Assembly (NCBI GenBank): GCA_026414745.1 | Contig: JAOAIK010000007.1 | Location: 1 to 64,000, forward strand | DNA from: Roseococcus sp. | GTDB taxonomy: Bacteria > Pseudomonadota > Alphaproteobacteria > Acetobacterales > Acetobacteraceae | Length of the DNA: 64,000 nt | Direction of reading: 5' to 3' | Part shown: positions 1-64,000 of the stretch, one piece after another | Layout of the letters: each line of letters starts with the position of its first letter | Position numbering within the stretch: the stretch's first letter is position 1 | Program-made: the position numbers and the translations under genes | The notes under the pieces: generated by a model | Seen by the model: the letters and a program-made list of their open reading frames with translations, nothing else | The model's database searches: none | Told to the model about the DNA's origin: nothing

Positions 1-473
1 TGGCGCAGGCGCCCGGCAATGGCGGGATCGAGGCCCTGGCGGTGCTGGCCGATGGGCGGCTTATCGCGCTGGCCGAGCATTATGCCGATGCCGCCGATCC
101 CTCTCTGCGCTGGGCCTGGATCGGTGCGCCGGGGGCGTGGCAGCCGCGCCGCTATCGCCCCGCGGCGGGCTTTGCGCCGACCGGGGCGGCCGGCCTGCCT
201 GATGGCGGCGCCCTGGTGCTGGAGCGGCGCTTTGCCCTCTTCGGCGGGGGGTTTTCCTGCCGCCTGCTGTGCCTTGCGGCGGAGGTGCTTGCCGGGGATG
301 CTCCCTGGGCCGGGGAGCTGCTGCTGGAACTGCCCCCCGACGGCCCGGCGGAGAACTGGGAGGCGGTGGCGGTGGCGCGGCGGCCCGAGGGGCTGTGGGT
401 GGCGCTCGCCTCGGACGACAATGAGAGTCCGTTCCAGCGCAGCTTGCTTGCCTTCTACGCCTGGAGCAGCTGA
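1..473 (+). CDS. Esterase-like activity of phytase family protein (C-terminal part)
   Basis: The frame is open from the window edge, so the N-terminus is missing; about 156 residues are visible. They carry hallmarks of the phytase-like esterase family (beta-propeller type): an NGGIEALAVL strand, a PTGAAGLPDGGALVLERRF block, and the closing SDDN-x-SPFQRSLL motif. Proteins of this family are usually exported. The substrate is unknown and 'phytase-like' describes the fold only. The last 19 bases overlap the end of the opposing kinase-like gene, so the two converge tail to tail. Confidence 0.8.
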   Translation, partial: AQAPGNGGIEALAVLADGRLIALAEHYADAADPSLRWAWIGAPGAWQPRRYRPAAGFAPTGAAGLPDGGALVLERRFALFGGGFSCRLLCLAAEVLAGDAPWAGELLLELPPDGPAENWEAVAVARRPEGLWVALASDDNESPFQRSLLAFYAWSS

Positions 474-1246
474 CGGTCGGAACGGTCGAGCGGGGAGGGC
501 AGGGCGGCCTCGGCCTGCGGTGAGAGCAGGCGCCGGGCGGGAAGGATGAGCCAGATGCGGCTGCCGATGCCGGGGGCGCTTTCCATCAGCAGCTCTCCGC
601 CATGGGCGCGCAGCAGCGACCGGGCGAGGCTGAGCCCGGAATCGAGCCCGCGCGAGCCGTGGTGCGGGGCGCCCTGCTGCAGGTCATGGGCGGCGATGCC
701 CGCGCCTTCGGCCTCGACCAGGATGGCCGGGTCCTGACCGACGCGGGCCAAGCGGAGGGAGATCGCATCCTCGGGCCCGCATTGGCCGGCGGTGCGCACC
801 AGGACCTGCACGAGCGCACCGCGCAGGGCACGCGGATCGGCCACCAGCTCGAGCTCCCGCAGCGCAGAATCGAGGCGGCAAGGCCGCGCCGCAGGCCCGA
901 GCTGGGCCTTGGCCTGGGCCTCGGCCTCGATCAGGAGGGGGCCGAGCTTGACCGGCTCCTCCGTCAGCCGGCGCGGCTGCCGATGAGCGCCCAGGTGATC
1001 GGCCAGGATGAGCATGCGCAGCGCGAGGCTCTCCGGCAGGCCGGGGTTGCGCAGGGCACCGCGCGCATGGTCCTGCAGCGCGATGGCCATCCCGTGCAGT
1101 TCGGCCGCGGCCTGCTGCATGCGCCGTTCGGCTTCCGTGCGGACAAAGCGCCAGCGCAGGCCGCGCCCGATCAGGATGCCGACAAGGGCGAGAGCGGCAC
1201 AGGAGAGGGTGGACAACCAGGATGCTTCGGCCGGCAGGACGATCAT
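455..1246 (-). CDS. Histidine-kinase-like membrane protein with degenerate ATPase domain
   Basis: The protein has 263 residues. One N-terminal membrane segment lies at about residues 9-28, followed by a helical region and a C-terminal part resembling the HATPase_c domain of sensor kinases (GAGIA, then GLSLARSLLRAHGGEL and GIGSRIWLILP). I do not see a canonical H-box (HExRTP-like), and the N-box asparagine is not obvious, so it may be a non-catalytic or unusual kinase. No response regulator is adjacent. It lies downstream of dnaA on the same strand, about 58 bases away, and could be read through from it. What it senses cannot be said. Confidence 0.6.
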   Translation of the reverse strand: MIVLPAEASWLSTLSCAALALVGILIGRGLRWRFVRTEAERRMQQAAAELHGMAIALQDHARGALRNPGLPESLALRMLILADHLGAHRQPRRLTEEPVKLGPLLIEAEAQAKAQLGPAARPCRLDSALRELELVADPRALRGALVQVLVRTAGQCGPEDAISLRLARVGQDPAILVEAEGAGIAAHDLQQGAPHHGSRGLDSGLSLARSLLRAHGGELLMESAPGIGSRIWLILPARRLLSPQAEAALPSPLDRSDRQLLQA

Positions 1247-1304
1247 GACGCCATCCTGCCGGCCTCTGCTGAAGTTCCGCTTAACGCGGGCGAGGGGCGT
1301 GCGA

Positions 1305-2744
1305 TCAGCCCTCGAGCATGCGGCGCAGCAGCTTCACATCCTCGGCCAGCGCCGCATCCTCGGCCATCAGCTGCTGGATCCGCGCCACCGCATGCATGAC
1401 CGTGGTGTGGTCGCGGTTGCCGAAGCGCCGGCCGATCTCGGGCAGGGAGCGGCTGGTCAGCTGCTTGGCCAGATACATCGCGACCTGCCGCGGCCGCGCC
1501 ACATTGCGGGCGCGGCGGGCGCTGTACATGTCGGTCATGCGGATGGAGTAGTGCTCGGCCACCCGCCGCTGGATGTCCTCGATGCTGATGCGCTTCTCAT
1601 GGCTGCGCAGCAGGTCGGAGAGCACCTCCCCGACATTGTCGAGGGTGATCGGCCGGCCGAACAGCTTGGCGTGGGCGACCAGGCGGTTGAGCGCCCCCTC
1701 GAGATCGCGGACGTTGGAGGCGATCTTGTGGGCGAGCAGGTCGAGCACCTTCTCCGGGATCGGCACGCCGGCCGCGGCCGCCTTGGCCTGGAGGATTGAG
1801 AGGCGCAGCTCATAGGTGGTGGCGTGGATATCGGCCACGATCCCGCCGCCGAGCCGCGTGCGCAGCCGGTCCTCGATGCCGGAGAGGTCATTGGGCGACT
1901 TGTCGGCGCTGACCACGATCTGCTTGCCGGCATCGACCAGCGCGTTGAAGGTGTGGAAGAACTCCTCCTGCGTGTTGTCCTTGCCGATCAGGAACTGCAG
2001 GTCGTCGATCATCAGCACATCGACCGACCGCAGCTGCTGCTTGAACTCGATCGTGCTGCCGCCGCGCAGCGCGCCGATGAAGCGGTACATGAACTTCTCG
2101 GCGCTCATGTAGGCGACCGGCTTGCCGGGATAGGCAGCGCGGATCGCCCAGGCGATCGCGTGCATGAGATGCGTCTTGCCGAGCCCCACGCCCCCGTAGA
2201 GGAAGAGCGGATTGAAACCGGCCGCCGCCGGGCGTTCGGCCACGCGGCGGGCGCAGGCATGGGCAAACTCGTTGGGCTTGCCGACGATGAAGGTCTCGAA
2301 GGTCAGGCGCGGATCGAGCGGGGCCATCCAATCCGGCTCGCGCCCGGCCTCGGCCGGCGCACGGGGCGCGGCCCGCGCTGCGGGCTCGAGCGCCGGCGCC
2401 AGGCCTTGCTCCTCCTCTCCCGCTTCATCGCCGGCGGCTGCGGCATCCGGTGCGACCCGGAACTCGAGCCGCCGCAAGCCGGGCCATTCCTGCATGGCAA
2501 GGGCGCGCAGCCGATCTCCGTAATGGTCGCGCACCCAGTCGCGCAGGAAGCGCGAGGGCAGCGCGATCACGCCCACCTCCCCCTCGATCCCCTGGAGGAC
2601 CATCTGCCGCAGCCAGTTTCGGTACTCGACCTCGCCGACCTCGCTGCGCAGGCGCGCGCGGATCCTGGCCCATTGCGGCGCGATCCTGCCGGCATCCGGG
2701 GGGACATGGCCGGGTTCTTTCGTCATCCAGGACACCTGCCTCAC
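1305..2744 (-). CDS. dnaA: Chromosomal replication initiator protein DnaA
   Basis: DnaA binds DnaA boxes at oriC and opens the duplex to start replication. All four domains are present in about 479 residues: N-terminal helical domain I, a variable Ala/Glu/Pro-rich linker (about 100-140), the AAA+ domain with Walker A GGVGLGKT and Walker B LMIDDLQF, and the C-terminal DNA-binding domain with the signature RDHTTVMHAV. The start given is a GTG preceded on the minus strand by GGGAGA. An in-frame ATG six codons in (2726) is a good alternative. rpsT lies upstream on the same strand, an arrangement common in alphaproteobacteria. Confidence 0.97.
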   Translation of the reverse strand: MRQVSWMTKEPGHVPPDAGRIAPQWARIRARLRSEVGEVEYRNWLRQMVLQGIEGEVGVIALPSRFLRDWVRDHYGDRLRALAMQEWPGLRRLEFRVAPDAAAAGDEAGEEEQGLAPALEPAARAAPRAPAEAGREPDWMAPLDPRLTFETFIVGKPNEFAHACARRVAERPAAAGFNPLFLYGGVGLGKTHLMHAIAWAIRAAYPGKPVAYMSAEKFMYRFIGALRGGSTIEFKQQLRSVDVLMIDDLQFLIGKDNTQEEFFHTFNALVDAGKQIVVSADKSPNDLSGIEDRLRTRLGGGIVADIHATTYELRLSILQAKAAAAGVPIPEKVLDLLAHKIASNVRDLEGALNRLVAHAKLFGRPITLDNVGEVLSDLLRSHEKRISIEDIQRRVAEHYSIRMTDMYSARRARNVARPRQVAMYLAKQLTSRSLPEIGRRFGNRDHTTVMHAVARIQQLMAEDAALAEDVKLLRRMLEG

Positions 2745-2951
2745 ATTTTTCTCCCGATCGGTCGCCGGGTTCCCCTCTGCGCGGGCCGACCCGGTCCGGG
2801 CGCATCGCGCCGGGGGTGGACCGGGCCCTCCCGCAACAAGATGTTACGTCCTGGTGGCGGTCGGCGGCAAATGCAAAACCCGCATGACCGTGAAACTTGG
2901 CCGTGGTGTTGCAGATAAACCACCGTCATGCACAATCATAGATCGGAGGCA

Positions 2952-2985
2952 TAAAATAAGGCGCCGCTGTGAATACTCGGCGCCT
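2952..2985 (-). terminator. Rho-independent terminator of rpsT
   Basis: An 8-bp perfect stem (AGGCGCCG at 2959-2966 with CGGCGCCT at 2978-2985) encloses an 11-base loop. Read on the minus strand it is followed by TATTTTAT. It begins 27 bases past the rpsT stop, so it should end the rpsT transcript before dnaA and give dnaA its own promoter. Confidence 0.75.
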
Positions 2986-3012
2986 CAGACAAACTGTGAT
3001 TGACGAAAACGA

Positions 3013-3285
3013 TCAGCTCTGGGCCGGAATGGCCTTGATCCTGGCGGAGAGGCGCGAGAGCTTGCGCGCCACAGTATTGCGGTGCAGCACACCCTTGCTG
3101 CACGCCCGCTGCAGCTCGGGCTGCGCGGCGCGCAAGGCGGCCAACGCCTCCTCCTTCCGGCCGGCCGCGATGGCTTGTTCCACCTTGCGCAGGAAGGTGC
3201 GCACGCGCGACCGGCGCGCCCGGTTGCGCGCCGTGCGCTTGGCGGTCTGGCGGATGCGCTTGCGGGCGGAAGCGGTATTGGCCAT
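3013..3285 (-). CDS. rpsT: 30S ribosomal protein S20
   Basis: S20 binds 16S rRNA early in assembly of the small ribosomal subunit. The 90-residue protein is basic and helical, beginning [13 protein letters not shown] and containing the typical [16 protein letters not shown] and [14 protein letters not shown] segments; length matches the family (about 86-90). It is transcribed away from the fatty-acid gene and towards dnaA, and is followed by an intrinsic terminator, so it is probably a separate transcript. Confidence 0.97.
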
Positions 3286-3420
3286 GGCGAGTCAGCTACC
3301 GAGCAAAAGAGGATCTGAAGCGGAGGCTACGCGGCGGCGCCGCGAGAGGGCCGGGTTCTAGTCCCGCCACCGTGCCAGCGTCAAGGCGCACCGCCATCGC
3401 CCAGACCGATGCCTTCCCTC

Positions 3421-4197
3421 TCATCGATGCGCGAAGTTGGGTCGACGCTTCTCGACGAAGGCGGCCATGCCCTCCTTCTGGTCGGCCGTGGCGAAGAGGC
3501 TCTGGAACAGGCGCCGTTCGAAGCGAACCCCTTCGGAGAGCGTGGTCTCAAAGGCGCGATTGACCGCCTCCTTGGCCATCGCCACGGCCGGGCGCGAGAG
3601 GGTGGCGATCTTCTCCGCGATCGCCAGCGCCTCCTCGATCAGCTTCTCGGCCGGCACCACCCGCGCCACCAGCCCGCAGCGTTCGGCCTCGGCCGCATCC
3701 ATCATCCGTCCGGTGAGGCAGAGATCCATCGCCTTGGCCTTGCCGACCGCACGGGTCAGCCGCTGCGTCCCGCCCGCGCCGGGAATGATGCCGAGATTGA
3801 TCTCCGGCTGGCCGAAGCGCGCCGTCTCGGCGGCGACGATGATGTCGCACATCATCGCGAGTTCGCAGCCGCCGCCCAGGGCAAAGCCGGCCACCGCCGC
3901 GATCACCGGCTTGCGGATCGTGGTCACCACCTCCCAATGCGCGGCGATGAAGTCATGCTCATAGACCGCCGGGAAGCTGCGCTCCCGCATCTCCTTGATG
4001 TCGGCGCCCGCGGCGAAGGCCTTCTCGTTGCCGGTGATGATGATCGCCGCCACCGCCGGGTCGGCATCGAAGCGGCGCAGCGCCTCGCCGAGCTCGCGCA
4101 TCAGCTGATCGCACAGGGCATTGAGCGCTTGCGGACGGTTGAGGCGGATCAGCGCCGCCGCTCCGCGCATCTCCGTCAGGATCATCTCATAGGCCAT
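3421..4197 (-). CDS. Enoyl-CoA hydratase (crotonase family)
   Basis: The enzyme adds water across 2-trans-enoyl-CoA in beta-oxidation. The 258-residue protein has the crotonase oxyanion-hole region (AAGADIKEM) and both catalytic glutamates of true hydratases, E112 in [11 protein letters not shown] and E132 in [19 protein letters not shown], twenty residues apart as in the mitochondrial enzyme. It is a single gene with no beta-oxidation partners nearby. A role in short-chain or phenylacetate-type degradation (paaF/fadB1-like) is possible, but the substrate cannot be read from sequence. Confidence 0.92.
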
Positions 4198-4282
4198 CAG
4201 CGCTTCTCTCCAACCGAAGCCTCTTGCCCGAAGCTAGATCAGCCGGCCGTGGATCGGAAATGCCGGGGGGTCCAAACAAAGC

Positions 4283-4310
4283 GGCCTGGCCACGTTGCCG
4301 TGGCCAGGCC
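4283..4310. repeat. Perfect 12-bp inverted repeat (hairpin)
   Basis: GGCCTGGCCACG (4283-4294) pairs perfectly with CGTGGCCAGGCC (4299-4310) around a TTGC loop. On the minus strand it is followed by TTTGTTT, which looks terminator-like, but no minus-strand gene lies upstream of it. It sits 86 bases upstream of the enoyl-CoA hydratase start and could be a leader structure for that gene. Confidence 0.55.
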
Positions 4311-4457
4311 GTGGCCGCCGGGAGACAGCCAGTTCGGCGGGGACTTGCCGGGATCAGCCCCCGCCTCAGGCCCGCACAGCTGGCCGCGGCACGGCCGCGC
4401 CGCCGGCCAAGTGGGGCGGGCGCAGACTGCCGCGGCCCACCCTTCGCCGGCGTGGGG

Positions 4458-4473
4458 CGAAGCTTAAGCTTCG
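4458..4473. promoter_or_regulatory. 16-bp perfect palindrome, possible operator
   Basis: CGAAGCTTAAGCTTCG is fully self-complementary and relatively AT-rich for its surroundings. It lies about 180 bases upstream of the protease-response regulator-kinase operon. Such symmetry in an intergenic region suggests a binding site for a dimeric regulator; which one is unknown. Confidence 0.35.
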
Positions 4474-4654
4474 GCAATGGCGAGGAAAGAACTCGGGCAT
4501 CGGCGCAGGTCAGACCGGCGCCGCGCAGGCCTTGAAGAAGGCCCCGTCCTGACAGAATTTTCACCCATGCCCGATGCCGGAGTCGGGCCGTCAGCCATCT
4601 CCGGCGCCGCGATCGCAACAGATGCCACAGCACCCCCTTGCCGAGAGCCTCGCC

Positions 4655-5737
4655 ATGCCCCCTCCGTCGCCACCCGACGCCTGCCCGCCCAGGCGCCGGC
4701 TGATCCTCGGTGCGGTCGGGCTCTCCGCTGCTGCCCTGGCCGGCTGCAGCGCGCCGGCCACGGCGCAGCGCGGCCTGCCCGACTTCGCCGACCTGGCCGA
4801 GCGCGTGCTGCCCTCGGTCGTCAACATCGCGGTCCAGAGCGAGACCGTCATCCCCATCCCGCCCGAGTTCCGCGGCACCCCCTTCGAGCGCTATTTCCGC
4901 GGCCGGCGCGAACGCGTGCAGGGGGCGGGCAGCGGCTTCATCATCGACCCCTCGGGCTTCATCGTCACCAACCATCACGTCATCGGCCATGCCCAGCGCG
5001 TCACGGTGGCGCTGCAGAACGGCACCGAACTGCCGGCCCGGGTGGTCGGGACCGATGAGCTGACCGACCTCGCCCTGCTGCGGGTAGAGACGCGCACGCC
5101 CCTGCCGGCGCTGACCTGGGGCTCCTCGGCGCGTGCCAGGGTCGGGGAGTGGGTGATGACCGCGGGCAACCCCTTCGGCCTGGGCGGGACCATCACGGTC
5201 GGCATCATCTCCGCGCGCGGGCGCGACATCGGGGCCGGCCCCTTCGATGACTTCATCCAGACCGATGCCGCGATCAATCCGGGCAACTCCGGCGGGCCGG
5301 TGTTCAACCTGGCGGGAGAGGTGATCGGCATCTCCACCGCCATCTACTCGCCCTCGGGCGCGAATGCCGGGATTGCCTTCGCCACCCCCTCCGATCTGGC
5401 GCGGCCGGTGATCGAGCAGCTGCGGCGCGAAGGCCGGGTCGAGCGCGGCTGGCTCGGCGTCTCGGTGCAGGAGCTGGTGGGGGAGGAGGCCCGCGGCGGC
5501 CGGCGCGCCGTGCTGGTGACCGATCTCGTGCGCAACGGCCCGGCTGCCCGCGCCGGGCTGCGCGTGGGCGATATCGTGGTCGCGATCAACGGCGAGCGGA
5601 TCGAGAACTCCCGCCAGCTCGTGCGCGCGGTGGCGGCGGTTCCGCCCGGCCAGTCGGTGCGCCTGTCGGTGCAGCGCGACGGCCGCACCCAGGAGGTGAC
5701 CGTGCAGGTCGGGCGCCGCCCCTCGGGCGCGGGCTGA
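4655..5737 (+). CDS. HtrA/Do-type trypsin-like serine protease, probable lipoprotein
   Basis: This periplasmic quality-control protease has 360 residues from the ATG chosen. The N-terminus reads RRRLILGAVGL followed by the lipobox LAGC, so it is probably a membrane-anchored lipoprotein, possibly Tat-exported because of the paired arginines. The catalytic triad is visible: H108 (TNHHVIG), D138 (ELTDLALLRV) and S212 (GNSGGPV). One C-terminal PDZ domain (about 265-355) makes it DegS-like in layout rather than two-PDZ DegP. An earlier in-frame ATG at 4622 would only lengthen the segment before the signal. The response regulator follows 43 bases later, suggesting envelope-stress linkage. Confidence 0.9.
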   Translation: MPPPSPPDACPPRRRLILGAVGLSAAALAGCSAPATAQRGLPDFADLAERVLPSVVNIAVQSETVIPIPPEFRGTPFERYFRGRRERVQGAGSGFIIDPSGFIVTNHHVIGHAQRVTVALQNGTELPARVVGTDELTDLALLRVETRTPLPALTWGSSARARVGEWVMTAGNPFGLGGTITVGIISARGRDIGAGPFDDFIQTDAAINPGNSGGPVFNLAGEVIGISTAIYSPSGANAGIAFATPSDLARPVIEQLRREGRVERGWLGVSVQELVGEEARGGRRAVLVTDLVRNGPAARAGLRVGDIVVAINGERIENSRQLVRAVAAVPPGQSVRLSVQRDGRTQEVTVQVGRRPSGAG

Positions 5738-5780
5738 GGCCTGAGCCAGGGCCGGCCGGGAGAGCGAGAGGCAAGAGAAG

Positions 5781-6461
5781 ATGCGGATTCTGCTGGTCGA
5801 GGACGACGCTGAAGTCGCCCGTTTCGTCAAGAAGGGGCTGCAGGAGGCGGGGCATACCGTCGAGCATGTGACCAATGGCCGCGACGGGCTGTTCCTGGCC
5901 GCGAGCGAGCCGTTCGACCTGCTGGTGCTGGATCGGATGCTCCCGGGCGGGGTGGACGGGGTGCGCCTGGTGGAGACGCTGCGCGGTCAGGGCAACCGCA
6001 CCCCGGTGCTGTTCCTCTCGGCGCTCAGTGCGGTCGATGAGCGGGTCAAGGGCCTCAAGGCCGGTGGCGATGACTATCTGGTCAAGCCCTTCGCGTTCGC
6101 CGAACTGCTCGCCCGCGTCGAGGCGCTGGGCCGGCGGCCGAGCGTCGATGCCCCGGTGACCAAGCTGCGCGTGGCCGATCTCGAACTCGATCTGCTCGCG
6201 CGCACCGTCACCCGCGCCGGCAAGAAGATCGACGTCCAGCCGCGGGAGTTCCGCCTGCTGGAACACCTGATGCGCCATGCCGGGCAGGTGGTCACCCGCA
6301 CCATGCTGCTCGAGAAGGTCTGGGACTACCACTTCGACCCGCAGACCAACGTGATCGACGTCCATGTCTCGCGCCTGCGGCAGAAGCTCGACCGCGGCTT
6401 CGACAAGCCGCTGATCCATACCGTGCGCAATGCGGGCTATATGATCCGCGCTGAGCCGTGA
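5781..6461 (+). CDS. OmpR/PhoB-family response regulator
   Basis: This DNA-binding regulator is activated by phosphorylation of an aspartate. It has 226 residues: receiver domain about 1-118 with acidic pocket E7-D8-D9, phospho-acceptor D51 (LLVLDRMLPGG) and the conserved Lys in YLVKPF; then a winged-helix DNA-binding domain about 130-225 (REFRLLEHLM, VWDYHFDP, VIDVHVSRLRQKL). Its stop overlaps the GTG start of the sensor kinase by four bases (GTGA), so the pair is translationally coupled. It is preceded by the HtrA-type protease, a likely member of the same regulon. Confidence 0.95.
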   Translation: MRILLVEDDAEVARFVKKGLQEAGHTVEHVTNGRDGLFLAASEPFDLLVLDRMLPGGVDGVRLVETLRGQGNRTPVLFLSALSAVDERVKGLKAGGDDYLVKPFAFAELLARVEALGRRPSVDAPVTKLRVADLELDLLARTVTRAGKKIDVQPREFRLLEHLMRHAGQVVTRTMLLEKVWDYHFDPQTNVIDVHVSRLRQKLDRGFDKPLIHTVRNAGYMIRAEP

Positions 6462-7888
6462 CCGCCCCGGCGCCGCCCGCGCGGAATCGGCCGCTGCCGG
6501 GCCTGCGCCCTGCGCTGCCGCGCCTGTTGCAGAGTGCGGGGCTGCGTTTCGCTGTCCTCTTCACCCTGGTCTTCGCCCTGGGCACCGTGGTGCTGGTGGC
6601 GGTGCTCTGGATCGCCACCGCCGCCTCGATCGACCGGCAGCTGCTGGCGGCCATCCGCGCCGATGCGGTGGCGCTGGCCGAGCGCTGGCGGACCGGCGGG
6701 GAGAGTGCGCTGATCGATGCGATCGAGGAGCGCATCGCCACCGATTCCACCAACCAGGCGCTCTATCTGCTGACGGATCGGCAGGGCGTGAAGCTCGCCG
6801 GCAATCTCGGCGCCTGGCCCGAGGGGGTCGAGATCGGCGCGAGCTTCCAGCGCACCAGCATCGTGCACGAGGGCGTGGCGGCCGATGCCCGGATCATCAC
6901 GCGCGATCTCGGCGGCCTGCGGCTGCTGGTCGGCCGCGACGAGGCCGAGCGGGTGCAGCTGCGCCTGCTGCTGACCGAAGGCGTGGTCTGGTCGCTCGGC
7001 GCCTCCCTGGTGATCGCGCTGATGGGAGCGGCGCTGATCCGCCAGGCGCTGGTCAACCGGCTGGATCCTGCCCTGCGGACGGCGATGCAGATCGCGGCCG
7101 GGGATCTGGCGCGACGGGTGCCGCTGTCGGGCCGCGGCGACGAGTTCGACCGCCTGGCCGAGACGATGAATGCCATGCTCGACCGCATCGAGGCGCTGAT
7201 GCAGGGCATCAAGGGAGTCTCGGATGCGATCGCGCATGACCTGCGCACGCCGATCGCGCGCGCCCGCTCCAAGCTCGAGGCGGGGCTTGCCCATGCGCGG
7301 GATGAGGGCGAGCTGCGGGCGGCGATGGAGGAGGGCATCGCCGATCTCGACCAGGTCAGCCGCATCTTCCAGGCCCTGCTGCGCATCGCGGAGGCCGAGG
7401 CGGGTGCGCGCCGCGCCGCCTTCGCCCCCTTCGACCTCACTGAGATGCTGCAGGATGCGGCCGAGTTCTATTCGGTGGCCGCGGAGGCGCGCGACCAGCA
7501 GCTGACGCTCGAGGCCAGGCCCGGCCTGCGCATGGTGGGCGATCGCGATCTGCTGCTGCAGGCGGTGATGAACCTGCTCGACAATGCCGTGAAGTTCACG
7601 CCGGAGGGCGGCCGCATCGTCCTCGCGGCCCAGCCGCAGGGGGAGGGCTGGGTGGAGGTGACGGTGGCCGACAGCGGCCCGGGCCTTGCTCCGGCAGACC
7701 GAGCCCGCGCGGGGGAGCGCTTCTTCCGCGCCGATGCCTCGCGCAACACGCCCGGGTCGGGCCTCGGCCTGTCCTTGGTGCGGGCGGTGGCGGCACTGCA
7801 TCGCGGCAGCCTGGAGCTGGCCGATGCCAAGCCGGGGGCCGACCCGCCCGGCCTGCTGGTGCGGCTGCGCCTGCCCCGGGCGAGCTGA
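6458..7888 (+). CDS. Sensor histidine kinase (EnvZ/PhoQ-like)
   Basis: This inner-membrane kinase is the partner of the preceding regulator. The 476-residue protein has two membrane segments (about 27-52 and 170-195) flanking a periplasmic sensor region of about 115 residues, then HAMP (about 195-248), HisKA with phospho-acceptor H260 in AIAHDLRTPI, and a HATPase domain with N-box (NLLDNAVKFT), DSGPGL and GSGLGLSLV boxes. It starts with GTG overlapping the regulator's stop. The gene order with HtrA suggests it senses envelope damage, but the ligand is not deducible. Confidence 0.95.
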   Translation: MTAPAPPARNRPLPGLRPALPRLLQSAGLRFAVLFTLVFALGTVVLVAVLWIATAASIDRQLLAAIRADAVALAERWRTGGESALIDAIEERIATDSTNQALYLLTDRQGVKLAGNLGAWPEGVEIGASFQRTSIVHEGVAADARIITRDLGGLRLLVGRDEAERVQLRLLLTEGVVWSLGASLVIALMGAALIRQALVNRLDPALRTAMQIAAGDLARRVPLSGRGDEFDRLAETMNAMLDRIEALMQGIKGVSDAIAHDLRTPIARARSKLEAGLAHARDEGELRAAMEEGIADLDQVSRIFQALLRIAEAEAGARRAAFAPFDLTEMLQDAAEFYSVAAEARDQQLTLEARPGLRMVGDRDLLLQAVMNLLDNAVKFTPEGGRIVLAAQPQGEGWVEVTVADSGPGLAPADRARAGERFFRADASRNTPGSGLGLSLVRAVAALHRGSLELADAKPGADPPGLLVRLRLPRAS

Positions 7889-7951
7889 CCTGCAGGCAAA
7901 GGCATGCGATTTGCCCTTGCTTTGGGCGATCCAGCCAGCCTAGGTAAGGGC

Positions 7952-8344
7952 ATGCCGCGAAAGAAGGCGTTCCTGACCGCATGCTTGCTGCTGTTGCTGG
8001 CCTGGAGCCAGACGGCGGCGGCGCAGGGCACGCGCGGGGCAGTGCGGGAGACGCAGGCGGCCCCGTTCCCCGGCACCCAGCTCCTGCCGGAACTGCCGCG
8101 GCTCGGGGCGGCTCCGGTGGAGGCCAGGTCGACGCACGAACTGGCCCCGCGCCCGCGCCTCGATCTCGAAGGCCCGCGGGCGGTGTCGAACCCGCACGGT
8201 CAGCCGCAGATCGCACCCGCCTTCATCGCCCCGCGCCTTCCGGGGCGCGGCTTTGCGCAGGAGAATGCCTCCCCGGGTTCGATCAACGAACGCCTCTTCC
8301 GCCCCGCCCCGGGGGCGCGCGTCTCGATCCCGATGAGCTGGTAG
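7952..8344 (+). CDS. Small secreted protein of unknown function
   Basis: About 130 residues from the ATG at 7952, which is preceded by AAGGG and gives a classical signal peptide (KK, then LTACLLLLLAW, cleavage after TAAAQG). The mature part is Pro/Arg-rich, low in hydrophobics and without recognisable domains or cysteine pairs. An upstream ATG at 7904 would bury the signal. It is not recognised; its position behind the envelope-stress pair is the only functional hint. Confidence 0.55.
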   Translation: MPRKKAFLTACLLLLLAWSQTAAAQGTRGAVRETQAAPFPGTQLLPELPRLGAAPVEARSTHELAPRPRLDLEGPRAVSNPHGQPQIAPAFIAPRLPGRGFAQENASPGSINERLFRPAPGARVSIPMSW

Positions 8345-8366
8345 GGCGGGCGCCCTCGGCCGCCGG

Positions 8367-8810
8367 TCACTCGGCCCGCAGCGCCGCCCGCGCCTCCTGC
8401 AGCCCGTCCGGATCGGTCAGCGCCGCCAGCCTGCGGCCCGCCGCCAGGGCGAAACGCTGCAGCAGCGCCCGCCGCCGGGCGGGCGGGAGCGGATGGTCGG
8501 GCGCTTCGCGCAGCAGGCAGCCGGCTGCCCCCTCGGCCACGATCACCCCGACCCCCTGGGGCAGCAGGGCGGGCGGGAAGGCGGGATCGACCGCGAAATA
8601 GAGGCGATCGCAGAAGGCGCGATAGCGCGGCCATTTGCGGTCGGCCAGGATATCGCGCGGGCCGGATTTCGCCTCGAGGATCAGGAACCGCCCATCCGGG
8701 CGCAGCACCCAGAGATCGGCGCGCAGCCCCTCGGGCAGCACGGCCTCGGGCAGGGCGGCCCAGCCCTGCAGCAGGCAGAAGCGCAGGGCCGCGCGCTGCA
8801 CCGGGCTCAC
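8367..8810 (-). CDS. mmcB: MmcB family DNA repair protein
   Basis: This 147-residue nuclease-fold protein (DUF1052) is known from alphaproteobacteria, where Caulobacter mmcB is damage-induced and needed for mitomycin C tolerance. Visible family features are [22 protein letters not shown], the [18 protein letters not shown] block and GVGVIVAE. The Asp/Glu-x-Lys arrangement in LEAKSG resembles a PD-(D/E)xK core. Its ATG overlaps the stop of the upstream phhB gene by four bases, so the two are co-transcribed. Confidence 0.85.
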
Positions 8811-9097
8811 GCGAGCAGGCGGTCGATCGCCTGGGCGAGGCGGATGTCGCGCATCGACAGCCCGCCCGCATCATGGGTGGTGAGCAGGATCTCGACCCGG
8901 TTCCAGACATTGGACCATTCCGGGTGGTGGTCCTGCGCCTCTGCCAGCAGGGCGACGCGGGACATGAAGCCCCAGGCGGCCGAGAAATCCGGGAAGCGGA
9001 AGCTGCGGGCGATCGCATCGCGCCCTTCGACCAGGCGCCATTCCGGCAGGAGCTGGGGCAGGGCGGCGCGGGTGGCGGCGTCGAGCTTGTCAACCAT
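8807..9097 (-). CDS. phhB: Pterin-4a-carbinolamine dehydratase
   Basis: The enzyme dehydrates 4a-hydroxy-tetrahydropterin, recycling the cofactor of aromatic amino acid hydroxylases. It has 96 residues from ATG ([10 protein letters not shown]). The family pattern is complete: [19 protein letters not shown] with the active-site His pair, then [20 protein letters not shown]. An upstream in-frame extension to 9271 lacks family similarity. No phenylalanine hydroxylase gene is in the window. It overlaps mmcB by four bases. Confidence 0.93.
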
Positions 9098-9203
9098 CGG
9101 TCGGATCCTCTCTCGCTCTGGGGGTGTTGTGCCGGTCTGCGATTTCGCGGCAAGGGGAGGCGGGCGCGCTGCGCCGCGCCGGGATCTGGGGATGGCAGGA
9201 GAG

Positions 9204-9596
9204 ATGCGCCACAGCACACCGCCCACGATCGAGGACATCGTGCGCATGGCCGAGCAGGCGCTCGCCGCCATCCCGCCCGAGTTGCGCGAGATGGTCCGGG
9301 GCTGTGCGATCGTGGTCGAGGAGGAGGCCGATGCGGAGACGCTCGCCGAACTCGGGCTCGACAGCCCATGGGAGCTGACCGGCCTCTACCGCGGCACGCC
9401 GCTGACGGCCAAATCGGTCATGGATGTCCCGCAGGCGCCCGATGCCATCCTGCTCTTCCGCCGTCCGATCCTGCTCGAATGGATCGAGACCGGCGAGGAC
9501 CTGTTCCGCCTAGTGCGCCATGTCCTGATCCACGAGATCGGCCATCACTTCGGCCTGACCGATCAGGACATCGCGCGGCTGGAGGCGGAGGGCTGA
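9204..9596 (+). CDS. Zincin-like metallopeptidase family protein (DUF1025)
   Basis: A 130-residue cytosolic protein of the minimal-zincin family, with the metal motif [11 protein letters not shown] near the C-terminus and the family's N-terminal helix and sheet ([25 protein letters not shown]). The start chosen has AGGAG only two bases upstream; ATG at 9192 is the alternative. Members are usually annotated as metallopeptidases, but no substrate is established and proteolysis is unproven. It is divergent from phhB and ends about 80 bases before the diiron-enzyme operon. Confidence 0.85.
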
Positions 9597-9620
9597 GCGC
9601 CCGGGCGCCCCTCTTTCGCG

Positions 9621-9656
9621 TTGACGCGGGCGGAGCCTGGGGCCTATTGTATACAA
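9621..9656 (+). promoter_or_regulatory. Promoter with overlapping GntR-type palindrome
   Basis: TTGACG (9621-9626) and TATTGT (9645-9650), 18 bases apart, form a plausible sigma70-type promoter. The perfect palindrome TTGTATACAA (9647-9656) overlaps the -10 element, so a bound protein would block it. The palindrome fits the TNGTNNNACNA type used by FadR/FCD-subfamily GntR regulators, and such a gene lies at 12038. A near-identical site precedes bchE at 12745. Confidence 0.55.
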
Positions 9657-9677
9657 ACCAGCCAGGGGAGGCCGCTC

Positions 9678-10403
9678 ATGCCCGAACTCATGGACAAGGA
9701 CACGTTCCGCAAGGCGCTCGAGAACGCGATCAAGGGCAAGGCGGCGACCGGCTCTCCCTTCTCCAAGGCCTGGGCCGAGGGGCGGCTGACCCGCACCCAT
9801 CTCGCCCGCTGGGCCGAAAATCACTACAAGTATGTCGGGCCCTTCGCCGATTATCTGGGCTATGTCTATGCCCGGATGCCGCATCAGTATCTCGAGGCGA
9901 AGGATTTCCTGCTCGCCAACATGTATGAGGAGGAGATCGGCGGGGATCGCCACACCGACCTCCTGATCCGCTTCGCCGAGGCCTGCGGCACCACGCGCGA
10001 ACGCGTGCTTGACCCCGACAACTGCAACGCGACCACCCGGGCGCTGCAGGCGTGGTGCTACTGCGTGGCGATGCGCGAGGATCCGATCGTGGCCGTGGCC
10101 GGCCTCGTGGTCGGGCTCGAATCCCAGGTGCCCAGCATCTACCGCAAGCAGACGCCGACGCTGCGCGAGAAATACGGCTTCACCGACTACGAGCTCGAGT
10201 TCTTCGACCTGCACATCGTCAGCGACGAAATCCACGGCGAGCGCGGCTATCAGATCGTGCTCGAGCACGCGAACACGCCCGAACTCCAGCAGCGTTGCCT
10301 GCGCATCTGCGAGATCGGGGCGGAGATGCGCCTGCTCTACACCGACGGCCTCTATCGCGACTACGTGGAACCCGACCTCAACCCGCTGCAGCGCGCCGCC
10401 TGA
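9678..10403 (+). CDS. Haem-oxygenase-like diiron enzyme (CADD/PqqC-like)
   Basis: The 241-residue all-helical protein belongs to the TenA/PqqC/CADD fold family. A full ligand set for the haem-oxygenase-like diiron oxidases is visible: E85-x6-H92, E148, and H179-x3-D183-x2-H186, with spacing very like CADD, BesC and UndA. It therefore probably binds two irons and activates O2; the substrate is unknown. The start is fixed by GGGGAGG six bases upstream. It heads a tight operon with two [2Fe-2S] ferredoxins, likely electron donors. PqqC itself is metal-free and lacks this set, and no other pqq genes are here, so PQQ synthesis is unlikely. Confidence 0.85.
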   Translation: MPELMDKDTFRKALENAIKGKAATGSPFSKAWAEGRLTRTHLARWAENHYKYVGPFADYLGYVYARMPHQYLEAKDFLLANMYEEEIGGDRHTDLLIRFAEACGTTRERVLDPDNCNATTRALQAWCYCVAMREDPIVAVAGLVVGLESQVPSIYRKQTPTLREKYGFTDYELEFFDLHIVSDEIHGERGYQIVLEHANTPELQQRCLRICEIGAEMRLLYTDGLYRDYVEPDLNPLQRAA

Positions 10404-10420
10404 CGGTTGCGCCCTTGCCG

Positions 10421-10705
10421 GTGGTGACCATCCTCGCCGGCGGCGTCTCCTACAGCGAGGCGCTGCCGGATGGGTCGAATCTGGTGGTTCGCGCAGGGGT
10501 GCGGAAGTTTCCCTGGCCCCATCTCAAGTACAAATGCGGCATGGGCAAGTGCGGCACCTGCGCAAGCCGCGTGCTGGCCGGGGCCGAACACCTGCCCGAG
10601 CCCAACTGGAAGGAGCGCGAGAAGCTGGGCGCGCGCCTCGCCGAAGGATGGCGGCTGATGTGCCAGCTCTGGCCCACCCATGACCTGACGATCACGCAGG
10701 AGTGA
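10421..10705 (+). CDS. [2Fe-2S] ferredoxin (first of the operon)
   Basis: A plant-type ferredoxin domain of about 94 residues. Cluster cysteines C39, C44 and C47 (CGMGKCGTC) plus C81 (LMCQLW) form the CX4CX2C...C pattern. The start is uncertain: GTG at 10421 or 10424, or TTG at 10415, are all possible, and none has a strong ribosome binding site. It follows the diiron enzyme by 17 bases and is a probable one-electron donor to it. It is longer between the third and fourth cysteine than adrenodoxin types and has a tryptophan-rich loop before the cluster (FPWPHLKYK). Confidence 0.85.
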   Translation: MVTILAGGVSYSEALPDGSNLVVRAGVRKFPWPHLKYKCGMGKCGTCASRVLAGAEHLPEPNWKEREKLGARLAEGWRLMCQLWPTHDLTITQE

Positions 10706-10710
10706 CGGCC

Positions 10711-11010
10711 ATGCCCTATGTCATCCTGACCAGCAAACCCGGCCAGTTCCGCACTGAACCCGGCCCCGGGATGCGGCCGGTGGAGGGCTGGGACTACTTC
10801 TTCTGCGGCCGGATGCGCGCGCACTTCCTGATCGCCGAACTCGACCGCCCCACCAAGGTGCGCGTGGTCGACGAGGAGGGGCCGATCAATCCCGTGCCGA
10901 GCAAATTCCTGCCGAGTTTCGAGAGCCTTGAGGCGGCGCGGGCCGAGCTGCGCAGCCTGGTCAGCTTCGGTTCGATGCCGGTCGAGCTCCGGCCCGCCGC
11001 GGCGGCATGA
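10711..11010 (+). CDS. Unknown 99-aa protein between two ferredoxin genes
   Basis: I do not recognise this family. The protein is soluble, with aromatic and charged patches (EGWDYFFCGRMRAHFLIAEL), one cysteine and an Ala-rich tail. CAGGAG lies eight bases upstream of the ATG chosen; a GTG at 10702 overlapping the previous stop is the alternative. Its stop overlaps the next ferredoxin by four bases (ATGA). Tight coupling on both sides suggests a dedicated accessory role in the same redox system, for instance docking or substrate handling, but that is inference. Confidence 0.75.
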   Translation: MPYVILTSKPGQFRTEPGPGMRPVEGWDYFFCGRMRAHFLIAELDRPTKVRVVDEEGPINPVPSKFLPSFESLEAARAELRSLVSFGSMPVELRPAAAA

Positions 11011-11366
11011 CCGGCACGACGGCCGAGGGCGAGGAAACATCGCCCCGGCGTATTACCATCACCTTCGCCACCAGCGGCGTGATCGCCACCGCCCAGGCGG
11101 GCAGCAGCCTGCTGCGTGTCTCGATCCGAGAGAAGGGCGGCATCCCCTGGAAGTGCGGCGGCGGGGTCTGCGGCACCTGCCGCTGCCGGATCGAGGCCGG
11201 GCGGGAGCATGCCGACCGCATCAAGCCCAAGGAGCGCCAGCACCTGAGCGAGGAGGAGCTGGCCCAGGGCTTCCGCATGGCCTGCCAGACCTTCGTCGCG
11301 GGGGATGTCACCGTCTCCTGGGTGCCGCGCGCCACCTCGCCCGACGGCAGGGTCAAGGCTGGCTGA
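11007..11366 (+). CDS. [2Fe-2S] ferredoxin (second of the operon)
   Basis: A 119-residue plant-type ferredoxin. The cluster ligands are C50, C55, C58 and C93 (KCGGGVCGTC and MACQT); an extra cysteine, C60, follows in CRC. The N-terminal 13 residues are an acidic extension absent from the first ferredoxin. The ATG overlaps the preceding stop. Two different ferredoxins in one operon suggest either two redox steps or separate partners. No ferredoxin reductase is encoded nearby, so electrons must come from a reductase elsewhere. Confidence 0.9.
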   Translation: MTGTTAEGEETSPRRITITFATSGVIATAQAGSSLLRVSIREKGGIPWKCGGGVCGTCRCRIEAGREHADRIKPKERQHLSEEELAQGFRMACQTFVAGDVTVSWVPRATSPDGRVKAG

Positions 11367-11513
11367 GCGCTGCGGCCATGCCGCCCCCCCTCCGCCTTCT
11401 CCGGCGGCAGCCGCGCCGGGCCGCCCGCCGGGTGCGGGTGGGCGGCGCCTCGCTATTGTCCGGCGGGCCCGCGCTGGCCGGGGCCGGGCTTGCCCTTCCG
11501 TCGCCGCGGCGAG

Positions 11514-11993
11514 CTAGAGCTTGATGTCGGCGGCGACCAGCACGCGATGCCCGGCCGGGGCGAGGAGTGCCGCCAGGGCGCCGAGCGCGGCCAGGCCGCA
11601 AGCGGTGTCTTGTTCGCCGTTGCCGCCGGAGAGGCCGACGCCCCCCACCACCTGACCGTCGACCACCACCGGGAAGCCGCCCACGAACACGGCGAAGCGC
11701 CCGCCGAAACTGTGCTGTATGCCGAAGGCCTCATTGCCCGGCAGGGCAGGCCCATGGGGCGGGGTGTTGAAGAGGTGGGTGCTGCGCTTGTGCCCTGCGG
11801 CGGTGAAGGCCTTGTTCCAGGCGATCTGCGGCCCCGTGACCCGGGCGCCGTCCATCCGCTCCAGCACGATCGGAAAGCCCCCCTCGTCGGTCACGCAGCA
11901 GCTTTGCGCCACGCCGAGTTCGGCTGCCTTGGCCAGGGCGGCGGCGACCATGGCGCGGGCCTCCTGCAATTCGAGCTTCCAGGTCTGCTTCAT
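11514..11993 (-). CDS. GlcG/HbpS family haem-binding protein
   Basis: This 159-residue cytosolic protein belongs to the DUF336 family (HbpS, GlcG, Cob(I)alamin adenosyltransferase-like fold). Typical elements are the helical start EARAMVAAALAKAAELG, VTDEGGFPIVLERMDGA, the KAFTAA helix, and the Gly-rich strand FPVVVDGQVVGGVGLSGG. HbpS binds haem and iron and GlcG occurs in glycolate operons, but most members have no proven function. It is divergent from the GntR regulator 44 bases away and converges on the diiron/ferredoxin operon. Confidence 0.85.
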   Translation of the reverse strand: MKQTWKLELQEARAMVAAALAKAAELGVAQSCCVTDEGGFPIVLERMDGARVTGPQIAWNKAFTAAGHKRSTHLFNTPPHGPALPGNEAFGIQHSFGGRFAVFVGGFPVVVDGQVVGGVGLSGGNGEQDTACGLAALGALAALLAPAGHRVLVAADIKL

Positions 11994-12037
11994 CGGGGTT
12001 CCTGCCTTTCTCGGGCTGGGCTAGGAGAGGCGGCGCC

Positions 12038-12688
12038 ATGGACGATCCCGCCGCCCGTGCACCGCGCGGCGCCCTCCGCCCCCCGCTGCGGGAGGTGGTG
12101 CGCGAGCAGCTCGAACGCGACATCCTCTCGGGCCTGCTGCGCCCGGGCGAGCGCCTGGTGGAGGAGGAGCTCGGCCGGCGCTACGGTGTCTCGCGCTCCC
12201 CGATCCGGGAGGCGATTCGCACCCTGGCGAGCGAGGGGCTGATCGAGGTCTCGGCCCGGCGCGGTGCGGTGGTGGCCGGCCTCTCGCCGCAGGAGGCGCG
12301 CGAATATGTCGAGGTGCGCGCGCTGCTTGAGGGCTACAACGCGCGGCTGGCCGCCCGCTACCGCCGGCCCGAGGTGCTGGCCCGCGCCGCGGCGATCCTG
12401 GCCGAGGCCGCCGCCGGCCGCGGTGATCTGGCCGAGCTCAACGCCCGCTTCCACGACACCCTGGCCGAGGCGGGAGGCAATGCGACGCTGCGGGCGATGA
12501 TGGAGAGCCTGCGCAAGCGCAGCGCCCGCGTCTTCCCCCCACCCGCCGATCCCGCCGCCGAACGGGCCACTTGGGAAGAGCACCGCGGCATCCTGGAGGC
12601 GATCCTGGCAGGCGATGAGGCGCTGGCCGCCGAACGGGCGGAGGCGCATGTGCGCAAGGCCGGGGCCGCTGCCCTGGCGGCGGGCTGA
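12038..12688 (+). CDS. GntR-family transcriptional regulator, FCD subfamily
   Basis: A 216-residue repressor-type regulator. The N-terminal winged helix (about 14-83) contains LVEEELGRRYGVSRSPIREAIRTL; the C-terminal all-helical FCD domain (about 88-215) has the metal- and carboxylate-binding histidine pattern (NARFHDTL, EEHRGILEAI, AEAHV). FCD regulators usually sense small organic acids. Two palindromes of the FCD type occur nearby, upstream of the diiron operon (9647) and between this gene and bchE (12745), and are its most obvious candidate targets. AGGAG lies ten bases before the ATG. Confidence 0.93.
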   Translation: MDDPAARAPRGALRPPLREVVREQLERDILSGLLRPGERLVEEELGRRYGVSRSPIREAIRTLASEGLIEVSARRGAVVAGLSPQEAREYVEVRALLEGYNARLAARYRRPEVLARAAAILAEAAAGRGDLAELNARFHDTLAEAGGNATLRAMMESLRKRSARVFPPPADPAAERATWEEHRGILEAILAGDEALAAERAEAHVRKAGAAALAAG

Positions 12689-12744
12689 GCCGCCCCGCAT
12701 CTCCGCCTGCATCGGCCTCGCTGCCCTCCAACCCATCGAGGGGA

Positions 12745-12754
12745 CTGTATACAA
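12745..12754. promoter_or_regulatory. Second GntR-type palindrome, upstream of bchE
   Basis: CTGTATACAA shares the 11-mer TGTATACAAAC with the site at 9648-9658. These are the only two GTATAC-centred palindromes I noticed in the window. It lies 57 bases past the gntR stop and 108 bases before bchE. Confidence 0.45.
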
Positions 12755-12798
12755 ACGGGGCTCCGCCCAGCAAGCCGGCCGTTCGTTTCGAACACGAT

Positions 12799-12812
12799 TT
12801 GACCCAGGTCAA
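12799..12812. promoter_or_regulatory. FNR/FnrL-type box upstream of bchE
   Basis: TTGACCCAGGTCAA is a perfect inverted repeat matching TTGAY-N4-RTCAA, the consensus for FnrL/FixK-type regulators. It ends 51 bases before the bchE start. In phototrophic alphaproteobacteria FnrL activates hemN and bchE-type oxygen-sensitive steps at low oxygen, which is exactly what follows here. Confidence 0.7.
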
Positions 12813-12862
12813 GGCGGTCTCTCACCCCGGGCGCATCCTGCAACCCAGGCGGGAGCAGGCCG

Positions 12863-14485
12863 ATGCGCATCCTTTTCATCCATCCCAACTACCATTCGGG
12901 CGGGGCGGAGATCGCCGGCAACTGGCCCCCGGCCTGGGTTGCCTATCTGACCGGAGTGCTGAAGCAGGCCGGCTTTTCGGATGTGCACGTCATCGATGCG
13001 ATGACGGATCGCCTCGACGATGCCGTGCTGCGCGCCCGGATCGCGCAGCTGCAGCCTGACATCCTCGGCACGACGGCGATCACCCCCGCGATCTATGCCG
13101 CCGAACGGCTGCTCGCCCTGGCCAAGGAGGTCTCACCGCGCACCCTCACCGTGCTCGGCGGGATCCACGCGACCTTCATGTACCGTCAGGTCCTGGCCGA
13201 GGCGCCCTGGATCGACTGCATCGTCCGCGGCGAGGGCGAGGAGATCATGGTCGAGGTCGCGCGCGCCGCCGCCGCCGGCGATTTCGCCGCCGCACGCGCC
13301 GCCATCAAGGGCATCGCCTATCTCGAGGACGGGAAAGTGGTGGCCACGCCCGCCGCGCCGACCATCCGGAATCTCGATGCGCTCTGCCCTGACTGGTCGA
13401 TCCTCGAGTGGGGGAAATACACCTACATCCCGCTCGGCACCCGGGTGGCGATCCCGAACTTCGCGCGCGGCTGTCCCTTCACCTGCAGCTTCTGCAGCCA
13501 ATGGAAATTCTGGCGCGACTATCGCATCCGCGACCCGCGCCGGGTGGTCGACGAGATCGTGAGGCTGCGCGATGAGCACGGTGTGGGCTTCTTCATCCTG
13601 GCCGATGAGGAGCCCACCATCAACCGCAAGAAGTTCGTCGCCTTCTGCCAGGAGCTGATCGACCGCAAGGTCGGTCTGCTGTGGGGTATGAACACCCGCG
13701 TCACCGACATCATCCGCGATGCCGATCTGCTGCCCTTCTACCGCCGCGCCGGCCTGATCCACGTCTCGCTCGGGACCGAGGCGGCGGCGCAGCTCAAGCT
13801 CGACCTCTTCCGCAAGGAGACCACGATCGCACAGAACAAGCGCGCCATCCGCCTGCTGCGCGAGGCGGGAATCGTGGTCGAGGCGCAGTTCATCGTCGGC
13901 CTGGAGAACGAGACGCCGGAGACGCTGGAGGAGACCTATCGCATGGCGCGGGATTGGGATCCCGATCTCGCCAACTGGTCGATGTACACGCCCTGGCCCT
14001 TCAGCGACCTCTTCCGCGAGCTCGGAGATCGGGTCGAGATCTTCGACTACGAGAAGTACAACTTCGTCACGCCGATCATCAAACCCGCGGCGATGGACCG
14101 CGCCGAGCTGCTCGATCGGGTGATGCACAACTACCGCCGCTTTTATGCGCGCAAGGCGCTGTTCTCCTACCCCTTCGCCGGCAGCGGGGAACGGCGGCGC
14201 TATCTGCTGGGCTGCCTCAAGGCCTTCCTCAAGGCCGGCTTCCGCCGCACCTTCTACGATCTGGGCAAGGTCGGCTACTGGGGACCACAGTCCAGGAAGA
14301 AGGTCGATTTCCGCTTCGATACCGCCCGCCGCCGCGCCGATCCCGACGAGGTGGAATGGACCAGCGTGCACAACCGGCGCAGCGTGGGAGAAAGGCCCGC
14401 CGCGCGGAAGGCCATGGCCTGCGGCGGGGGCAGCGAACAGCTGATGGAGGAGGGCCCAGCCGATGGCGGTCGCAACCCTTCGTGA
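12863..14485 (+). CDS. bchE: Anaerobic Mg-protoporphyrin IX monomethyl ester cyclase
   Basis: BchE forms the isocyclic ring E of bacteriochlorophyll without O2, using radical SAM chemistry and cobalamin. The 540-residue protein has an N-terminal B12-binding-type domain (about 1-140; [19 protein letters not shown]) and a radical SAM core with C204-x3-C208-x2-C211 (CPFTCSFC), followed by the [10 protein letters not shown] and [10 protein letters not shown] segments characteristic of BchE. GGGAG sits seven bases before the ATG. The C-terminal about 40 residues are low-complexity and overlap bchJ by 23 bases. The FNR-type box upstream suggests induction at low oxygen. Confidence 0.95.
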
Positions 14486-15077
14486 GGCGGGCTCCCTGCC
14501 GGCCGAGGAACCGGTCGGCCGCATCGGCCCCAATGCGGTCCTGCAGCTCTCCGATGTGCTGCTGGAACAGGACGGGGCAGAGGCGAGGCGGCGCATCTTC
14601 CAGGCGGCGGGCCTGCTGCGCCACCTGGCCAGCCCGCCCTCGACGATGGTCGAGGAGCGCGAGGTCGCGAGACTGTTCGGCGCGCTGGAGCAGGAGCTGG
14701 GCCGGCCGGCCGCGCTCGAGCGCATCCGCCGCGCCGGGCAGCGCACGGCGGAATATCTGCTGGCCCATCGCATTCCGCCGCTTGCCCGGATGCTGCTGCC
14801 CAACCTGCCGGCGAGCTTCGCCGCGGTGCTGCTGACGCGCTCGATCCAGCGCCATGGCTGGACCTTCCTGGGTTCGGGCAGCCTGGCGGTGGTCCGCGGC
14901 CAGCCGCTCGGCATCCGCATCCGCTTGGCCGATGCGCTGGCGCGGCATGCCGCGCTGGCCTCCGAATACTACCGCTCTGCCTTCGAGGAGCTGTTTCGCG
15001 CCCTGGTCCACCCCGCGGCGCACGCCCTGCCTCAGCCTGCGCCCGCCGGCATCTGCCGCTTCGACATCCTCTGGTAG
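14463..15077 (+). CDS. bchJ: BchJ, bacteriochlorophyll biosynthesis V4R-domain protein
   Basis: The 204-residue protein carries a C-terminal V4R domain (about 95-190; [21 protein letters not shown]). It is annotated by tradition as 4-vinyl (8-vinyl) protochlorophyllide reductase, but the reductase activity is now credited to BciA/BciB and related enzymes, and BchJ is better viewed as a porphyrin-binding accessory factor. It overlaps bchE by 23 bases in another frame and precedes hemN by 45 bases, consistent with one low-oxygen tetrapyrrole operon. Confidence 0.9.
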
Positions 15078-15122
15078 GTCGGCCATGACGGCGCGCCTTT
15101 TCCTGCCCAAGGACATCGCCCG

Positions 15123-16439
15123 ATGAACAGCGCTCGCCTCGTCCTCGCGGAACGCCAGGTGCCGCGCTACACCTCCTATCCCACAGCCCCGCATTTCCAC
15201 CCCGGCATCGGGCCGCGCGAATACGCGGATTGGCTGGCTGCGCTGCCGGCGGAGGCGACGCTTTCGCTCTACCTCCATGTCCCTTTCTGCCAGGCGATGT
15301 GCGCCTATTGCGGCTGCCATACCAAGGTGGTGCGCAGGCCGGAGCCGATCGAGGCCTATCTCGCCGCGCTGCTGGCCGAGATCGAGCTGGTCTCCGACGC
15401 CACCGCGGCGCGGCGCGTGACGCATCTGCACTGGGGCGGGGGCACGCCGACCATGCTCGGCCTGCCGGGCATGGCACGGGTGATGGAGGCTCTGGCCCGC
15501 CGCTTCGACCTCTCGGCCCTCGCCGAACATGCGATCGAACTCGACCCGCGCGCGATGACGGAGGAGACGGCGCGCGGCCTGGCGGGGCTGGGCACCAACC
15601 GGGCGAGCCTCGGCGTGCAGGACTTCAACGCCGCGGTGCAGCGCGCGATCGGGCGGATCCAGCCCTATGACGTGGTGGCGGCGGCGGTCGAGCATCTGCG
15701 CCGGCATGGCATCCGCTCGATCAACCTCGATCTGATGTATGGCCTGCCGCTGCAGGACCGCGAGGGGCTGCTGCGCAGCCTGGAGCTCGCGCATGGCTTG
15801 GCCCCCGATCGGATCGCGCTCTTCGGCTATGCCCATGTGCCCTGGATGAAGAAGCATCAGCGGCTGATCGAGGAGGGCACGCTGCCCGGGCCGCAAGCCC
15901 GGCTGATGCAGGCCGAGGCCGCGCGCAGCCTGCTGCTCGGCCTCGGCTACATGGGCGTGGGGCTCGATCACTTCGCCCGCCCGGAGGATGAGCTGGCCCG
16001 CGCCGCGCGGGAGGGGCGGCTGCGGCGCAACTTCCAGGGCTATACGACCGATGCCGCGGATGCGCTGATCGGTCTCGGCGCCTCCGCGATCGGGCGTCTG
16101 CCGCAGGGCTTCGTGCAGAACCGGCCGGATCTGCGCGCCTATCGCGCCGCGATCGCAGCCGGGCGCTTCGCCACCCAGCGCGGCAAGGCGCTGAGCGCCG
16201 ATGACCTGCTGCGCGGAGCGATCATCGAGCGGCTGATGTGCGATTTCGCGGTGGAGGTGGATCGGGCGATGCTGGAAGAGGTCCGCCCGCGCCTCGCCCC
16301 GCTCGCCGAACAGGGTATCGTGACCCTGCGCGGGGGGCGCATCGTCGTCACGGCCGAAGGGCGGCCTTTCGTGCGGCTGGTGGCTGCCGCCTTCGACGCC
16401 TATCTCGACCAAGCGGGGCGGCACAGCGCGGCGGTCTGA
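15123..16439 (+). CDS. hemN: Oxygen-independent coproporphyrinogen III oxidase
   Basis: HemN decarboxylates coproporphyrinogen III to protoporphyrinogen IX with two SAM molecules. The 438-residue protein opens with VPRYTSYPTAPHF and LYLHVPFC, binds [4Fe-4S] through C56, C60 and C63 with a fourth cysteine in CGC as in the E. coli enzyme, and contains HWGGGTPT and LDLMYGLPLQ. Length fits HemN rather than the shorter HemW-like proteins. It feeds both haem and the bchE-dependent bacteriochlorophyll branch. An aerobic hemF lies at 45160. Confidence 0.95.
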   Translation: MNSARLVLAERQVPRYTSYPTAPHFHPGIGPREYADWLAALPAEATLSLYLHVPFCQAMCAYCGCHTKVVRRPEPIEAYLAALLAEIELVSDATAARRVTHLHWGGGTPTMLGLPGMARVMEALARRFDLSALAEHAIELDPRAMTEETARGLAGLGTNRASLGVQDFNAAVQRAIGRIQPYDVVAAAVEHLRRHGIRSINLDLMYGLPLQDREGLLRSLELAHGLAPDRIALFGYAHVPWMKKHQRLIEEGTLPGPQARLMQAEAARSLLLGLGYMGVGLDHFARPEDELARAAREGRLRRNFQGYTTDAADALIGLGASAIGRLPQGFVQNRPDLRAYRAAIAAGRFATQRGKALSADDLLRGAIIERLMCDFAVEVDRAMLEEVRPRLAPLAEQGIVTLRGGRIVVTAEGRPFVRLVAAAFDAYLDQAGRHSAAV

Positions 16440-17176
16440 TGGAACTGGTCGGGAATTGCCTCTATGGCCTTGCGCCGCTGGGCCGGGAGGGTCTGGCGGC
16501 GCTCGCGGTCGCGCTGTTCCTGGCGGGGCTGGCCGCCGGGGCGACGCATTGTGCGGGCATGTGCGCCCCCTTCGTGCTGGCGCAGGTGACGGCCGAGGGC
16601 GGCCATCGCCTGGCCGGCGGCAGGATCGCGCGCCTCGCCGGGGCTGCGCTGCTGCCCTACCACGCCGGCCGTCTGCTCGGCTATGCGCTGCTTGGCGCCG
16701 TCGCCGGCGCGGGGGCGGGGCTGGTGGCGGGGCTGACCGGCCTTCGCCTGGTGCTGGCCGGGCTGCTGCTCGTCGCCGCGCTGCTCATGTTGGCGCAGGC
16801 GGCAGAGAGGCTCGGCTGGCACAGCCCGCGCCTGCCCGCGCCCAGCCTGCCCCGCGCAATCGAGCGACGGGTGGGGGCGCTGCTCGCAAGCCCCGGCGGG
16901 GGGCGCGGCGTGCTGCTTGGGCTTCTGCTCTCGGCCCTGCCCTGCGGGGCGATCTATGCTGCGCTGGCGGCGGCGGCGGCCTCGGGCAGCGCGCTCGGCG
17001 GGGCGATCGGCATGGCGAGTTTTGCGGCCGGGACTGCCCCCGGCCTGGTCGCGGTCGCGCTGGTCGGCGGCTTTCTGGCGCGCCGCGCCGGCCCGCTGCT
17101 GCGCCCGGCGGGGGCGCTGCTGTTGGCGGTCAATGGCCTGCTGCTTGGCGGCATGGCGGTCAGCCTCGCCGTCTGA
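16439..17176 (+). CDS. SafE/DsbD_2-type membrane protein (TauE/SafE family)
   Basis: A 245-residue polytopic membrane protein with about six to seven hydrophobic segments. It has the cysteine motif ATHCAGMC near the first helix and ALPCG in a later one, typical of the UreH_2/DsbD_2-like group often found next to hemN and cbb3 oxidase genes. The ATG shares one base with the hemN stop (TGATG), so it is co-translated. Family members are linked to metal or thiol handling for cytochrome assembly; 'sulfite exporter' is only the family label. The substrate is unknown. Confidence 0.85.
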   Translation: MELVGNCLYGLAPLGREGLAALAVALFLAGLAAGATHCAGMCAPFVLAQVTAEGGHRLAGGRIARLAGAALLPYHAGRLLGYALLGAVAGAGAGLVAGLTGLRLVLAGLLLVAALLMLAQAAERLGWHSPRLPAPSLPRAIERRVGALLASPGGGRGVLLGLLLSALPCGAIYAALAAAAASGSALGGAIGMASFAAGTAPGLVAVALVGGFLARRAGPLLRPAGALLLAVNGLLLGGMAVSLAV

Positions 17177-17238
17177 CGGCTGCCCGCCCGCAGCTGGATG
17201 GCAGGGCGGCCGGCTGCGGCGGGGAAGGGCGCGGCCGG

Positions 17239-18489
17239 CTAGCAGCGCGGCGCGAAGGCCGCGGCATCGATCGGCGGCCGGCGCTCCGCCATCGCATCGG
17301 CCAGCAGCGCGGCGCTGCCCATGGCCAGGGTGAAGCCGAGCGCGCCCTGACCGACATTGAGATAGAGGTTGGGCCAGCCCGGCGCCCGACCGATCAGCGG
17401 CAGCCCGGTCGGTGTGGCCGGGCGCAGCCCGACCCAGGGTTTGAGCTCGCGCCAGTCGCTCGCCTCGGGGAAGGCGCGCCGGGCCAGCCTCAGCAGGCTG
17501 TCGAGCCGCCGATTGTCGAAACGGTGATCGGCCCCGACCAGGTCGGCCATGCCGGCAATCCGGAGGCGGTCCCGCAGCCGCGCGTAGACGACCTTGGCGG
17601 CGGCGTCGGTGACGCTGACCTGCGGTGCGGGCCCTGTCACGGGTACGGTGAGCGAATAGCCCTTGAGCGGTGCGATCGGCAGATCAAGCCCGAGCGGCGC
17701 GGCCAGGGCCCGCGCCCCATTGCCCAGAGCGAGCACGAAGGCCTCCGCCTCCTCGACGCCGTGCGGGGTGGCGGCGCCGATCACCCGCCCGCCGGCTGAG
17801 AGCAGCTGCGTGACGCGGGTGCCGAAGCGAAAGCTGACCCGGAAGTTGGAGCGCTGCAGCACCGCCACCAGCCCCTCGCAGAAGAGATGGCAATCCCCCG
17901 CATCCTCGCCCGGCGTCCAGACGCCGCCGGCGATGCGTTCGGCCATGCCGGCGAGCGCGGGCTCGACTGCCAGGCATCCCGCGCGGTCCAGCACCTCCTG
18001 CTCCACGCCGAGGCGCCGCTGCAGCGCGACCTGGGCTGCGGCCTCGCGCAGCGCGGCGGCATCGCGATAGACGACGAGCTTGCCTGCGCGGGCGAAGGCG
18101 TAGTCGAGCGCCTCGCGCGCCGTCACCTCGCGCGTCAGCTCGCGCGAGAGCGCGCCGAGCGCGAGCAGGGCGGCGGTGGTGCGTTCGACCTGCGCGGCGT
18201 TGCAGGCGCGCCAGAACCGCCAGAGCCAGCGGAGCTGGTGCCAGGAGAGCTCCGGGCGCAGGCGCAGCGGCCCGTCGCGATCGGCAAGCCAGCCCGGCAG
18301 CTTGCGCAGCAGGCCGGGCGCCGCGAAGGGGGCGACATAGGCGTAGGAGAGCTGCGCGCCATTGGCGTAGCTGGTCATGCGCCCGGGCCCCGCTTCGGCA
18401 TCGAGCACCGTCACCGCATGGCCCTCGCGCGCCAGAAGATAGGCCGAGGCAAGCCCCACCACCCCCGCCCCGAGGACGCAGACCCGCAT
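17239..18489 (-). CDS. D-amino acid dehydrogenase (FAD-dependent, DadA-like)
   Basis: This enzyme oxidatively deaminates D-amino acids and passes electrons to the respiratory chain. The 416-residue protein begins with the FAD-binding Rossmann motif VCVLGAGVVGLASAY, followed by SYANGAQLSYAYVAPFAAPG, and ends with PLIGRAPGWPNLYLNVGQGALGFTLA, all as in DadA. The ATG at 18489 places the Rossmann motif at the N-terminus. It has no racemase neighbour, so the physiological substrate is not fixed, and a related glycine/opine-type oxidase is possible. It converges on the hemN operon. Confidence 0.87.
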   Translation of the reverse strand: MRVCVLGAGVVGLASAYLLAREGHAVTVLDAEAGPGRMTSYANGAQLSYAYVAPFAAPGLLRKLPGWLADRDGPLRLRPELSWHQLRWLWRFWRACNAAQVERTTAALLALGALSRELTREVTAREALDYAFARAGKLVVYRDAAALREAAAQVALQRRLGVEQEVLDRAGCLAVEPALAGMAERIAGGVWTPGEDAGDCHLFCEGLVAVLQRSNFRVSFRFGTRVTQLLSAGGRVIGAATPHGVEEAEAFVLALGNGARALAAPLGLDLPIAPLKGYSLTVPVTGPAPQVSVTDAAAKVVYARLRDRLRIAGMADLVGADHRFDNRRLDSLLRLARRAFPEASDWRELKPWVGLRPATPTGLPLIGRAPGWPNLYLNVGQGALGFTLAMGSAALLADAMAERRPPIDAAAFAPRC

Positions 18490-18843
18490 CAGAGCAGGCT
18501 CATGCCCGGGCCGCCCCGCCCCGCTGCCGAAGCCCACAGGCGGGGCCGCAGGCGCGCGGCATCGGCCCGACTTGTCCCTGCCCGGGCAAGGAGGCGGCAG
18601 GGCAGGGGGCTGTTCGGCGCCGACCGCCGGCCGGCAGCCGGGGGCCGCACCAGTGCCGGCCGGACCAGGGCGAGGGGCGGGAATGGGCGAGGCAGACGCC
18701 CCCTTCGCCATGGCTGGGCAAGCCAGTGCTCGCCCGAAGGCGTGGCGGCGCGGGGCATGCTCTGCCGCGCGCGGCAGGGGGCAGGGCCTGAGCGGAAGGC
18801 GGGCATGGCCGCATCGGAACCCGAAATCCGCACCGCGGCAATG
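18490..18843. other. 354-base gap without a supported gene
   Basis: Between two minus-strand genes. The sequence is very GC-rich with several short partial inverted repeats, but none is a convincing terminator and I see no ribosome binding site followed by a coding-like frame. Confidence 0.5.
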
Positions 18844-19743
18844 TCAGTAGCCGCGCGCCCGATCGACCGGGAACAGCGGCGGTTCGCCGCGGGCGATGCG
18901 CGCCATGCTCTCCAGCACGCAGCGCGCCACCGCCGCCGGATCGGGGGCGGCCGCAATATGCGGCGTGACCACGCAGCGCGGATGGGTCCAGAAGGGGCTT
19001 GCGGGGGGCAAGGGCTCCTCGTTGAAGACGTCGAGCGCGGCGGAGAGCCGCCCGGCATCGAGTTCGGCGAGCAGCGCCTCCTCATCCACCTGGCCGCCTC
19101 GGCCGGCCGCGATCACCAGCGCGTCGTCGGCGAGCGCGGCGAGCTCCCTTCGGCCCAGGATGCCGCGCGTGGCCGGGGTGGCAGGCAGCAGCACCACCGC
19201 GGCCATGGCGCCGGCGAGCGCCTCGGCGAGCGGGCCGGATCGGCGGTTCCAGCCCGCAGCCGGGATGCCCAGGGCCGAGAGCGCCTGCAGCACCGCCCCG
19301 CCCAGCGCGCCGGTGCCCAGCACCACGACGCGGAAGGCCTCGACATCGCGCGGGGGGTGGCGCAGCCACAGCCGCTCGCGCTGCTGCGCGGCGTAGGTCT
19401 CTCCGCGCCTGAGGTGGCGCAGCAGCGCGGCCAGCACGTGATGGACCATCATCCGCGACAGCTCGGGTCCGACCACGCGCCCGAGCGGCACCGGCGGCAG
19501 GTCGGGATCGGCGAGCAGCGCATCCACCCCGGCGCCGGTGCCATGGACCAGGCGCAGACGAGGCAGCCGCGCGAGCAGCCCGGGCGGCGGGCGATAGGCG
19601 ACGAGGCAGCCGATCGCCTCCGGGGGGAAATCCTCCTCGGCCAGCCAGACCGGATAGGGGCCGGCGGCGCGCAGGGCAGCCGCGATGCGCGCGGCTTCCT
19701 CCGGCAGGCCGGCGACCAGAATGGCGTTGGCTTCTTCTGGCAT
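18844..19743 (-). CDS. D-2-hydroxyacid dehydrogenase (GhrA-like)
   Basis: An NAD(P)-dependent reductase of 2-oxoacids such as glyoxylate or hydroxypyruvate. The 299-residue protein shows the Rossmann motif VLGTGALGGAV (about 140-150), LPATPATRGIL, the Arg region AAGRGGQVDEEAL, the Glu region VFNEEPLP and the catalytic His in TPHIAA. Its short, divergent N-terminal half matches the glyoxylate/hydroxypyruvate reductase A subgroup better than classical D-lactate dehydrogenase. It is divergent from the TauD-type dioxygenase gene. Confidence 0.87.
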   Translation of the reverse strand: MPEEANAILVAGLPEEAARIAAALRAAGPYPVWLAEEDFPPEAIGCLVAYRPPPGLLARLPRLRLVHGTGAGVDALLADPDLPPVPLGRVVGPELSRMMVHHVLAALLRHLRRGETYAAQQRERLWLRHPPRDVEAFRVVVLGTGALGGAVLQALSALGIPAAGWNRRSGPLAEALAGAMAAVVLLPATPATRGILGRRELAALADDALVIAAGRGGQVDEEALLAELDAGRLSAALDVFNEEPLPPASPFWTHPRCVVTPHIAAAPDPAAVARCVLESMARIARGEPPLFPVDRARGY

Positions 19744-19988
19744 GGGCTGTCGCTCCGATCCCTCGATGGAGGCTGCGGGCCGCTCCCTACCGCCGCGCGC
19801 GAGCGGGCGGGAGGCACCCCGCGCCCCGCCGGTTGGCGCGCCAGGTATGGCTTGACGCTCGGGGCTGCGCTGCCGGATGCTGCGGGCTGCGTGCGGGAGC
19901 CGCCCAGGCTGCCGTGGCCGGCCCAGCCTGCCGGCTGCCGGCCGATGCGGCAGCGCGGAGCTTCCTCTCCCGCCGCGGGAGGAAACCG

Positions 19989-20870
19989 ATGCGCATCATC
20001 CCCAACAACAAGGGGCTGGGCGCGCGCGTGGAGGGCATCGACCTCTCCGCGCCGCTGGCCGATGCCGATCTCCGCACCCTGCTGCGCGCGCTCGGGGCGC
20101 ACGGCGTGCTCTGCTTCCCGAACCAGGATCTGGACGCCGCGGAGCTCGCGCGCTTCGGCGCCCGCTTCGGGGAGCTCGAGGTCAATGTGGCCAACATGTT
20201 CCACGCCCCCGGCCATCCGGAGGTGATGATCCTCTCCAACAAGCGCGACGCGGAAGGGCGTCCGATCGGCCTCGCCGATGCCGGGCAGGGCTGGCATACC
20301 GACATGAGCTACGCGAAGGAGATCGCGCTGGCCAATGTGCTGCACGCCAAGGAGGTGCCGGTCCGCGACGGCCGGCCGCTCGGCGATACGCAGTTCCGCG
20401 ACATGCACGCCGCCTACGAGACGCTGCCTGCGGAGGTGCGCGAGCGCCTGGAGGGGCGCAGCGCCATCCACGACTTCCAGAAGTTCTGGGACATGATGCG
20501 CATCCGCCCGGGCTCGATCCGCGGGCCGCTAACACCCGAACAGCGCGCCAAGCGCCCGCCCGTGAGCCAGCCCATCTTCCGCATCCACCCCATCACGGGC
20601 CGGCGGGTGCTCTACTGCAACCCGGGCTATGCGGTGCGCATCGAGGGGCTGGAGGAGGCAGAGAGCGAGGCGCTGCTCGATTTCCTCTTCCGCCACCAGG
20701 CCCAGCCCGACTTTCTCTACACCCATCACTGGAGCCCGGGCGATGTGCTGATGTGGGACAACATCGGCACCACCCACAACGCGGTGGCCGACTACGGCCC
20801 TGATGAGCCGCGCTACATCCTGCGCGTGCAGGTGATGGCAACCCTCGACTACGCCGCACTCGCCGCATGA
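19989..20870 (+). CDS. TauD/TfdA-family 2-oxoglutarate-dependent dioxygenase
   Basis: This Fe(II)/2-oxoglutarate oxygenase has 293 residues. The iron facial triad is visible as HTD (GWHTDMSY) and the distal His in NIGTTHNA, with the 2-oxoglutarate-binding Arg in RYILRVQV. The FRIHPITGRRVLYCN segment is typical of the TfdA/TauD branch. GGGAGG precedes the ATG. It starts a coupled set (dioxygenase, FAH-family hydrolase, Bug binding protein, Ldh dehydrogenase), suggesting breakdown of an imported organic acid; the substrate is unknown. Confidence 0.9.
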   Translation: MRIIPNNKGLGARVEGIDLSAPLADADLRTLLRALGAHGVLCFPNQDLDAAELARFGARFGELEVNVANMFHAPGHPEVMILSNKRDAEGRPIGLADAGQGWHTDMSYAKEIALANVLHAKEVPVRDGRPLGDTQFRDMHAAYETLPAEVRERLEGRSAIHDFQKFWDMMRIRPGSIRGPLTPEQRAKRPPVSQPIFRIHPITGRRVLYCNPGYAVRIEGLEEAESEALLDFLFRHQAQPDFLYTHHWSPGDVLMWDNIGTTHNAVADYGPDEPRYILRVQVMATLDYAALAA

Positions 20871-21739
20871 GGCTTGCCACGCTCAAGGACGGGCGGCTGG
20901 CCGGCGTGCTGCCGGGGGCGCTGGTGCCGCTGCAGGAGGTCGTCTCGCTGCTCGGCGGCGGGGCGCTGCCTGGGGAGATGCGCGCGCTGCTGGCCGACGA
21001 GCCAGCGCTGCGCGAAGCGGCGCGCGCCATCGCCTTCGCCGCCCGGCCGGAGAATGCGGCGCTGCGCCTGCCGCTCGATGAGGCGCTGCTCGATGCGCCC
21101 CTGCGCCCGGGGAAGATCGTCGGCGTCGGCCGCAACTACGCCGACCACGCGAAGGAGGTGGGCGGGCCGAAGCTCGAGGCGCCGCGGCTGTTCCTCAAGC
21201 CCGCCTCCTCGGTCTGCGGCCCCGGCGCGGCCGTGCGCATCCCCCGCGCGGTCACCAAGCCAGACTGGGAGGCGGAGCTCGCGGTGGTGATCGGCGCGCC
21301 CGCCTTCGAGGTGGAGGAGCGCCGGGCGCTCGAGCATGTCGCGGCCTACACCGCGCTCAATGACCTCTCCGCGCGCGAGTTCCAGTTCGACCAGCCCCTG
21401 CCGATGACGAGCTTCGCCAAGGGCCTCGAGGGGTTCTGCCCGCTCGGCCCCTGGCTCGTCACCGCCGATTCCTTCGGCGAGCCCTGGGCGGTGGAGGTGC
21501 GCTGCGCGCTGAACGGGGAGGAGGTGCAGCGCGGCAACACGCGCGACCTCATCCACTCCGTGCCCGCGCTGATCGCCTACATCAGCCGCTACATGCGCCT
21601 CGAGACGGGCGACGTGATCGCCACCGGGACGCCGGCGGGCTCGGGCCATTTCCGCAGCCCGCCGCGCTACCTCAGGAGCGGCGATCGGCTGGAGATCACC
21701 GTCTCCGGCATCGGCACGCTGCGCCATTCCATCGCGTGA
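20867..21739 (+). CDS. Fumarylacetoacetate hydrolase family protein
   Basis: The 290-residue enzyme cleaves C-C bonds of 2,4-dioxo acids or acts as a hydratase or decarboxylase. The family core is clear: GVGRNYADHAKEVG, FLKPASSVCGP, the metal-binding E-x-E region DWEAELAVVIG, NDLSAREFQ and the terminal GDVIATGTPAGSG. Its ATG overlaps the dioxygenase stop by four bases (ATGA), so both act in one pathway. The exact substrate cannot be inferred. Confidence 0.92.
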   Translation: MRLATLKDGRLAGVLPGALVPLQEVVSLLGGGALPGEMRALLADEPALREAARAIAFAARPENAALRLPLDEALLDAPLRPGKIVGVGRNYADHAKEVGGPKLEAPRLFLKPASSVCGPGAAVRIPRAVTKPDWEAELAVVIGAPAFEVEERRALEHVAAYTALNDLSAREFQFDQPLPMTSFAKGLEGFCPLGPWLVTADSFGEPWAVEVRCALNGEEVQRGNTRDLIHSVPALIAYISRYMRLETGDVIATGTPAGSGHFRSPPRYLRSGDRLEITVSGIGTLRHSIA

Positions 21740-21752
21740 GGGAGACGCTGCC

Positions 21753-22727
21753 ATGATCAGGCTTCTCGCCGCCTTCCTGCTGCTCGCGGCCCCCGCGCTG
21801 GCGCAGCCGCGCGCGCCCGGCACCGATTATCCCAGCCGGCCGGTGCGGGTGGTGGTGGCCCTCGCCCCCGGCGGCAATGCGGACATGAACGCGCGGCTCG
21901 TCTCCGGCGCGCTCGCCGCCGCGCTCGGCCAGCAGTTCGTGGTGGAGAACCGCCCCTCGGGCGGCGGCGTGGTGGCGATGGAGACGGTCGCGCGCGCCGC
22001 GCCGGACGGCTACACGCTGCTGGTGGGCGCGCTCGGCTCGCACGCGCTGAACGTGGGGCTCTACCGCAACCTGCCCGTGCATCCGCTCACCGGGCTCGAC
22101 CACATCACCATCAGCAGCGAGAGCGCGATCCTGGTCGCTGCGCACCCCTCCACCGGCTGGCGCAGCCTCGGCGACATGCGCCGCGCGCTGGCCGACCGGC
22201 CCGGGCAGTACGTCTTCGGCTCCTCCGGCAACGGGACCACGGGGCACATCGCCGCCGCGCTGCTGCTGAGCCAGATGGGCGTGAGCGCGCAGCACGTGCC
22301 CTATCGCGGCTCGGCGGCCGCCTTCGCCGACCTCGCCGCCGGGCGCATCCATTTCCAGGCCGACACCATCTCCTTCCTCGAGCAGCATCTGCGCGCGGGC
22401 ACGGTGACGGGCCTCGTCATCGGCACCCGCGCGCGCTCGCCCATGGCGCCCGATGTGCCCACGGCGGAGGAGGCCGGCGTGCCAGGCTTCCTGGCCACCA
22501 CCTGGACGCCCTGGTCCACCGCGCCGGGCACGCCGCCCGCGATCCTCGACTTCCTGCAGCAGCAGATCGCGCGCGTGCTGGCCGAGGGCCCGGTGCGCGA
22601 GCGGCTGCTCGCGCTCGGCAACACCATTCCCGAGGACATGACGCCCGCGCGCACCCGCGCCTTCATCGCCGCCGAGATCGAGAAATGGGTGCCCATCGTG
22701 CGCGCCAGCGGCGCCACGGTGGACTGA
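21753..22727 (+). CDS. Bug family periplasmic substrate-binding protein
   Basis: A tripartite tricarboxylate transporter (TTT) receptor-type protein of 324 residues with a signal peptide (LLAAFLLLAAPALAQ). The Bug fold is recognised from YPSRPVRVVVALAPGGNADMNAR, VVENRPSGGG, APDGYTLLVG and VPYRGSAAAFADL. It captures carboxylates in the periplasm. The membrane subunits TctA/TctB are not encoded nearby, which is common for Bug genes. It lies 13 bases after the FAH-family gene. Confidence 0.92.
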   Translation: MIRLLAAFLLLAAPALAQPRAPGTDYPSRPVRVVVALAPGGNADMNARLVSGALAAALGQQFVVENRPSGGGVVAMETVARAAPDGYTLLVGALGSHALNVGLYRNLPVHPLTGLDHITISSESAILVAAHPSTGWRSLGDMRRALADRPGQYVFGSSGNGTTGHIAAALLLSQMGVSAQHVPYRGSAAAFADLAAGRIHFQADTISFLEQHLRAGTVTGLVIGTRARSPMAPDVPTAEEAGVPGFLATTWTPWSTAPGTPPAILDFLQQQIARVLAEGPVRERLLALGNTIPEDMTPARTRAFIAAEIEKWVPIVRASGATVD

Positions 22728-22750
22728 GACGCGACGGAGCCCGGACAGGC

Positions 22751-23842
22751 ATGATGCACGCGAGCGCGGACTCCGTCCGCCGGCAGATCGAGGCTGTGCT
22801 GCGCGGCTGGGGCTGCCCCGCCCACCTCGCCGAGACCACCGCCGAGGTGATGGTCGAGACCGACCTGATGGGCGTGGACAGCCACGGCATCTCGATGCTG
22901 ATGATGTACGAGGAGATGCACCGGCTGGGGCAGCTGCGCATCGCGGGCGAGCCCTTCCTGCGGCGGGACTTCGCGGCGACCGCGATGGTGGACGGCGCGG
23001 ACGGGCTCGGCCATCCCGCCGCGGTCATGGCGATGAAGCTCGCCATCGAGAAGGCGCGCGCCTTCGGCGTGGGCGCGGTGGGGGTGGTGAACAGCCACCA
23101 TTTCGGCGCGGCCGGATACTACGCGCGCATCGCCGCCGCGGCGGGGCTGATCGGCATCGTCACCTCCTCGACGCGCGGCGTGATCATGGTGCCCCCGCGC
23201 GCGGCCGAGCCGGTGCTCGGCACCAACCCCATCGCCATCGCCGCCCCCGTGCCTGGCCAGCCGCCCATGGTGCTCGACATGGCGACCACGACGGTGGCGG
23301 GCAACAAGGTCAAGGTCCATCACCTCAAGGGGAAGGATCTTCCCCCGGGCTGGGTGGTGGACGGCGCGGGCCGGCCCGTCACCGACCACGCGGCCGCCAT
23401 GGAGTTCGTCTTCTCCCGCAAGGAGGGCGGCATCACGCCGCTCGGCGGGCCGGAGGAGACGGGCGGGCACAAGGGCTACGGGCTCGCCCTCATGGTGCAT
23501 GTGCTGGCCGGCACGCTGGTGGGGGCCTCCTTCTCGCCGATCCGCAACCGCACCCAGCCGCCCGACGCGCCGAACAACATCGGCCATCTGATGCTCGCGC
23601 TCGATCCGCGCGCCTTCCGCGACCGCGAGGGCTTCGATGCCGACATCGCCGCGGTGGTGGAGGTGCTGCGCGGCACCGCGCCGGCCGATCCGGCGCGGCC
23701 CGTGCTGATCCCGGGCGATCCGGAGGAGGAGAGCCGCGCCGAGCGGCTGCGCGCGGGCATCCCGATCCCCGAGAGCCTGGAGCGCCATCTGCGCGAGATC
23801 GCCGCCCGCGCGGGGGCGGAGTTCCTGCTCGCGCCCGCCTGA
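22751..23842 (+). CDS. Ldh family (malate/lactate/ureidoglycolate-type) oxidoreductase
   Basis: An NAD(P)-dependent 2-hydroxyacid dehydrogenase of the non-Rossmann Ldh_2 family, about 363 residues. Characteristic segments include DLMGVDSHGISML with the catalytic His, HHFGAAGYYA, STRGVIMVPP, GTNPIAIAAP and GGHKGYGLALMV. ATG at 22751 or 22754 are both possible. It follows the Bug gene by 23 bases and is the last gene of the block, converging on the NTF2-like gene. Substrates of this family vary (malate, lactate, 2,3-diketogulonate, ureidoglycolate). Confidence 0.92.
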   Translation: MMHASADSVRRQIEAVLRGWGCPAHLAETTAEVMVETDLMGVDSHGISMLMMYEEMHRLGQLRIAGEPFLRRDFAATAMVDGADGLGHPAAVMAMKLAIEKARAFGVGAVGVVNSHHFGAAGYYARIAAAAGLIGIVTSSTRGVIMVPPRAAEPVLGTNPIAIAAPVPGQPPMVLDMATTTVAGNKVKVHHLKGKDLPPGWVVDGAGRPVTDHAAAMEFVFSRKEGGITPLGGPEETGGHKGYGLALMVHVLAGTLVGASFSPIRNRTQPPDAPNNIGHLMLALDPRAFRDREGFDADIAAVVEVLRGTAPADPARPVLIPGDPEEESRAERLRAGIPIPESLERHLREIAARAGAEFLLAPA

Positions 23843-23948
23843 CGCGCCCGGCCGAATGGCCCGCCCTGTCGTGCAGGTCGGGCTGCCGGGCGGCGGCGCG
23901 CCAGGACGAGGGCATGCCAGCGGCCGCTGTGACGGACCGCGCGCCCTC

Positions 23949-24344
23949 TCAGCCGGGCCGGAACTCGGTGCGGAAGCTCTTGCTCACGATGCGCCAGCCC
24001 TCGGCGGTCCTGAGCAGCAGCAGGTAGTCGGTGAACCAGCGCGGCGGCAGGCAGCAGGCGAGCTTGACGCAGGCCGCCTCCTCGCCCGCCAGGTCGATCG
24101 CGAGGATGCGGTCCTCGCGCGCCAGGCCTTGGGACTGCGCCGAGGGCCGGGTGCGCACCGCGGCGAGCCATTCCTCGCGCGGCAGGTCCGCCACCGCGCC
24201 GTCGCGCAGGCTGTAGAGATGCGCGCAGGGGTGGAAGGCGCGCGCGAGCTTCTCCGCATCGCCCTCGTGCAGCCCGTCGAGGTAGAGGCGCACCACCGCC
24301 TCGATGGCGGCGATCTCGGGCAGGGTGGGGGGTGCTTCGGGCAT
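23949..24344 (-). CDS. NTF2-like (Lumazine_bd_2-type) protein
   Basis: A 131-residue cone-shaped alpha+beta barrel protein. The pattern AAIEAVVRLYLDGLHEGDAEKLARAFHP, the mid strands and the closing WRIVSKSFRTEF match the putative lumazine-binding/NTF2-like family. Such proteins are small isomerases, hydrolases or ligand binders, and no catalytic residue is conclusive here. Its ATG shares one base with the upstream wecC stop (TGATG), so the two are co-translated. Confidence 0.8.
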   Translation of the reverse strand: MPEAPPTLPEIAAIEAVVRLYLDGLHEGDAEKLARAFHPCAHLYSLRDGAVADLPREEWLAAVRTRPSAQSQGLAREDRILAIDLAGEEAACVKLACCLPPRWFTDYLLLLRTAEGWRIVSKSFRTEFRPG

Positions 24345-25555
24345 CAGCCGCTCTCCTCCTCGCGGAACAGGCCGCGCGTGTCGATCAGCGCGCGGCCGGC
24401 CAGCCAGGCGCGCGGGATGCGCGCGAAGGCCGCATGATCGGTCAAGACCAGCACGGCGCCGGGGGCGGCGAAAGCCTCCTCGAGCGCGACGAGCGGCGCG
24501 CCGAGCCCCTCGGGCGGGGCGGCGAGATGCGGATCCACCGCCACGACCTGGCCCGGGAAGCGCTGCGCGAGCGCGGCGGTGATGGCCAGCGCGGGGCTCT
24601 CGCGCAGGTCCTCCACATCGGCCTTGAAGGCGAGGCCGAGGCAGATCAGCCGCTCCCCCGCCTCGGCCAGCGCCGCGGCGCGGGCGATCACATGCGCGCG
24701 CTTCGCCGCGTCCACCGCGCGCGCGGCCGGGATGAGGCGCGCCGCCTCGGGCGCGGCGGCGGCGAGGAACCAGGGGTCCACCGCGATGCAATGCCCGCCC
24801 ACCCCGGGCCCGGGCCTGAGGATGTTCACCCGCGGATGCCGGTTGGCGAGCGCGATGACGCGCCAGACATCGAGGCCCCGCGCCTCGGCGATCAGCGAGA
24901 GCTCGTTGGCGAAGGCGATGTTCACGTCGCGGAAGGCGTTCTCGGCGAGCTTCACCATCTCCGCCGTCGCCGCATCGGTGCCGAGCACGGCGCCGCGCAC
25001 GAAGTGGCGGTAGAAGGCCACCGCCCGGCGCGTCGCCTCGGGCGTCAGCCCGCCGGCCACGCGGTCGTTCTCGACGAGTTCGGTCATGATGCGCCCGGGC
25101 AGCACGCGCTCGGGCCCGTAGGCGAGGTGCAGCGCGCCGAGATCGGGCCGCAGCGCGCGCAGCAGCTCCGCCACCCGCGCGGTGGTGCCGATGGGGCTCG
25201 TGCTCTCGATCAGCACCAGGTTGTCCTCCGCCAGCGCCGGGGCGATGGCGCGCGCGGCGGCGAAGACGTGCTCCAGGACCGGCGCGCGGTCGGGGCCGAG
25301 CGGGGTGGGGACGGCGAGGAGGAAGACCTCCGCCGGCGGCGGGGTCTCGTGCAGGCTCAGAAGCCCGGTGCGCAGCCCGCGCTCGAGCAGCGCCTCCACC
25401 TCCGGCTCGGCGATGTGCGCCCGCCCGGCGGCGAGCTGCGCGCGCACCGCCGGATTGGTGTCCACCCCCTGCACGCGCAGGCCGCGGCTGGCCAGGAGCG
25501 CGGCGGTGGGCAGGCCGATATAGCCGAGGCCGAGGATGGTGACGCGAGGCGGCAT
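24344..25555 (-). CDS. wecC: UDP-N-acetyl-D-mannosamine dehydrogenase-type nucleotide-sugar dehydrogenase
   Basis: It oxidises a UDP-N-acetylhexosamine to the uronic acid in two NAD-dependent steps. The 403-residue protein has the N-terminal Rossmann motif ILGLGYIGLPTAALLA, the central helix AEMVKLAENAFRDVNIAFANEL and the catalytic Cys in GPGVGGHCIAVDPWF, then the C-terminal UDP-binding domain (LGLAFKADVEDLRESPA). WecC is the closest match, but UDP-GlcNAc 6-dehydrogenases look alike. No glycosyltransferase or epimerase genes are near, so it is an orphan nested between catabolic blocks. Confidence 0.88.
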   Translation of the reverse strand: MPPRVTILGLGYIGLPTAALLASRGLRVQGVDTNPAVRAQLAAGRAHIAEPEVEALLERGLRTGLLSLHETPPPAEVFLLAVPTPLGPDRAPVLEHVFAAARAIAPALAEDNLVLIESTSPIGTTARVAELLRALRPDLGALHLAYGPERVLPGRIMTELVENDRVAGGLTPEATRRAVAFYRHFVRGAVLGTDAATAEMVKLAENAFRDVNIAFANELSLIAEARGLDVWRVIALANRHPRVNILRPGPGVGGHCIAVDPWFLAAAAPEAARLIPAARAVDAAKRAHVIARAAALAEAGERLICLGLAFKADVEDLRESPALAITAALAQRFPGQVVAVDPHLAAPPEGLGAPLVALEEAFAAPGAVLVLTDHAAFARIPRAWLAGRALIDTRGLFREEESG

Positions 25556-25630
25556 GGCGCCATCCTGCCACGCGCGCGGGGCTTCCGCACCCGCGCGCGC
25601 CGCGCCACAAAGGCGGCGGAGGACACCGCC

Positions 25631-26611
25631 ATGACCCCGCGCCGCGCCCTGCTCGCCCTGCCCGCCCTCTGGCCCGCCCTCCAGCCCGCGCCGACGGCCG
25701 CCCAGCCCGCGGCGCCGGCCTGGCCGCAGCGCCCGGTGCGCCTCGTGGTGCCCTATGCGGCCGGCGGCGGCACCGACATCCTGGCCCGGGCGCTGGCCGA
25801 GGCGCTGCGCCCCGCCCTGCCGCACCCCGTGGTGGTGGAGAACCGCGCCGGCGCGGCGGGGGTGATCGGCACCGAGATGGTGGTGCGCGCCGAGCCGGAC
25901 GGGCACACGCTGCTCATGGTCGTCTCCACCCATGTGATGAACCGCCACGTGATGGCGCAGCTTCCCTTCGACCCCATCCGCGACGTCACGCCGATCGCCA
26001 TGCTCACGCGCAACACCATGGTGCTGGCGGCGAGCACGGCCTTTCCCTTCACCGATCTCCGCGGCATGGCGGCTTACGCGCGCGCCAACCCCGCGCGGCT
26101 CTCCACCGGCAGCACCGAGGCGCTGTCGAGCTTCCTCGGCCAGGAGCTGGCGCGGCGGCTCGGCATCGAGGTGCCCGACGTGCAGTACCGCTCGGGCGGG
26201 CAGCTCATGAACGACATCGTGGCCGGGCATCTGCCCATGGGCTGGACCAGCACGGCCAGCGCCATGCCCCACATGGGCACCGGCCGGGTGCGGGTTCTCG
26301 CCGTCTCCACCGCCGGCCGCACGCCCTTCTTCCCCGATGTGCCGAGCGCGCAGGAGCAGGGGGTGGCGGAGTTCGACCTCGCGGGCTGGGTGGCGCTCTA
26401 CGGGCCGCCGCGCATGGCCGAGCCGCTGGCCGCGCGCATCCGCGAGGCCGTCGCCGCCGCCTTCCGCGACGAGACGCTGCGCCAGCGCCTCGCGAGCCTC
26501 GGCATCGAGCCCGACCTGCGCGACGGGGCGGGGCTGCTCGCCGCCATGCAGCGCGAGGACCGTCTCTGGGCCGCCGCCGCCGCCGCCGGCCACATCCAGC
26601 GCCAGCAATAG
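25631..26611 (+). CDS. Bug family periplasmic substrate-binding protein (second)
   Basis: A 326-residue TTT receptor-type protein. The N-terminus is a signal peptide (RRALLALPALWPAL, cleavage near AQPAA), followed by RPVRLVVPYAAGGGTDILAR, VVENRAGAAGVIG, EPDGHTLLMV and LAVSTAGRTPFFPDVP. It is followed nine bases later by a PEP mutase/isocitrate lyase-family gene and then a haloacid dehalogenase, so its ligand is probably a small 2- or 3-carbon acid derivative handled by those enzymes. No membrane subunits are adjacent. Confidence 0.92.
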   Translation: MTPRRALLALPALWPALQPAPTAAQPAAPAWPQRPVRLVVPYAAGGGTDILARALAEALRPALPHPVVVENRAGAAGVIGTEMVVRAEPDGHTLLMVVSTHVMNRHVMAQLPFDPIRDVTPIAMLTRNTMVLAASTAFPFTDLRGMAAYARANPARLSTGSTEALSSFLGQELARRLGIEVPDVQYRSGGQLMNDIVAGHLPMGWTSTASAMPHMGTGRVRVLAVSTAGRTPFFPDVPSAQEQGVAEFDLAGWVALYGPPRMAEPLAARIREAVAAAFRDETLRQRLASLGIEPDLRDGAGLLAAMQREDRLWAAAAAAGHIQRQQ

Positions 26612-26620
26612 GAACACCTC

Positions 26621-27493
26621 ATGGCCAATCCCGCCCTGCGCGCCGCCCTCGCGGCCAGGCGCTTCATCCTCGCCCCCGGCGTCTTCGACATGATCAGCGC
26701 GAAGATCGCCGACGGGATGGGGTTCGACTGCCTCTACGGCACCGGCTTCGGCACCGTCGCCTCGCATCTCGGCGTGGCGGATGCCGGCATCGCCACCTAC
26801 ACCGACATGGTGGCGCGCATGGGCCAGATGGCGCGCGGCTGCCGCACGCCGATGATCGCCGATGCCGATACGGGCTATGGCGGGCTGCTCAACGTGCGCC
26901 ACACGGTGCAGGGCTACGAGGCGGCGGGGCTCTCGGGCATCCAGCTCGAGGACCAGGAGATGCCCAAGAAATGCGGCCACACCCCGGGCCGCCGCGTCAT
27001 CCCCGCCGAGGAGATGGTGCTGAAGATCCGCGTCGCCGCCGAGGCGCGCCGCGACCCCGATTTCCTCATCGTCGCGCGCACCGATGCGCGCACCACCCTC
27101 GGCCTCGAGGAGGCGATCCGCCGCGGGCGCATGTACGGCGAGGCGGGGGCGGACATCGTCTTCATCGAAAGCCCCGAGAGCGAGGCGGAGATGGCCGAGA
27201 TCGGCCGCAGCATCGACAAGCCCCTGCTCGCCAACATGGTGGAGGGCGGGCGCACCCCCATCCTGCCGGCCAGGCGGCTCGAGGAGCTGGGCTACGCCAT
27301 GGCCATCTATCCGGCGGTGGGCTTCCTCGCGGCGGCGGCGGCGCTGGAGCGCGCCTATGCCCACCTCAAGGCCGCGGGCGACAGCCTGGCGCTGGGCGAA
27401 TCCTACGGCTTCAGGCGCATGACGGAGCTCATGGGCTTCCCCGAGGTGTGGGAGTTCGAATCCCGCTGGGCCAAGAAGGATCCCGCGGCATGA
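26621..27493 (+). CDS. Isocitrate lyase/PEP mutase family protein
   Basis: A Mg-dependent lyase of 290 residues. Family marks are LAPGVFDMISAKIADGMGFDCLYGTGFG, the metal/substrate site IADADTGYGG, QLEDQEMPKKCGHTPGRRVI (KKCGH-type active-site loop) and ARTDARTTLGLEEAI. It probably cleaves or forms a C-C or C-P bond of an oxaloacetate-like acid (oxaloacetate decarboxylase, methylisocitrate lyase or relatives). Its stop overlaps the next ATG by four bases. Confidence 0.9.
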   Translation: MANPALRAALAARRFILAPGVFDMISAKIADGMGFDCLYGTGFGTVASHLGVADAGIATYTDMVARMGQMARGCRTPMIADADTGYGGLLNVRHTVQGYEAAGLSGIQLEDQEMPKKCGHTPGRRVIPAEEMVLKIRVAAEARRDPDFLIVARTDARTTLGLEEAIRRGRMYGEAGADIVFIESPESEAEMAEIGRSIDKPLLANMVEGGRTPILPARRLEELGYAMAIYPAVGFLAAAAALERAYAHLKAAGDSLALGESYGFRRMTELMGFPEVWEFESRWAKKDPAA

Positions 27494-28209
27494 CGGCCCC
27501 GCCCGAGGCCCTCGTCTTCGACGTGTTCGGCACGGTGGTGGACTGGCGCAGCGGCGTCGCCCGCGCGCTGGCCCCCTTCCTCGCGGCGCATGGCCGGCCC
27601 GATCTCGACCCCTTCGCGCTGGCCGATGCCTGGCGGCGCCGCTACCAGCCCGCCATGGAGGAGGTGCGCGCCGGCCGCCGCCCCTTCACGCGGCTGGACG
27701 TTCTGCACCGGGAGAACCTGGAGGGCGTGCTGCGCGAGCACGGGATGGACCCCGGGCGCATGGCCGAGGCCGATCTCGACGACCTCACTCGCGCCTGGCA
27801 CCGGCTCGACCCCTGGCCCGACGTGCTGCTCGGGCTCTACCGGCTGAAGCGGCGCTTCTTCATCGCGCCGCTCTCCAACGGCAACATCCTGTTGCTCGCG
27901 AACATGGCCAAGCGCGCCGGCCTGCCCTGGGACGCGATCCTGGGCGCGGAGCCGGTGCGCGCCTACAAGCCGCAGCCCGAGGCCTATCTGCGCACCGCCG
28001 AGATCCTGGCGCTGCGGCCCGATCGGCTCTGCCTCGTCGCCGCGCACAACGGGGATCTGGCGGCGGCGCGGGCGGCGGGGCTCGCCACCGCCTTCGTCCC
28101 GCGCCCGACCGAGCACGGGCCGGGCCAGCGCATCGACCTCGCGCCCGAACAGGCATGGGACTGGGTAGCGACGGATTTCCTCGACCTCGCGGCGCAGCTC
28201 GGGGTGTGA
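27490..28209 (+). CDS. Haloacid dehalogenase type II family protein
   Basis: A 239-residue HAD-superfamily hydrolase. The nucleophile Asp lies in LVFDVFGTVVDWR, motif II in APLSNGN, the motif III Lys in RAYKPQPEAYL, and motif IV is VAAHNGDLAAARAAG; the cap domain is about 20-100. This pattern matches L-2-haloacid dehalogenases, which remove halide from short 2-haloacids, but many relatives are phosphatases. It is translationally coupled to the PEP mutase-type gene by ATGA. It abuts the stop of the GH3 gene on the other strand. Confidence 0.88.
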   Translation: MTAPPEALVFDVFGTVVDWRSGVARALAPFLAAHGRPDLDPFALADAWRRRYQPAMEEVRAGRRPFTRLDVLHRENLEGVLREHGMDPGRMAEADLDDLTRAWHRLDPWPDVLLGLYRLKRRFFIAPLSNGNILLLANMAKRAGLPWDAILGAEPVRAYKPQPEAYLRTAEILALRPDRLCLVAAHNGDLAAARAAGLATAFVPRPTEHGPGQRIDLAPEQAWDWVATDFLDLAAQLGV

Positions 28210-29691
28210 TCATCCCCCCCTGAGCAGCCCGTCGCGGAACCCGGCGAAGCGCGCCGGGTCGGCCACCACGCGCGGGACCTTGTGCTGGCCCCCGCCCTTG
28301 CCGATCGACTCCATCCAGGCGGCGAAGCGGCCCTCGGGCACCAGATCCACGACCGGGGGGGCGAGCTGCCCGCCCTCGCGGTGGGCGCGGTAGTCGTCGT
28401 TCCCCGCCATCAGCCGCGCATCCAGCCGCGCGGCCAGCGCCGCGGCGTCGCCCGCCGCCTCGGCCGCCGCCTCGATGATCCAGCGGTGGCGGCCGAGGCC
28501 GCCCTCCATCTCCGCGCCCACCATGAACTCGCGCCAGGGGATGCCCTCCAGCGCGGCGTGGATCTCCTCGCCCGAGAGGTGCTCGCCGAAGGCGGAGAGC
28601 GTCCAGGCGGTGCGGCCCGTCACCGCCACGCGCGGCGGCGCGAGGCTCGTGAAGCGCACCACATCGCCCACCACATGGCCGAAAAGCCCCGCGCAGGTGG
28701 AGACGACGAGCGCGTAGTCCACGCCCGTCTCGACCTCGGCCACCGTCAGGCGGCGCGGGGCGGGCGCGTCGAGCTCGCCGAGCGGCACGAACTCGAAGAA
28801 CACGCCGCCGTCGAGAATCAGGCGCATCCCCTCCGCCTCGCCCGCATCGGCCACCGCGAAGAAGCCCTCCGAGGCGGCGAAGACCTCGCGCGTGTCGCAG
28901 CCCGGGGGCAGGAGGGCGCGGGTGCGCGCGCGATAGGGCGCCCAGGCGACGCCGCCATGGATGAGCAGGCCGAGATCGGGCAATGGCGGCGCGCCCCGGG
29001 CCTCTGCGAGCCGCTCCAGCAGCAGCAGCACCCAGGAGCAGGTGCCGCCCAGGATGCGCGCGTCGCGCGGGGCCTCGGCCACCATGCGGGCGAGCTTGCG
29101 GCCCCAGTCGGGCTCGAGGGCGAGGGCGGCGGGCGGCCAGCTCCAGGGGCGCAGGAAGGCGGGGATGGTGGCCGCGGCGATGCCCGAGAGATCCCCCGCC
29201 CGCACGCCGGGGGCGAGTTCCGCCAGCGCGGTGCTGCCGCCGAGCATGAAGCCCGGCCCCGCGAGCGGCCGCGCGCCGGGGCTGTTGGCGAGGTGCCAGG
29301 CCAGCGTCTCCAGCGCGGCGGCGCGGTTGGCGCGGACCATCTCCGCGGTCACGGGGATGTGCTTGCTGGCGCCGGAGGTGGTGCCGGAGGAGAGGGCGAA
29401 GAAGGGGATTCGCCCGGGCCAGGAGATGTTCTCCAGCACCGGGAAGGCGGGCTTGAGGAACTCCTCCCACATCGCCTCGTAGCGGCGCAGCGGCACGGCG
29501 CGGGCGAAATCGGCATGGCCCGAGAGGCGGGCGAAGCCGTGCGCGCGGCCGAAGCGGGTGGGGGCGGCGCGGGCCAGCAGCCGGCGCAGCACCGCCGCCT
29601 GCGCGGCCGCGGGATCGAGCCGCCGCAGCCGCCGCAGGCGCCGCGCGGCCGCGAGGCGCAGCAGCGGCGTGGCGTCGAAGGGGACGCTCAT
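28210..29691 (-). CDS. GH3 family acyl-acid amido synthetase
   Basis: Plant GH3 enzymes adenylate carboxylic acids (auxin, jasmonate, benzoates) and join them to amino acids; bacterial members are mostly uncharacterised. The 493-residue protein has the ATP-binding loop SSGTTSGASKHIP, the AASEGFF motif and GDVVRFTS, as in the family, and ends with a C-terminal domain finishing GGGQHKVPRVV. Its ATG overlaps the stop of the upstream penicillin-acylase-type gene by four bases. A synthetase and a hydrolase of amide bonds in one operon suggests turnover of an N-acyl amino acid or similar conjugate. Confidence 0.88.
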   Translation of the reverse strand: MSVPFDATPLLRLAAARRLRRLRRLDPAAAQAAVLRRLLARAAPTRFGRAHGFARLSGHADFARAVPLRRYEAMWEEFLKPAFPVLENISWPGRIPFFALSSGTTSGASKHIPVTAEMVRANRAAALETLAWHLANSPGARPLAGPGFMLGGSTALAELAPGVRAGDLSGIAAATIPAFLRPWSWPPAALALEPDWGRKLARMVAEAPRDARILGGTCSWVLLLLERLAEARGAPPLPDLGLLIHGGVAWAPYRARTRALLPPGCDTREVFAASEGFFAVADAGEAEGMRLILDGGVFFEFVPLGELDAPAPRRLTVAEVETGVDYALVVSTCAGLFGHVVGDVVRFTSLAPPRVAVTGRTAWTLSAFGEHLSGEEIHAALEGIPWREFMVGAEMEGGLGRHRWIIEAAAEAAGDAAALAARLDARLMAGNDDYRAHREGGQLAPPVVDLVPEGRFAAWMESIGKGGGQHKVPRVVADPARFAGFRDGLLRGG

Positions 29692-31940
29692 CGCCGCGCG
29701 GGCATGAGCCGCGTCAGGTGCGGGAACTCCGCCGCCACCGTCCCGGGGCGCAGCGGCAGGCGGATCATGCGCCCCTCGCGCCACATCGGCACCTGGTCGG
29801 CGAAGGCGGCGCTGCCGAGCCAGCCATCCTGCCCGCCCCAGAGCACGAACCAGTTGGCGTCGGGGTCGCTCAAGTCGGAGACGTGGCGGGCCATGGCGCC
29901 GAAGGTGACGGTGTGGCGGCCTGCGATCAAGCCGTGCGAGGTCTTCATCGGCGTCTCGCGCGAGCCGCCCACGGGGAAGTCGCCGAAGACGAAGCGCCCG
30001 CCGACCAGCGGCAGGTTGACCAGCCAATGCGCGGCGCGCAGCCGGTGCAGGTCGCCCCAGACGGCGTCGGGCGGGGCGAGGGCGGCCGCCTCGCGCGCCG
30101 CGCCGGCAAGCAGCGCGGCGCGCCGGTCGGGGGGCAGCGAGTCGAGATCGCGCAGCAGGAAGGTGGTGAGGAAGTTCCAGCCCGTCTCCGGCCCGCGCGC
30201 GGCGAGGCTGCGTCCCTCCGCGACCAGGGCCGGCACCAGCCGGCCGAGCAGCAGCTCGAACACGACGGGAGCGCGGGCCTCGGCGGCATAGTCGCCGTTC
30301 CAGCCGCGCAGCGGGGCGAGGAAGCCGGGCTCGGGCGCGCCGCCCGGCAGGGCATCGAGCCGGGCGAGCAGGCCGGCGGCGAGCGCCTCCGCGCGCGGGG
30401 CGCGGGTGTCGCGCTGCAGGGTCATGAGGTCCTCCACGCCGATCAGCGGGCGCGCGGCCAGCAGCTCCATCAGCCGCTGCACCCGGTCCCCGTCGGAGAA
30501 GAAATAGCCCACGGGCGGCGCCTCCTGCGTCCATTCGCGGGGATTCTCGTTGGCCGAGGCGAGCACGCCCGCGGGCGGGTTGACGAGGCGCGGCAGGCTG
30601 CGGCCGTCGCGCAAGCGGCGCCAGGGCGCGCTGTGGTCGGGATTGGCGGCGTCCAGCACCGGCCCGGCGGCGCGGAAGCCGGGCCGGTCGGGCAGGGTGG
30701 CGGCCATGAATCGGCCGATGTTCCCGGCGCGGTCCGCCCAGACCATGTTCTGCGCGCTGACGCCGAAGTTTGCGAAGGCCGCCTCGAACTGCGCCCCGTC
30801 GCGGGCGCGGGCGCCGGCCAGCAGGGCGGTGATCTCGTCCGTCGGCGTATGGCCGATCCAGCGCAGCGCGAGATCGCGCCCGGGGACGACGGGGGCGTCG
30901 GTGACGACGGGGCCGTGCTCGCTGAGCCGGACGCGGCGCGTGACAGGAAACCAGAAACGCTGGCGCAGACGCGCCTCCTCGATGCGGAAGGCCTCGGGGG
31001 GCAGGCGGCTCACGTCGAAGAGGTCGCTGCTCGCCGCGCGCATGTTGGTGCCGCCCCAGGCGAGGTCGGGATTGCGGCCGAAGCCGAGGAAGGGCAGCCC
31101 GGGCACCATGGCGCCCACCGCGTGGAAGGAGGGCGAGCGCATCCCCGCGACCAGCCAGAGATTGGGCAGATTCATGCCGAGATGCGGGTCGTTGGCGAGG
31201 AGGGCGCCGCCGGTCGCGCTCCGCCGGGCCGCCACGGCCACCGTGTTGCTGCCCGCCCGCGCCGAGGCGCCGAGCACGCGCGCGAGCGGATCCTCGAGGG
31301 GGATTTCGCCGCTGCCCGCCTCCAAGACCCGCGCCCAGATCCGGCGGAAATCCGCGCGCTCGCGCTCCGGCAGCAGGGCGAACCAGGAGAGCCAGTTCAC
31401 GTCGGTGCCGGCGAGGCGACCGAGGGCGAGGAGCTGCTCGGCCGTATAGGGCTCGCGCCGGAGGCCGAGCAGGGCCGCCTCGGGCGGGCGGGGGGAGGGG
31501 GCGAGGGTGGCGTGGTTCACCCCGTCCACGAAGCGCTGCACGAGGCGGCGCGTTTCCTCCGGCCAGGCGGCGAGGATGGCGGGGGCGGCGCGGCCGAAGC
31601 CGAGCGCGCGCAGCGCGTGGTCGATGTCGGTGGCGAGGGGCCCCGCGACCTCGGCCAGCCGCCCCTGGCTCACGAGGCGCAGGAGGGCGATCTGCGCCCC
31701 GCGCAGATGCCCGTGCACGAGGCCCAGGGCGAAGAACAGGTCCTCGTCGGTCTCCGCCTCGATCCAGGGCACCATCTGCGCGTTCCAGCGGATGGTGACG
31801 GGGGCGGAGACCGGGGCGGCGGCGGGCAGGGCGGCGAGGCGCTGCTCCACCGTCACGGGCCGCGGGGCGAGCGCCGCGCAGCCGCAGAGCAGCAGCACCA
31901 GCGCGAGCAGGGCGGGAAGGGGGCGGATCATGCCGGGCAA
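29688..31940 (-). CDS. Penicillin acylase family Ntn-hydrolase, probable lipoprotein
   Basis: A 750-residue precursor of the penicillin/AHL acylase type. The N-terminus is a lipoprotein signal with lipobox CGC (LLLCGCAAL), so it acts in the periplasm or at a membrane. The alpha chain (about 30-215) is followed by the autocleavage site with nucleophile Ser in ARAGSNTVAVA, then the beta chain with LLANDPHLGMNLP, the WGGTN loop and SANENPREW. It hydrolyses amides of acylated amines; possible substrates include N-acyl homoserine lactones or amino acid conjugates. It is translationally coupled to the downstream GH3 gene. Confidence 0.9.
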   Translation of the reverse strand: MPGMIRPLPALLALVLLLCGCAALAPRPVTVEQRLAALPAAAPVSAPVTIRWNAQMVPWIEAETDEDLFFALGLVHGHLRGAQIALLRLVSQGRLAEVAGPLATDIDHALRALGFGRAAPAILAAWPEETRRLVQRFVDGVNHATLAPSPRPPEAALLGLRREPYTAEQLLALGRLAGTDVNWLSWFALLPERERADFRRIWARVLEAGSGEIPLEDPLARVLGASARAGSNTVAVAARRSATGGALLANDPHLGMNLPNLWLVAGMRSPSFHAVGAMVPGLPFLGFGRNPDLAWGGTNMRAASSDLFDVSRLPPEAFRIEEARLRQRFWFPVTRRVRLSEHGPVVTDAPVVPGRDLALRWIGHTPTDEITALLAGARARDGAQFEAAFANFGVSAQNMVWADRAGNIGRFMAATLPDRPGFRAAGPVLDAANPDHSAPWRRLRDGRSLPRLVNPPAGVLASANENPREWTQEAPPVGYFFSDGDRVQRLMELLAARPLIGVEDLMTLQRDTRAPRAEALAAGLLARLDALPGGAPEPGFLAPLRGWNGDYAAEARAPVVFELLLGRLVPALVAEGRSLAARGPETGWNFLTTFLLRDLDSLPPDRRAALLAGAAREAAALAPPDAVWGDLHRLRAAHWLVNLPLVGGRFVFGDFPVGGSRETPMKTSHGLIAGRHTVTFGAMARHVSDLSDPDANWFVLWGGQDGWLGSAAFADQVPMWREGRMIRLPLRPGTVAAEFPHLTRLMPARR

Positions 31941-31971
31941 GGTCGGCCTCTCGCGGCGCCGCGCAAGGGGC

Positions 31972-33624
31972 CTAGCCGCGCCGCATGGCCCGCGTCAGCG
32001 CCGCCACCGGCAGCAGCCCCGCCAGCACGATGAGCAGGGCGGAGGTGCTCGCCTCCGCCAGCCGCTCGTCGGAGGCGAGGTTGTAGACGCGCACCGCCAG
32101 CGTGTCGAAGTCGAAGGGCCGCACGATCAGCGTCGCCGGCAGCTCCTTCATCGTGTCCACGAAGACGAGGATGCCGGCGGTGAGCAGCGCGCCCCTGGAG
32201 AGCGGCACCTCGACGCGGCGCACCGCCTCGCCCGGCCCGCAGCCGAGCGAGCGCGCGGCCATGTGGAGGGAGGGCTTGAGCCGCGCGAGCCCGCTTTCCA
32301 CGGCCGAGAGCGCCACGCCGAGGAAGCGCGCGAGATAGGCGAAGACGAGGGCGATCAGCGTGCCCGAGAGCAGCAGCCCCGTGCCCACGCCGAAGCGCGC
32401 GCGCAGCCAGGCGTCCAGCGCGTTGTCGAACAGGCCGAAGGGCACCAGCGTGCCCACCGCGATCACCGAGCCCGGCACGGCGTAGCCGAGCCCGACAAGG
32501 CGGTTCGCCCCGCGCTGCCAGGGCCCCGGATGCAGCCGCGCCGCCCAGGCGAGCCAGGCCGCGAGCCCGACGGCGAGCCCCGCCGTGATGGCCGCGAGGG
32601 TCAGCGAGTGGGTGAGGAAGGGCAGGAAGCGCCCGGGCGAGAGCGGATCGCCCGCCTGCAGCATGAGCGCGACCAGCGTGCCCGCCGGCACGACGAAGCC
32701 AAGGAGCAGGGGCAGGGCGCAGACCAGCAGCGCCGCCCAGCGCTTCCAGCCGGCGAGCGGCACGGGCTGGAAGGGGGCGTGGCGCGTGCTCATGGGGTGA
32801 TAGCGCCGCCCGCCGCGGCTCGCCTGCTCGAGCGCCAGCAGCACACCGACGCACAGCAGCAGCAGCGCGGCGAGTTGGCAGGCCGCGCCGCGGTCGCTCA
32901 TGCCGAACCAGGCCTCGTAGATGCCGGTGGTGAAGGTGCGCAGGCCGAAATACTGCACCGTGCCGAAATCGGCGAGCGTCTCCATCAGCACCAGCGCCAC
33001 GCCGGCGGCGAGGGCCGGACGCGCCAGCGGCAGCGCCACATGCCAGAAGACGCGCGAGAGCGAATGGCCGAGCGTGCGCGAGACCTCGACGAGGCAGGTG
33101 CTCTGCGCGAGGAAGGCGGCGCGGCAGAGGAGATACACGTAGGGGTAGAGCACCATGGCGAGCACCAGCGCCGCGCCCCAGCGGCTGCGCATCTCGGGGA
33201 ACCAGTATTCGCCCCAGCGCAGCCCCGTGGCGGCGCGCAGCGTGCTCTGCACCGGGCCCGCCACGTCCATCAGCCAGGTCCAGGCATAGCCGCTGACATA
33301 GGCGGGCATGGCGAGCGGCAGCAGCAGCGCCACCTGCAGCGCATCCCGCCCCGGGAAGCGGCAGGCGGTGACCAGCCAGGCCGTCAGCGCCCCCGCGCTG
33401 CCCGCCAGCACCGCCACCAGAAGCCCGACCAGGGCGGTGGTGGCCAGCATCTCGGGCAGGAAGGTGGCGGCGATGTGCGTCCACACCTCGCCCGCCGGCA
33501 CGGCCGCGGCGGCCAGCACCGCGGCGAGCGGCAGGGCGAGCAGCCCGGCGGCGAGCAGCGACAGCCGCGCCCAGAGCGGGGCCCCGCGGCGGGCGCGGGC
33601 GGCGGGGCGGGCGCTGGCGCTCAT
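31972..33624 (-). CDS. FbpB-type ABC transporter permease, two-domain (iron uptake)
   Basis: A 550-residue inner-membrane permease with two fused MetI-like halves and about twelve membrane segments; EAA loops lie near RTLGHSLSRVFWHVALP and ARSLGCGPGEAVRRVEVP. This duplicated layout is typical of ferric-iron permeases (FbpB/SfuB/HitB). Segments such as AMPAYVSGYAW and DFGTVQYFGLRTFTTGIY support that. The binding protein and ATPase are not in this window. A Fur-like sequence lies upstream (33677-33689). Confidence 0.9.
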   Translation of the reverse strand: MSASARPAARARRGAPLWARLSLLAAGLLALPLAAVLAAAAVPAGEVWTHIAATFLPEMLATTALVGLLVAVLAGSAGALTAWLVTACRFPGRDALQVALLLPLAMPAYVSGYAWTWLMDVAGPVQSTLRAATGLRWGEYWFPEMRSRWGAALVLAMVLYPYVYLLCRAAFLAQSTCLVEVSRTLGHSLSRVFWHVALPLARPALAAGVALVLMETLADFGTVQYFGLRTFTTGIYEAWFGMSDRGAACQLAALLLLCVGVLLALEQASRGGRRYHPMSTRHAPFQPVPLAGWKRWAALLVCALPLLLGFVVPAGTLVALMLQAGDPLSPGRFLPFLTHSLTLAAITAGLAVGLAAWLAWAARLHPGPWQRGANRLVGLGYAVPGSVIAVGTLVPFGLFDNALDAWLRARFGVGTGLLLSGTLIALVFAYLARFLGVALSAVESGLARLKPSLHMAARSLGCGPGEAVRRVEVPLSRGALLTAGILVFVDTMKELPATLIVRPFDFDTLAVRVYNLASDERLAEASTSALLIVLAGLLPVAALTRAMRRG

Positions 33625-33667
33625 CGGCGCGGGCTCATCGGCCGGAGCTCATGGGTGGGGGGCTCAT
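33624..33667 (-). repeat. Four tandem ATGAGC units spaced 14-15 bases at the permease start
   Basis: On the minus strand ATGAGC begins at 33667, 33652, 33638 and 33624. The last is the permease start codon taken here; the others are not all in frame with it. The spacing suggests local duplication of a 14-15 bp unit around the initiation region, providing extra start codons upstream of the true one. Confidence 0.5.
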
Positions 33668-33676
33668 CTGCGAGCG

Positions 33677-33689
33677 GTTCTCATTCTCA
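33677..33689 (-). promoter_or_regulatory. Possible Fur-like half-site upstream of the iron permease
   Basis: On the minus strand the sequence reads TGAGAATGAGAAC. It resembles the left part of Fur boxes in acetic acid bacteria and relatives (GAGAATGATTCTC type), but the right half is not well matched. Iron regulation would fit the permease. Confidence 0.3.
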
Positions 33690-33763
33690 CCCCCGCCTAG
33701 CGCGGAAGCGCCCCGGCGGCAAAGCCCTCCCGCGGCGCGGGGCGTGGCCCCCGCGTCAGGCCT

Positions 33764-34411
33764 TCAGCCGGCCTTCGCCGCCTTGCGCGCCTGCCATTCG
33801 GCGACGGTGAGGCGGGGCACCTCGATGCGGTCGGTGGTGCGGACATACCAGCCACGCCCATGCATGCGGCCCACGAGGTCGAGCTTCGGGGTGTCGATGT
33901 AGCGCCTGGCCGGGTCCATCACCGCCTCGTCGGCCACATGCATGGCCAGCACCTTGCCGAGCACGATGGTGTGGTGCCCGGCGCGGACGAGCTGGAAGGT
34001 CTCGCACTCCATGGCCACCGGGCTCTCGCCGATGCGCGGGGGCGCGATCTTGGCCGAGGGCAGCCTGGTCAGCCCGGCCTCGGCGAGCTCGTCCACCTCC
34101 GCGCCGAACTCCACGGCGGTGGCCACCATCTGGTGGATCAGCCGGTGCGGCACGAGGCAGACGGTGAACTGGCCGGTCGCCTCGATGTTGGCCAGCGTGT
34201 CCTTGGGCGCGGGCCCGTCCGGGCGGGGGCCGCAGCCGATGCCCACCACCGCCGGGCTGTCGGCGAAGGCGTTGAAGAAGGAGTAGGGGGCGGCGTTGAC
34301 CACGCCCGCCTTGTCCTGGGTCACCACCCAGGCGATGGGCCGGGGCACCACGGTGCTGACCAGCAGCTTGTAGCGGTCGGCGGCACTCAGCGTCTCGAAG
34401 TCGAACATCAT
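33764..34411 (-). CDS. Flavin reductase-like FMN-binding protein
   Basis: A protein of about 215 residues with the split-barrel flavin reductase fold. The N-terminus [25 protein letters not shown] with [21 protein letters not shown] is diagnostic of the FMN-binding family (DIM6/NTAB type), and [17 protein letters not shown] follows. It supplies reduced flavin or carries out small reductions, with unknown partner. ATG at 34411 or 34408; the chosen start follows an AGGGGGG stretch. It is divergent from the chemoreceptor gene. Confidence 0.88.
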
Positions 34412-34534
34412 GGCGGGCGGCCCCCCTGGTTGCGGGGGCAACTTGATGGGGGGCGCGGGCGGTGTCGAGGGGGGTTCACCCTTCCTTCACCGGGGGGGTG
34501 GCAGGCTCGCGCCGGGTCAGAGTGGGGTTGCCAC

Positions 34535-36853
34535 ATGCGCGTCTTCAACAATCTCAGGGTCGGCCTGAAGCTGTCGCTCAGCGCGGGCCTGACCATGCTG
34601 CTGCTTGCCGGTCTGGTGGGCCTCGCCGTGCTGGAGCTCGGCCAGCTCGATCGCGCCAATGACGAGGCGCGCCGGGGCGCCGATGCGCGCGGCGCGGCGC
34701 TCGAGGCCGCGATGCGGATGCAGCAGGCCACCAGTCACCAGCGCGGCGTGCTGCTGGCGCAGAGCCCGCGCCAGCTCCGCAGCGAGGAGGATCTGATGGT
34801 CCAGGCGCTGCGCGGCGCCGAGGGCAGCGTGATCAGGGCGCTGGAGCTGTCGGCCGGCGGCCCCGCCGCGGCGCTCCAGGCGCTGGAGGAGGCCGCGCGC
34901 GCCATCGGCGAATACAGCAGCGCCTCCGAGGCCGTGGTCGCCGCCCGCGCCGAGGTGATCAATTTGCGCGAGCAGCGCTTCTACCCCCGCATCCCCGAGT
35001 TCGACCAGGCGCTGGAGGCGGTGGTGGCGAACCTGCAGTTCGCGCTCGAGGGCGATGCGCGGGAGGAGTTCCGCGACGTGCTGACCACCTTCACCCATGC
35101 GGTGAACGAGGTGCGCTTCGGCGCCCAGCGCTACCTCGCCACCGAGGATGCGGGCGCGGCCCAGCGCGCGCGGCGTTCCGGCGCGCAGCTGCGCGTGCAT
35201 GCCCGGCGCCTCGCGAGCCAGGCGCCCGAATCCCTTCGCCTCGACGTGGAGCGGCTGACGAGCGTGGGCCTCGCCATGGCCGAGGCGGCGGACGCCATCA
35301 TCGCCAAGGCGCAGGAGATCCAGAGCCTGCGCGCCGAGCGCACGGTGCCCGCGCGCGAGGCGGTGATGCGCGCCATCGGCACGGCCGAGGAGGCGCTCAG
35401 CACCGCCGCCGACGCCCTGAAGGCCGAGGCGCTCACCGCCTCGCGCGCCATGCTGAACGCGGTGCTGGTCACCTCCGGCGTGATCGTGGTGCTGCTGCTG
35501 CTCAGCGCCTGGCTGACCACGCGGGCCATCGCGACGCCGCTGCGCGCGCTCTCGGGCGTGGTGGGGCGCATCGCCGCGGGCGATGCGGATGCGCCGGTGC
35601 CGCACCAGGGCCGGCGCGACGAGATCGGCCGCATCGCCGGCGCGCTGGAGACGCTGCGCGGCGAGGTGAAGCAGGCCTTCGCCCGCGGCCAGATGCTCGA
35701 GCAGATGCCGCTGGGCATCATGATGGCCGATCCGCGCGACGAGTTCCGCATCACCTACCTCAACCCGGAGGCGATGCGGATGATGGAGACCATCGCCTCG
35801 GCCCTGCCGGTGAAGCCCGAGGAGCTGAAGGGGGCGAGCATGGACGTGTTCCATCGCGACCCTGATCGGATCCGCGCCCTGCTGGCCGATCCCTCGCGCC
35901 TGCCGCACCGCGCGCGGATGTCCATCGGCGGCGAGGCGGTGGAGCTGAACGTCAGCGCCATCCGCGACGCTTCCGGCGCCTATGTCGGGCCCATGCTCAC
36001 CTGGAAGTTCGTCACCGAGCAGGTGCGCCTGGCCGACCGCTTCGAGGCCGATGTGAGCGGCGTGGTCGAGGCGGTGGCCAGCGGCGCCGGCCGCATGCAG
36101 GAGAATGCGCGCAGCCTGACCGAGGCGGCCGAGCTCTCCGGCCGCGAGGCCGATGCGGTGGCCGAGGCCTCGGGCCGCGCCGGCGGCGAGGTGCAGGCGG
36201 TGGCCGCGAGCGCGGAGGAGCTCGCCGCCAGCGTCGCGGAGATCACCCGCCAGGTGGCCGAGGGCGCGCAGGTGGCCCGCGCGGCGGCCGAGGAGGCGCG
36301 CGCCACCGACGGCACGGTGCAGGGCCTCGCCCAGGCCGCGCAGAAGATCGGCGACGTGGTGCGCCTGATCAGCGACATCGCGGGCCAGACCAACCTTCTC
36401 GCGCTCAATGCCACCATCGAGGCGGCGCGCGCGGGCGAGGCGGGCAAGGGCTTCGCGGTGGTGGCGAGCGAGGTGAAGAACCTCGCCGCGCAGACCGCCA
36501 AGGCCACGGAGGAGATCGCGGCCCAGATCGGCGGCATCCAGGGCAGCACCGAGCAGGCGGTGGCCGCGCTGCGCTCCATCACCGCCACCATCGAGCGCAT
36601 GAACGAGGTGACGGCCGCCATCGCCGCGGCGGTGGAGGAGCAGGGCGCGGCGACGCGCGAGATCGCGCGCAGCGCCGCCCTGGTGGCCGAGACCACGGGC
36701 GCGATGACCCGGCGCATCGAGGATGTGCGCCGCGGCGCCGGCGAGACCGGCCAGGCCGCAGGCGAGGTGCTGGACGCGGCCAATGACCTCGCGGCCCAGG
36801 CGGCGACGCTGCGCGGCCGGGCCGCGGAGTTCCTGCGTCAGGTCCGCGCCTGA
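34535..36853 (+). CDS. Methyl-accepting chemotaxis protein with cytoplasmic PAS domain
   Basis: A 772-residue chemoreceptor. TM1 is about 11-33, then a helical periplasmic sensor of about 270 residues, TM2 about 306-327, HAMP about 328-380, a PAS-like domain about 385-500 ([22 protein letters not shown]), and the signalling domain about 515-770 with the conserved hairpin tip [26 protein letters not shown] split here at positions about 615-640. The PAS suggests a second, internal redox or small-molecule input. No che genes are adjacent. Its end overlaps xerD on the other strand by 16 bases. Confidence 0.93.
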
Positions 36854-37767
36854 CGCCGCCCCCGGCGCGCGGGCGGGGCGGCGAGCGGGTGGTGCTCCTC
36901 CAGCACCGCCCGCAGCCGCTCCTCCAGCACGCGGGTGTAGATCTGGGTGGTGGCGATGTCGGCATGGCCGAGCAGCGCCTGCAGGCTGCGCAAATCCGCC
37001 CCGCGCGAGAGCAGATGCGTGGCGAAGGAATGGCGCAGCACATGCGGGCTGACGCGGCCGGGGTCGAGCCCTGCGGCCACCGCCGCCTCCTTCAGCAGCA
37101 GGCCGACCGACTGGCGCGTGAGATGGCCGGCCGCGGCGCGCGAGGGCAGCAGGAAGCGCGCCGCCCGCGGCCGGTCGCCGCCCCTCTCGATCAGCCTCTC
37201 GCGCGCCGCCCGCGCCGCCTCGCGCGCCCGGCGCGAGAGCGGCACGAGCCGCTCCTTCCCGCCCTTGCCGCGCACGAGCAGCAGCGGCGCCTCCTCGCGC
37301 AGCGCGCCGGCCGGCAGGGCGACGAGCTCGGAGACGCGCAGCCCCGAGGCGTAGAGCATCTCGATCGCCGCCACCGCCACCGCGGCCTTGGCGGGCGGCA
37401 GCCGCCCCGCGCCCTCGATCAGCGCTGCCATCTCGGCTTCAGAGAGCGCCTTGGGCAGGGGCGCGGGGAGGCGCGGGGCGTCGAGCAGCTCGGTGGGGTC
37501 GTCCCCGCGCAGACCCTCGCGGGCGAGGAAGCGGTAGAACTGCCGCAGCGCCGAGAGGCGTCGCGCCTGGGTGCGCGGCGAAAGCCCCCGCGCTGCAAGC
37601 CCCCGCAGATAGGCGCGCAGCGCCGGCGCATCGGCCCGCTCCGCCTCGGGGCCCAGATGGGCGATGGCATCCGAGAGGTCGCGCCGGTAGGCCTCCAGCG
37701 TGTTGCGCGCCGCACCCCGCTCGGCCGCCATCATCTCGAGGAAGCTCTCCAGGGCGCGCGCGGCCAC
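36838..37767 (-). CDS. xerD: Tyrosine site-specific recombinase XerD
   Basis: With XerC it resolves chromosome dimers at dif during division. The 309-residue protein has the SAM-like N-terminal domain (about 1-95) and a catalytic domain with the full pentad: R144 (SGLRVSEL), K168 (GKGGKER), H242 and R245 ([11 protein letters not shown]), H268 (LGHADI) and nucleophile Y277 (TTQIYTRV). It sits in a housekeeping context, not next to an att site or phage genes, which favours XerD over an integrase. A 48-aa peptide gene lies four bases upstream. Confidence 0.93.
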
Positions 37768-37771
37768 CGGC

Positions 37772-37918
37772 TCAGCGCACCTGGAAGCGGTCGTTGGGCA
37801 ACAGCCGTTCCACCGGCACCGGCGTGACCGGGGGCGGGAAGGCGGCGAGCCAGAGCGTCCCGCCCCCTGCGGCCAGCAGCAGCAGGAGCAGGATCAGCAG
37901 GACGGGGCGGCGGAACAT
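37772..37918 (-). CDS. Small membrane peptide upstream of xerD (48 aa)
   Basis: A short gene encoding 48 residues: RR at the start, one long hydrophobic segment (VLLILLLLLLAA), a Pro/Val-rich linker and the end VERLLPNDRFQVR. The frame is intact from ATG to TGA, ends four bases before xerD and points the same way, so it should be translated with it. The single membrane anchor with a short basic tail suggests a membrane-associated peptide of unknown role. Divergent from aroKB. Confidence 0.6.
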   Translation of the reverse strand: MFRRPVLLILLLLLLAAGGGTLWLAAFPPPVTPVPVERLLPNDRFQVR

Positions 37919-37975
37919 GGCGGGTGTCGGGGCATCCCCTCGCACGGTGGGGGCCCTGTGCTACCTATCGTCGCC

Positions 37976-39655
37976 GTGTCACGCAACCTCGTCGAATCGG
38001 CCGATGCGCCGCCTGTTCCCTCCCGCAGCGTCGTGCTCGTCGGCATGCCGGGCTGCGGGAAGTCCTCCATCGGCCGGCGCCTCGCGGCGCGCTGGAACCT
38101 GCCCTTCCTGGATGCGGACGCCGAGATCGAGCGCGCCGCCGGCATCCCCATCGGCGAGATCTTCGCCCGCTACGGCGAGGCCCATTTCCGCGAGGGGGAG
38201 CGGCGCGTCATCGCCCGGCTGTTGCGGGGCGAGGGCGGGCCGGTGGTGCTCGCCACCGGCGGCGGCGCCTGGGCCGATCCGCGCACGCGCGCGGCGGTGC
38301 GCGAGTCGGGCGCGCTCTCCGTCTGGCTCAAGTGCCGGCTGCCCGTGCTGCTGCGCCGCGTCGCCGGGCGCGAGCATCGCCCCATGTTCCGGAACGCCGA
38401 TCCGCGCGAGGTGCTGGAACGCCTGATGGCCGAACGCCACCCGAGCTATGCGGAGGCCGAACTCATCGTGACCTGTTCCGACGAAAGCCCCGAGGTCACC
38501 ACGCGCCGCGTGGCCGAGGCCGTGCTCGCGCACCGCCCGCCCGCGCGGTTGCGCGTGGACCTCGCGCGCGGCGGCTATGACGTGCTGATCGGCGAGGGCC
38601 TGCTGCGCCGCGCCGGGGCGGAGATGGCGCAGAGCCTGCCCGGCCGGCGCGCCGTCATCGTCTCCGACGCCCAGGTGGCGCAGCGCCACCTGCCCGCCCT
38701 GCGCGAGGGGCTGGCCGATGGCGGCTTCGCCGTCCTCGCCGAGGTGCTGGTGCCGCCGGGCGAGGCGAGCAAGAGCCTCGCGGAATACGGGCGGGTGGCG
38801 GAGGCGATCCTCGCCGCCCGGCCCGACCGGCAGACGGTGCTGATCGCGCTCGGCGGCGGCGTGGTGGGCGACCTCGCGGGCTTCGTCGCGGCGACGGTGC
38901 TGCGCGGCCTGCCCTTCGTGCAATGCCCCACCACGCTGCTGGCGCAGGTGGACAGCAGCGTGGGCGGCAAGACGGGCATCAACACGGCGCAGGGGAAGAA
39001 CCTGCTCGGCGCCTTCCACCAGCCGAAGCTCGTGCTGGCCGACACGGCCACCCTCGCCACCCTGCCGCCGCGCGAGCTGCGCGCGGGCTGGGCGGAGGTG
39101 GCCAAGCACGGGCTGCTGCAGGGCCCGCTGTGGGAATGGTGCGAGGCCCAAGGCCCCGCCGCCATGCGCGGCGAGGCCGCGGCGCTCGCCCATGCGGTGC
39201 TGGAATCCTGCCGGCTCAAGGCCGCCATCGTCGCCGAGGACGAGTTCGAGACGCGCCCCGAGGGCGGGCGCGCCCTGCTCAACCTCGGCCACACCTTCGG
39301 CCATGCGCTGGAGGCGGAGTGCGGCTATTCGGGCGCGCTGCTGCACGGCGAGGCGGTGGCGCTCGGGCTCGGCCTCGCCGCCGAGCTCTCGGCGCGGCTC
39401 GGCCTGTGCGGCCAGGAGCTGCCGGGCCGCGTGCGCGAGCATCTGCGGGAGGTGGGGCTGCCGGCGCGCATCGCCGCCCTGGACCGGCGCTTCTCGGCCG
39501 AGCGGCTGATCGCGCGCATGAAGGCCGACAAGAAGGCGCGCGAGGGGGCGATGCGCTTCGTGCTGCTGCGCGGCCCCGGCGAGGCCTTCACGGAATCGGG
39601 CGTGGAGGAGGCGGCGGTGCGCGCGCTGCTGCTCGAGGAAGGGTGCGAGGCATGA
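37976..39655 (+). CDS. aroKB: Bifunctional shikimate kinase / 3-dehydroquinate synthase
   Basis: One 559-residue polypeptide carries two shikimate-pathway enzymes. Residues about 15-185 are shikimate kinase (P-loop GMPGCGKSSIGRR, DADAEIER, TGGGAW, the LID-region REHRPMFR); residues about 195-559 are dehydroquinate synthase (IALGGGVVGDLAGF, CPTTLLAQVDSSVGGKTGIN, LLNLGHTFGHALE). The start is GTG at 37976, as no ATG lies before the P-loop region. In E. coli these are two adjacent genes, whereas here they are fused without a stop. The next ATG overlaps the stop by four bases. Confidence 0.93.
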   Translation: MSRNLVESADAPPVPSRSVVLVGMPGCGKSSIGRRLAARWNLPFLDADAEIERAAGIPIGEIFARYGEAHFREGERRVIARLLRGEGGPVVLATGGGAWADPRTRAAVRESGALSVWLKCRLPVLLRRVAGREHRPMFRNADPREVLERLMAERHPSYAEAELIVTCSDESPEVTTRRVAEAVLAHRPPARLRVDLARGGYDVLIGEGLLRRAGAEMAQSLPGRRAVIVSDAQVAQRHLPALREGLADGGFAVLAEVLVPPGEASKSLAEYGRVAEAILAARPDRQTVLIALGGGVVGDLAGFVAATVLRGLPFVQCPTTLLAQVDSSVGGKTGINTAQGKNLLGAFHQPKLVLADTATLATLPPRELRAGWAEVAKHGLLQGPLWEWCEAQGPAAMRGEAAALAHAVLESCRLKAAIVAEDEFETRPEGGRALLNLGHTFGHALEAECGYSGALLHGEAVALGLGLAAELSARLGLCGQELPGRVREHLREVGLPARIAALDRRFSAERLIARMKADKKAREGAMRFVLLRGPGEAFTESGVEEAAVRALLLEEGCEA

Positions 39656-40671
39656 ACGAGACGAACCTGCAGGTGCGCCTGCGCCGCCGCCCCGAGGGCG
39701 AGCCGGGCCCCGAGGATTTCGAGATCGCCGAGGCCCCGCCCCCCGTGCCCGGCCCCGGCGAGGTGCTGGTCCGCGCGCGCTTCCTCTCCCTCGACCCCTA
39801 CATGCGCGGGCGGATGAGCGCCGCGAAGAGCTACGCGAAGCCGGTGGAGATCGGCGAGGTGATGGAGGGCGAGACGGCGGGCGAGGTGCTGGCCTCCAAC
39901 GACCCGCGCTTCGCGCCCGGGGATCTCGTGGCCGGCGGGCGGGGCTGGCAGCGCCTCTGCGCGGTGGAGGGGGCGCGGCTGCGGCGGGTGGACACCGCCC
40001 TCGCGCCGCTCTCCGCCTGGCTCGGTGTGCTCGGCATGCCGGGCCTCACCGCCTGGGTGGGGCTCGAGGACATCGGCCAGCCGAAGCCCGGCGAGACGGT
40101 GGTGGTCAGCGCCGCCTCGGGCGCGGTGGGCCAGGTGGTGGGGCAGCTCGCCAAGGCGCGGGGCTGCCGGGTGGTAGGCATCGCGGGCGGGCCCGCGAAA
40201 TGCGCCTTCGTGACCGGGGAGCTCGGCTTCGACGCCTGCCTCGACCACCGCCAGCCGCTCGAGGCGCAGCTCGACGCCGCCTGCCCCGAGGGGGTGGACG
40301 TGTACTGGGAGAATGTGGGCGGCCCGGTGCAGGCGGCCGTGTTCCCGCGTCTGCGCGACTTCGGGCGGATGGTGATGTGCGGGATGATCGCGCAGTACAA
40401 CATCGCCCCCGGCGCCGATGCGGCGGGCGCCCCGCCCGGGCCCAACCTCGGGCCCGTGGTGCGCAAGCGGCTGCGCATCCAGGGCTTCATCGTGAGCGAC
40501 ACGGGCTGGGCGCGCTATCCGGCCTTCCTCGAGGAGATGCGCCCGCTCATCGCCGCGGGGCGCATGCGCTGGCGCGAGGATGTGGTGGAAGGGCTGCGCA
40601 ACGCCCCGCGCGCCTTCATCGGACTGCTGCGGGGCGAGAATTTCGGCAAGCTGCTGGTGCGGGTGGACTGA
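39652..40671 (+). CDS. NADP-dependent MDR-family oxidoreductase (CurA/leukotriene-reductase-like)
   Basis: A zinc-free medium-chain reductase of 339 residues. Typical features are the N-terminal FLSLDPYMRGRMS, GMPGLTAWVGL, the cofactor-binding loop VVVSAASGAVGQVVGQLAK, and ENVGGPVQAAVFPRL. Relatives reduce C=C bonds of enones. It is translationally coupled to aroKB by ATGA, though a metabolic link is not obvious. Confidence 0.9.
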   Translation: MNETNLQVRLRRRPEGEPGPEDFEIAEAPPPVPGPGEVLVRARFLSLDPYMRGRMSAAKSYAKPVEIGEVMEGETAGEVLASNDPRFAPGDLVAGGRGWQRLCAVEGARLRRVDTALAPLSAWLGVLGMPGLTAWVGLEDIGQPKPGETVVVSAASGAVGQVVGQLAKARGCRVVGIAGGPAKCAFVTGELGFDACLDHRQPLEAQLDAACPEGVDVYWENVGGPVQAAVFPRLRDFGRMVMCGMIAQYNIAPGADAAGAPPGPNLGPVVRKRLRIQGFIVSDTGWARYPAFLEEMRPLIAAGRMRWREDVVEGLRNAPRAFIGLLRGENFGKLLVRVD

Positions 40672-40800
40672 CCCTCAACCCAGCGGCCGCCGGCTCCGAC
40701 TCGTGAGAAGGCGGCGCGGCCGCTGCTATGCCCTTGTTTCGGCGCGCAGCCGCCACACCAACCCTGCGCGCGATACGGGCGACATGTCATGCCGCCCGTA

Positions 40801-41430
40801 TCACTCCCGCCGCAGCACCCGGTCGGTGAACCAGGAGGCGAGCGGGCGCGGGCGGAAGGCCGCGCGCAGCGCCTGTTCGTCGTATTCGCGCGCCAGCCAC
40901 TCCTCGAAGGAGAGGCCGCGCGCCTCGGCCCCTGCATAGGCGGCGAAGAAGGCGTCCAGGATGCCGGTCTTGGCCGCGGCGACATGGCCGTAGCGCAGCG
41001 AGAGCTCCTCGGCCGCGCGCGCCGCGCCCTGGCCCTGGATGAGCCGCCAGACCCCGGCCGCCAGCCCGGTGCGGTCCGCGCCCGACTTGCAGTGGATCAG
41101 GATGGGCTCGGGCAGGCTGCGGTAGAGATGGATCAGCCGCCGCAGACGCTCCTTGTGCGGCGCGCCGCGGCTCTCGAAGGGCTGGTCGGCATGGACGAGG
41201 CCGAGCGCGGCCGCCGCCTCCCGCCCCAGCGAATCCGCCCCGCAGCCGGCGCGCTGGCCGCGCAGGTTGATCACGCTGCGGATGCCGAAGCGCCGCGCCG
41301 CCTGCTCGAGCTGCCAGGGCAGGGGGTGGTTGGAGCGATAGAGCCGCCCGTGCTCCACCACGCCCCAGTTGCGCCAGGGAATGCGCAGCAGCGCATGGTC
41401 CACGAGAAGCGCGTTGAGCCAGCGGGACAT
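40801..41430 (-). CDS. Dual-specificity/tyrosine phosphatase-like protein
   Basis: A protein of about 209 residues with the Cys-phosphatase loop HCKSGADRTG (C-x5-R) and the upstream elements LYRSNHPLP and VINLRGQ, as in bacterial DSP/PTP-like proteins. A Trp-rich N-terminus (RIPWRNWGVV) and absence of a signal peptide suggest a cytosolic enzyme. Substrates may be phosphotyrosine or phosphoinositide-like. An earlier start at 41466 is possible; ATG at 41430 is preferred because the extra residues look non-coding. Confidence 0.85.
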   Translation of the reverse strand: MSRWLNALLVDHALLRIPWRNWGVVEHGRLYRSNHPLPWQLEQAARRFGIRSVINLRGQRAGCGADSLGREAAAALGLVHADQPFESRGAPHKERLRRLIHLYRSLPEPILIHCKSGADRTGLAAGVWRLIQGQGAARAAEELSLRYGHVAAAKTGILDAFFAAYAGAEARGLSFEEWLAREYDEQALRAAFRPRPLASWFTDRVLRRE

Positions 41431-41496
41431 GGCGGGCTGGATAGCCCGTCGGGGCGGGCGGGTCATCTGGCTGCGACGTGACGGGATGCTGACGGG

Positions 41497-41510
41497 AGAT
41501 TCACGAATCT
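41497..41510. promoter_or_regulatory. 14-bp inverted repeat upstream of the PilZ chemoreceptor
   Basis: AGATTC-AC-GAATCT is a perfect inverted repeat with a two-base spacer, 21 bases before the chemoreceptor start and between divergent genes. It is AT-richer than its surroundings and could be an operator; no known regulator is recognised. Confidence 0.3.
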
Positions 41511-41531
41511 GCCCTTGGGGCGTCCTGAAAC

Positions 41532-43940
41532 ATGGAGCCGCCCATGCCCCGTCCCCTCTCCATCGGCGCCGTCGCGACAGGCCTGGCCGGGCTGCTCGCG
41601 CTCAGCACCCTCGCGCTGGCGGCGGTGCTCGTCCCCGAGCGCTGGCGCGACTGGCGGGCGGCGGAGCGACAGCGGGACATGACCACCGCCATCGCCACGC
41701 TGGGCGCCGCGCTGGTGGAGCTGTCGCTGGAACGCTCCCCGGTGCAGGTGACGCTGCAGCTGCCCGATCCGCTCTCGCCGCAGTTCCGCGCGATGATCGA
41801 GCGGCAGCGCCGCAGCGCGGGCGAGGGGTTCGCCGCCGCGCTGGGCGGGCTGCGCGCGGCGGGCACGCCCGAGGCGGCGGCGCTGGCGGCCGATGTGGCG
41901 CAGCGCCTGTCGCGCCTCGAGGCGCTGCGCGAGGCGGCGGATGCGGCGCTCGCCCGCCCGCTGGCGGCACGCGATCCGGCGGTGCTCGGCCGCTGGGCGG
42001 AGGGCGTGCCGGCCGTGATCCACGAGATCGAGAACCGCCGGCCCGCCGCGCGCGCGGTCGCGGACGCCGTGCCGGCCGGGGTGGTGCTGCGCGAGCAGGT
42101 GCAGCACCTGGCCTGGGCGGTGCGCGAATATGGCGGGCGCGACCGCACCCTGCTGGCCGCCGCGCTGGCGAAGGGCGAGCCGCTCGGGCCACGCGCGCTC
42201 GAGCAGATGGGCGGCTTCGACTCGACCACCGCCCGGCGGCTGGAGGCGCTGGAGGCCCTGGCGGGCCATGCCGCCCTCTCGCCCGCGCTGCGGGCGGCGG
42301 CGGCGCAGCTGCTCTCGGAGTATCGCGGGGGCTATGCGGGGCTGCGCGCCTCGCTCATCGCTGCCTCCGCGGCGGGGCGGCCCTATCCGGTCGGTTTCGC
42401 CGCCTATTTTGAGGAATCGAGCCGCGTGCTCGATCTCGCCACTGCCCTTTCGGCGGCGGCGGCGGAGGCGAACCGCGCCTTCTGGGCCGAGGCGGCGGCC
42501 CGCGCCTTCTGGCGCATGCTGCCGGTGCCGCTGCTGGCGCTGGCCGCGCTGCTGGCCGCGGCCTGCCTCGTCTGGTTCGTCCGGCGCCGCGTCGGCGCGC
42601 CCGCGCGGGGGCTTGCCCGCCTCGTCGAGCGCATCGCGGAGGGGGATCTCGCCGCGCAGCAGGCGCTCGGCCGCCCGCCGGCCGAGATCGCGCGCGTGGC
42701 CAGGGCGGTGGAGGCGCTGCGCGCGCGCCTGCTCGCCGCGCGCGAGGAGGAGGCGCAGGCGGCGGCCGAGCGCGCGGCCAAGCTGCGCCGCCAGCAGGCG
42801 ACGGAGCGGCTGACGGCCGATTTCTCCGCCGCCATAGGCGGGGTGCTCGAGGAGCTCGACCGCTCGGCCGAGCGCATGCGCGCGAACGCGGACACCATGG
42901 CCGGCCTGGCCGCCACGACGCGCGAGGAGGCCGCCGCGGTGCGCGCGGCGAGCGAAGCCGGCGCGGCGGGGCTGCGCGAGGCGCGCGACGCTGCGGCCGA
43001 GCTGCGCGAGAGCGCCGACCGCCTGACCGATGCCGTGCGCGAGGCGGCGCGCCGCGTCGGCAGCGCCGTCGAGCAGGCGGCCGACAGCGGACGGATGGTG
43101 GGCGGCCTGTCCGAGGCGGCGGCCGAGATCGGCGCCGTGATGCAGACCATCCGCGGCATCGCGGCGCAGACCAACCTTCTCGCGCTCAACGCCACCATCG
43201 AGGCGGCGCGCGCCGGCGAGGCCGGCAAGGGCTTCGCCGTGGTGGCGAACGAAGTGAAGGCGCTGGCCGGCCAGACCGCCCGCGCGACGGAGGAGGTGGC
43301 GCAGCGCATCGCCGCGGTGCAGGGCTCCACCGCCGCGGCGGCCGGCGGCATCTCGCGCATCGCCGAGGCGGTGGGCGAGGTGCGCGCCGCCGCCGCCGCC
43401 ATCGCCGAGGGCATCGAGGCGCAGTCGGGCGCCATCGGCGCCATCGCCCGGCGCGTGGAGGAGGCAGCGCAGGGCTATGAGGCGGTGCTGGCGCGCATGC
43501 GCGGCCTCGCCACGGCGGCCGAGGCGGGCAGCGGGGCGGCGCAGTCCGTGCTCGCCGTCTCGCAGGAGCTGGGCGGGCGCGCCGCCGGGCTCGGCGCCGA
43601 GGTGGGCGGCTTCCTCGCGGCGCTGGAGCGGGCGGGCGAGCGCCGGCAGGAGGACCGGCGCGCGCTGCGCCTGTCCTGCCGGGTGGACTGGGCGGGTGGC
43701 GCGCGAGAGGCCGTGCTGCTCGACCTCTCGCGCGGCGGGGCGCGGCTCGATCGGGCGCTGGGCCTGCCGGTGGGGACGGAGCTGCGCCTGCGGCTCGAGG
43801 GCGGCGCGGCCCTGGACGCCGCCCTGGACGCCCCTTTGGCCGCGCGCGTGGTGCGCACGGAGGCGGAGCACACGGCGCTGGCCTTCCTCCCCTCGCCCGG
43901 CGCCGAGGCGGCGATCGATCGGCTCCTCGCGGCGGCCTGA
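41532..43940 (+). CDS. Methyl-accepting chemotaxis protein with C-terminal PilZ domain
   Basis: An 802-residue chemoreceptor. TM1 is about 10-32, the periplasmic helical sensor runs to about 320, TM2 about 325-347, HAMP about 350-400, and the signalling domain spans about 430-690 with its tip ([19 protein letters not shown]) near 540-575. Beyond about 705 a PilZ-type domain follows ([23 protein letters not shown]), a c-di-GMP-binding fold. The receptor thus may couple chemotaxis to c-di-GMP. ATG at 41532 or 41544 is possible. No che genes lie nearby. Confidence 0.92.
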
Positions 43941-43944
43941 GGGC

Positions 43945-44919
43945 CTACTCCAGACGCGCGCCGGAAATCCGCACCATCTCCTGCCACAGCGGGCGCTCGC
44001 GCCGCGCCCGCTCCCACACCCCCTCGGGGGTGGAGCCGAGAGCGCGCGCGCCGGTGCGCAGGAAGCGCTCCTGGGTGGCGGGCTCGGCCGCGATCTGCTG
44101 CATCAAGGCGCTCGCGCGCTGCACGATGGGCTGTGGCACCCCGGCGGGGAAGCCGAAGGCGCACCAGGACTGGACGTTGAAGTTCTCGACGCCGGCCTCG
44201 CCCATGGTGGGCACATCGGGCAGGGCGGGGTGGCGCTCGGCGCTGGTGACGGCGAGCGCGCGCATCCGCCCCTCCTGGATCACCGGCACATAGCTCGCGA
44301 GATTGTCGATGGCGAAGCTCACATCGCCCGAGAGCATCGCCGGGATGGTCTGGGCCGCGCCGCGGAAGGGGACGTGTGTCGCGTCCAGGTTGTGCCGCGC
44401 CGCGAAGAGCGCGCCCGAAAGGTGCGGCGTGGTGCCGATGCCCGGCGAGCCGTAGGAGACGCCCTGCCGTCGCGCGCGCGCCCACTCGATGAACTCGCGC
44501 ACGCTGCGCGAAGGGTTGTGGGCGGTGGGCACCACCAGCACGTTCGGCAACTCCCAGTGCAGCGAGATGGGCTGGAAGTCGCGGTCCGGGTTGAAGGGCA
44601 GGCGTTCGTAAAGGAACATGCCGATGGCCCAGACGGTCAGCGTCAGCGGGCCCATGGTGTAGCCGTCGGGCGCGGCTTTGGCGATCGCATCCGCGCCGAT
44701 GTTGCCGCCCGCGCCGGGGCGGTTCTCCACCGGGAAGGACTGGCCGGTGACGGCCTGCAGCCGCTCGCAGAGGAGGCGGCAGAGCACGTCGGTGCTGCCG
44801 CCCGGGGGCCAGGGCACGATCACGCGCACCGGACGGTCGGGCCACTGCGGCTGGGCGAGGGCCGGGGCGGCGAGGGGGCTGAGCAGGCCTGCGGCGAGCA
44901 GGGTGCGGCGATGGGTCAT
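43945..44919 (-). CDS. Bug family periplasmic substrate-binding protein (third)
   Basis: A 324-residue TTT-type receptor. A signal peptide (RRTLLAAGLLSPLAAPALAQ) is followed by RPVRVIVPWPPGGSTDVLCR, PVENRPGAGGNIG, APDGYTMG and THVPFRGAAQTIPAM. The ATG at 44919 has GGGAGGA upstream on its strand. It has no transporter or enzyme neighbour, so its carboxylate ligand is unknown. Confidence 0.92.
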   Translation of the reverse strand: MTHRRTLLAAGLLSPLAAPALAQPQWPDRPVRVIVPWPPGGSTDVLCRLLCERLQAVTGQSFPVENRPGAGGNIGADAIAKAAPDGYTMGPLTLTVWAIGMFLYERLPFNPDRDFQPISLHWELPNVLVVPTAHNPSRSVREFIEWARARRQGVSYGSPGIGTTPHLSGALFAARHNLDATHVPFRGAAQTIPAMLSGDVSFAIDNLASYVPVIQEGRMRALAVTSAERHPALPDVPTMGEAGVENFNVQSWCAFGFPAGVPQPIVQRASALMQQIAAEPATQERFLRTGARALGSTPEGVWERARRERPLWQEMVRISGARLE

Positions 44920-45068
44920 GATCGGTTCCTCCCGTTCCGCGGTCAGGATGCGGCGGACCTGCCGCGTCAACAACCCGCCATTAAGGCCCGCGCCACGAAA
45001 ATGCCCCGGGCCCGGCGTGAAGCCGCCCACGCGGGCGGCGAGAGACGGGCCGAACAGGGGTGTCGGCC

Positions 45069-45158
45069 ATGTTGAACCGCTTCTATCGCCGCTTCCTCCA
45101 CTGGCTCCGCTACCGTCCGGAGCGCCACTACATGCGCGGCGGGCGCAGCGCGGCGTGA
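45069..45158 (+). CDS. Possible 29-aa arginine-rich peptide
   Basis: ATG to TGA with AGGGG eight bases upstream. The product is short and strongly basic (LNRFYRRFLHWLRYRPERHYMRGG) with alternating aromatic and arginine residues that could form an amphipathic helix. It lies between divergent-then-convergent neighbours (Bug gene and hemF). It is too short to prove by composition. Confidence 0.3.
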   Translation: MLNRFYRRFLHWLRYRPERHYMRGGRSAA

Positions 45159-45159
45159 G

Positions 45160-46050
45160 TCACCACGCCGCCTCCGGCGGCAGCGACATCAGAATCGCCT
45201 CGACATTCCCGCCCGTCTTCAGGCCGAAGATGGTGCCGCGGTCGTGCAGAAGGTTGAACTCGACATAGCGTCCGCGTCGGCGGAGCTGGTGCTGGCGCTC
45301 GGCCTCCGTCCAGGGCTCGTGCATGCGGCGGCGCAGGATGGGCGGATAGGCTTCGAGGAAGGCGAGGCCCACATCCTTCGTGAACGCGAAATCGGCCTCC
45401 GCGCCCTTGCCCGGCGTGCGGTCCCCGAGCCAGTCATAGAATATGCCGCCGAGCCCGCGCGTCTCGCCCCGGTGGGGGAGATAGAAATACTCGTCGCACC
45501 ACTGCTTGAAGCGCGGGTAGTAGCCGGGGTCGTGCCGGTCGCAGGCGGCCTTGAAGGCGGCATGGAAATCCGCCGCGTCCTGCTTCGCCTCGGGGCTGTC
45601 CAGGTCCATCGGCGTGATGTCCCCTCCGCCGCCGAACCAGGCGCGTGTGGTGACGATGAAGCGCGTGTTCATGTGGGCCGTCGGCGCGCGCGGCGAGCGC
45701 GGATGCGCCACCAGGGAAATGCCGGTGGCGAAAAAGCGCGGATCCTCCTCCGCGCCCGGGATCTGCCTGCGGAAGTCCGGGCTGAACTCGCCCCAGACGG
45801 TGGAGACGTTCACCCCCACCTTTTCCAGCACCCGGCCGCGCATCAGCCCCATGGTGCCCCCGCCGCCTTGGGCGCGCTGCCAGGGCGTGTAGGTGAAGCG
45901 GCCGGGCGGCAGATGGGCGTGCGGCCCCTCGCTCAGCGCATCCTCCACCGCCTCGAAGGCGGCGCAGAGGCGGTCGCGCAGGGTTTCGAACCAGAGACGG
46001 GCGGGTTCGGCCAGGGGGTGGGCCGCCGGGAAGGGCAGGGAATCGGTCAT
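45160..46050 (-). CDS. hemF: Oxygen-dependent coproporphyrinogen III oxidase
   Basis: HemF uses O2 to decarboxylate coproporphyrinogen III, the aerobic counterpart of hemN at 15123. The 296-residue protein includes [25 protein letters not shown], the [21 protein letters not shown] stretch (split by composition rather than repeats), [22 protein letters not shown] and the closing [14 protein letters not shown] with GLKTGGN. It is divergent from the bc1 operon about 180 bases away. Confidence 0.96.
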
Positions 46051-46228
46051 GGCAACAGCCTAGCACCGGCGTGCTGGAATCCACGTTTCGCCCCCGGGTG
46101 GACGGTTGCCACTTCCCGGGAGCCTCCCTAATAGGCGGCAGACACGGCCACGCGGCGCGGACAAAGGCGGCGTGCCGACGCGGAAGGAAGGCGACAGCCC
46201 CTGCGGGGGCGACATCGAGGTGATCGCG

Positions 46229-46792
46229 ATGGCGGAGATGGTGACGGCGCAGGGCGCTTCGCAAGGGGCAGGGGCGCCGGAAGTCACGAAACGGGATTTC
46301 CTGAAGCTGACGACGACGGCCTTCGCCGCTGTGGGCGTGGGCGCCATCGTCTGGCCCTTCATCGCCTCGATGAACCCCGCCCGCGACGTCCTGGCGCTGG
46401 CGAGCACCGAACTCGACCTCTCGCCCATCGCGGTGGGCCAGTCGGTGACGGTGATGTGGCGCGGCAAGCCCGTCTTCGTGCGCCACCGCACGCCCGAGCA
46501 GATCGCCGCCGCCCGCGCCGTGCCGCTGTCCGAGCTGAAGGACCCCGCCACCGACGAAAGCCGCGCCCCGCGCCCGGAATGGCTGGTCATGATCGGCGTG
46601 TGCACGCATCTCGGCTGCGTGCCCCTCGGCCAGAAGCCGACGGATCCGGCGGGCGACTACAACGGGTGGTTCTGCCCCTGCCATGGCAGCCACTACGACA
46701 CCTCGGGGCGGATCCGGCGCGGGCCAGCGCCCACAAACCTTGAAATCCCGCCCTACACCTTCACGAGCCCGACCCAGATCCGCATTGGCTGA
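46229..46792 (+). CDS. petA: Ubiquinol-cytochrome c reductase Rieske iron-sulfur subunit
   Basis: The Rieske protein passes electrons from ubiquinol to cytochrome c1. The 187-residue protein has a twin-basic N-terminal anchor ([19 protein letters not shown], one membrane helix about 30-50) and the cluster motifs CTHLGC and CPCHGSHYD with both Cys and both His ligands. The closing [12 protein letters not shown] is typical. ATG at 46229 has GAGG upstream at good spacing. It is the first gene of petABC. Confidence 0.96.
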
Positions 46793-46856
46793 GGGCGTGC
46801 GGGCGGCGGGTATGGTCCCGCCCCGCCCGGCCCCACCCCACCAGAGGACGAGCACC

Positions 46857-48143
46857 ATGGCCATCGGCCTGCACGACAGCCCGTTCAAGAACCCGGTGAT
46901 CCGCTGGATCGACCAGCGGCTGCCGGTGTTCACGATGATGCAGAAGGAGTACGGGACCTTCCCGACCCCTCGCAACTTCAACTACTTCTGGAACTTCGGC
47001 GCGCTCGCCATGATCAACCTGCTGATCATGATCGCGACCGGAATCTTCCTGGCGATGCACTACACGCCGCACACCGCCTACGCCTTCGACAGCGTGGAGC
47101 GGATCATGCGCGACGTGAACTATGGCTGGCTGATCCGCTACGTGCACATGAACGGCGCCTCGATGTTCTTCATCGTGGTGTACATCCACATCTGGCGCGG
47201 CCTCTACTACGGCTCCTACAAGGCGCCGCGCGAGCTGCTGTCGATGCTCGGCGTCGACATCTTCCTGCTGATGATGGCCACCGCCTTCATGGGCTACGTC
47301 CTCCCCTGGGGCCAGATGTCCTTCTGGGGCGCCACGGTGATCACCAACCTCTTCAGCGCGATTCCGCTGGTGGGGCAGGATATCGTGATCTGGCTCTGGG
47401 GCGGCTTCAGCGTGGACAACCCCACGCTCAACCGCTTCTTCTCGCTGCACTACCTGCTGCCCTTCGTGATCGTGGGCGTGGTGTTCCTGCACGTCGCGGC
47501 ACTGCACATCACCGGCTCGAACAACCCGCTCGGGATCGAGCCCAAGGGCCCGCAGGACACGCTGCCCTTCCACCCCTACTACACGATCAAGGACAGCGTG
47601 GGCATGGTGGCCTATTTCGCCGTGTTCGGCTTCCTCGTCTTCTTCATGCCGAACTACCTGGGTCACCCGGACAACTACATCCCGGCCAACCCGCTCTCCA
47701 CGCCGGCGCACATCGTCCCCGAGTGGTACTTCCTGCCTTTCTACGCCATCCTGCGCGCGGTGCCGGACAAGCTCGGCGGCGTGGTGCTCATGTTCGGCTC
47801 CATCGCCATTCTCTTCGTGCTGCCCTGGCTGGACACCTCCAAGGTGCGCTCCATGCGCTTCCGGCCGATCGCGCGCATCTTCCTCCTGCTCTGGACGATC
47901 AACTTCTTCGTCCTGATGTGGGTGGGGGCGAAGCCGGCCGAGGGTCACTACGTCCAGATCGCGCAGATCGCCACGGTGATCTACTTCGCCTATTTCCTCG
48001 TGGTGCTGCCCGCACTCGGCCGCCTCGAGAAGCCGCTGCCGCTGCCCGAGAGCATCGCCCGCGCGGTGCTGGGCCCGAACGCGACCCTGGGCGGTGGGCC
48101 TGTGCCCGGCGCCGCTGCCGCCAAGCCGATGGACAAGGCCTGA
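46857..48143 (+). CDS. petB: Cytochrome b of the bc1 complex
   Basis: The 428-residue integral membrane subunit holds two b haems and the Qo and Qi quinone sites. Haem histidines appear in [25 protein letters not shown] and LHVAALH; the Qo motif [10 protein letters not shown] is intact. About eight membrane segments are visible. AGAGGA sits eight bases before the ATG. A Pro/Ala-rich tail follows the last helix. It is not split as in b6f, so this is a true bc1-type cytochrome b. Confidence 0.97.
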
Positions 48144-48147
48144 TCCG

Positions 48148-48909
48148 ATGCGTGTGATCCGCTCCCTCGCCCTTGCCGCGTCCCTCTTCTCCGCCGGCCC
48201 CGCGCTGGCGGCGGGCAGCGCGCCCACCCCGCCGGATGCAGGCTTCGGCTTCGCCGGCCTCTTCGGCACCTTCGACCGCGGCGCGCTGCAGCGCGGCTTC
48301 CAGGTCTACAAGGAGGTTTGCGCCGCCTGCCACGCCATGCGCCAGCTCTCCTACCGCAACCTGCTGGAGATCGGCCTCTCCGAGGCCCAGGTGCGCGAGA
48401 TCGCGGCGCAGTTCCAGGTGACCGACGGGCCCAATGACGAGGGCCAGATGTTCGAGCGGCCCGCCCGGCTCTCGGATCGCTTCCGCCGCCCCTTCCCCAA
48501 CGAGCAGGCGGCCCGGGCTGCCAACAATGGCGCCTACCCGCCTGACCTCTCGGTCATCGTGAAGGCGCGGCCGCATGGCGCGAACTACCTCTTCGCGCTG
48601 CTCACCGGCTATGTGGACCCGCCGCCGGGCGTCGAGGTGATGGAGGGCATGCACTACAACGCATGGTTCCCGGGCCACCAGATCGCGATGCCCAACGTCC
48701 TCAACCCGGACGGGGTGGAGTATGCCGACGGCACCCCGGCGACCGTCGAGCAGCAGGCCCGCGACGTCACCACCTTCCTCGCCTGGGCGGCCGAGCCGGA
48801 GCTCGAGCAGCGCCGTCGCATGGGCGTGCAGGTGCTGATCTTTCTCGCCATCCTGGGCGGCCTCGTCTACGCGACGAAACGCAAGGTCTGGGCCGACGTG
48901 AAGCACTGA
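48148..48909 (+). CDS. petC: Cytochrome c1 of the bc1 complex
   Basis: A 253-residue protein with an N-terminal signal (LALAASLFSAGPALAAG), the c-haem motif CAACH, axial-Met region PGHQIAMPNVL, and a C-terminal membrane anchor (MGVQVLIFLAILGGLVYA). It accepts electrons from the Rieske protein and passes them to soluble cytochrome c. It is four bases after petB and ends the operon, followed by a hairpin. Confidence 0.96.
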   Translation: MRVIRSLALAASLFSAGPALAAGSAPTPPDAGFGFAGLFGTFDRGALQRGFQVYKEVCAACHAMRQLSYRNLLEIGLSEAQVREIAAQFQVTDGPNDEGQMFERPARLSDRFRRPFPNEQAARAANNGAYPPDLSVIVKARPHGANYLFALLTGYVDPPPGVEVMEGMHYNAWFPGHQIAMPNVLNPDGVEYADGTPATVEQQARDVTTFLAWAAEPELEQRRRMGVQVLIFLAILGGLVYATKRKVWADVKH

Positions 48910-48934
48910 CGCGCCCTGCGGCGCCGGTGTCGCC

Positions 48935-48962
48935 AGGGCCGCTCCCGAATGGGGGCGGCCCT
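48935..48962 (+). terminator. Hairpin after petABC, possible terminator
   Basis: AGGGCCGCTCCC (48935-48946) pairs with GGGGGCGGCCCT (48951-48962), one G-T wobble, around a GAAT loop. It starts 26 bases after the petC stop. There is no T-run after it, so it may be a weak terminator or an RNA-stabilising end. Confidence 0.5.
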
Positions 48963-48979
48963 GTGCATGTCGGGACCTG

Positions 48980-49252
48980 TCAGGCGTGGCCCACCGGGCC
49001 GAGACCATCGCACGTGGTGGCCCGCACCACGGCGGCGAAGAGGCGCAGCGCCTCCGGCCCGCCATGGTCGCGCAACGCGCCCGTTTCCATTTCCAGCGCC
49101 AGCAGTTCGGCCTGCTCGGCCAGGGTTTCGGCCGCGCGGCGCAGCGCCTCGCGCGCGAGCGCGAGCTGAAGATCGTCGGTCAGGCAGTGCCACTGGCCAT
49201 CCGGGCCCCGGAGGGCTCCGTGATCGCGCTGGAAGGAATCCTCGGAGGGCAT
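48980..49252 (-). CDS. Small cytosolic protein of unknown function
   Basis: A 90-residue acidic protein. The start MPSEDSFQRDHGALRGPDGQWHCLTDD suggests a small beta region, followed by a long Ala/Glu/Leu-rich helix (REALRRAAETLAEQAELLALE). I recognise no family. It lies on the strand opposite petABC and converges on it. Confidence 0.5.
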   Translation of the reverse strand: MPSEDSFQRDHGALRGPDGQWHCLTDDLQLALAREALRRAAETLAEQAELLALEMETGALRDHGGPEALRLFAAVVRATTCDGLGPVGHA

Positions 49253-49384
49253 GAGGGCGGTTCCTCTCGCCCGCCCTCCTGGCGGTGTGGGTCGCGGAGA
49301 TGATGCCGGCCCTTGCCGGCGCGATCCTTCTCGCGCGGCGCCGCTTAACGAAGCCCTACCGCCCGCCAGCCCCGGGCTCTCGCC

Positions 49385-50158
49385 TCAGACGAAGCGCAGC
49401 CCGACGCGGCCGAGCCCCTCGAAGGCGACCTCCACCTCCGCCGGCCCCTCCAGCCAGATGGGCGGCGTGACCGAGCCGAGCCAGACCACCTGCCCCGCCC
49501 GCAGCCCGCCATGCACGGCCGCGCAGCCCGAGCCGGCGAGCCAGGCCAGCGCCGCGAAGGGGTGGCCGAGCAGATCGCGCCCATGCCCCGCCCCGCGCGA
49601 TTCGCCGTTCACGCGGAGCTCGCCCCGCACCGCCCCGAGGTCGAGCGCCCGCCAGCCGGGGCAGGGCGCCCCGGGCACGCCCGCGGCGTGGAACACCTGG
49701 TCGGCGATCAGCGTGGGGGTGCCGAGCGCGGCGAGATCGCCATAGCGGCGCTCCACCACCTCGATGGCCGGGAACACCTCGCCGACCGCCGCCGCGGCGG
49801 CCTCGGGGGTGCAGGGGCCGGGCGGCAGGTCGGCGGCGAGGCGCACGCCGATCTCGCACTCCACGCCCGGGTTCAGGAAATCGGCGAAGCGCAGCAGCGC
49901 GCCGTCGGGCAGCAGCGAGGCGGCGGGCACGAAACCGGCGGCGGGGCCCGGGAGGCCGAGATACTCCTGCATCTGCCGCGTCGTGGCGCCGATCTTGAAG
50001 CCCGCGGGCGGGACGGCGCCCATGGCCTGCGCCACCTCGCGCTGCAGCGCATAGCCCGCCTCCGGCGTGGCGGGCGCGAGGGGCCCGAGCGGCTCCAGCA
50101 CCCGCCTCTCCCGCCGCGCCGCCAGGATCGCCTCCGCCGCCGCACCCATGCCGCTCAC
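49385..50158 (-). CDS. 2-keto-4-pentenoate hydratase-family protein
   Basis: A hydratase/decarboxylase (MhpD/HpaH-like) of about 257 residues. It adds water to 2-hydroxydienoates in meta-cleavage routes or acts on related acids. Features include GFKIGATTRQMQEYLG, ECEIGVRLAADLP and the closing GQVVWLGSVTPP. The GTG start overlaps the stop of rlmB by four bases; an ATG at 50149 is the alternative. No aromatic ring-cleavage genes are nearby. Confidence 0.88.
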   Translation of the reverse strand: MSGMGAAAEAILAARRERRVLEPLGPLAPATPEAGYALQREVAQAMGAVPPAGFKIGATTRQMQEYLGLPGPAAGFVPAASLLPDGALLRFADFLNPGVECEIGVRLAADLPPGPCTPEAAAAAVGEVFPAIEVVERRYGDLAALGTPTLIADQVFHAAGVPGAPCPGWRALDLGAVRGELRVNGESRGAGHGRDLLGHPFAALAWLAGSGCAAVHGGLRAGQVVWLGSVTPPIWLEGPAEVEVAFEGLGRVGLRFV

Positions 50159-50940
50159 TCCCTCGCCAGCTCGTAGAGGGCAACCGCCGCCGCGGCCGCC
50201 ACGTTGAGACTTTCCATGGCCGGCCTGATGGGCAGCCGCACCAGCTCGTCGCAGGAATCGCGGGTGAGGCGGCGCAGCCCCTCGCCCTCCGCCCCCAGCA
50301 CCAGCGCCACGCGCCGCCCCGCGAGGCCCGATTGCGCGAGGGTGACGGGGCCCGAGGCCTCGAGCCCCACCACCCAGAAGCCCGCCTTCTTGAGGGCGGC
50401 GATGGCGCGGGCCAGGTTCACCTCGCGCAGGATGGGAACCAGTTCCAGCGCGCCGGAGGCGGCGCGGGCCAGCGCCCCCGTCTCGGGCGGGGCGTGGCGG
50501 TCCTGCATCACCAGCGCCGCCGCGCCGAAGGCCGCCGCCGAACGCAGGATGGCGCCGACATTGCGCGGGTCCGTCACCTGGTCCAGCACCACCACCGGCC
50601 CGGTGCTGTCGGCCAGCAGCTTCTCCACGGGCGGGGGCGAGAGGGGTTCGACCAGCAGCGCCGCGCCCTGGTGCACGGCGTCGGCGGGCAGGAAGGTGGC
50701 GAATCGCTCGCGCGGCACGGGCTCGGGTTTGATGCGCCAGGGGGCGGGCACGCGCTCGGCGAGCGCGCGCGCGGCCTCCTCGGTCACCAGCAGGCGGCGC
50801 AGCCGGCGCGCGGGGTTGGCCAGCGCCGCCGCCACCGGATGCAGCCCGTGCAGCCAGACGCCCTCCGCCGCGGCGGGCCGGGAGGGGGCGGGCGGCGCGG
50901 AAGAGGGGCCGGGGCGCGCGGCGGGGCGGCGAGGACGCAT
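50155..50940 (-). CDS. rlmB: 23S rRNA 2'-O-methyltransferase RlmB (TrmH family)
   Basis: A SPOUT methyltransferase of 261 residues that methylates the ribose of a conserved guanosine in 23S rRNA. The N-terminal substrate-binding domain (about 25-100) is followed by the knot domain with VLDQVTDPRNVGAILRSAAAFGA, VLGAEGEGLRRLT and ESLNVAAAAAVALYE. The N-terminal 25 residues are a Pro/Arg-rich extension. The gene stands immediately upstream (on its strand) of the hydratase gene. TrmH-like specificity cannot be excluded. Confidence 0.93.
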   Translation of the reverse strand: MRPRRPAARPGPSSAPPAPSRPAAAEGVWLHGLHPVAAALANPARRLRRLLVTEEAARALAERVPAPWRIKPEPVPRERFATFLPADAVHQGAALLVEPLSPPPVEKLLADSTGPVVVLDQVTDPRNVGAILRSAAAFGAAALVMQDRHAPPETGALARAASGALELVPILREVNLARAIAALKKAGFWVVGLEASGPVTLAQSGLAGRRVALVLGAEGEGLRRLTRDSCDELVRLPIRPAMESLNVAAAAAVALYELARE

Positions 50941-51009
50941 CGCCGCATCACACGCGCCTGGCGCGCCGCTGGCAAGCCGCGCGCGGCTCGCGTAAAACCG
51001 GTGCGGCCC

Positions 51010-51081
51010 GCCGGGTTAGCTCAGCGGCAGAGCAACCGCCTTGTAAGCGGTAGGTCGTCGGTTCAATCCCGACACCCGGCA
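51010..51081 (+). tRNA. tRNA-Thr (TGT)
   Basis: The cloverleaf folds: acceptor GCCGGGT with ACCCGGC, D-arm with TAGCTCAG, anticodon stem ACCGC/GCGGT around loop CTTGTAA with anticodon TGT, T-arm with GGTTCAATCCC, and discriminator A. The CCA end is not encoded. The sequence closely resembles E. coli tRNA-Thr(TGT). Confidence 0.95.
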
Positions 51082-51211
51082 GGCGGCGCTGCTGAGCCCG
51101 TCACATTTTCTCACTCTCCGCAGCGGGCTTCGCCACGCGCGGGTTACATCCGCGCGGCATGGTTCCGCCATCGAGGGCGCAGCCCGCGCCCCGGATGAAG
51201 GAGACCAGAGC

Positions 51212-51778
51212 ATGCGCCTCTTCGCCAGCACCAGCCTCGTTCTGATCGGCGGCCTCGCGCTCGCCGGCGCGGCCCTCGCCCAGCCCGGCCCCGGGGGCGG
51301 CCCCGGCGGTGGCCCCGGCCCGCGCGGCGAGCACCGGGAGCGGATGTTCCAGGAGCTCGACGCCAACCGCGACGGCCGCATCACCTGGGAGGAGGTCTGG
51401 ACCGACACTCAGCGCCGCTTCCAGGCCGCGGACGCGGACCGCAGCGGCGGGCTGACCCTGCAGGAGTTCGGGAACCTCCGCCCGCGCCGGGCCGATGCGC
51501 CCCAGCGCCCCGCCCATCACGAGGAGCGCCGGGCCGAGCGCCAGGCCGCCGCCTTCCGCGGCCTGGACGCCAACCGCGACGGCCAGGTGACGCTCGAGGA
51601 GCTGCGCCCCATGGCCGAGATGCGCTTCCGGATGGGCGACGCGAACGGCGATGGCGCGATCACGCGCGAGGAGCTGCCGCGCCGCGGTCCGCAGGGGGGC
51701 GGGCAGGGTGGCGGCCCGCGCGGCGAGGGTCGCCCCGGCGCGCCGGCGCAGCCCGGCCAGCCCGCCCCGGGCCGCTGA
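51212..51778 (+). CDS. Secreted EF-hand calcium-binding protein
   Basis: A 188-residue exported protein: signal peptide (LVLIGGLALAGAALAQ), a Gly/Pro-rich linker, then four EF-hand loops (DANRDGRITWEE, DADRSGGLTLQE, DANRDGQVTLEE, DANGDGAITREE), each with Asp at positions 1, 3 and 5 or close to it and Glu at 12. A Gly/Pro/Gln-rich tail closes it. It likely binds Ca2+ in the periplasm or outside. AGGAG lies 11 bases before the ATG. It follows the tRNA gene by 130 bases. Confidence 0.92.
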   Translation: MRLFASTSLVLIGGLALAGAALAQPGPGGGPGGGPGPRGEHRERMFQELDANRDGRITWEEVWTDTQRRFQAADADRSGGLTLQEFGNLRPRRADAPQRPAHHEERRAERQAAAFRGLDANRDGQVTLEELRPMAEMRFRMGDANGDGAITREELPRRGPQGGGQGGGPRGEGRPGAPAQPGQPAPGR

Positions 51779-52444
51779 TCAGCCGCCGAGCGGAAAGCGC
51801 TCGGCGATCAGGAAGGGGGCGCCGGGCCCCGCCTGGGTGAAGAGGCAGAGGCTCTCCACCCGCCGGGCCCGGTCGGCGATCCCCGCGAAATGCGCCTCCG
51901 CCGCGGGGCGCAGGACCGCCGCCTCGCCGGGCGCGAGGCGGCGGGTCAGCGTGACGTGGAAGCGCCATTCCTCCATGACATAGGGGTAGCCGAAGCGCGC
52001 CAGCAGCGCCTCCTGCCGCGCGCTCAGCCCCGCGCGGCGGCGGCGGGCGAGTTCCGCTTCCTCCGGCGGGGCGCGGTGCGCGTCGAGCTCCGCCACCGCC
52101 GCATCGGCCAGGGCGTGCAGGGCGGGGCAGGGCGCGGCCTCGCGCAGCGCGAGGAAGCCCTTGAGGTCGGCCACGAGCAGCGGCGGCAGCACGAAGGGCG
52201 CCTGGCGCGCGGCGAAGGCCGCCACCGCCTCGCGCAGCGCGGCATAGCCCCGGGAAGGCCGGAAGGGCGCTTTCAAGGTGGCGTGCAGCCCGTAGCCGCG
52301 TGCGTCGGCGGTGATCTCCTCGATCCCCGGGATGGGCGGCTGAGGCAGGCGCGCGCCCGTCTCCGCGTCGCGCCCCAGCCAGGCGCTGCCCGCCGCGTGC
52401 AGCGGGTCCGCGAGCTCGGGGGCCCAGTAGAGGGCAACACGCAT
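51779..52444 (-). CDS. DUF1045 2H-phosphoesterase-like protein of phosphonate metabolism
   Basis: A 221-residue protein of the family found beside phn operons. The two 2H-type His-x-Thr motifs are visible (HATLKAPF and HVTLTRR), suggesting cyclic-phosphate or phosphodiester hydrolysis; a substrate for DUF1045 has not been established to my knowledge. It is the last gene of the phn run, 45 bases after phnM. ATG at 52444 is preferred over the in-frame GTG just before it. Confidence 0.88.
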   Translation of the reverse strand: MRVALYWAPELADPLHAAGSAWLGRDAETGARLPQPPIPGIEEITADARGYGLHATLKAPFRPSRGYAALREAVAAFAARQAPFVLPPLLVADLKGFLALREAAPCPALHALADAAVAELDAHRAPPEEAELARRRRAGLSARQEALLARFGYPYVMEEWRFHVTLTRRLAPGEAAVLRPAAEAHFAGIADRARRVESLCLFTQAGPGAPFLIAERFPLGG

Positions 52445-52489
52445 CACGGAGCCCGCCTCGCGCGTCTCACGCGCCTTCCCCCGCGCGTC

Positions 52490-53647
52490 TCACGCGACGC
52501 GCCGGCCAAGCCGCCAGACCTCGCGCACGACCGGATGGCCGTGATGCTCGGCCACGCGCACCACGTCGCCGCGCAGCCCGGGCGCGAGCCGGCCGCGATC
52601 GGCCATGCCGCACAGCGCCGCCGGGGCGGCGGTGATGGCGGCGACGGCGCGCGGCAGCCCGGTCTCCGCGGCCATCAGGAAGGCGGCCTCGATCAGCGCG
52701 GGCGGCACATAGTCGCTCGCCAGCACACGCACCGCCCCGGCGCGCACCAGGTCCATCGCCGCGACATTGCCCGAGTGGCTGCCGCCGCGGACGATGTTGG
52801 GCGCCCCCGCGATCACCGAGACGCCGATGCGCGCCGCCTCCCGCGCCGCCTCCAGCGTGACCGGGAACTCGCTGACGAGGATGCCGTCCGCGGCGTTGCG
52901 GCGCACCTCGGCGGGGTCCTCGTCGTCATGGCTCGCGAGCGGGATGCCCCGCCCGGCGAAGCGCTCCAGCACGAGGCGGCGCTGCGGCTCGCGCCGTTCG
53001 GCCCGCTGGGCCAGCAGCTCGGCGATGCGGCGATCCACCTCCGCATCGGTCATGCGCGTCTGGCGCACGCGCATCGCCTTGTAGCGCGCGATGTCGCGGT
53101 ACTGGCCCACGCCCGGCGAGTGGTCCATCAGGCTCACCATCGCCACCAGCGGATGGTCCGCCACCATCTCCAGGCAGGCGGGCATGTCGGCAGCGGGCAG
53201 CTCGCAGCGCAGGTGCAGGTGGTGCTCGGCCTTGAGCAGGGGCGAGCCCGCGAAGGCGGTGAGGTCCGCCACGCCCTCGCGGAAGGTCTGGTCGCGGCCC
53301 TGGTCGAAGCCGAGATCGCCGAGGCAGAGCGCGTCCAGCACCGTGGTCACGCCCGCTGCCGCGCATTGCGCGTCATGCGCGAGGAAGGCCGAGCGCGAGG
53401 GCCAGCGCGCATTGGCGCGTGGCTGCACCTGGCGCTCCAGATTGTCGGTGTGCACGTCCACCACGCCCGGGATCAGATAGTCGCCCTCGCAGTCCAGCGC
53501 GCCGGGGTGATGCGCGCGGCCGGGCTGGATGTCGGCGATCAGGCCGCCGCGCAGGTGCAGCGTGCCCTCGATCACCCCGTCCTCGAGGACGAGGCGGGCG
53601 TGGGTGAGCGTGAGCGCGTCGAGGCGGGGGGCGATGTGGTCCGGCAT
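52490..53647 (-). CDS. phnM: Ribose 1-methylphosphonate 5-triphosphate diphosphatase
   Basis: PhnM removes pyrophosphate from the triphosphate intermediate made by PhnGHIL, giving ribose-1-methylphosphonate 5-phosphate for PhnJ. The 385-residue amidohydrolase has IPGVVDVHTDNLERQVQPR with the metal-binding HxD, SHDDEDPAE, and GAPNIVRGGSHSGN. The ATG shares a base with the phnL stop. A second, more divergent copy lies at 58938. Confidence 0.94.
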   Translation of the reverse strand: MPDHIAPRLDALTLTHARLVLEDGVIEGTLHLRGGLIADIQPGRAHHPGALDCEGDYLIPGVVDVHTDNLERQVQPRANARWPSRSAFLAHDAQCAAAGVTTVLDALCLGDLGFDQGRDQTFREGVADLTAFAGSPLLKAEHHLHLRCELPAADMPACLEMVADHPLVAMVSLMDHSPGVGQYRDIARYKAMRVRQTRMTDAEVDRRIAELLAQRAERREPQRRLVLERFAGRGIPLASHDDEDPAEVRRNAADGILVSEFPVTLEAAREAARIGVSVIAGAPNIVRGGSHSGNVAAMDLVRAGAVRVLASDYVPPALIEAAFLMAAETGLPRAVAAITAAPAALCGMADRGRLAPGLRGDVVRVAEHHGHPVVREVWRLGRRVA

Positions 53648-54345
53648 CAGGCCGCGGGTTCTAGCGGGTCCACGGCGTGAAGGCGATCCGCCACGCGGTC
53701 GCGCAGCTCGCTGTCATGGAAGATTCCCAGGATGGCCGTGCCGGCCGCCTTGGCCTCGCGGATCAGCGCCGCCACCACCGCGCGGTTGGCGGCGTCGAGG
53801 CTCGCGGTCGGCTCGTCCAGCAGCAGGACGGCGTTGGGCGCGACGAAGCCGCGCGCGAGGTTCACCCGCTGCTGCTCGCCGCCCGAGAAGGTGGCGGGGG
53901 GCAGGTGATGCAGCCGCTCGGGCAGGTTCAGCCGGGCGAGGAGCGCCGCCGCCCGCGCCCGCGCCTCCGCCCGCCCCGCCCCGCGCGCGAGGAGCGGCGC
54001 GGCCACGATGTCGAGGGCGGGCACGCGCGGAATGACGCGCAGGAACTGCGAGACATGGCCGAGCGTCTCGGTGCGGATCTCGCGCACCAGCCGCGCATCG
54101 GCCGCGGCGAGATCGCGCATCGCGCCGCGGTGGCGGATCAGGATGCGCCCCGCGCCCGCGCCGTAGTTGCCGGCCACGCAGCGCAGCAGGGTGGATTTCC
54201 CCGCCCCCGAGGGTCCGGCCAGGGCCACGCATTCGCCGGGCATGAGCGCGAGGGATTCGCCCCGCAGCACGGGAAAGCTCACGCCCCCCTGCAGGTGCAG
54301 GGTGAAGCCCTTGCAGAGCCCCTCGACGACCAGGACGGGGCTCAT
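53647..54345 (-). CDS. phnL: PhnL, ABC-type ATPase of the C-P lyase complex
   Basis: A 232-residue ABC ATPase with Walker A GPSGAGKST, signature FSGGEQQRVNLAR and Walker B VLLLDEPTAS. In C-P lyase PhnL acts with PhnGHI to couple the phosphonate to ATP's ribose. Its ATG overlaps the phnK stop by four bases. Homology to LolD-type exporters is a family feature, but the phn context fixes the role. Confidence 0.94.
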   Translation of the reverse strand: MSPVLVVEGLCKGFTLHLQGGVSFPVLRGESLALMPGECVALAGPSGAGKSTLLRCVAGNYGAGAGRILIRHRGAMRDLAAADARLVREIRTETLGHVSQFLRVIPRVPALDIVAAPLLARGAGRAEARARAAALLARLNLPERLHHLPPATFSGGEQQRVNLARGFVAPNAVLLLDEPTASLDAANRAVVAALIREAKAAGTAILGIFHDSELRDRVADRLHAVDPLEPAA

Positions 54346-55112
54346 GCGGCGAGCACCGAGGCGACGAGAAGCTGGGTGTAGGGGTGCTGCGGGTCGTCCA
54401 GCACGCGGTCGGCCAGCCCCTCCTCGACGATGCGGCCCTGGCGCATCACCACGATGCGGTGCGCGAGCAGCCGGGCGGCGGCGATGTCGTGCGTCACCAG
54501 CAGCACCGCGAGGCCGAGCTCCTCCACCAGCGCGCGGATCAGGTCGAGCAGCCTCGCCTGCACGCTGACGTCGAGGCCGCCCGTCGGCTCGTCCATGAAG
54601 ACGAGGCGCGGGCGGGTGACGAGGCAGCGCGCGATCTGCAGCCGCTGCTGCATGCCGCCCGAGAAGTGCCGCGGCAGATCGTCGATCCGGGCGGGGTCGA
54701 GCTCGACCCGTGCCATCCATTCGGCGGCGGCGGCGCGGATGCCGCCATAGTGGCGCGCGCCGGCGGCCATCAGCCGCTCGCCGATGTTCGCCCCGGCCGA
54801 GACGCCCATGCGCAGCCCGTCGCGCGGGTTCTGGTGCACATGGCCCCAGTCGCTGCGCGCGATGCGCCGCCGCTCGGCCTCGCTGAGCGCGTGCACGTCG
54901 CACGCCGCGCCCGCCGCGTCGCGGTAGAGCACGCGCCCCGCCTCGGGCCGCGCGAGGCCCGAGAGCGCGCGCAGCAGGCTGGATTTGCCCGAGCCGCTCT
55001 CGCCCACCACCGCCACCACCTCGCCCGGCCAGAGCGCGAGGGAGACGCCATCGAGGGCGCGCAGCGCGCCGAAGCGCAGCGTGAGCCCCTCGGCCTCCAG
55101 CAGCGGGCTCAT
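54342..55112 (-). CDS. phnK: PhnK, ABC-type ATPase of the C-P lyase complex
   Basis: A 256-residue ABC ATPase with Walker A GESGSGKSS, signature FSGGMQQRLQIAR and Walker B LVFMDEPTGG, closely resembling the DppD-type ATPases but embedded between phnJ and phnL. In E. coli PhnK docks on PhnGHIJ. The HVHQNPRDGLRMGVSAGANI loop is typical of PhnK. Overlaps of four bases on both sides show a single translated operon. Confidence 0.95.
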   Translation of the reverse strand: MSPLLEAEGLTLRFGALRALDGVSLALWPGEVVAVVGESGSGKSSLLRALSGLARPEAGRVLYRDAAGAACDVHALSEAERRRIARSDWGHVHQNPRDGLRMGVSAGANIGERLMAAGARHYGGIRAAAAEWMARVELDPARIDDLPRHFSGGMQQRLQIARCLVTRPRLVFMDEPTGGLDVSVQARLLDLIRALVEELGLAVLLVTHDIAAARLLAHRIVVMRQGRIVEEGLADRVLDDPQHPYTQLLVASVLAA

Positions 55113-56029
55113 CGCGCCGCCCCGGCGCGACCGGCGGCCTCGGCGCAGGCGTCGGTGTCGGAGCAGACGAACATGCGCCCGCCCCTGTCGTCGGTCACGA
55201 TCTCGTCGAGGTAGTGGGTCGTGCTGCCGCACAGCGCGCAGGGATGGGGTGCGCGCATCGGCGCGAAGGGGTGGTCGTCGAAGTCGAGGCTCTTCACCGG
55301 CGTGTAGGGCGGCACCGCGTAGATCTTCTTCTCGCGCCCCGCGCCGAAGAGCAGCAGGGCCGGGTTGCGGTCGAGCTTCGGGTTGTCGAAGCCCGGGATG
55401 GGCGAGGGCGACATGAGGTAGCGCCCGTTCACCAGCACCGGATGGTTGTAGGAGGAGGCGCTCTCGCCCTGCTGGGCGATGTCCTCGTAGAGCTTCACCT
55501 GCGCGAGGCTGTAGTCGGCCAGCGCGTGCAGGCGGCGCGTCTCGGCGAGCCGCGGCTCGAGGCGGAACAGCGGCTCGGGCATCGGCACCTGGAAGACCAG
55601 GATCTGGTCCTCGCGCAGCGGCCGTTCGGGGATGCGATGGCGCGTCTGGATCACCGTCGCCTCGGCGGTGCGGGTGGTGGTGGCCACGCCGGCCGTGCGC
55701 GCGAAGAAGCGGCGGATGGAGACGGCGTTGGTGGTGTCGTCCGCGCCCTGGTCGATCACCTTCAGCACGTCCGAGGGGCCGAGGATGCTGGCGGTGACCT
55801 GGATGCCGCCCGTGCCCCAGCCGTAGGGCAGCGGCATCTCGCGCGCGCCGAAGGGGATCTGGTGGCCGGGGATGGCGATGGCCTTGAGGATGGCGCGGCG
55901 GATCATCCGCTTCGTCGCCTCGTCGAGATAGGCGAAGTTGTAGTGGGGGTCTCTGCCCTCCGGTTCACGCCTGCGGTGCTCGGCGCCGGGGGCGCCTGCG
56001 CCCTCCGGCGATCGGACGGGGTCGCGCAT
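55109..56029 (-). CDS. phnJ: PhnJ, C-P lyase radical SAM subunit
   Basis: PhnJ cleaves the C-P bond with a [4Fe-4S] cluster and SAM, releasing methane from methylphosphonate. The 306-residue protein has YNFAYLDEATKRMIRRAILKA, MPLPYGWGTGGIQ, and the cluster cysteines in HPCALCGSTTHY and the later CSDTDACAE, matching the unusual Cys spacing of PhnJ. The N-terminal 28 residues are charged and loosely ordered. It overlaps phnK by four bases and shares one base with the phnI stop. Confidence 0.95.
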   Translation of the reverse strand: MRDPVRSPEGAGAPGAEHRRREPEGRDPHYNFAYLDEATKRMIRRAILKAIAIPGHQIPFGAREMPLPYGWGTGGIQVTASILGPSDVLKVIDQGADDTTNAVSIRRFFARTAGVATTTRTAEATVIQTRHRIPERPLREDQILVFQVPMPEPLFRLEPRLAETRRLHALADYSLAQVKLYEDIAQQGESASSYNHPVLVNGRYLMSPSPIPGFDNPKLDRNPALLLFGAGREKKIYAVPPYTPVKSLDFDDHPFAPMRAPHPCALCGSTTHYLDEIVTDDRGGRMFVCSDTDACAEAAGRAGAAR

Positions 56030-57132
56030 CACTCCGCCGCCTCCGCGCGCGGCGCGGCGCGCTCGGCCTCGACGCGGGCGCGGATGCTGCGCAGCTTCTC
56101 GAGCTCGCTCTGGAAGTCCACGTGGTGCGGCAGCTTCAGGTGCTCGACGAAGCCGGTGGCCTCCACATTGTCGGCGTGCAGCAGCACGAACTCCTCGTCC
56201 TGGGCGGGGGCGAGCACCTCCTCGCCCAGCTCGCGCGCCATCAGCGCGCGGTCCACCAGCGCCATGGCCATCGCCTTGCGCTCGCTGTGGCCGAGCGCGA
56301 GCCCGTAGCCGCGGGTGAACTGGGGCGGCGCCTCGCCCGCGCCGGCGAACTGGTTCACCATCTGGCATTCCGTCACCGTCACCTCGCCGATGGAGATGGG
56401 AAAGCCGAGCTCCGGCGGGCAGAGCACCACCTCCACCTCGCCCAGGCGCAGCTCCGCCACGAAGGGGTGGGCGTTGCCGTAGCCGCGCTGCGTCGAGTAG
56501 CCGAGGCCCAGCAGGAAGCCCTCGTCGCCGCGCGCGAGCGCCTGCAGGCGCAGCGGGCGCGGGGCGGGAAAGCGCAGCGGTTCGCGCGTCAGGTCGGGGG
56601 GAGGCGCCTCCTCGCCCGCGGGCTCGCGGCGCATCAGCCCCTCCGCGGCCAGGATCTCGGAGACGCGCGGCATGGGGCCCACACCGGACTCCGCCTCGGG
56701 GGCGGGGGGCGGCGGGGGCGCGCCCTCGGCGGCGAGGGCGAAGTCGAGCAGGCGGTGGGTGTAGTCGAAGGTGGGGCCCAGCACCTGGCCGCCGGGCAGG
56801 TCCTTGTAGGTGGCGCTGATGCGGCGCAGCACGCGCATCCGCCCCGTGTCCAAGGGCTCGGCCGGGGTGAAGCGCGGCAGCGTGGTGCGGTAGGCGCGCA
56901 GCAGGAAGGCGGCCTCGATCAGGTCGCCGCGCGCCTGCTTGATGGCGAGCGCGGCGAGGCCGCGGTCATGGCAGCTTCCCTCCGCCATCACCCGGTCCAC
57001 CGCGAGCGCGAGCTGCTGCTCGATCTGCGCGAGGCCGAGCTCGGGCACGGAAGGATCGCCGCGCCGGGCGGCGGCGAGCCAGGCATGGGCGGCCTCGATG
57101 GCGGCCTCCCCGCCCTTCACCGCGACATACAT
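56029..57132 (-). CDS. phnI: PhnI, C-P lyase core subunit
   Basis: PhnI has nucleosidase activity alone and, with PhnG, PhnH and PhnL, forms ribose-1-phosphonate triphosphate. The 367-residue protein begins MYVAVKGGEAAIEAAHAWL and contains LDFALAAEG, GYSTQRGYGNAHPF, PISIGEVTVTECQMVNQF and the end region VEHLKLPHHVDFQSEL, all typical of PhnI. The ATG shares one base with the phnH stop. Confidence 0.95.
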   Translation of the reverse strand: MYVAVKGGEAAIEAAHAWLAAARRGDPSVPELGLAQIEQQLALAVDRVMAEGSCHDRGLAALAIKQARGDLIEAAFLLRAYRTTLPRFTPAEPLDTGRMRVLRRISATYKDLPGGQVLGPTFDYTHRLLDFALAAEGAPPPPPAPEAESGVGPMPRVSEILAAEGLMRREPAGEEAPPPDLTREPLRFPAPRPLRLQALARGDEGFLLGLGYSTQRGYGNAHPFVAELRLGEVEVVLCPPELGFPISIGEVTVTECQMVNQFAGAGEAPPQFTRGYGLALGHSERKAMAMALVDRALMARELGEEVLAPAQDEEFVLLHADNVEATGFVEHLKLPHHVDFQSELEKLRSIRARVEAERAAPRAEAAE

Positions 57133-57701
57133 CAGCCCTCCTCCGCGATGCGCAGCGTGCGCGGGAAGGCGGCGAGCGCATCCTCCGCCGCCAGCACGAG
57201 GTCCACCCCGCGCGGGAAGCGCGCGGCGTTCGCCGCCCATTGCGCGGGGAAATCCGCGGGCAGCCCCGCCACGGCCAGGCGATGCGCCTCGGCGATGCCC
57301 GGGCCGGAGAGCCGCCAGCCCGCCCCGGGCCGCAGCGCCCCGACCTGCACGATCAGCGTCGCCCCCTCCTGCGGCGCCTCGTCGCTGCCGGCGCGCAGCC
57401 CGGCGAGCGGCGGCATGGCGCTGGTGGCCAGCAGGAAGGCGGCCTCCTCCGGCGCGGCGACGAAGGGCGCGCCGGTGTGGAAGGCGATCCAGCCCCGCGC
57501 CGCCTCGGGCGCATCGGTCCAGAGCGGGGTGTCGGCATCGGCCAGGGCCAGCAGCACCGCGGCGGCGGCGGGGGCGATGGGGGGCGGCGCGTCGGGGGCG
57601 GCGGCGAGGCGCTGCACGGTGCCCGGGCGGGCCATGGCCTGCATCACCGCCCGGAAGGCGGCCTGGGCATCCAGCACCGGATCGGCGAAGCCCGGGCGCA
57701 T
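57132..57701 (-). CDS. phnH: PhnH, C-P lyase core subunit
   Basis: A 189-residue PLP-transferase-fold protein without PLP that joins PhnG and PhnI in the core complex. It opens with DPVLDAQAAFRAVMQAMARPGT and has LLATSAMPPLAGLRAGSDEAP, LSGPGI and GVDLVLAAEDALAAFPRT as in the family. It begins one base inside the phnG stop. Confidence 0.94.
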   Translation of the reverse strand: MRPGFADPVLDAQAAFRAVMQAMARPGTVQRLAAAPDAPPPIAPAAAAVLLALADADTPLWTDAPEAARGWIAFHTGAPFVAAPEEAAFLLATSAMPPLAGLRAGSDEAPQEGATLIVQVGALRPGAGWRLSGPGIAEAHRLAVAGLPADFPAQWAANAARFPRGVDLVLAAEDALAAFPRTLRIAEEG

Positions 57702-58126
57702 CAGCGCATCGCCGCCAGGGTGGCGAAGCGCACCTCGGTGGCCGCGGCGCGGCGGGCCTTCGCCTCGGCCTCGGCGGCGAGCCGCGCCGCGATCGGGGCG
57801 AGCAGCGCCTCGGCGCGCGCGGGCGCCGCTTCCAGCAGCGCGTCCAGCAGGGCCGCCGCCTCGGCCGCCTCGGCCTCGCGCCCCAGCCGCCAGGCATGGC
57901 CGATCGTCCCGTCCGCCAGCGTCACGGAACAGCGCGTGAGCGTCGCCTCGCCCAGGTTGAAGGGCGCGCCATCCCCGCCCGCCCGGCCGCGCAGCATGGT
58001 CAGCCCCACCTCCGGCCCGCGCAGGCGGCGGTGCGGGGGGAGGGGGGCGGCGGCGGCCATGGCCGCGGCGAGCTCCGCGGCGCTGGCGCGGGCGAGCAGG
58101 GCGAGGCGTTCGGGGCGTGACAGCAT
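57701..58126 (-). CDS. phnG: PhnG, C-P lyase core subunit
   Basis: First gene of the reverse-strand C-P lyase run, 141 residues. Visible family features are RPERLALLARASAAELAAAM, GEATLTRCSVTLADGTIGHAW and the long C-terminal helix with LLDALLEAA. The ATG matches the alignment start of E. coli PhnG. The candidate PhnF operator ends one base before this ATG, which leaves no room for a leader or a ribosome binding site between them. Confidence 0.93.
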   Translation of the reverse strand: MLSRPERLALLARASAAELAAAMAAAAPLPPHRRLRGPEVGLTMLRGRAGGDGAPFNLGEATLTRCSVTLADGTIGHAWRLGREAEAAEAAALLDALLEAAPARAEALLAPIAARLAAEAEAKARRAAATEVRFATLAAMR

Positions 58127-58127
58127 T

Positions 58128-58137
58128 TGTCTAGACA
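58128..58137. promoter_or_regulatory. Candidate PhnF operator between phnG and phnF
   Basis: TGTCTAGACA is a perfect palindrome within TTGTCTAGACAG, of the GTCTAGAC kind associated with GntR/HutC-type PhnF repressors (from memory). It lies in the 65-base divergent region, immediately before the phnG start, and would control the C-P lyase genes and possibly phnF itself. Confidence 0.6.
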
Positions 58138-58191
58138 GCTACACATCCCGCGCGCCATCGTCAAACCGCTTTGCCGCCCCGGAGGCCCCGC

Positions 58192-58941
58192 GTGGTTGAA
58201 GATTTCGTGACGCCCGAGCCCGGGCTGCAGCGCGGCGCGGGCCTCGCCCTGTGGCGGCAGATCGCCGCCGTGCTGGAACGCGAGATCCGCGAGGGCCGCC
58301 ACGCCCCCGGCGCGCGCCTGCCGACCGAGGCCGCGCTCTCCGCCCGCTTCGGGGTGAACCGGCACACGCTGCGCCGCGCCATGGAGGATCTCGAGCTGCG
58401 CGGCCTGCTGCGCACCGAGCAGGGGCGCGGCAGCTTCGTCGCCGAGGATGTGCTCGACTATCCCCTCGGCCCGCGCACCCGCTTCAGCGAGATCATCCGC
58501 GCGCAGAACCGCGAGCCGGCGGGGCGCATCCTGCGCACCGGCGAGGTGGCGGCCGAGCCGCGCGTGGCCGAGCTGCTCGGCCTGCGCCCCGGCCGGCGCG
58601 TGCCCTTCGCCGACCGGCTCTCGCTCGCCGATGGCCGGCCCTTCGCGCTCGGCCGGCACCATTTCCCGCCCGGCCGCTTCCCGCGCATCCTCGAGCATCT
58701 CGCCGCCGATCCCTCCATCACCCGCGCCCTGGCGCTCTGCGGCGTCGCGGACTATCGCCGCCGCATCACCCGCATCACCGCCCGCATGCCCAGCCTCGAG
58801 GAAGCCGCCATGCTCGAACAGTCCCGCGCCCGACCCATCCTGCTCTGCGAGGCGCTGAACGAGGATCCGGAGGGCCGGCCGGTGGAGGCGGTGGTCACGC
58901 GCTACGCCGCGGGGCGCGCGCAGCTCGTGGTGGAATCGTGA
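58192..58941 (+). CDS. phnF: PhnF, GntR/HutC-family phosphonate regulator
   Basis: A 249-residue repressor. The N-terminal winged helix (about 20-85; LPTEAALSARFGVNRHTLRRAMEDLE) is followed by a UTRA ligand-binding domain (about 100-240). The start is GTG at 58192, supported by GGAGG six bases upstream; a TTG at 58171 is less likely. It is divergent from phnGHIJKL and overlaps the second phnM by four bases (GTGA). Confidence 0.92.
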   Translation: MVEDFVTPEPGLQRGAGLALWRQIAAVLEREIREGRHAPGARLPTEAALSARFGVNRHTLRRAMEDLELRGLLRTEQGRGSFVAEDVLDYPLGPRTRFSEIIRAQNREPAGRILRTGEVAAEPRVAELLGLRPGRRVPFADRLSLADGRPFALGRHHFPPGRFPRILEHLAADPSITRALALCGVADYRRRITRITARMPSLEEAAMLEQSRARPILLCEALNEDPEGRPVEAVVTRYAAGRAQLVVES

Positions 58942-60065
58942 GCTGGCGCATCGCGGGCGGCGCGGTGCTGCGCGAGGGGCGCCTCGCCCCCGGCGCGCTG
59001 CACCTCGCGGGCGGCGTCATCGCCGCGGAGGGCGGCGCGCGCGCCTTCGACGCGACCGGGCTGCTGGTGCTGCCCGGCCTCGTGGACATCCACGGCGATG
59101 CGCAGGAGCGCGCGCTGCAGCCGCGCCCGGGCGTGGATTTCCCGGCCGGCTTCGCCCTCGAGGACGCGGCGCGGCAATGCCTGGCCGCGGGCATCACCAC
59201 CGCCTATCTCGGCGTCACCCTTTCCTGGGAGCCGGGGCTGCGCTCGCTCGCCATGTTCCGCGCGGTGCTCGCGGCCCTGGCCGCGCCGCCGCGCGCGCCC
59301 GATCTGCGCGTGCATCTGCGCTTCGAGGCCGACAACCTGGACGCCGAGCCCGAGGCGCTGGCCGCCATCGCCGCGGGGCGGGTGCATCTGCTCGGCTTCA
59401 ACGACCACACGCCGGGCATTCTCGCCAAGCTCTCCAACCCCAAGGAGCTCGGCAAGCTCGCCGGCCGCGCCGGGGTGGGGGAGGCCGAGTATCTGCGCCT
59501 GGCCGAGCGCGCCGCCGCCCGCCGCGCCGAGGTGCCCGAAAGCCGCGCGCGCCTCGCCGCCGCCGCGCGCCGCGCCGGCATCCCCATGCTGAGCCACGAC
59601 GACGCGAGCGTGGAGGCGCGCGCCGCCTTCCGGGCGCTCGGCGCGCGCATCTGCGAGTTCCCCATGGCCGAGGCGGTGGCCGAGGCGGCGCGTGCCGCGG
59701 GCGAGCCCGTGGTGATGGGCGCGCCCAACGTGCTGCGCGGGGGCAGCCATCTGGGCTGGGCGAGTGCCGCGCCGCTGGCCGAGCGCGGCCTCGTGACGGT
59801 GCTCGCCTCCGACTACCACTGGCCGGCGCTGCTCGCCGCACCCTTCCGCCTCGCCGCGCGGGGCGCGATGGACCTCGCCCGCGCCTGGGCGCTCGTCTCC
59901 GGCAACCCGGCCGAGGCGCTGGGCCTGCACGATCGCGGCCGCATCGCGGAGGGGCTGCGCGGGGATCTGGTGCTGACCACGCCCGAGGGCGCGCTGGTCG
60001 CGGTCTTCGCCGCGGGCGATCTCGCCTGGCTCGCGCCCGGGGCGGCGGGGCGGCTCGGCGGCTGA
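58938..60065 (+). CDS. PhnM-like amidohydrolase (second copy)
   Basis: A 375-residue amidohydrolase resembling PhnM (LPGLVDIHGDAQERALQPRPG, GFNDHTPG, SHDDAS, GAPNVLRGGSHLG). The canonical DxHTDNLE of PhnM is replaced by DIHGDAQE, so it belongs to another subgroup and may act on a different phosphonate-ribose intermediate or serve as a backup. GTG start overlaps the phnF stop. The C-terminal domain ends GDLAWLAPGAAGRL. Confidence 0.85.
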   Translation: MSWRIAGGAVLREGRLAPGALHLAGGVIAAEGGARAFDATGLLVLPGLVDIHGDAQERALQPRPGVDFPAGFALEDAARQCLAAGITTAYLGVTLSWEPGLRSLAMFRAVLAALAAPPRAPDLRVHLRFEADNLDAEPEALAAIAAGRVHLLGFNDHTPGILAKLSNPKELGKLAGRAGVGEAEYLRLAERAAARRAEVPESRARLAAAARRAGIPMLSHDDASVEARAAFRALGARICEFPMAEAVAEAARAAGEPVVMGAPNVLRGGSHLGWASAAPLAERGLVTVLASDYHWPALLAAPFRLAARGAMDLARAWALVSGNPAEALGLHDRGRIAEGLRGDLVLTTPEGALVAVFAAGDLAWLAPGAAGRLGG

Positions 60066-60142
60066 GGCGGCGCGCGCCGCCTTGCCGGGGCGGTCCCCTC
60101 TCGGCCAGACTCCGCCCCGCCGCCGGGGCGGGGAGGCATGGC

Positions 60143-60856
60143 ATGAGCGGGCCGCTGCGCATCGCGCTGGTGGAGGATGACCCGACGCAGCGGCACATCG
60201 TCGCGGAGTATCTGGCGCGCCACGGGCTGCGCCCGGCCTGCTTCGCCGGCGGGGCGGAGTTCAAGCGGGCCCTGCTCGCCGCCCCCTTCGACCTCGTGCT
60301 GCTCGACGTGAACCTGGGCGAGGCCGAGGACGGCTTCGCCCTGGCCCGCTGGGCCCGCGCGCGCTCGGCCCGCCTCGGCATCATCATGCTGACCGCGGCG
60401 GGGGAGACGGTGGACCGGGTGGTGGGCCTCGAATCCGGCGCCGACGACTACGTGACCAAGCCCTTCGAGCCGCGCGAGCTGCTCGCGCGCGTCAAGGCGC
60501 TGCTGCGCCGCAGCGCCGCCGCCGCGCCCCCGCCGCCGCTGCAGGCCCAGTATCGCGTGGGCACGGCGCGGCTCGACATGGAGCGGCGCGTGCTGATCCT
60601 CGCCGACGGGCGTGAGGATGCGCTGAGCGCGAGCGAGTTCGACCTGCTGCGCCTCTTCGTGCTGCATCCCAACCGGCCGCTCACGCGCGAATGGCTGCTG
60701 GAAGCCGCCGCCCACCGCGAGGCCGGAGCCTTCGACCGCGCCATCGACAACCGGGTGATGCGCCTGCGCCGCAAGATCGAGCGCGACCCGGCCAAGCCCG
60801 AGGCCATCCGCTCCGTGCGCGGCGTGGGCTACCTCTTCGTGCCGCCCGCCGATTGA
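60143..60856 (+). CDS. OmpR-family response regulator
   Basis: A 237-residue regulator. Receiver domain about 1-120 with E-D-D acidic pocket (ALVEDDPTQ), acceptor Asp in [14 protein letters not shown] and Lys in YVTKPFEP; winged-helix domain about 140-235 ([31 protein letters not shown]). GGGAGG lies six bases before the ATG. It converges with a hybrid kinase, overlapping it by 28 bases. Because the kinase carries its own receiver and HPt, the two could form a relay, which is inferred from position only. Confidence 0.93.
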
Positions 60857-63800
60857 TCCCCCGCCAGCAGCGGCCGCGCGACCGCGAGCGTCTCCTCGAG
60901 CAGGGCAAGCAGGCGGGCCTGCGCCGCCTCCGCCGCCTCCGCCGCGCCGGCGCGGGCGGCCGCCTCGAGCGCCTGGGCCTCCCCGGCCAGCAGCCGCGCG
61001 CCGACGAGCTGCGCCGCCCCCTTGAGGCGGTGCGCCGCCTCCGCCCGGGCCGGCAGCGGTGCCTGCGCCAGCCCCGCGATGTCGCGCCGCGCCTGGGCGG
61101 CGAAGCCCTCCAGCAGCGCCGAGAGCCGCGCCGGATCATGCCCGAACAGGCCGCGCAGCGCCTCGGGGTCGAACAGCGCCCCGCCCTGCGCCGCGCCGCC
61201 CTCCGCCAGCCCCGGCAGGAAGCGCCCGAGCGCGCGGGAGAGCGCCTCGAGCGTGACCGGCTTGGCGAGGTAGCCGTCCATGCCCGCGGCGTAGCAGCGC
61301 TCGGCCTCGCCCTTTCGCGCATCGGCGGTGACGGCGATCAGCGTGGTGCGCGGACGCTCGAGCCGTTCCTCGGCGGTGCGGATGGCGCGGGCCAGGGCGT
61401 GGCCGTCCATCCCCGGCATGTGCAGGTCGAGCAGCACGAGGCCCGGTTGCGTCGCGTGCCAGCGGGCCAGGGCTTCCGCCCCGTCGGCGGCCGTCTCCGC
61501 GCCGAGGCCGAGCAGGGCGAGCTGGCGCAGCAGCACCTCGCGGTTCACCGGGTGGTCGTCCACCACGAGCACTGCGGCCGCCTCGCCTGGGGCCGGGGCG
61601 CGGGCCCGCAGAGCCTCCCTCGGCGCCGCCGGGGCGGGCCCGGCGGCGAGGCCGAGGCGCAGCGTCACGGTGAAACGGCTGCCCTGGCCCGGGCGGCTCT
61701 CCACCGTCACGGAGCCGCCCATCAGCTCCGCCAGCCGCCGAACGATGGACAGGCCGAGCCCCGTGCCGCCGAAGCGGCGGGTCGTGGAGCTGTCGGCCTG
61801 GGTGAAGGGCTGGAAGAGGCGCGGCAGGGTGGCCTCCTCGATGCCCACCCCGCTGTCCTCGACGGTGAGCGTCAGCCGCGCCGCGCCGTTCTCCGCCTGC
61901 GCGGCGGCGGCGAGGCGCACGAAGCCGCGCTCGGTGAACTTCAGCGCATTGCCGGCGAGGTTGAACAGGATCTGCCGCACCCGGGTGGGGTCGCCCTCCA
62001 GCCAGTCGGGGCCGGCCGGGACGGGGTCGGCGAAGAAGACGAGGCCGCGGCGGCGCGCCTCGGGCGCCAGCGTCTCCATCACCCCCGCGACGAGGGCGGA
62101 GAGGCTGAAGGGCAGCGCCTCCAGCTCCATCCGCCCGGCCTCGATCTTCGAGAAGTCAAGCACCTCGTCGAGGATGCGCAGCAGCGACTGCGCGCTCTCG
62201 CGCATCACCGCCACCTGGCGCGCCTGCTCGGGCGCGAGGGGGCTGCGCTCCAGCACCTCCAGCATGCCCAGCACGCCGTTCATGGGGGTGCGGATTTCGT
62301 GGCTCATCGCGGCCAGGAAGGCGGATTTGGCCTGGGCCGCGGCCTCGGCCGCCTCCTTGGCGGCCAGTGCGGCCTGCTCGCCCTGCTTCAACGCCGTCAC
62401 GTCGCGCCCCTGGGCGATGACGCGCCCGCCCGAGATCGGGGTGTAGGCGAATTCGAGCCAGCGCCCCGCGGGCGTGCGGCGGGTGATCTGCAGCGGCCGG
62501 CCCGAGAGCACGGCCGCCACGCGCCCCTCCACCACCTCCTCCTCGCTGCGCTCGGCGCCGAAATCGCCGCGCCGGTACATGGCGCGCATGGCCTCGCGCA
62601 GGCTGCCACCCGTCTCGACAAGGGCGGGCGGCAGGTCGAGCAGCTCCGCCCCGCGGCGGTTGCCGAGCAGGATGCGCGCCTCGCGGTCGAGCAGCACCAC
62701 CATCTGCTCCATGCTCTCCACCACCTCGGCGAGCAGGGCGCGCTCCGCTTCCGTCTCGGCCTCCTGGCGCTTGAGGGCGGTGATGTCGCGCAGCTGCAGC
62801 ACGAGTCGCCCGCCCGAGAGCGGCGAGACGAGGAACTCGAGCCAGGCGCCCTCGCGCGTGCGGCGGGTGTGGCGCGCGCCCCCGGGCGTGCGCAGCGCGC
62901 CGAGGCGGGCGGCGATAATCTCCTCCTCGCTCCGCTCCTCGCCATAGTCGCCGCGGCGATAGAGGCCGGAGAGCAGGTCGCGGATATGGGTGCCGGGCGC
63001 GAGCAGCCCCGCGAGCTCGGCCAGGTAACCGCCCGCGCGGCGGTTGCTCGCCACGATCCGGTCGTCGGGGCCGAGCAGGATCACCGCGTCGTCCAGCCCG
63101 TCCAGCAGCTCGGCGAGCAGGCGGCGCTCGGCCTCGGCGCGCTCCTCGGCGCGCTTGAGGTCGGTGACGTCGCGGTAATAGGCGAGCAGCCCGCCATCGG
63201 GCAGCGGCTGGGTGCGGATGTCGAGCCAGTGGCCGTTCGGCGTGCGCTCGAGGATGCGCGCGCCCTCCGGCGCGGTGAGCTGGGCGAGGCGCGCGGCGAT
63301 CGCGCCGTCCATCGCCGCCTCGTCCGCGGGCGGGGGGCCGTGATCGCCGCGGGCGAGCCGGTGGCGCAGCATCTCGGCGAGCGGCGTGCCGATGCCGAAC
63401 TCCGGCGGGAAGTCGAAGAAGCGCAGCAGCGGCCCGGAGCGGATGGTGCAGCGCAGCGCGGCGTCGAAAAGCATGACGCCGTCCTGCATGTTCTCCATGA
63501 CGAGGTTGAGCCGCGCCTGCTCGAGCTCCAGCGCGCGCTGCGCCTCCTTGAGCTGGGTGATGTCGCGCAGGACCAGCAGCAGCGTCAGGTCCTCGCGGGT
63601 CTCGAAGGTCATCTCGACCCAGGCGCCGGTGGCGAGGCGCATGATCCGCTGCAGCCGGCCGACGCGCGCGACGTCGCGGCGCATCTTGGCCACGAAGGCC
63701 TCCTCGCCGCGGACGAAGCCGAACTCGCCGCGCCGGTAGAGGGCGCGGATCAGGTCCTGGTGGGTGGCGCCGGGGCGGGTCAGCGCCTCCGGCAGGCCGA

Positions 63801-64000
63801 ACACCTCATGCGCGCGCACCGACGACTCGAGGATGGTGCCGTCCGCCGCGATGACGAGGATGCAGTCCGGCGTCGCCTCCAGCACCAGGCGGGCGCGGCG
63901 CCGGTCCTCCTCGCGCTCGGCGCGCTCGGCCTCGAGCTGGACGAGGGCGGCGCGCAGCCGCGCCTCGCCGGGAGCGGGGGCGGTGTCGGGCTCGGGACGC
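60829..64000 (-). CDS. Hybrid sensor histidine kinase with PAS repeats, receiver and HPt (5' end outside window)
   Basis: The frame runs off the window edge at 64000, so the N-terminus is missing; at least 1056 residues are visible. From the visible start: a coiled segment rich in Glu/Arg, four similar PAS-type domains of about 125 residues each ([53 protein letters not shown]), then HisKA with phospho-acceptor His in [12 protein letters not shown] (codon 62299-62301), HATPase ([19 protein letters not shown]), a receiver ([23 protein letters not shown]) and an HPt domain ([10 protein letters not shown]). No membrane segment is visible, so the visible part is cytosolic. Confidence 0.93.

Follow-up and report, generated by a model that had tools for sequence, protein, structure and literature searches.

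The 64,000-nucleotide window (the whole stretch of DNA analysed here) appears to encode a conserved multi-component system, in which an HDO (haem-oxygenase-like dimetal oxygenase/oxidase) is accompanied by two [2Fe-2S] ferredoxins, FdA and FdB, and by a 99-aa protein encoded between them. Judged from sequence comparison, we regard the system as real and its role as plausible. Our main reading, to which we assign a probability of roughly one half, is that this would be a multi-component, ferredoxin-driven HDO oxygenase that performs an early oxidative step in breaking down an organic acid taken up by the cell, in many cases one released from an amide. If this is true, it would be a multi-component, multi-turnover and probably catabolic HDO, whose re-reduction and gating become directly testable, and the regulon of its relatives (permease, amidase and aldehyde dehydrogenase, ALDH) provides a handle for identifying the substrate in hosts that are easy to work with, such as Cupriavidus. 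We found no published description of this gene set in the open-licence literature.

The HDO, FdA, 99-aa and FdB genes were all found within positions 9678-11366, as first noted, and the tight four-gene operon described there is borne out by the spacing of its genes (Table 1). The FdA reading frame is open from 10403, with its TTG start 11 nt past the HDO stop; the 99-aa gene starts 5 nt after FdA and overlaps FdB by 4 nt. The limits given in the earlier note hold for these four genes and are too narrow for the locus, to which an HbpS-like gene and a GntR gene belong as well; its gene set was likewise right in its core and lacked HbpS, GntR and the regulon of the relatives. The HbpS-like protein is 76% identical to its counterpart in an annotated Caballeronia plasmid cluster, and the GntR regulator is 46-47% identical to the regulator of the same cluster. 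A pterin-4a-carbinolamine dehydratase gene lies upstream of HDO (8807-9271). The metagenome-assembled genome (MAG) Rhodovarius sp. SKYG64 (L029) is nearly identical to the window genome (HDO 100%, 99-aa protein 99%, FdB 98%, BchE 99.6%).

Table 1. Features of the HDO locus, with positions in the window.
Feature	Position	Strand	Evidence or remark
Probable GntR/FCD operator, TTGTATACAA palindrome	9647..9656	.	22-31 bp upstream of the HDO start
HDO, 241 aa	9678..10403	+	PF14518 Haem_oxygenas_2, E 2.4e-34; ligands; AF2; Foldseek
FdA, plant-type [2Fe-2S] ferredoxin	10415..10705	+	Fer2 E 5e-9; TTG start most likely
99-aa protein, proposed effector/scaffold	10711..11010	+	Between FdA and FdB in 77/80 loci
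FdB, plant-type [2Fe-2S] ferredoxin	11007..11366	+	Fer2 E 1e-13
HbpS/GlcG/EfgA-like (DUF336) protein, 159 aa	11514..11993	-	PF03928 E 6.8e-33
GntR/FCD-family regulator, 216 aa	12038..12688	+	PF00392 and PF07729
Second operator-like site, CTGTATACAA	12745..12754	.	56 bp after GntR, 108 bp upstream of bchE; cluster membership uncertain
bchE; bchJ; hemN	12863; 14463; 15123		Directly after the cluster

The HDO enzyme and its small partners

The HDO also matched TENA_THI-4 in a Pfam family scan, and its NCBIfam matches to the CADD and PqqC families fell below their cut-offs; the best of the NCBIfam families was TIGR04305, at 94.5 bits versus a curated cut-off of 200. We aligned 26 homologues picked for diversity (mean column identity 84%), the window HDO being 80-89% identical to the 25 others, which come from alpha- and betaproteobacteria. 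E85, H92, E148, H179, D183 and H186 are invariant in all 26, fit the 3H/3C ligand pattern E-x6-H, E, H-x3-D-x2-H, and are in register with CADD in an alignment, where the corresponding residues are presumably the ligands. The full diiron ligand set that had been proposed for this protein is thereby upheld, with its residue numbering correct. A departure from CADD is seen at Ser29, which is a serine in 26/26 homologues and aligns with Tyr27 of CADD, the residue that we take to be the sacrificed tyrosine.

The AF2 model of the HDO (mean pLDDT 85.8) has a haem-oxygenase-like helical fold, and its best Foldseek match is CtCADD (8va9, TM 0.80/0.89), followed by PqqC, UndA, HrmI, BesC and others. 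By sequence, the closest solved structures are 4-aminobenzoate synthases and PqqC. Residues 87-90, within the ligand region, have a pLDDT below 50 and the five AF2 models disagree (mean pLDDT 51.0 to 85.8); the prediction that the six residues form one dimetal site is therefore based on homology to CtCADD and on their invariance rather than on distances in the model.

Two different [2Fe-2S] ferredoxins had been reported beside the HDO, and this description stands: both contain a Fer2 domain, both keep their cysteines, and FdB forms a separate clade. The CX4CX2C...C motif of FdA is complete in 85/85 distinct homologues, and the four cysteines of FdB are complete in 87 of 88, the remaining one being cut by a contig end. 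FdA and FdB are about 35-40% alike, both within the window and within Caballeronia. A Fer2 tree was built from 23 FdA, 23 FdB and 12 reductase rows and two of the six other own-genome ferredoxins that were tried, with loci from Roseomonadaceae, Alcaligenaceae, Burkholderiaceae, Comamonadaceae, Oxalobacteraceae, Nitrobacteraceae and others. In this tree, which is rough (few columns, bootstrap unsettled), the FdB sequences group together and separately from FdA with a support of 100/100, the only group that is firmly supported; the FdA sequences do not form a single clade when the tree is drawn rooted.

The 99-aa protein has no Pfam or NCBIfam match at E <= 0.001. Across 39 sequences its mean column identity is 55%, and no cysteine or histidine occupies an invariant or nearly invariant column; consequently, a metal cofactor in this protein is unlikely. 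Its AF2 model is confident (pLDDT 90.5), with strands at residues 3-9, 13-16, 21-31, 34-44, 49-54 and 59-63, a helix at 73-84 and a strand at 91-96. Searching the PDB with this model, Foldseek returned 390 matches at E <= 10 and none at E <= 0.001 (best E 0.23); MmoB and TmoD are absent among the 50 of these 390 matches that were listed, a missing match not being the same as a different fold. A PDB sequence search gave chance-level matches, mostly to antibody light chains (best E 0.031). With neither a family match nor a convincing PDB match, the third small partner is as unassignable as it had seemed at first.

Conservation and co-occurrence of the gene set

Neighbouring genes were counted in 80 named loci, the best among 254 relatives, so that the counts lean to close relatives; 17 of the 80 are shorter than 20 kb. 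FdA and the 99-aa gene are each present in 79 of these best 80 loci, FdB in 78, HbpS in 75 and GntR in 73, followed by a permease in 63, ALDH in 55, a reductase in 53 and OCD in 29. The gene order, which the earlier note had proposed to check across genomes, is kept for FdA-99aa-FdB in 77 of the best 80 of 254 loci, distant taxa included; L078 is not counted as collinear because the FdB frame is fused there. Among the 63 named loci longer than 20 kb, FdA, the 99-aa gene and FdB are all present in every one, HbpS is absent from two and GntR from four. The HDO gene is placed more freely: only 52 of the 80 named loci have it immediately before FdA on the same strand, and many Cupriavidus carry the HDO and the ferredoxin triple as two units separated by about 4 kb. 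The ORF caller used was a simple one of the GC-position type, which misplaces some gene starts.

Sampling by family gives a second view of the same linkage. The 99-aa gene was found in 12 of 100 genomes of the window's family, with an HDO above 500 bits in the same 12, and in 36 of 200 genomes of the family of G353, again with an HDO above 500 bits in the same 36. Over the two samples, 48 of 300 genomes have both genes and none has only one of them, and no other HDO-like hit exceeds 60 bits. In each of the 48 pairs the two genes share a contig and are 0.3-7.4 kb apart. Beyond these two families the 99-aa gene is rare, being found in 4 of 398 genomes of a phylum sample (the window genome included) and in the seed genome only of class samples of 321 and 337 genomes. 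When 72,556 plasmids were searched, the HDO and the 99-aa gene matched the same six records. High identity, collinearity and co-occurrence together argue that the gene set is not a product of chance.

The HDO profile, applied to 249 phylum genomes, matched the window genome, a diverged HDO in the alphaproteobacterium G237 (212 bits) and a gene in G200 (50 bits). The G237 enzyme (44-46% identity) keeps HbpS and GntR and has a Rieske protein alongside, and no homologue of FdA, the 99-aa protein or FdB was found within 19.5 kb around it. The HDO fold as such therefore needs none of these three. The HDO-like gene of G200 adjoins a metE-like gene.

A putative GTATAC operator in the window and in relatives

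The TTGTATACAA palindrome upstream of the HDO is expected zero times in 64 kb, and TGTATACAA occurs at two sites only in the 3.2-Mb window genome, before HDO and before bchE. We infer that the cluster's GntR protein binds the putative GTATAC operator. In relatives, where the background frequency of GTATAC is one per 4.0 kb, the core lies within 200 bp upstream of 75/85 HDO, 67/68 permease, 32/59 ALDH and 38/77 GntR genes; the corresponding counts are 9/83 for FdA, 2/79 for HbpS, 7/33 for OCD, 0/83 for the 99-aa gene, 0/82 for FdB and 0/57 for the reductase. Ten HDO genes have no GTATAC within these 200 bp, and in nine of them the permease is directly upstream. Within about 300 bp, GTATAC precedes 21/21 amidase and 43/48 TauE-family permease genes, and 0/22 MFS, 0/3 GGT and 0/7 alpha/beta hydrolase genes. 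Since a site between two divergent genes is counted for both, these numbers depend on each other.

An amidase gene with a gene for an aromatic-acid/H+ symport-like MFS protein behind it belongs to the cluster in 18 loci of Cupriavidus and in three of two other genera. A GGT-family gene lies beside the HDO in L040 and L094, another is in the L046 cluster and a weaker one is in L155, and the L078 cluster has a carboxylesterase gene. An alpha/beta hydrolase gene, counted in one of the 80 named loci, follows FdB in L025 and L150-L154; in L078 it and FdB occupy a single reading frame. The reductase of 53/80 loci, found in the larger Burkholderiales clusters, is BenC/MmoC-like and, judging by a family scan of the Caballeronia protein, contains a Fer2 domain of its own. 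No PDB chain was matched by the permease profile. For Burkholderiales, these associations are the signature of a predicted GTATAC operator that the HDO has in common with permeases, an operon of amidase and transporter genes, and ALDH. Our reading of it is a catabolic regulon, in which a recurring hydrolytic and often amide-cleaving step would be combined with an oxidative HDO step and aldehyde oxidation.

Proposed role and alternative explanations

In the proposed mechanism, NAD(P)H would first reduce a flavin/[2Fe-2S] reductase, which is cluster-encoded in Burkholderiales and presumably a housekeeping enzyme in the window organism. Electrons would pass from it to FdA and FdB, and from these to the HDO dimetal site, where O2 would be activated. 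The cofactor-free 99-aa protein may dock on the HDO or on the ferredoxins as an effector or a scaffold. For the HbpS-like protein, the probable task is to bind, protect or sense a reactive product, for example an aldehyde. A GntR/FCD protein, putatively a repressor, would act on the GTATAC operators and, in relatives, co-control transporters, amidase and ALDH. Because the putative GTATAC control is common to these transporters, amidase and ALDH genes, an early catabolic oxidation is the most likely role. The genes, ligands, fold, gene order, co-occurrence and regulon signature are computational results; the electron route, the effector role, the metals, the repression, the reaction and the substrate are deduced from them. 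For the window organism itself the catabolic role is weaker and extrapolated from relatives, because its genome (91.5% complete) yielded no close homologue of the reductase (best match 28%, E 7.6e-13) and nothing that matched the permease profile, in a search run without a positive control, and its cluster has neither ALDH nor amidase. As to the substrate, the data favour an amide-linked organic acid, for Burkholderiales only, and name no compound. An N-heterocyclic acid, a gamma-glutamyl amide and an aromatic amide were also considered, and the data favour no more than the amide-linked acid; picolinate/dipicolinate catabolism was considered too, and nothing supporting it was found.

In component make-up, the system has a working parallel in soluble methane monooxygenase (sMMO) and the toluene monooxygenases, which combine an oxygenase, a [2Fe-2S] carrier, a BenC/MmoC-type reductase and a cofactor-free protein of about 100 aa. 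The likeness is one of architecture only: theirs is a ferritin-like, multi-subunit hydroxylase, whereas the enzyme here has the HDO fold. We entertain, as a tentative and somewhat doubtful extension, that the 99-aa protein could be a protein effector that gates O2 activation by the HDO, an independently evolved counterpart of those systems with two ferredoxins. The ferredoxins would then act one after the other in electron transfer, or serve two different steps of a multi-electron oxidation. The proposal of an undescribed ferredoxin-driven oxygenase or oxidase holds as a description of the architecture, given the conserved order, the ligands, the two ferredoxins and the Burkholderiales reductase. 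The accompanying statement that no HDO with dedicated partners was known needs revision on one side: MboA, a mangotoxin acetylenase HDO described in 2026, works with MboB, a dedicated NAD(P)H/flavin/[2Fe-2S] reductase, and the two are described as possibly the earliest case of an HDO characterised together with a redox partner of its own (PMC13185094). The other side of the statement stands, since this biosynthetic pair has a single reductase, and neither separate ferredoxins nor a cofactor-free third protein was seen in the available part of that report (PMC13185094). The window set would go beyond it with two ferredoxins and a cofactor-free protein.

That the operon is instead biosynthetic, making a small signal or metal-binding metabolite that the transporters export, is an unlikely but serious alternative to a catabolic oxygenase. 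The HDOs studied so far are described as enzymes of natural-product or small-molecule biosynthesis (PMC13108848, PMC13232832), as is MboA with its dedicated reductase (PMC13185094). An AMP-binding enzyme near the diverged HDO of L143 and the lack of a dedicated permease in the window genome point the same way. However, no NRPS or ATP-grasp ligase was present among the subset of neighbour proteins scanned, the amidase, GGT and carboxylesterase genes code for hydrolytic enzymes, and the permease, amidase and ALDH genes have a predicted operator of the GntR/FCD type in common with the HDO. This catabolic look of the regulon also weighs against an oxidase that protects from oxygen or peroxide, with the ferredoxins as its electron source and HbpS as a redox sensor, an explanation that we consider improbable. 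It has a precedent in DtpC of Acinetobacter, a protein with an HDO domain that is required to withstand oxidative stress caused by desiccation (PMC13232832), and a source on the DUF336 family (HbpS/EfgA/GlcG/PduO-C), to which the cluster's fifth conserved gene belongs, has Streptomyces HbpS responding to haem/iron stress (PMC8153426). In that source HbpS binds haem and EfgA binds formaldehyde (PMC8153426); by analogy with the latter, a reactive aldehyde could be the ligand of the cluster's HbpS-like protein. The Achromobacter cluster L042 adjoins a universal stress protein gene, whose frame was matched by blast in 23 other loci, but we take it for Achromobacter synteny, and no catalase was found among the proteins scanned.

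Less probable still is a self-sacrificing p-aminobenzoate synthase of the CADD/PabS type, or another cofactor enzyme of the PqqC/CADD branch, with the ferredoxins incidental. CtCADD and NePabS are the closest solved relatives of the window HDO in sequence and fold and share its ligand spacing, and TIGR04305 is its best sequence family; yet the score is below half of that family's cut-off, the presumed sacrificial tyrosine is replaced by serine throughout, and the linkage to the ferredoxins is strict. The pterin-4a-carbinolamine dehydratase gene, which would suit such an enzyme, was found beside the cluster only in the window genome, the near-identical L029 and L032. Least credible of all is a step in tetrapyrrole or bacteriochlorophyll metabolism, as suggested by the bchE, bchJ and hemN genes that directly follow the cluster and by the pairing of the two TGTATACAA sites before HDO and before bchE. 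However, bchE was found beside the cluster, among the loci searched, only in the window genome and L029, and the locus L030 of Roseococcus, which is photosynthetic, has no bchE in its 20.7 kb. The most frequent carriers of the cluster are Cupriavidus and Achromobacter, which to our knowledge are not phototrophs. The link to photosynthesis genes was set aside after this comparison of bchE neighbours across loci. In L030 and L031, two close relatives of the window, a TctC-type receptor gene lies 131 and 81 bp, respectively, from the HDO.

Genes and an operator-like site flanking the operon

The operator-like palindrome TGTATACAA, whose first copy lies 22-31 bp upstream of the HDO start, has a second copy 56 bp 3′ of the GntR gene and 108 bp 5′ of bchE, the sole other occurrence in the 3.2-Mb genome. 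bchE may also be a target of the cluster's GntR regulator. Among the loci searched, the photosynthesis genes bchE, bchJ and hemN adjoin the cluster only in the window genome and its near-identical MAG (Rhodovarius sp. SKYG64). On the other side of the operon, a candidate frame carries the motif HEIGHHFG, which we take to be metallopeptidase-like.

Coordinates of features, in the window unless a relative's locus is named
Feature	Position	Strand	Remark
Pterin-4a-carbinolamine dehydratase	8807-9271	-	Pfam; just 5′ of operon
Metallopeptidase-like frame (candidate)	about 9250-9596	+	just 5′ of operon
Second TGTATACAA copy	12745-12754		
bchE, bchJ, hemN	12863-16439	+	downstream of HDO operon
FdB + alpha/beta hydrolase	L078:7708-9033	-	single 442-aa reading frame
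Diverged HDO region	L143:9269-11147		44-46% identity
Permease, Achromobacter	L042:13497-15068		example
HDO genes, Cupriavidus basilensis	L046:5903-6694, 10001-10729		spacing ~3.3 kb

The cluster permease

The conserved permease (alignment A3; about 510-540 aa) has no match in Pfam, NCBIfam or PDB, and its sequences possibly represent a transporter family so far undescribed.

Variant arrangements in relatives

Provided that L078 is correctly assembled, its shared FdB-hydrolase frame would represent a natural gene fusion. Around the diverged alphaproteobacterial HDO (L143), HbpS and GntR are present and a Rieske protein adjoins, while FdA, 99aa and FdB were not found in 19.5 kb of sequence; this gene content is perhaps the same core with a different electron source. 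Cupriavidus basilensis carries two HDO genes, one grouped with ALDH, HbpS, reductase and GntR, and the second with OCD and FdA/99aa/FdB.
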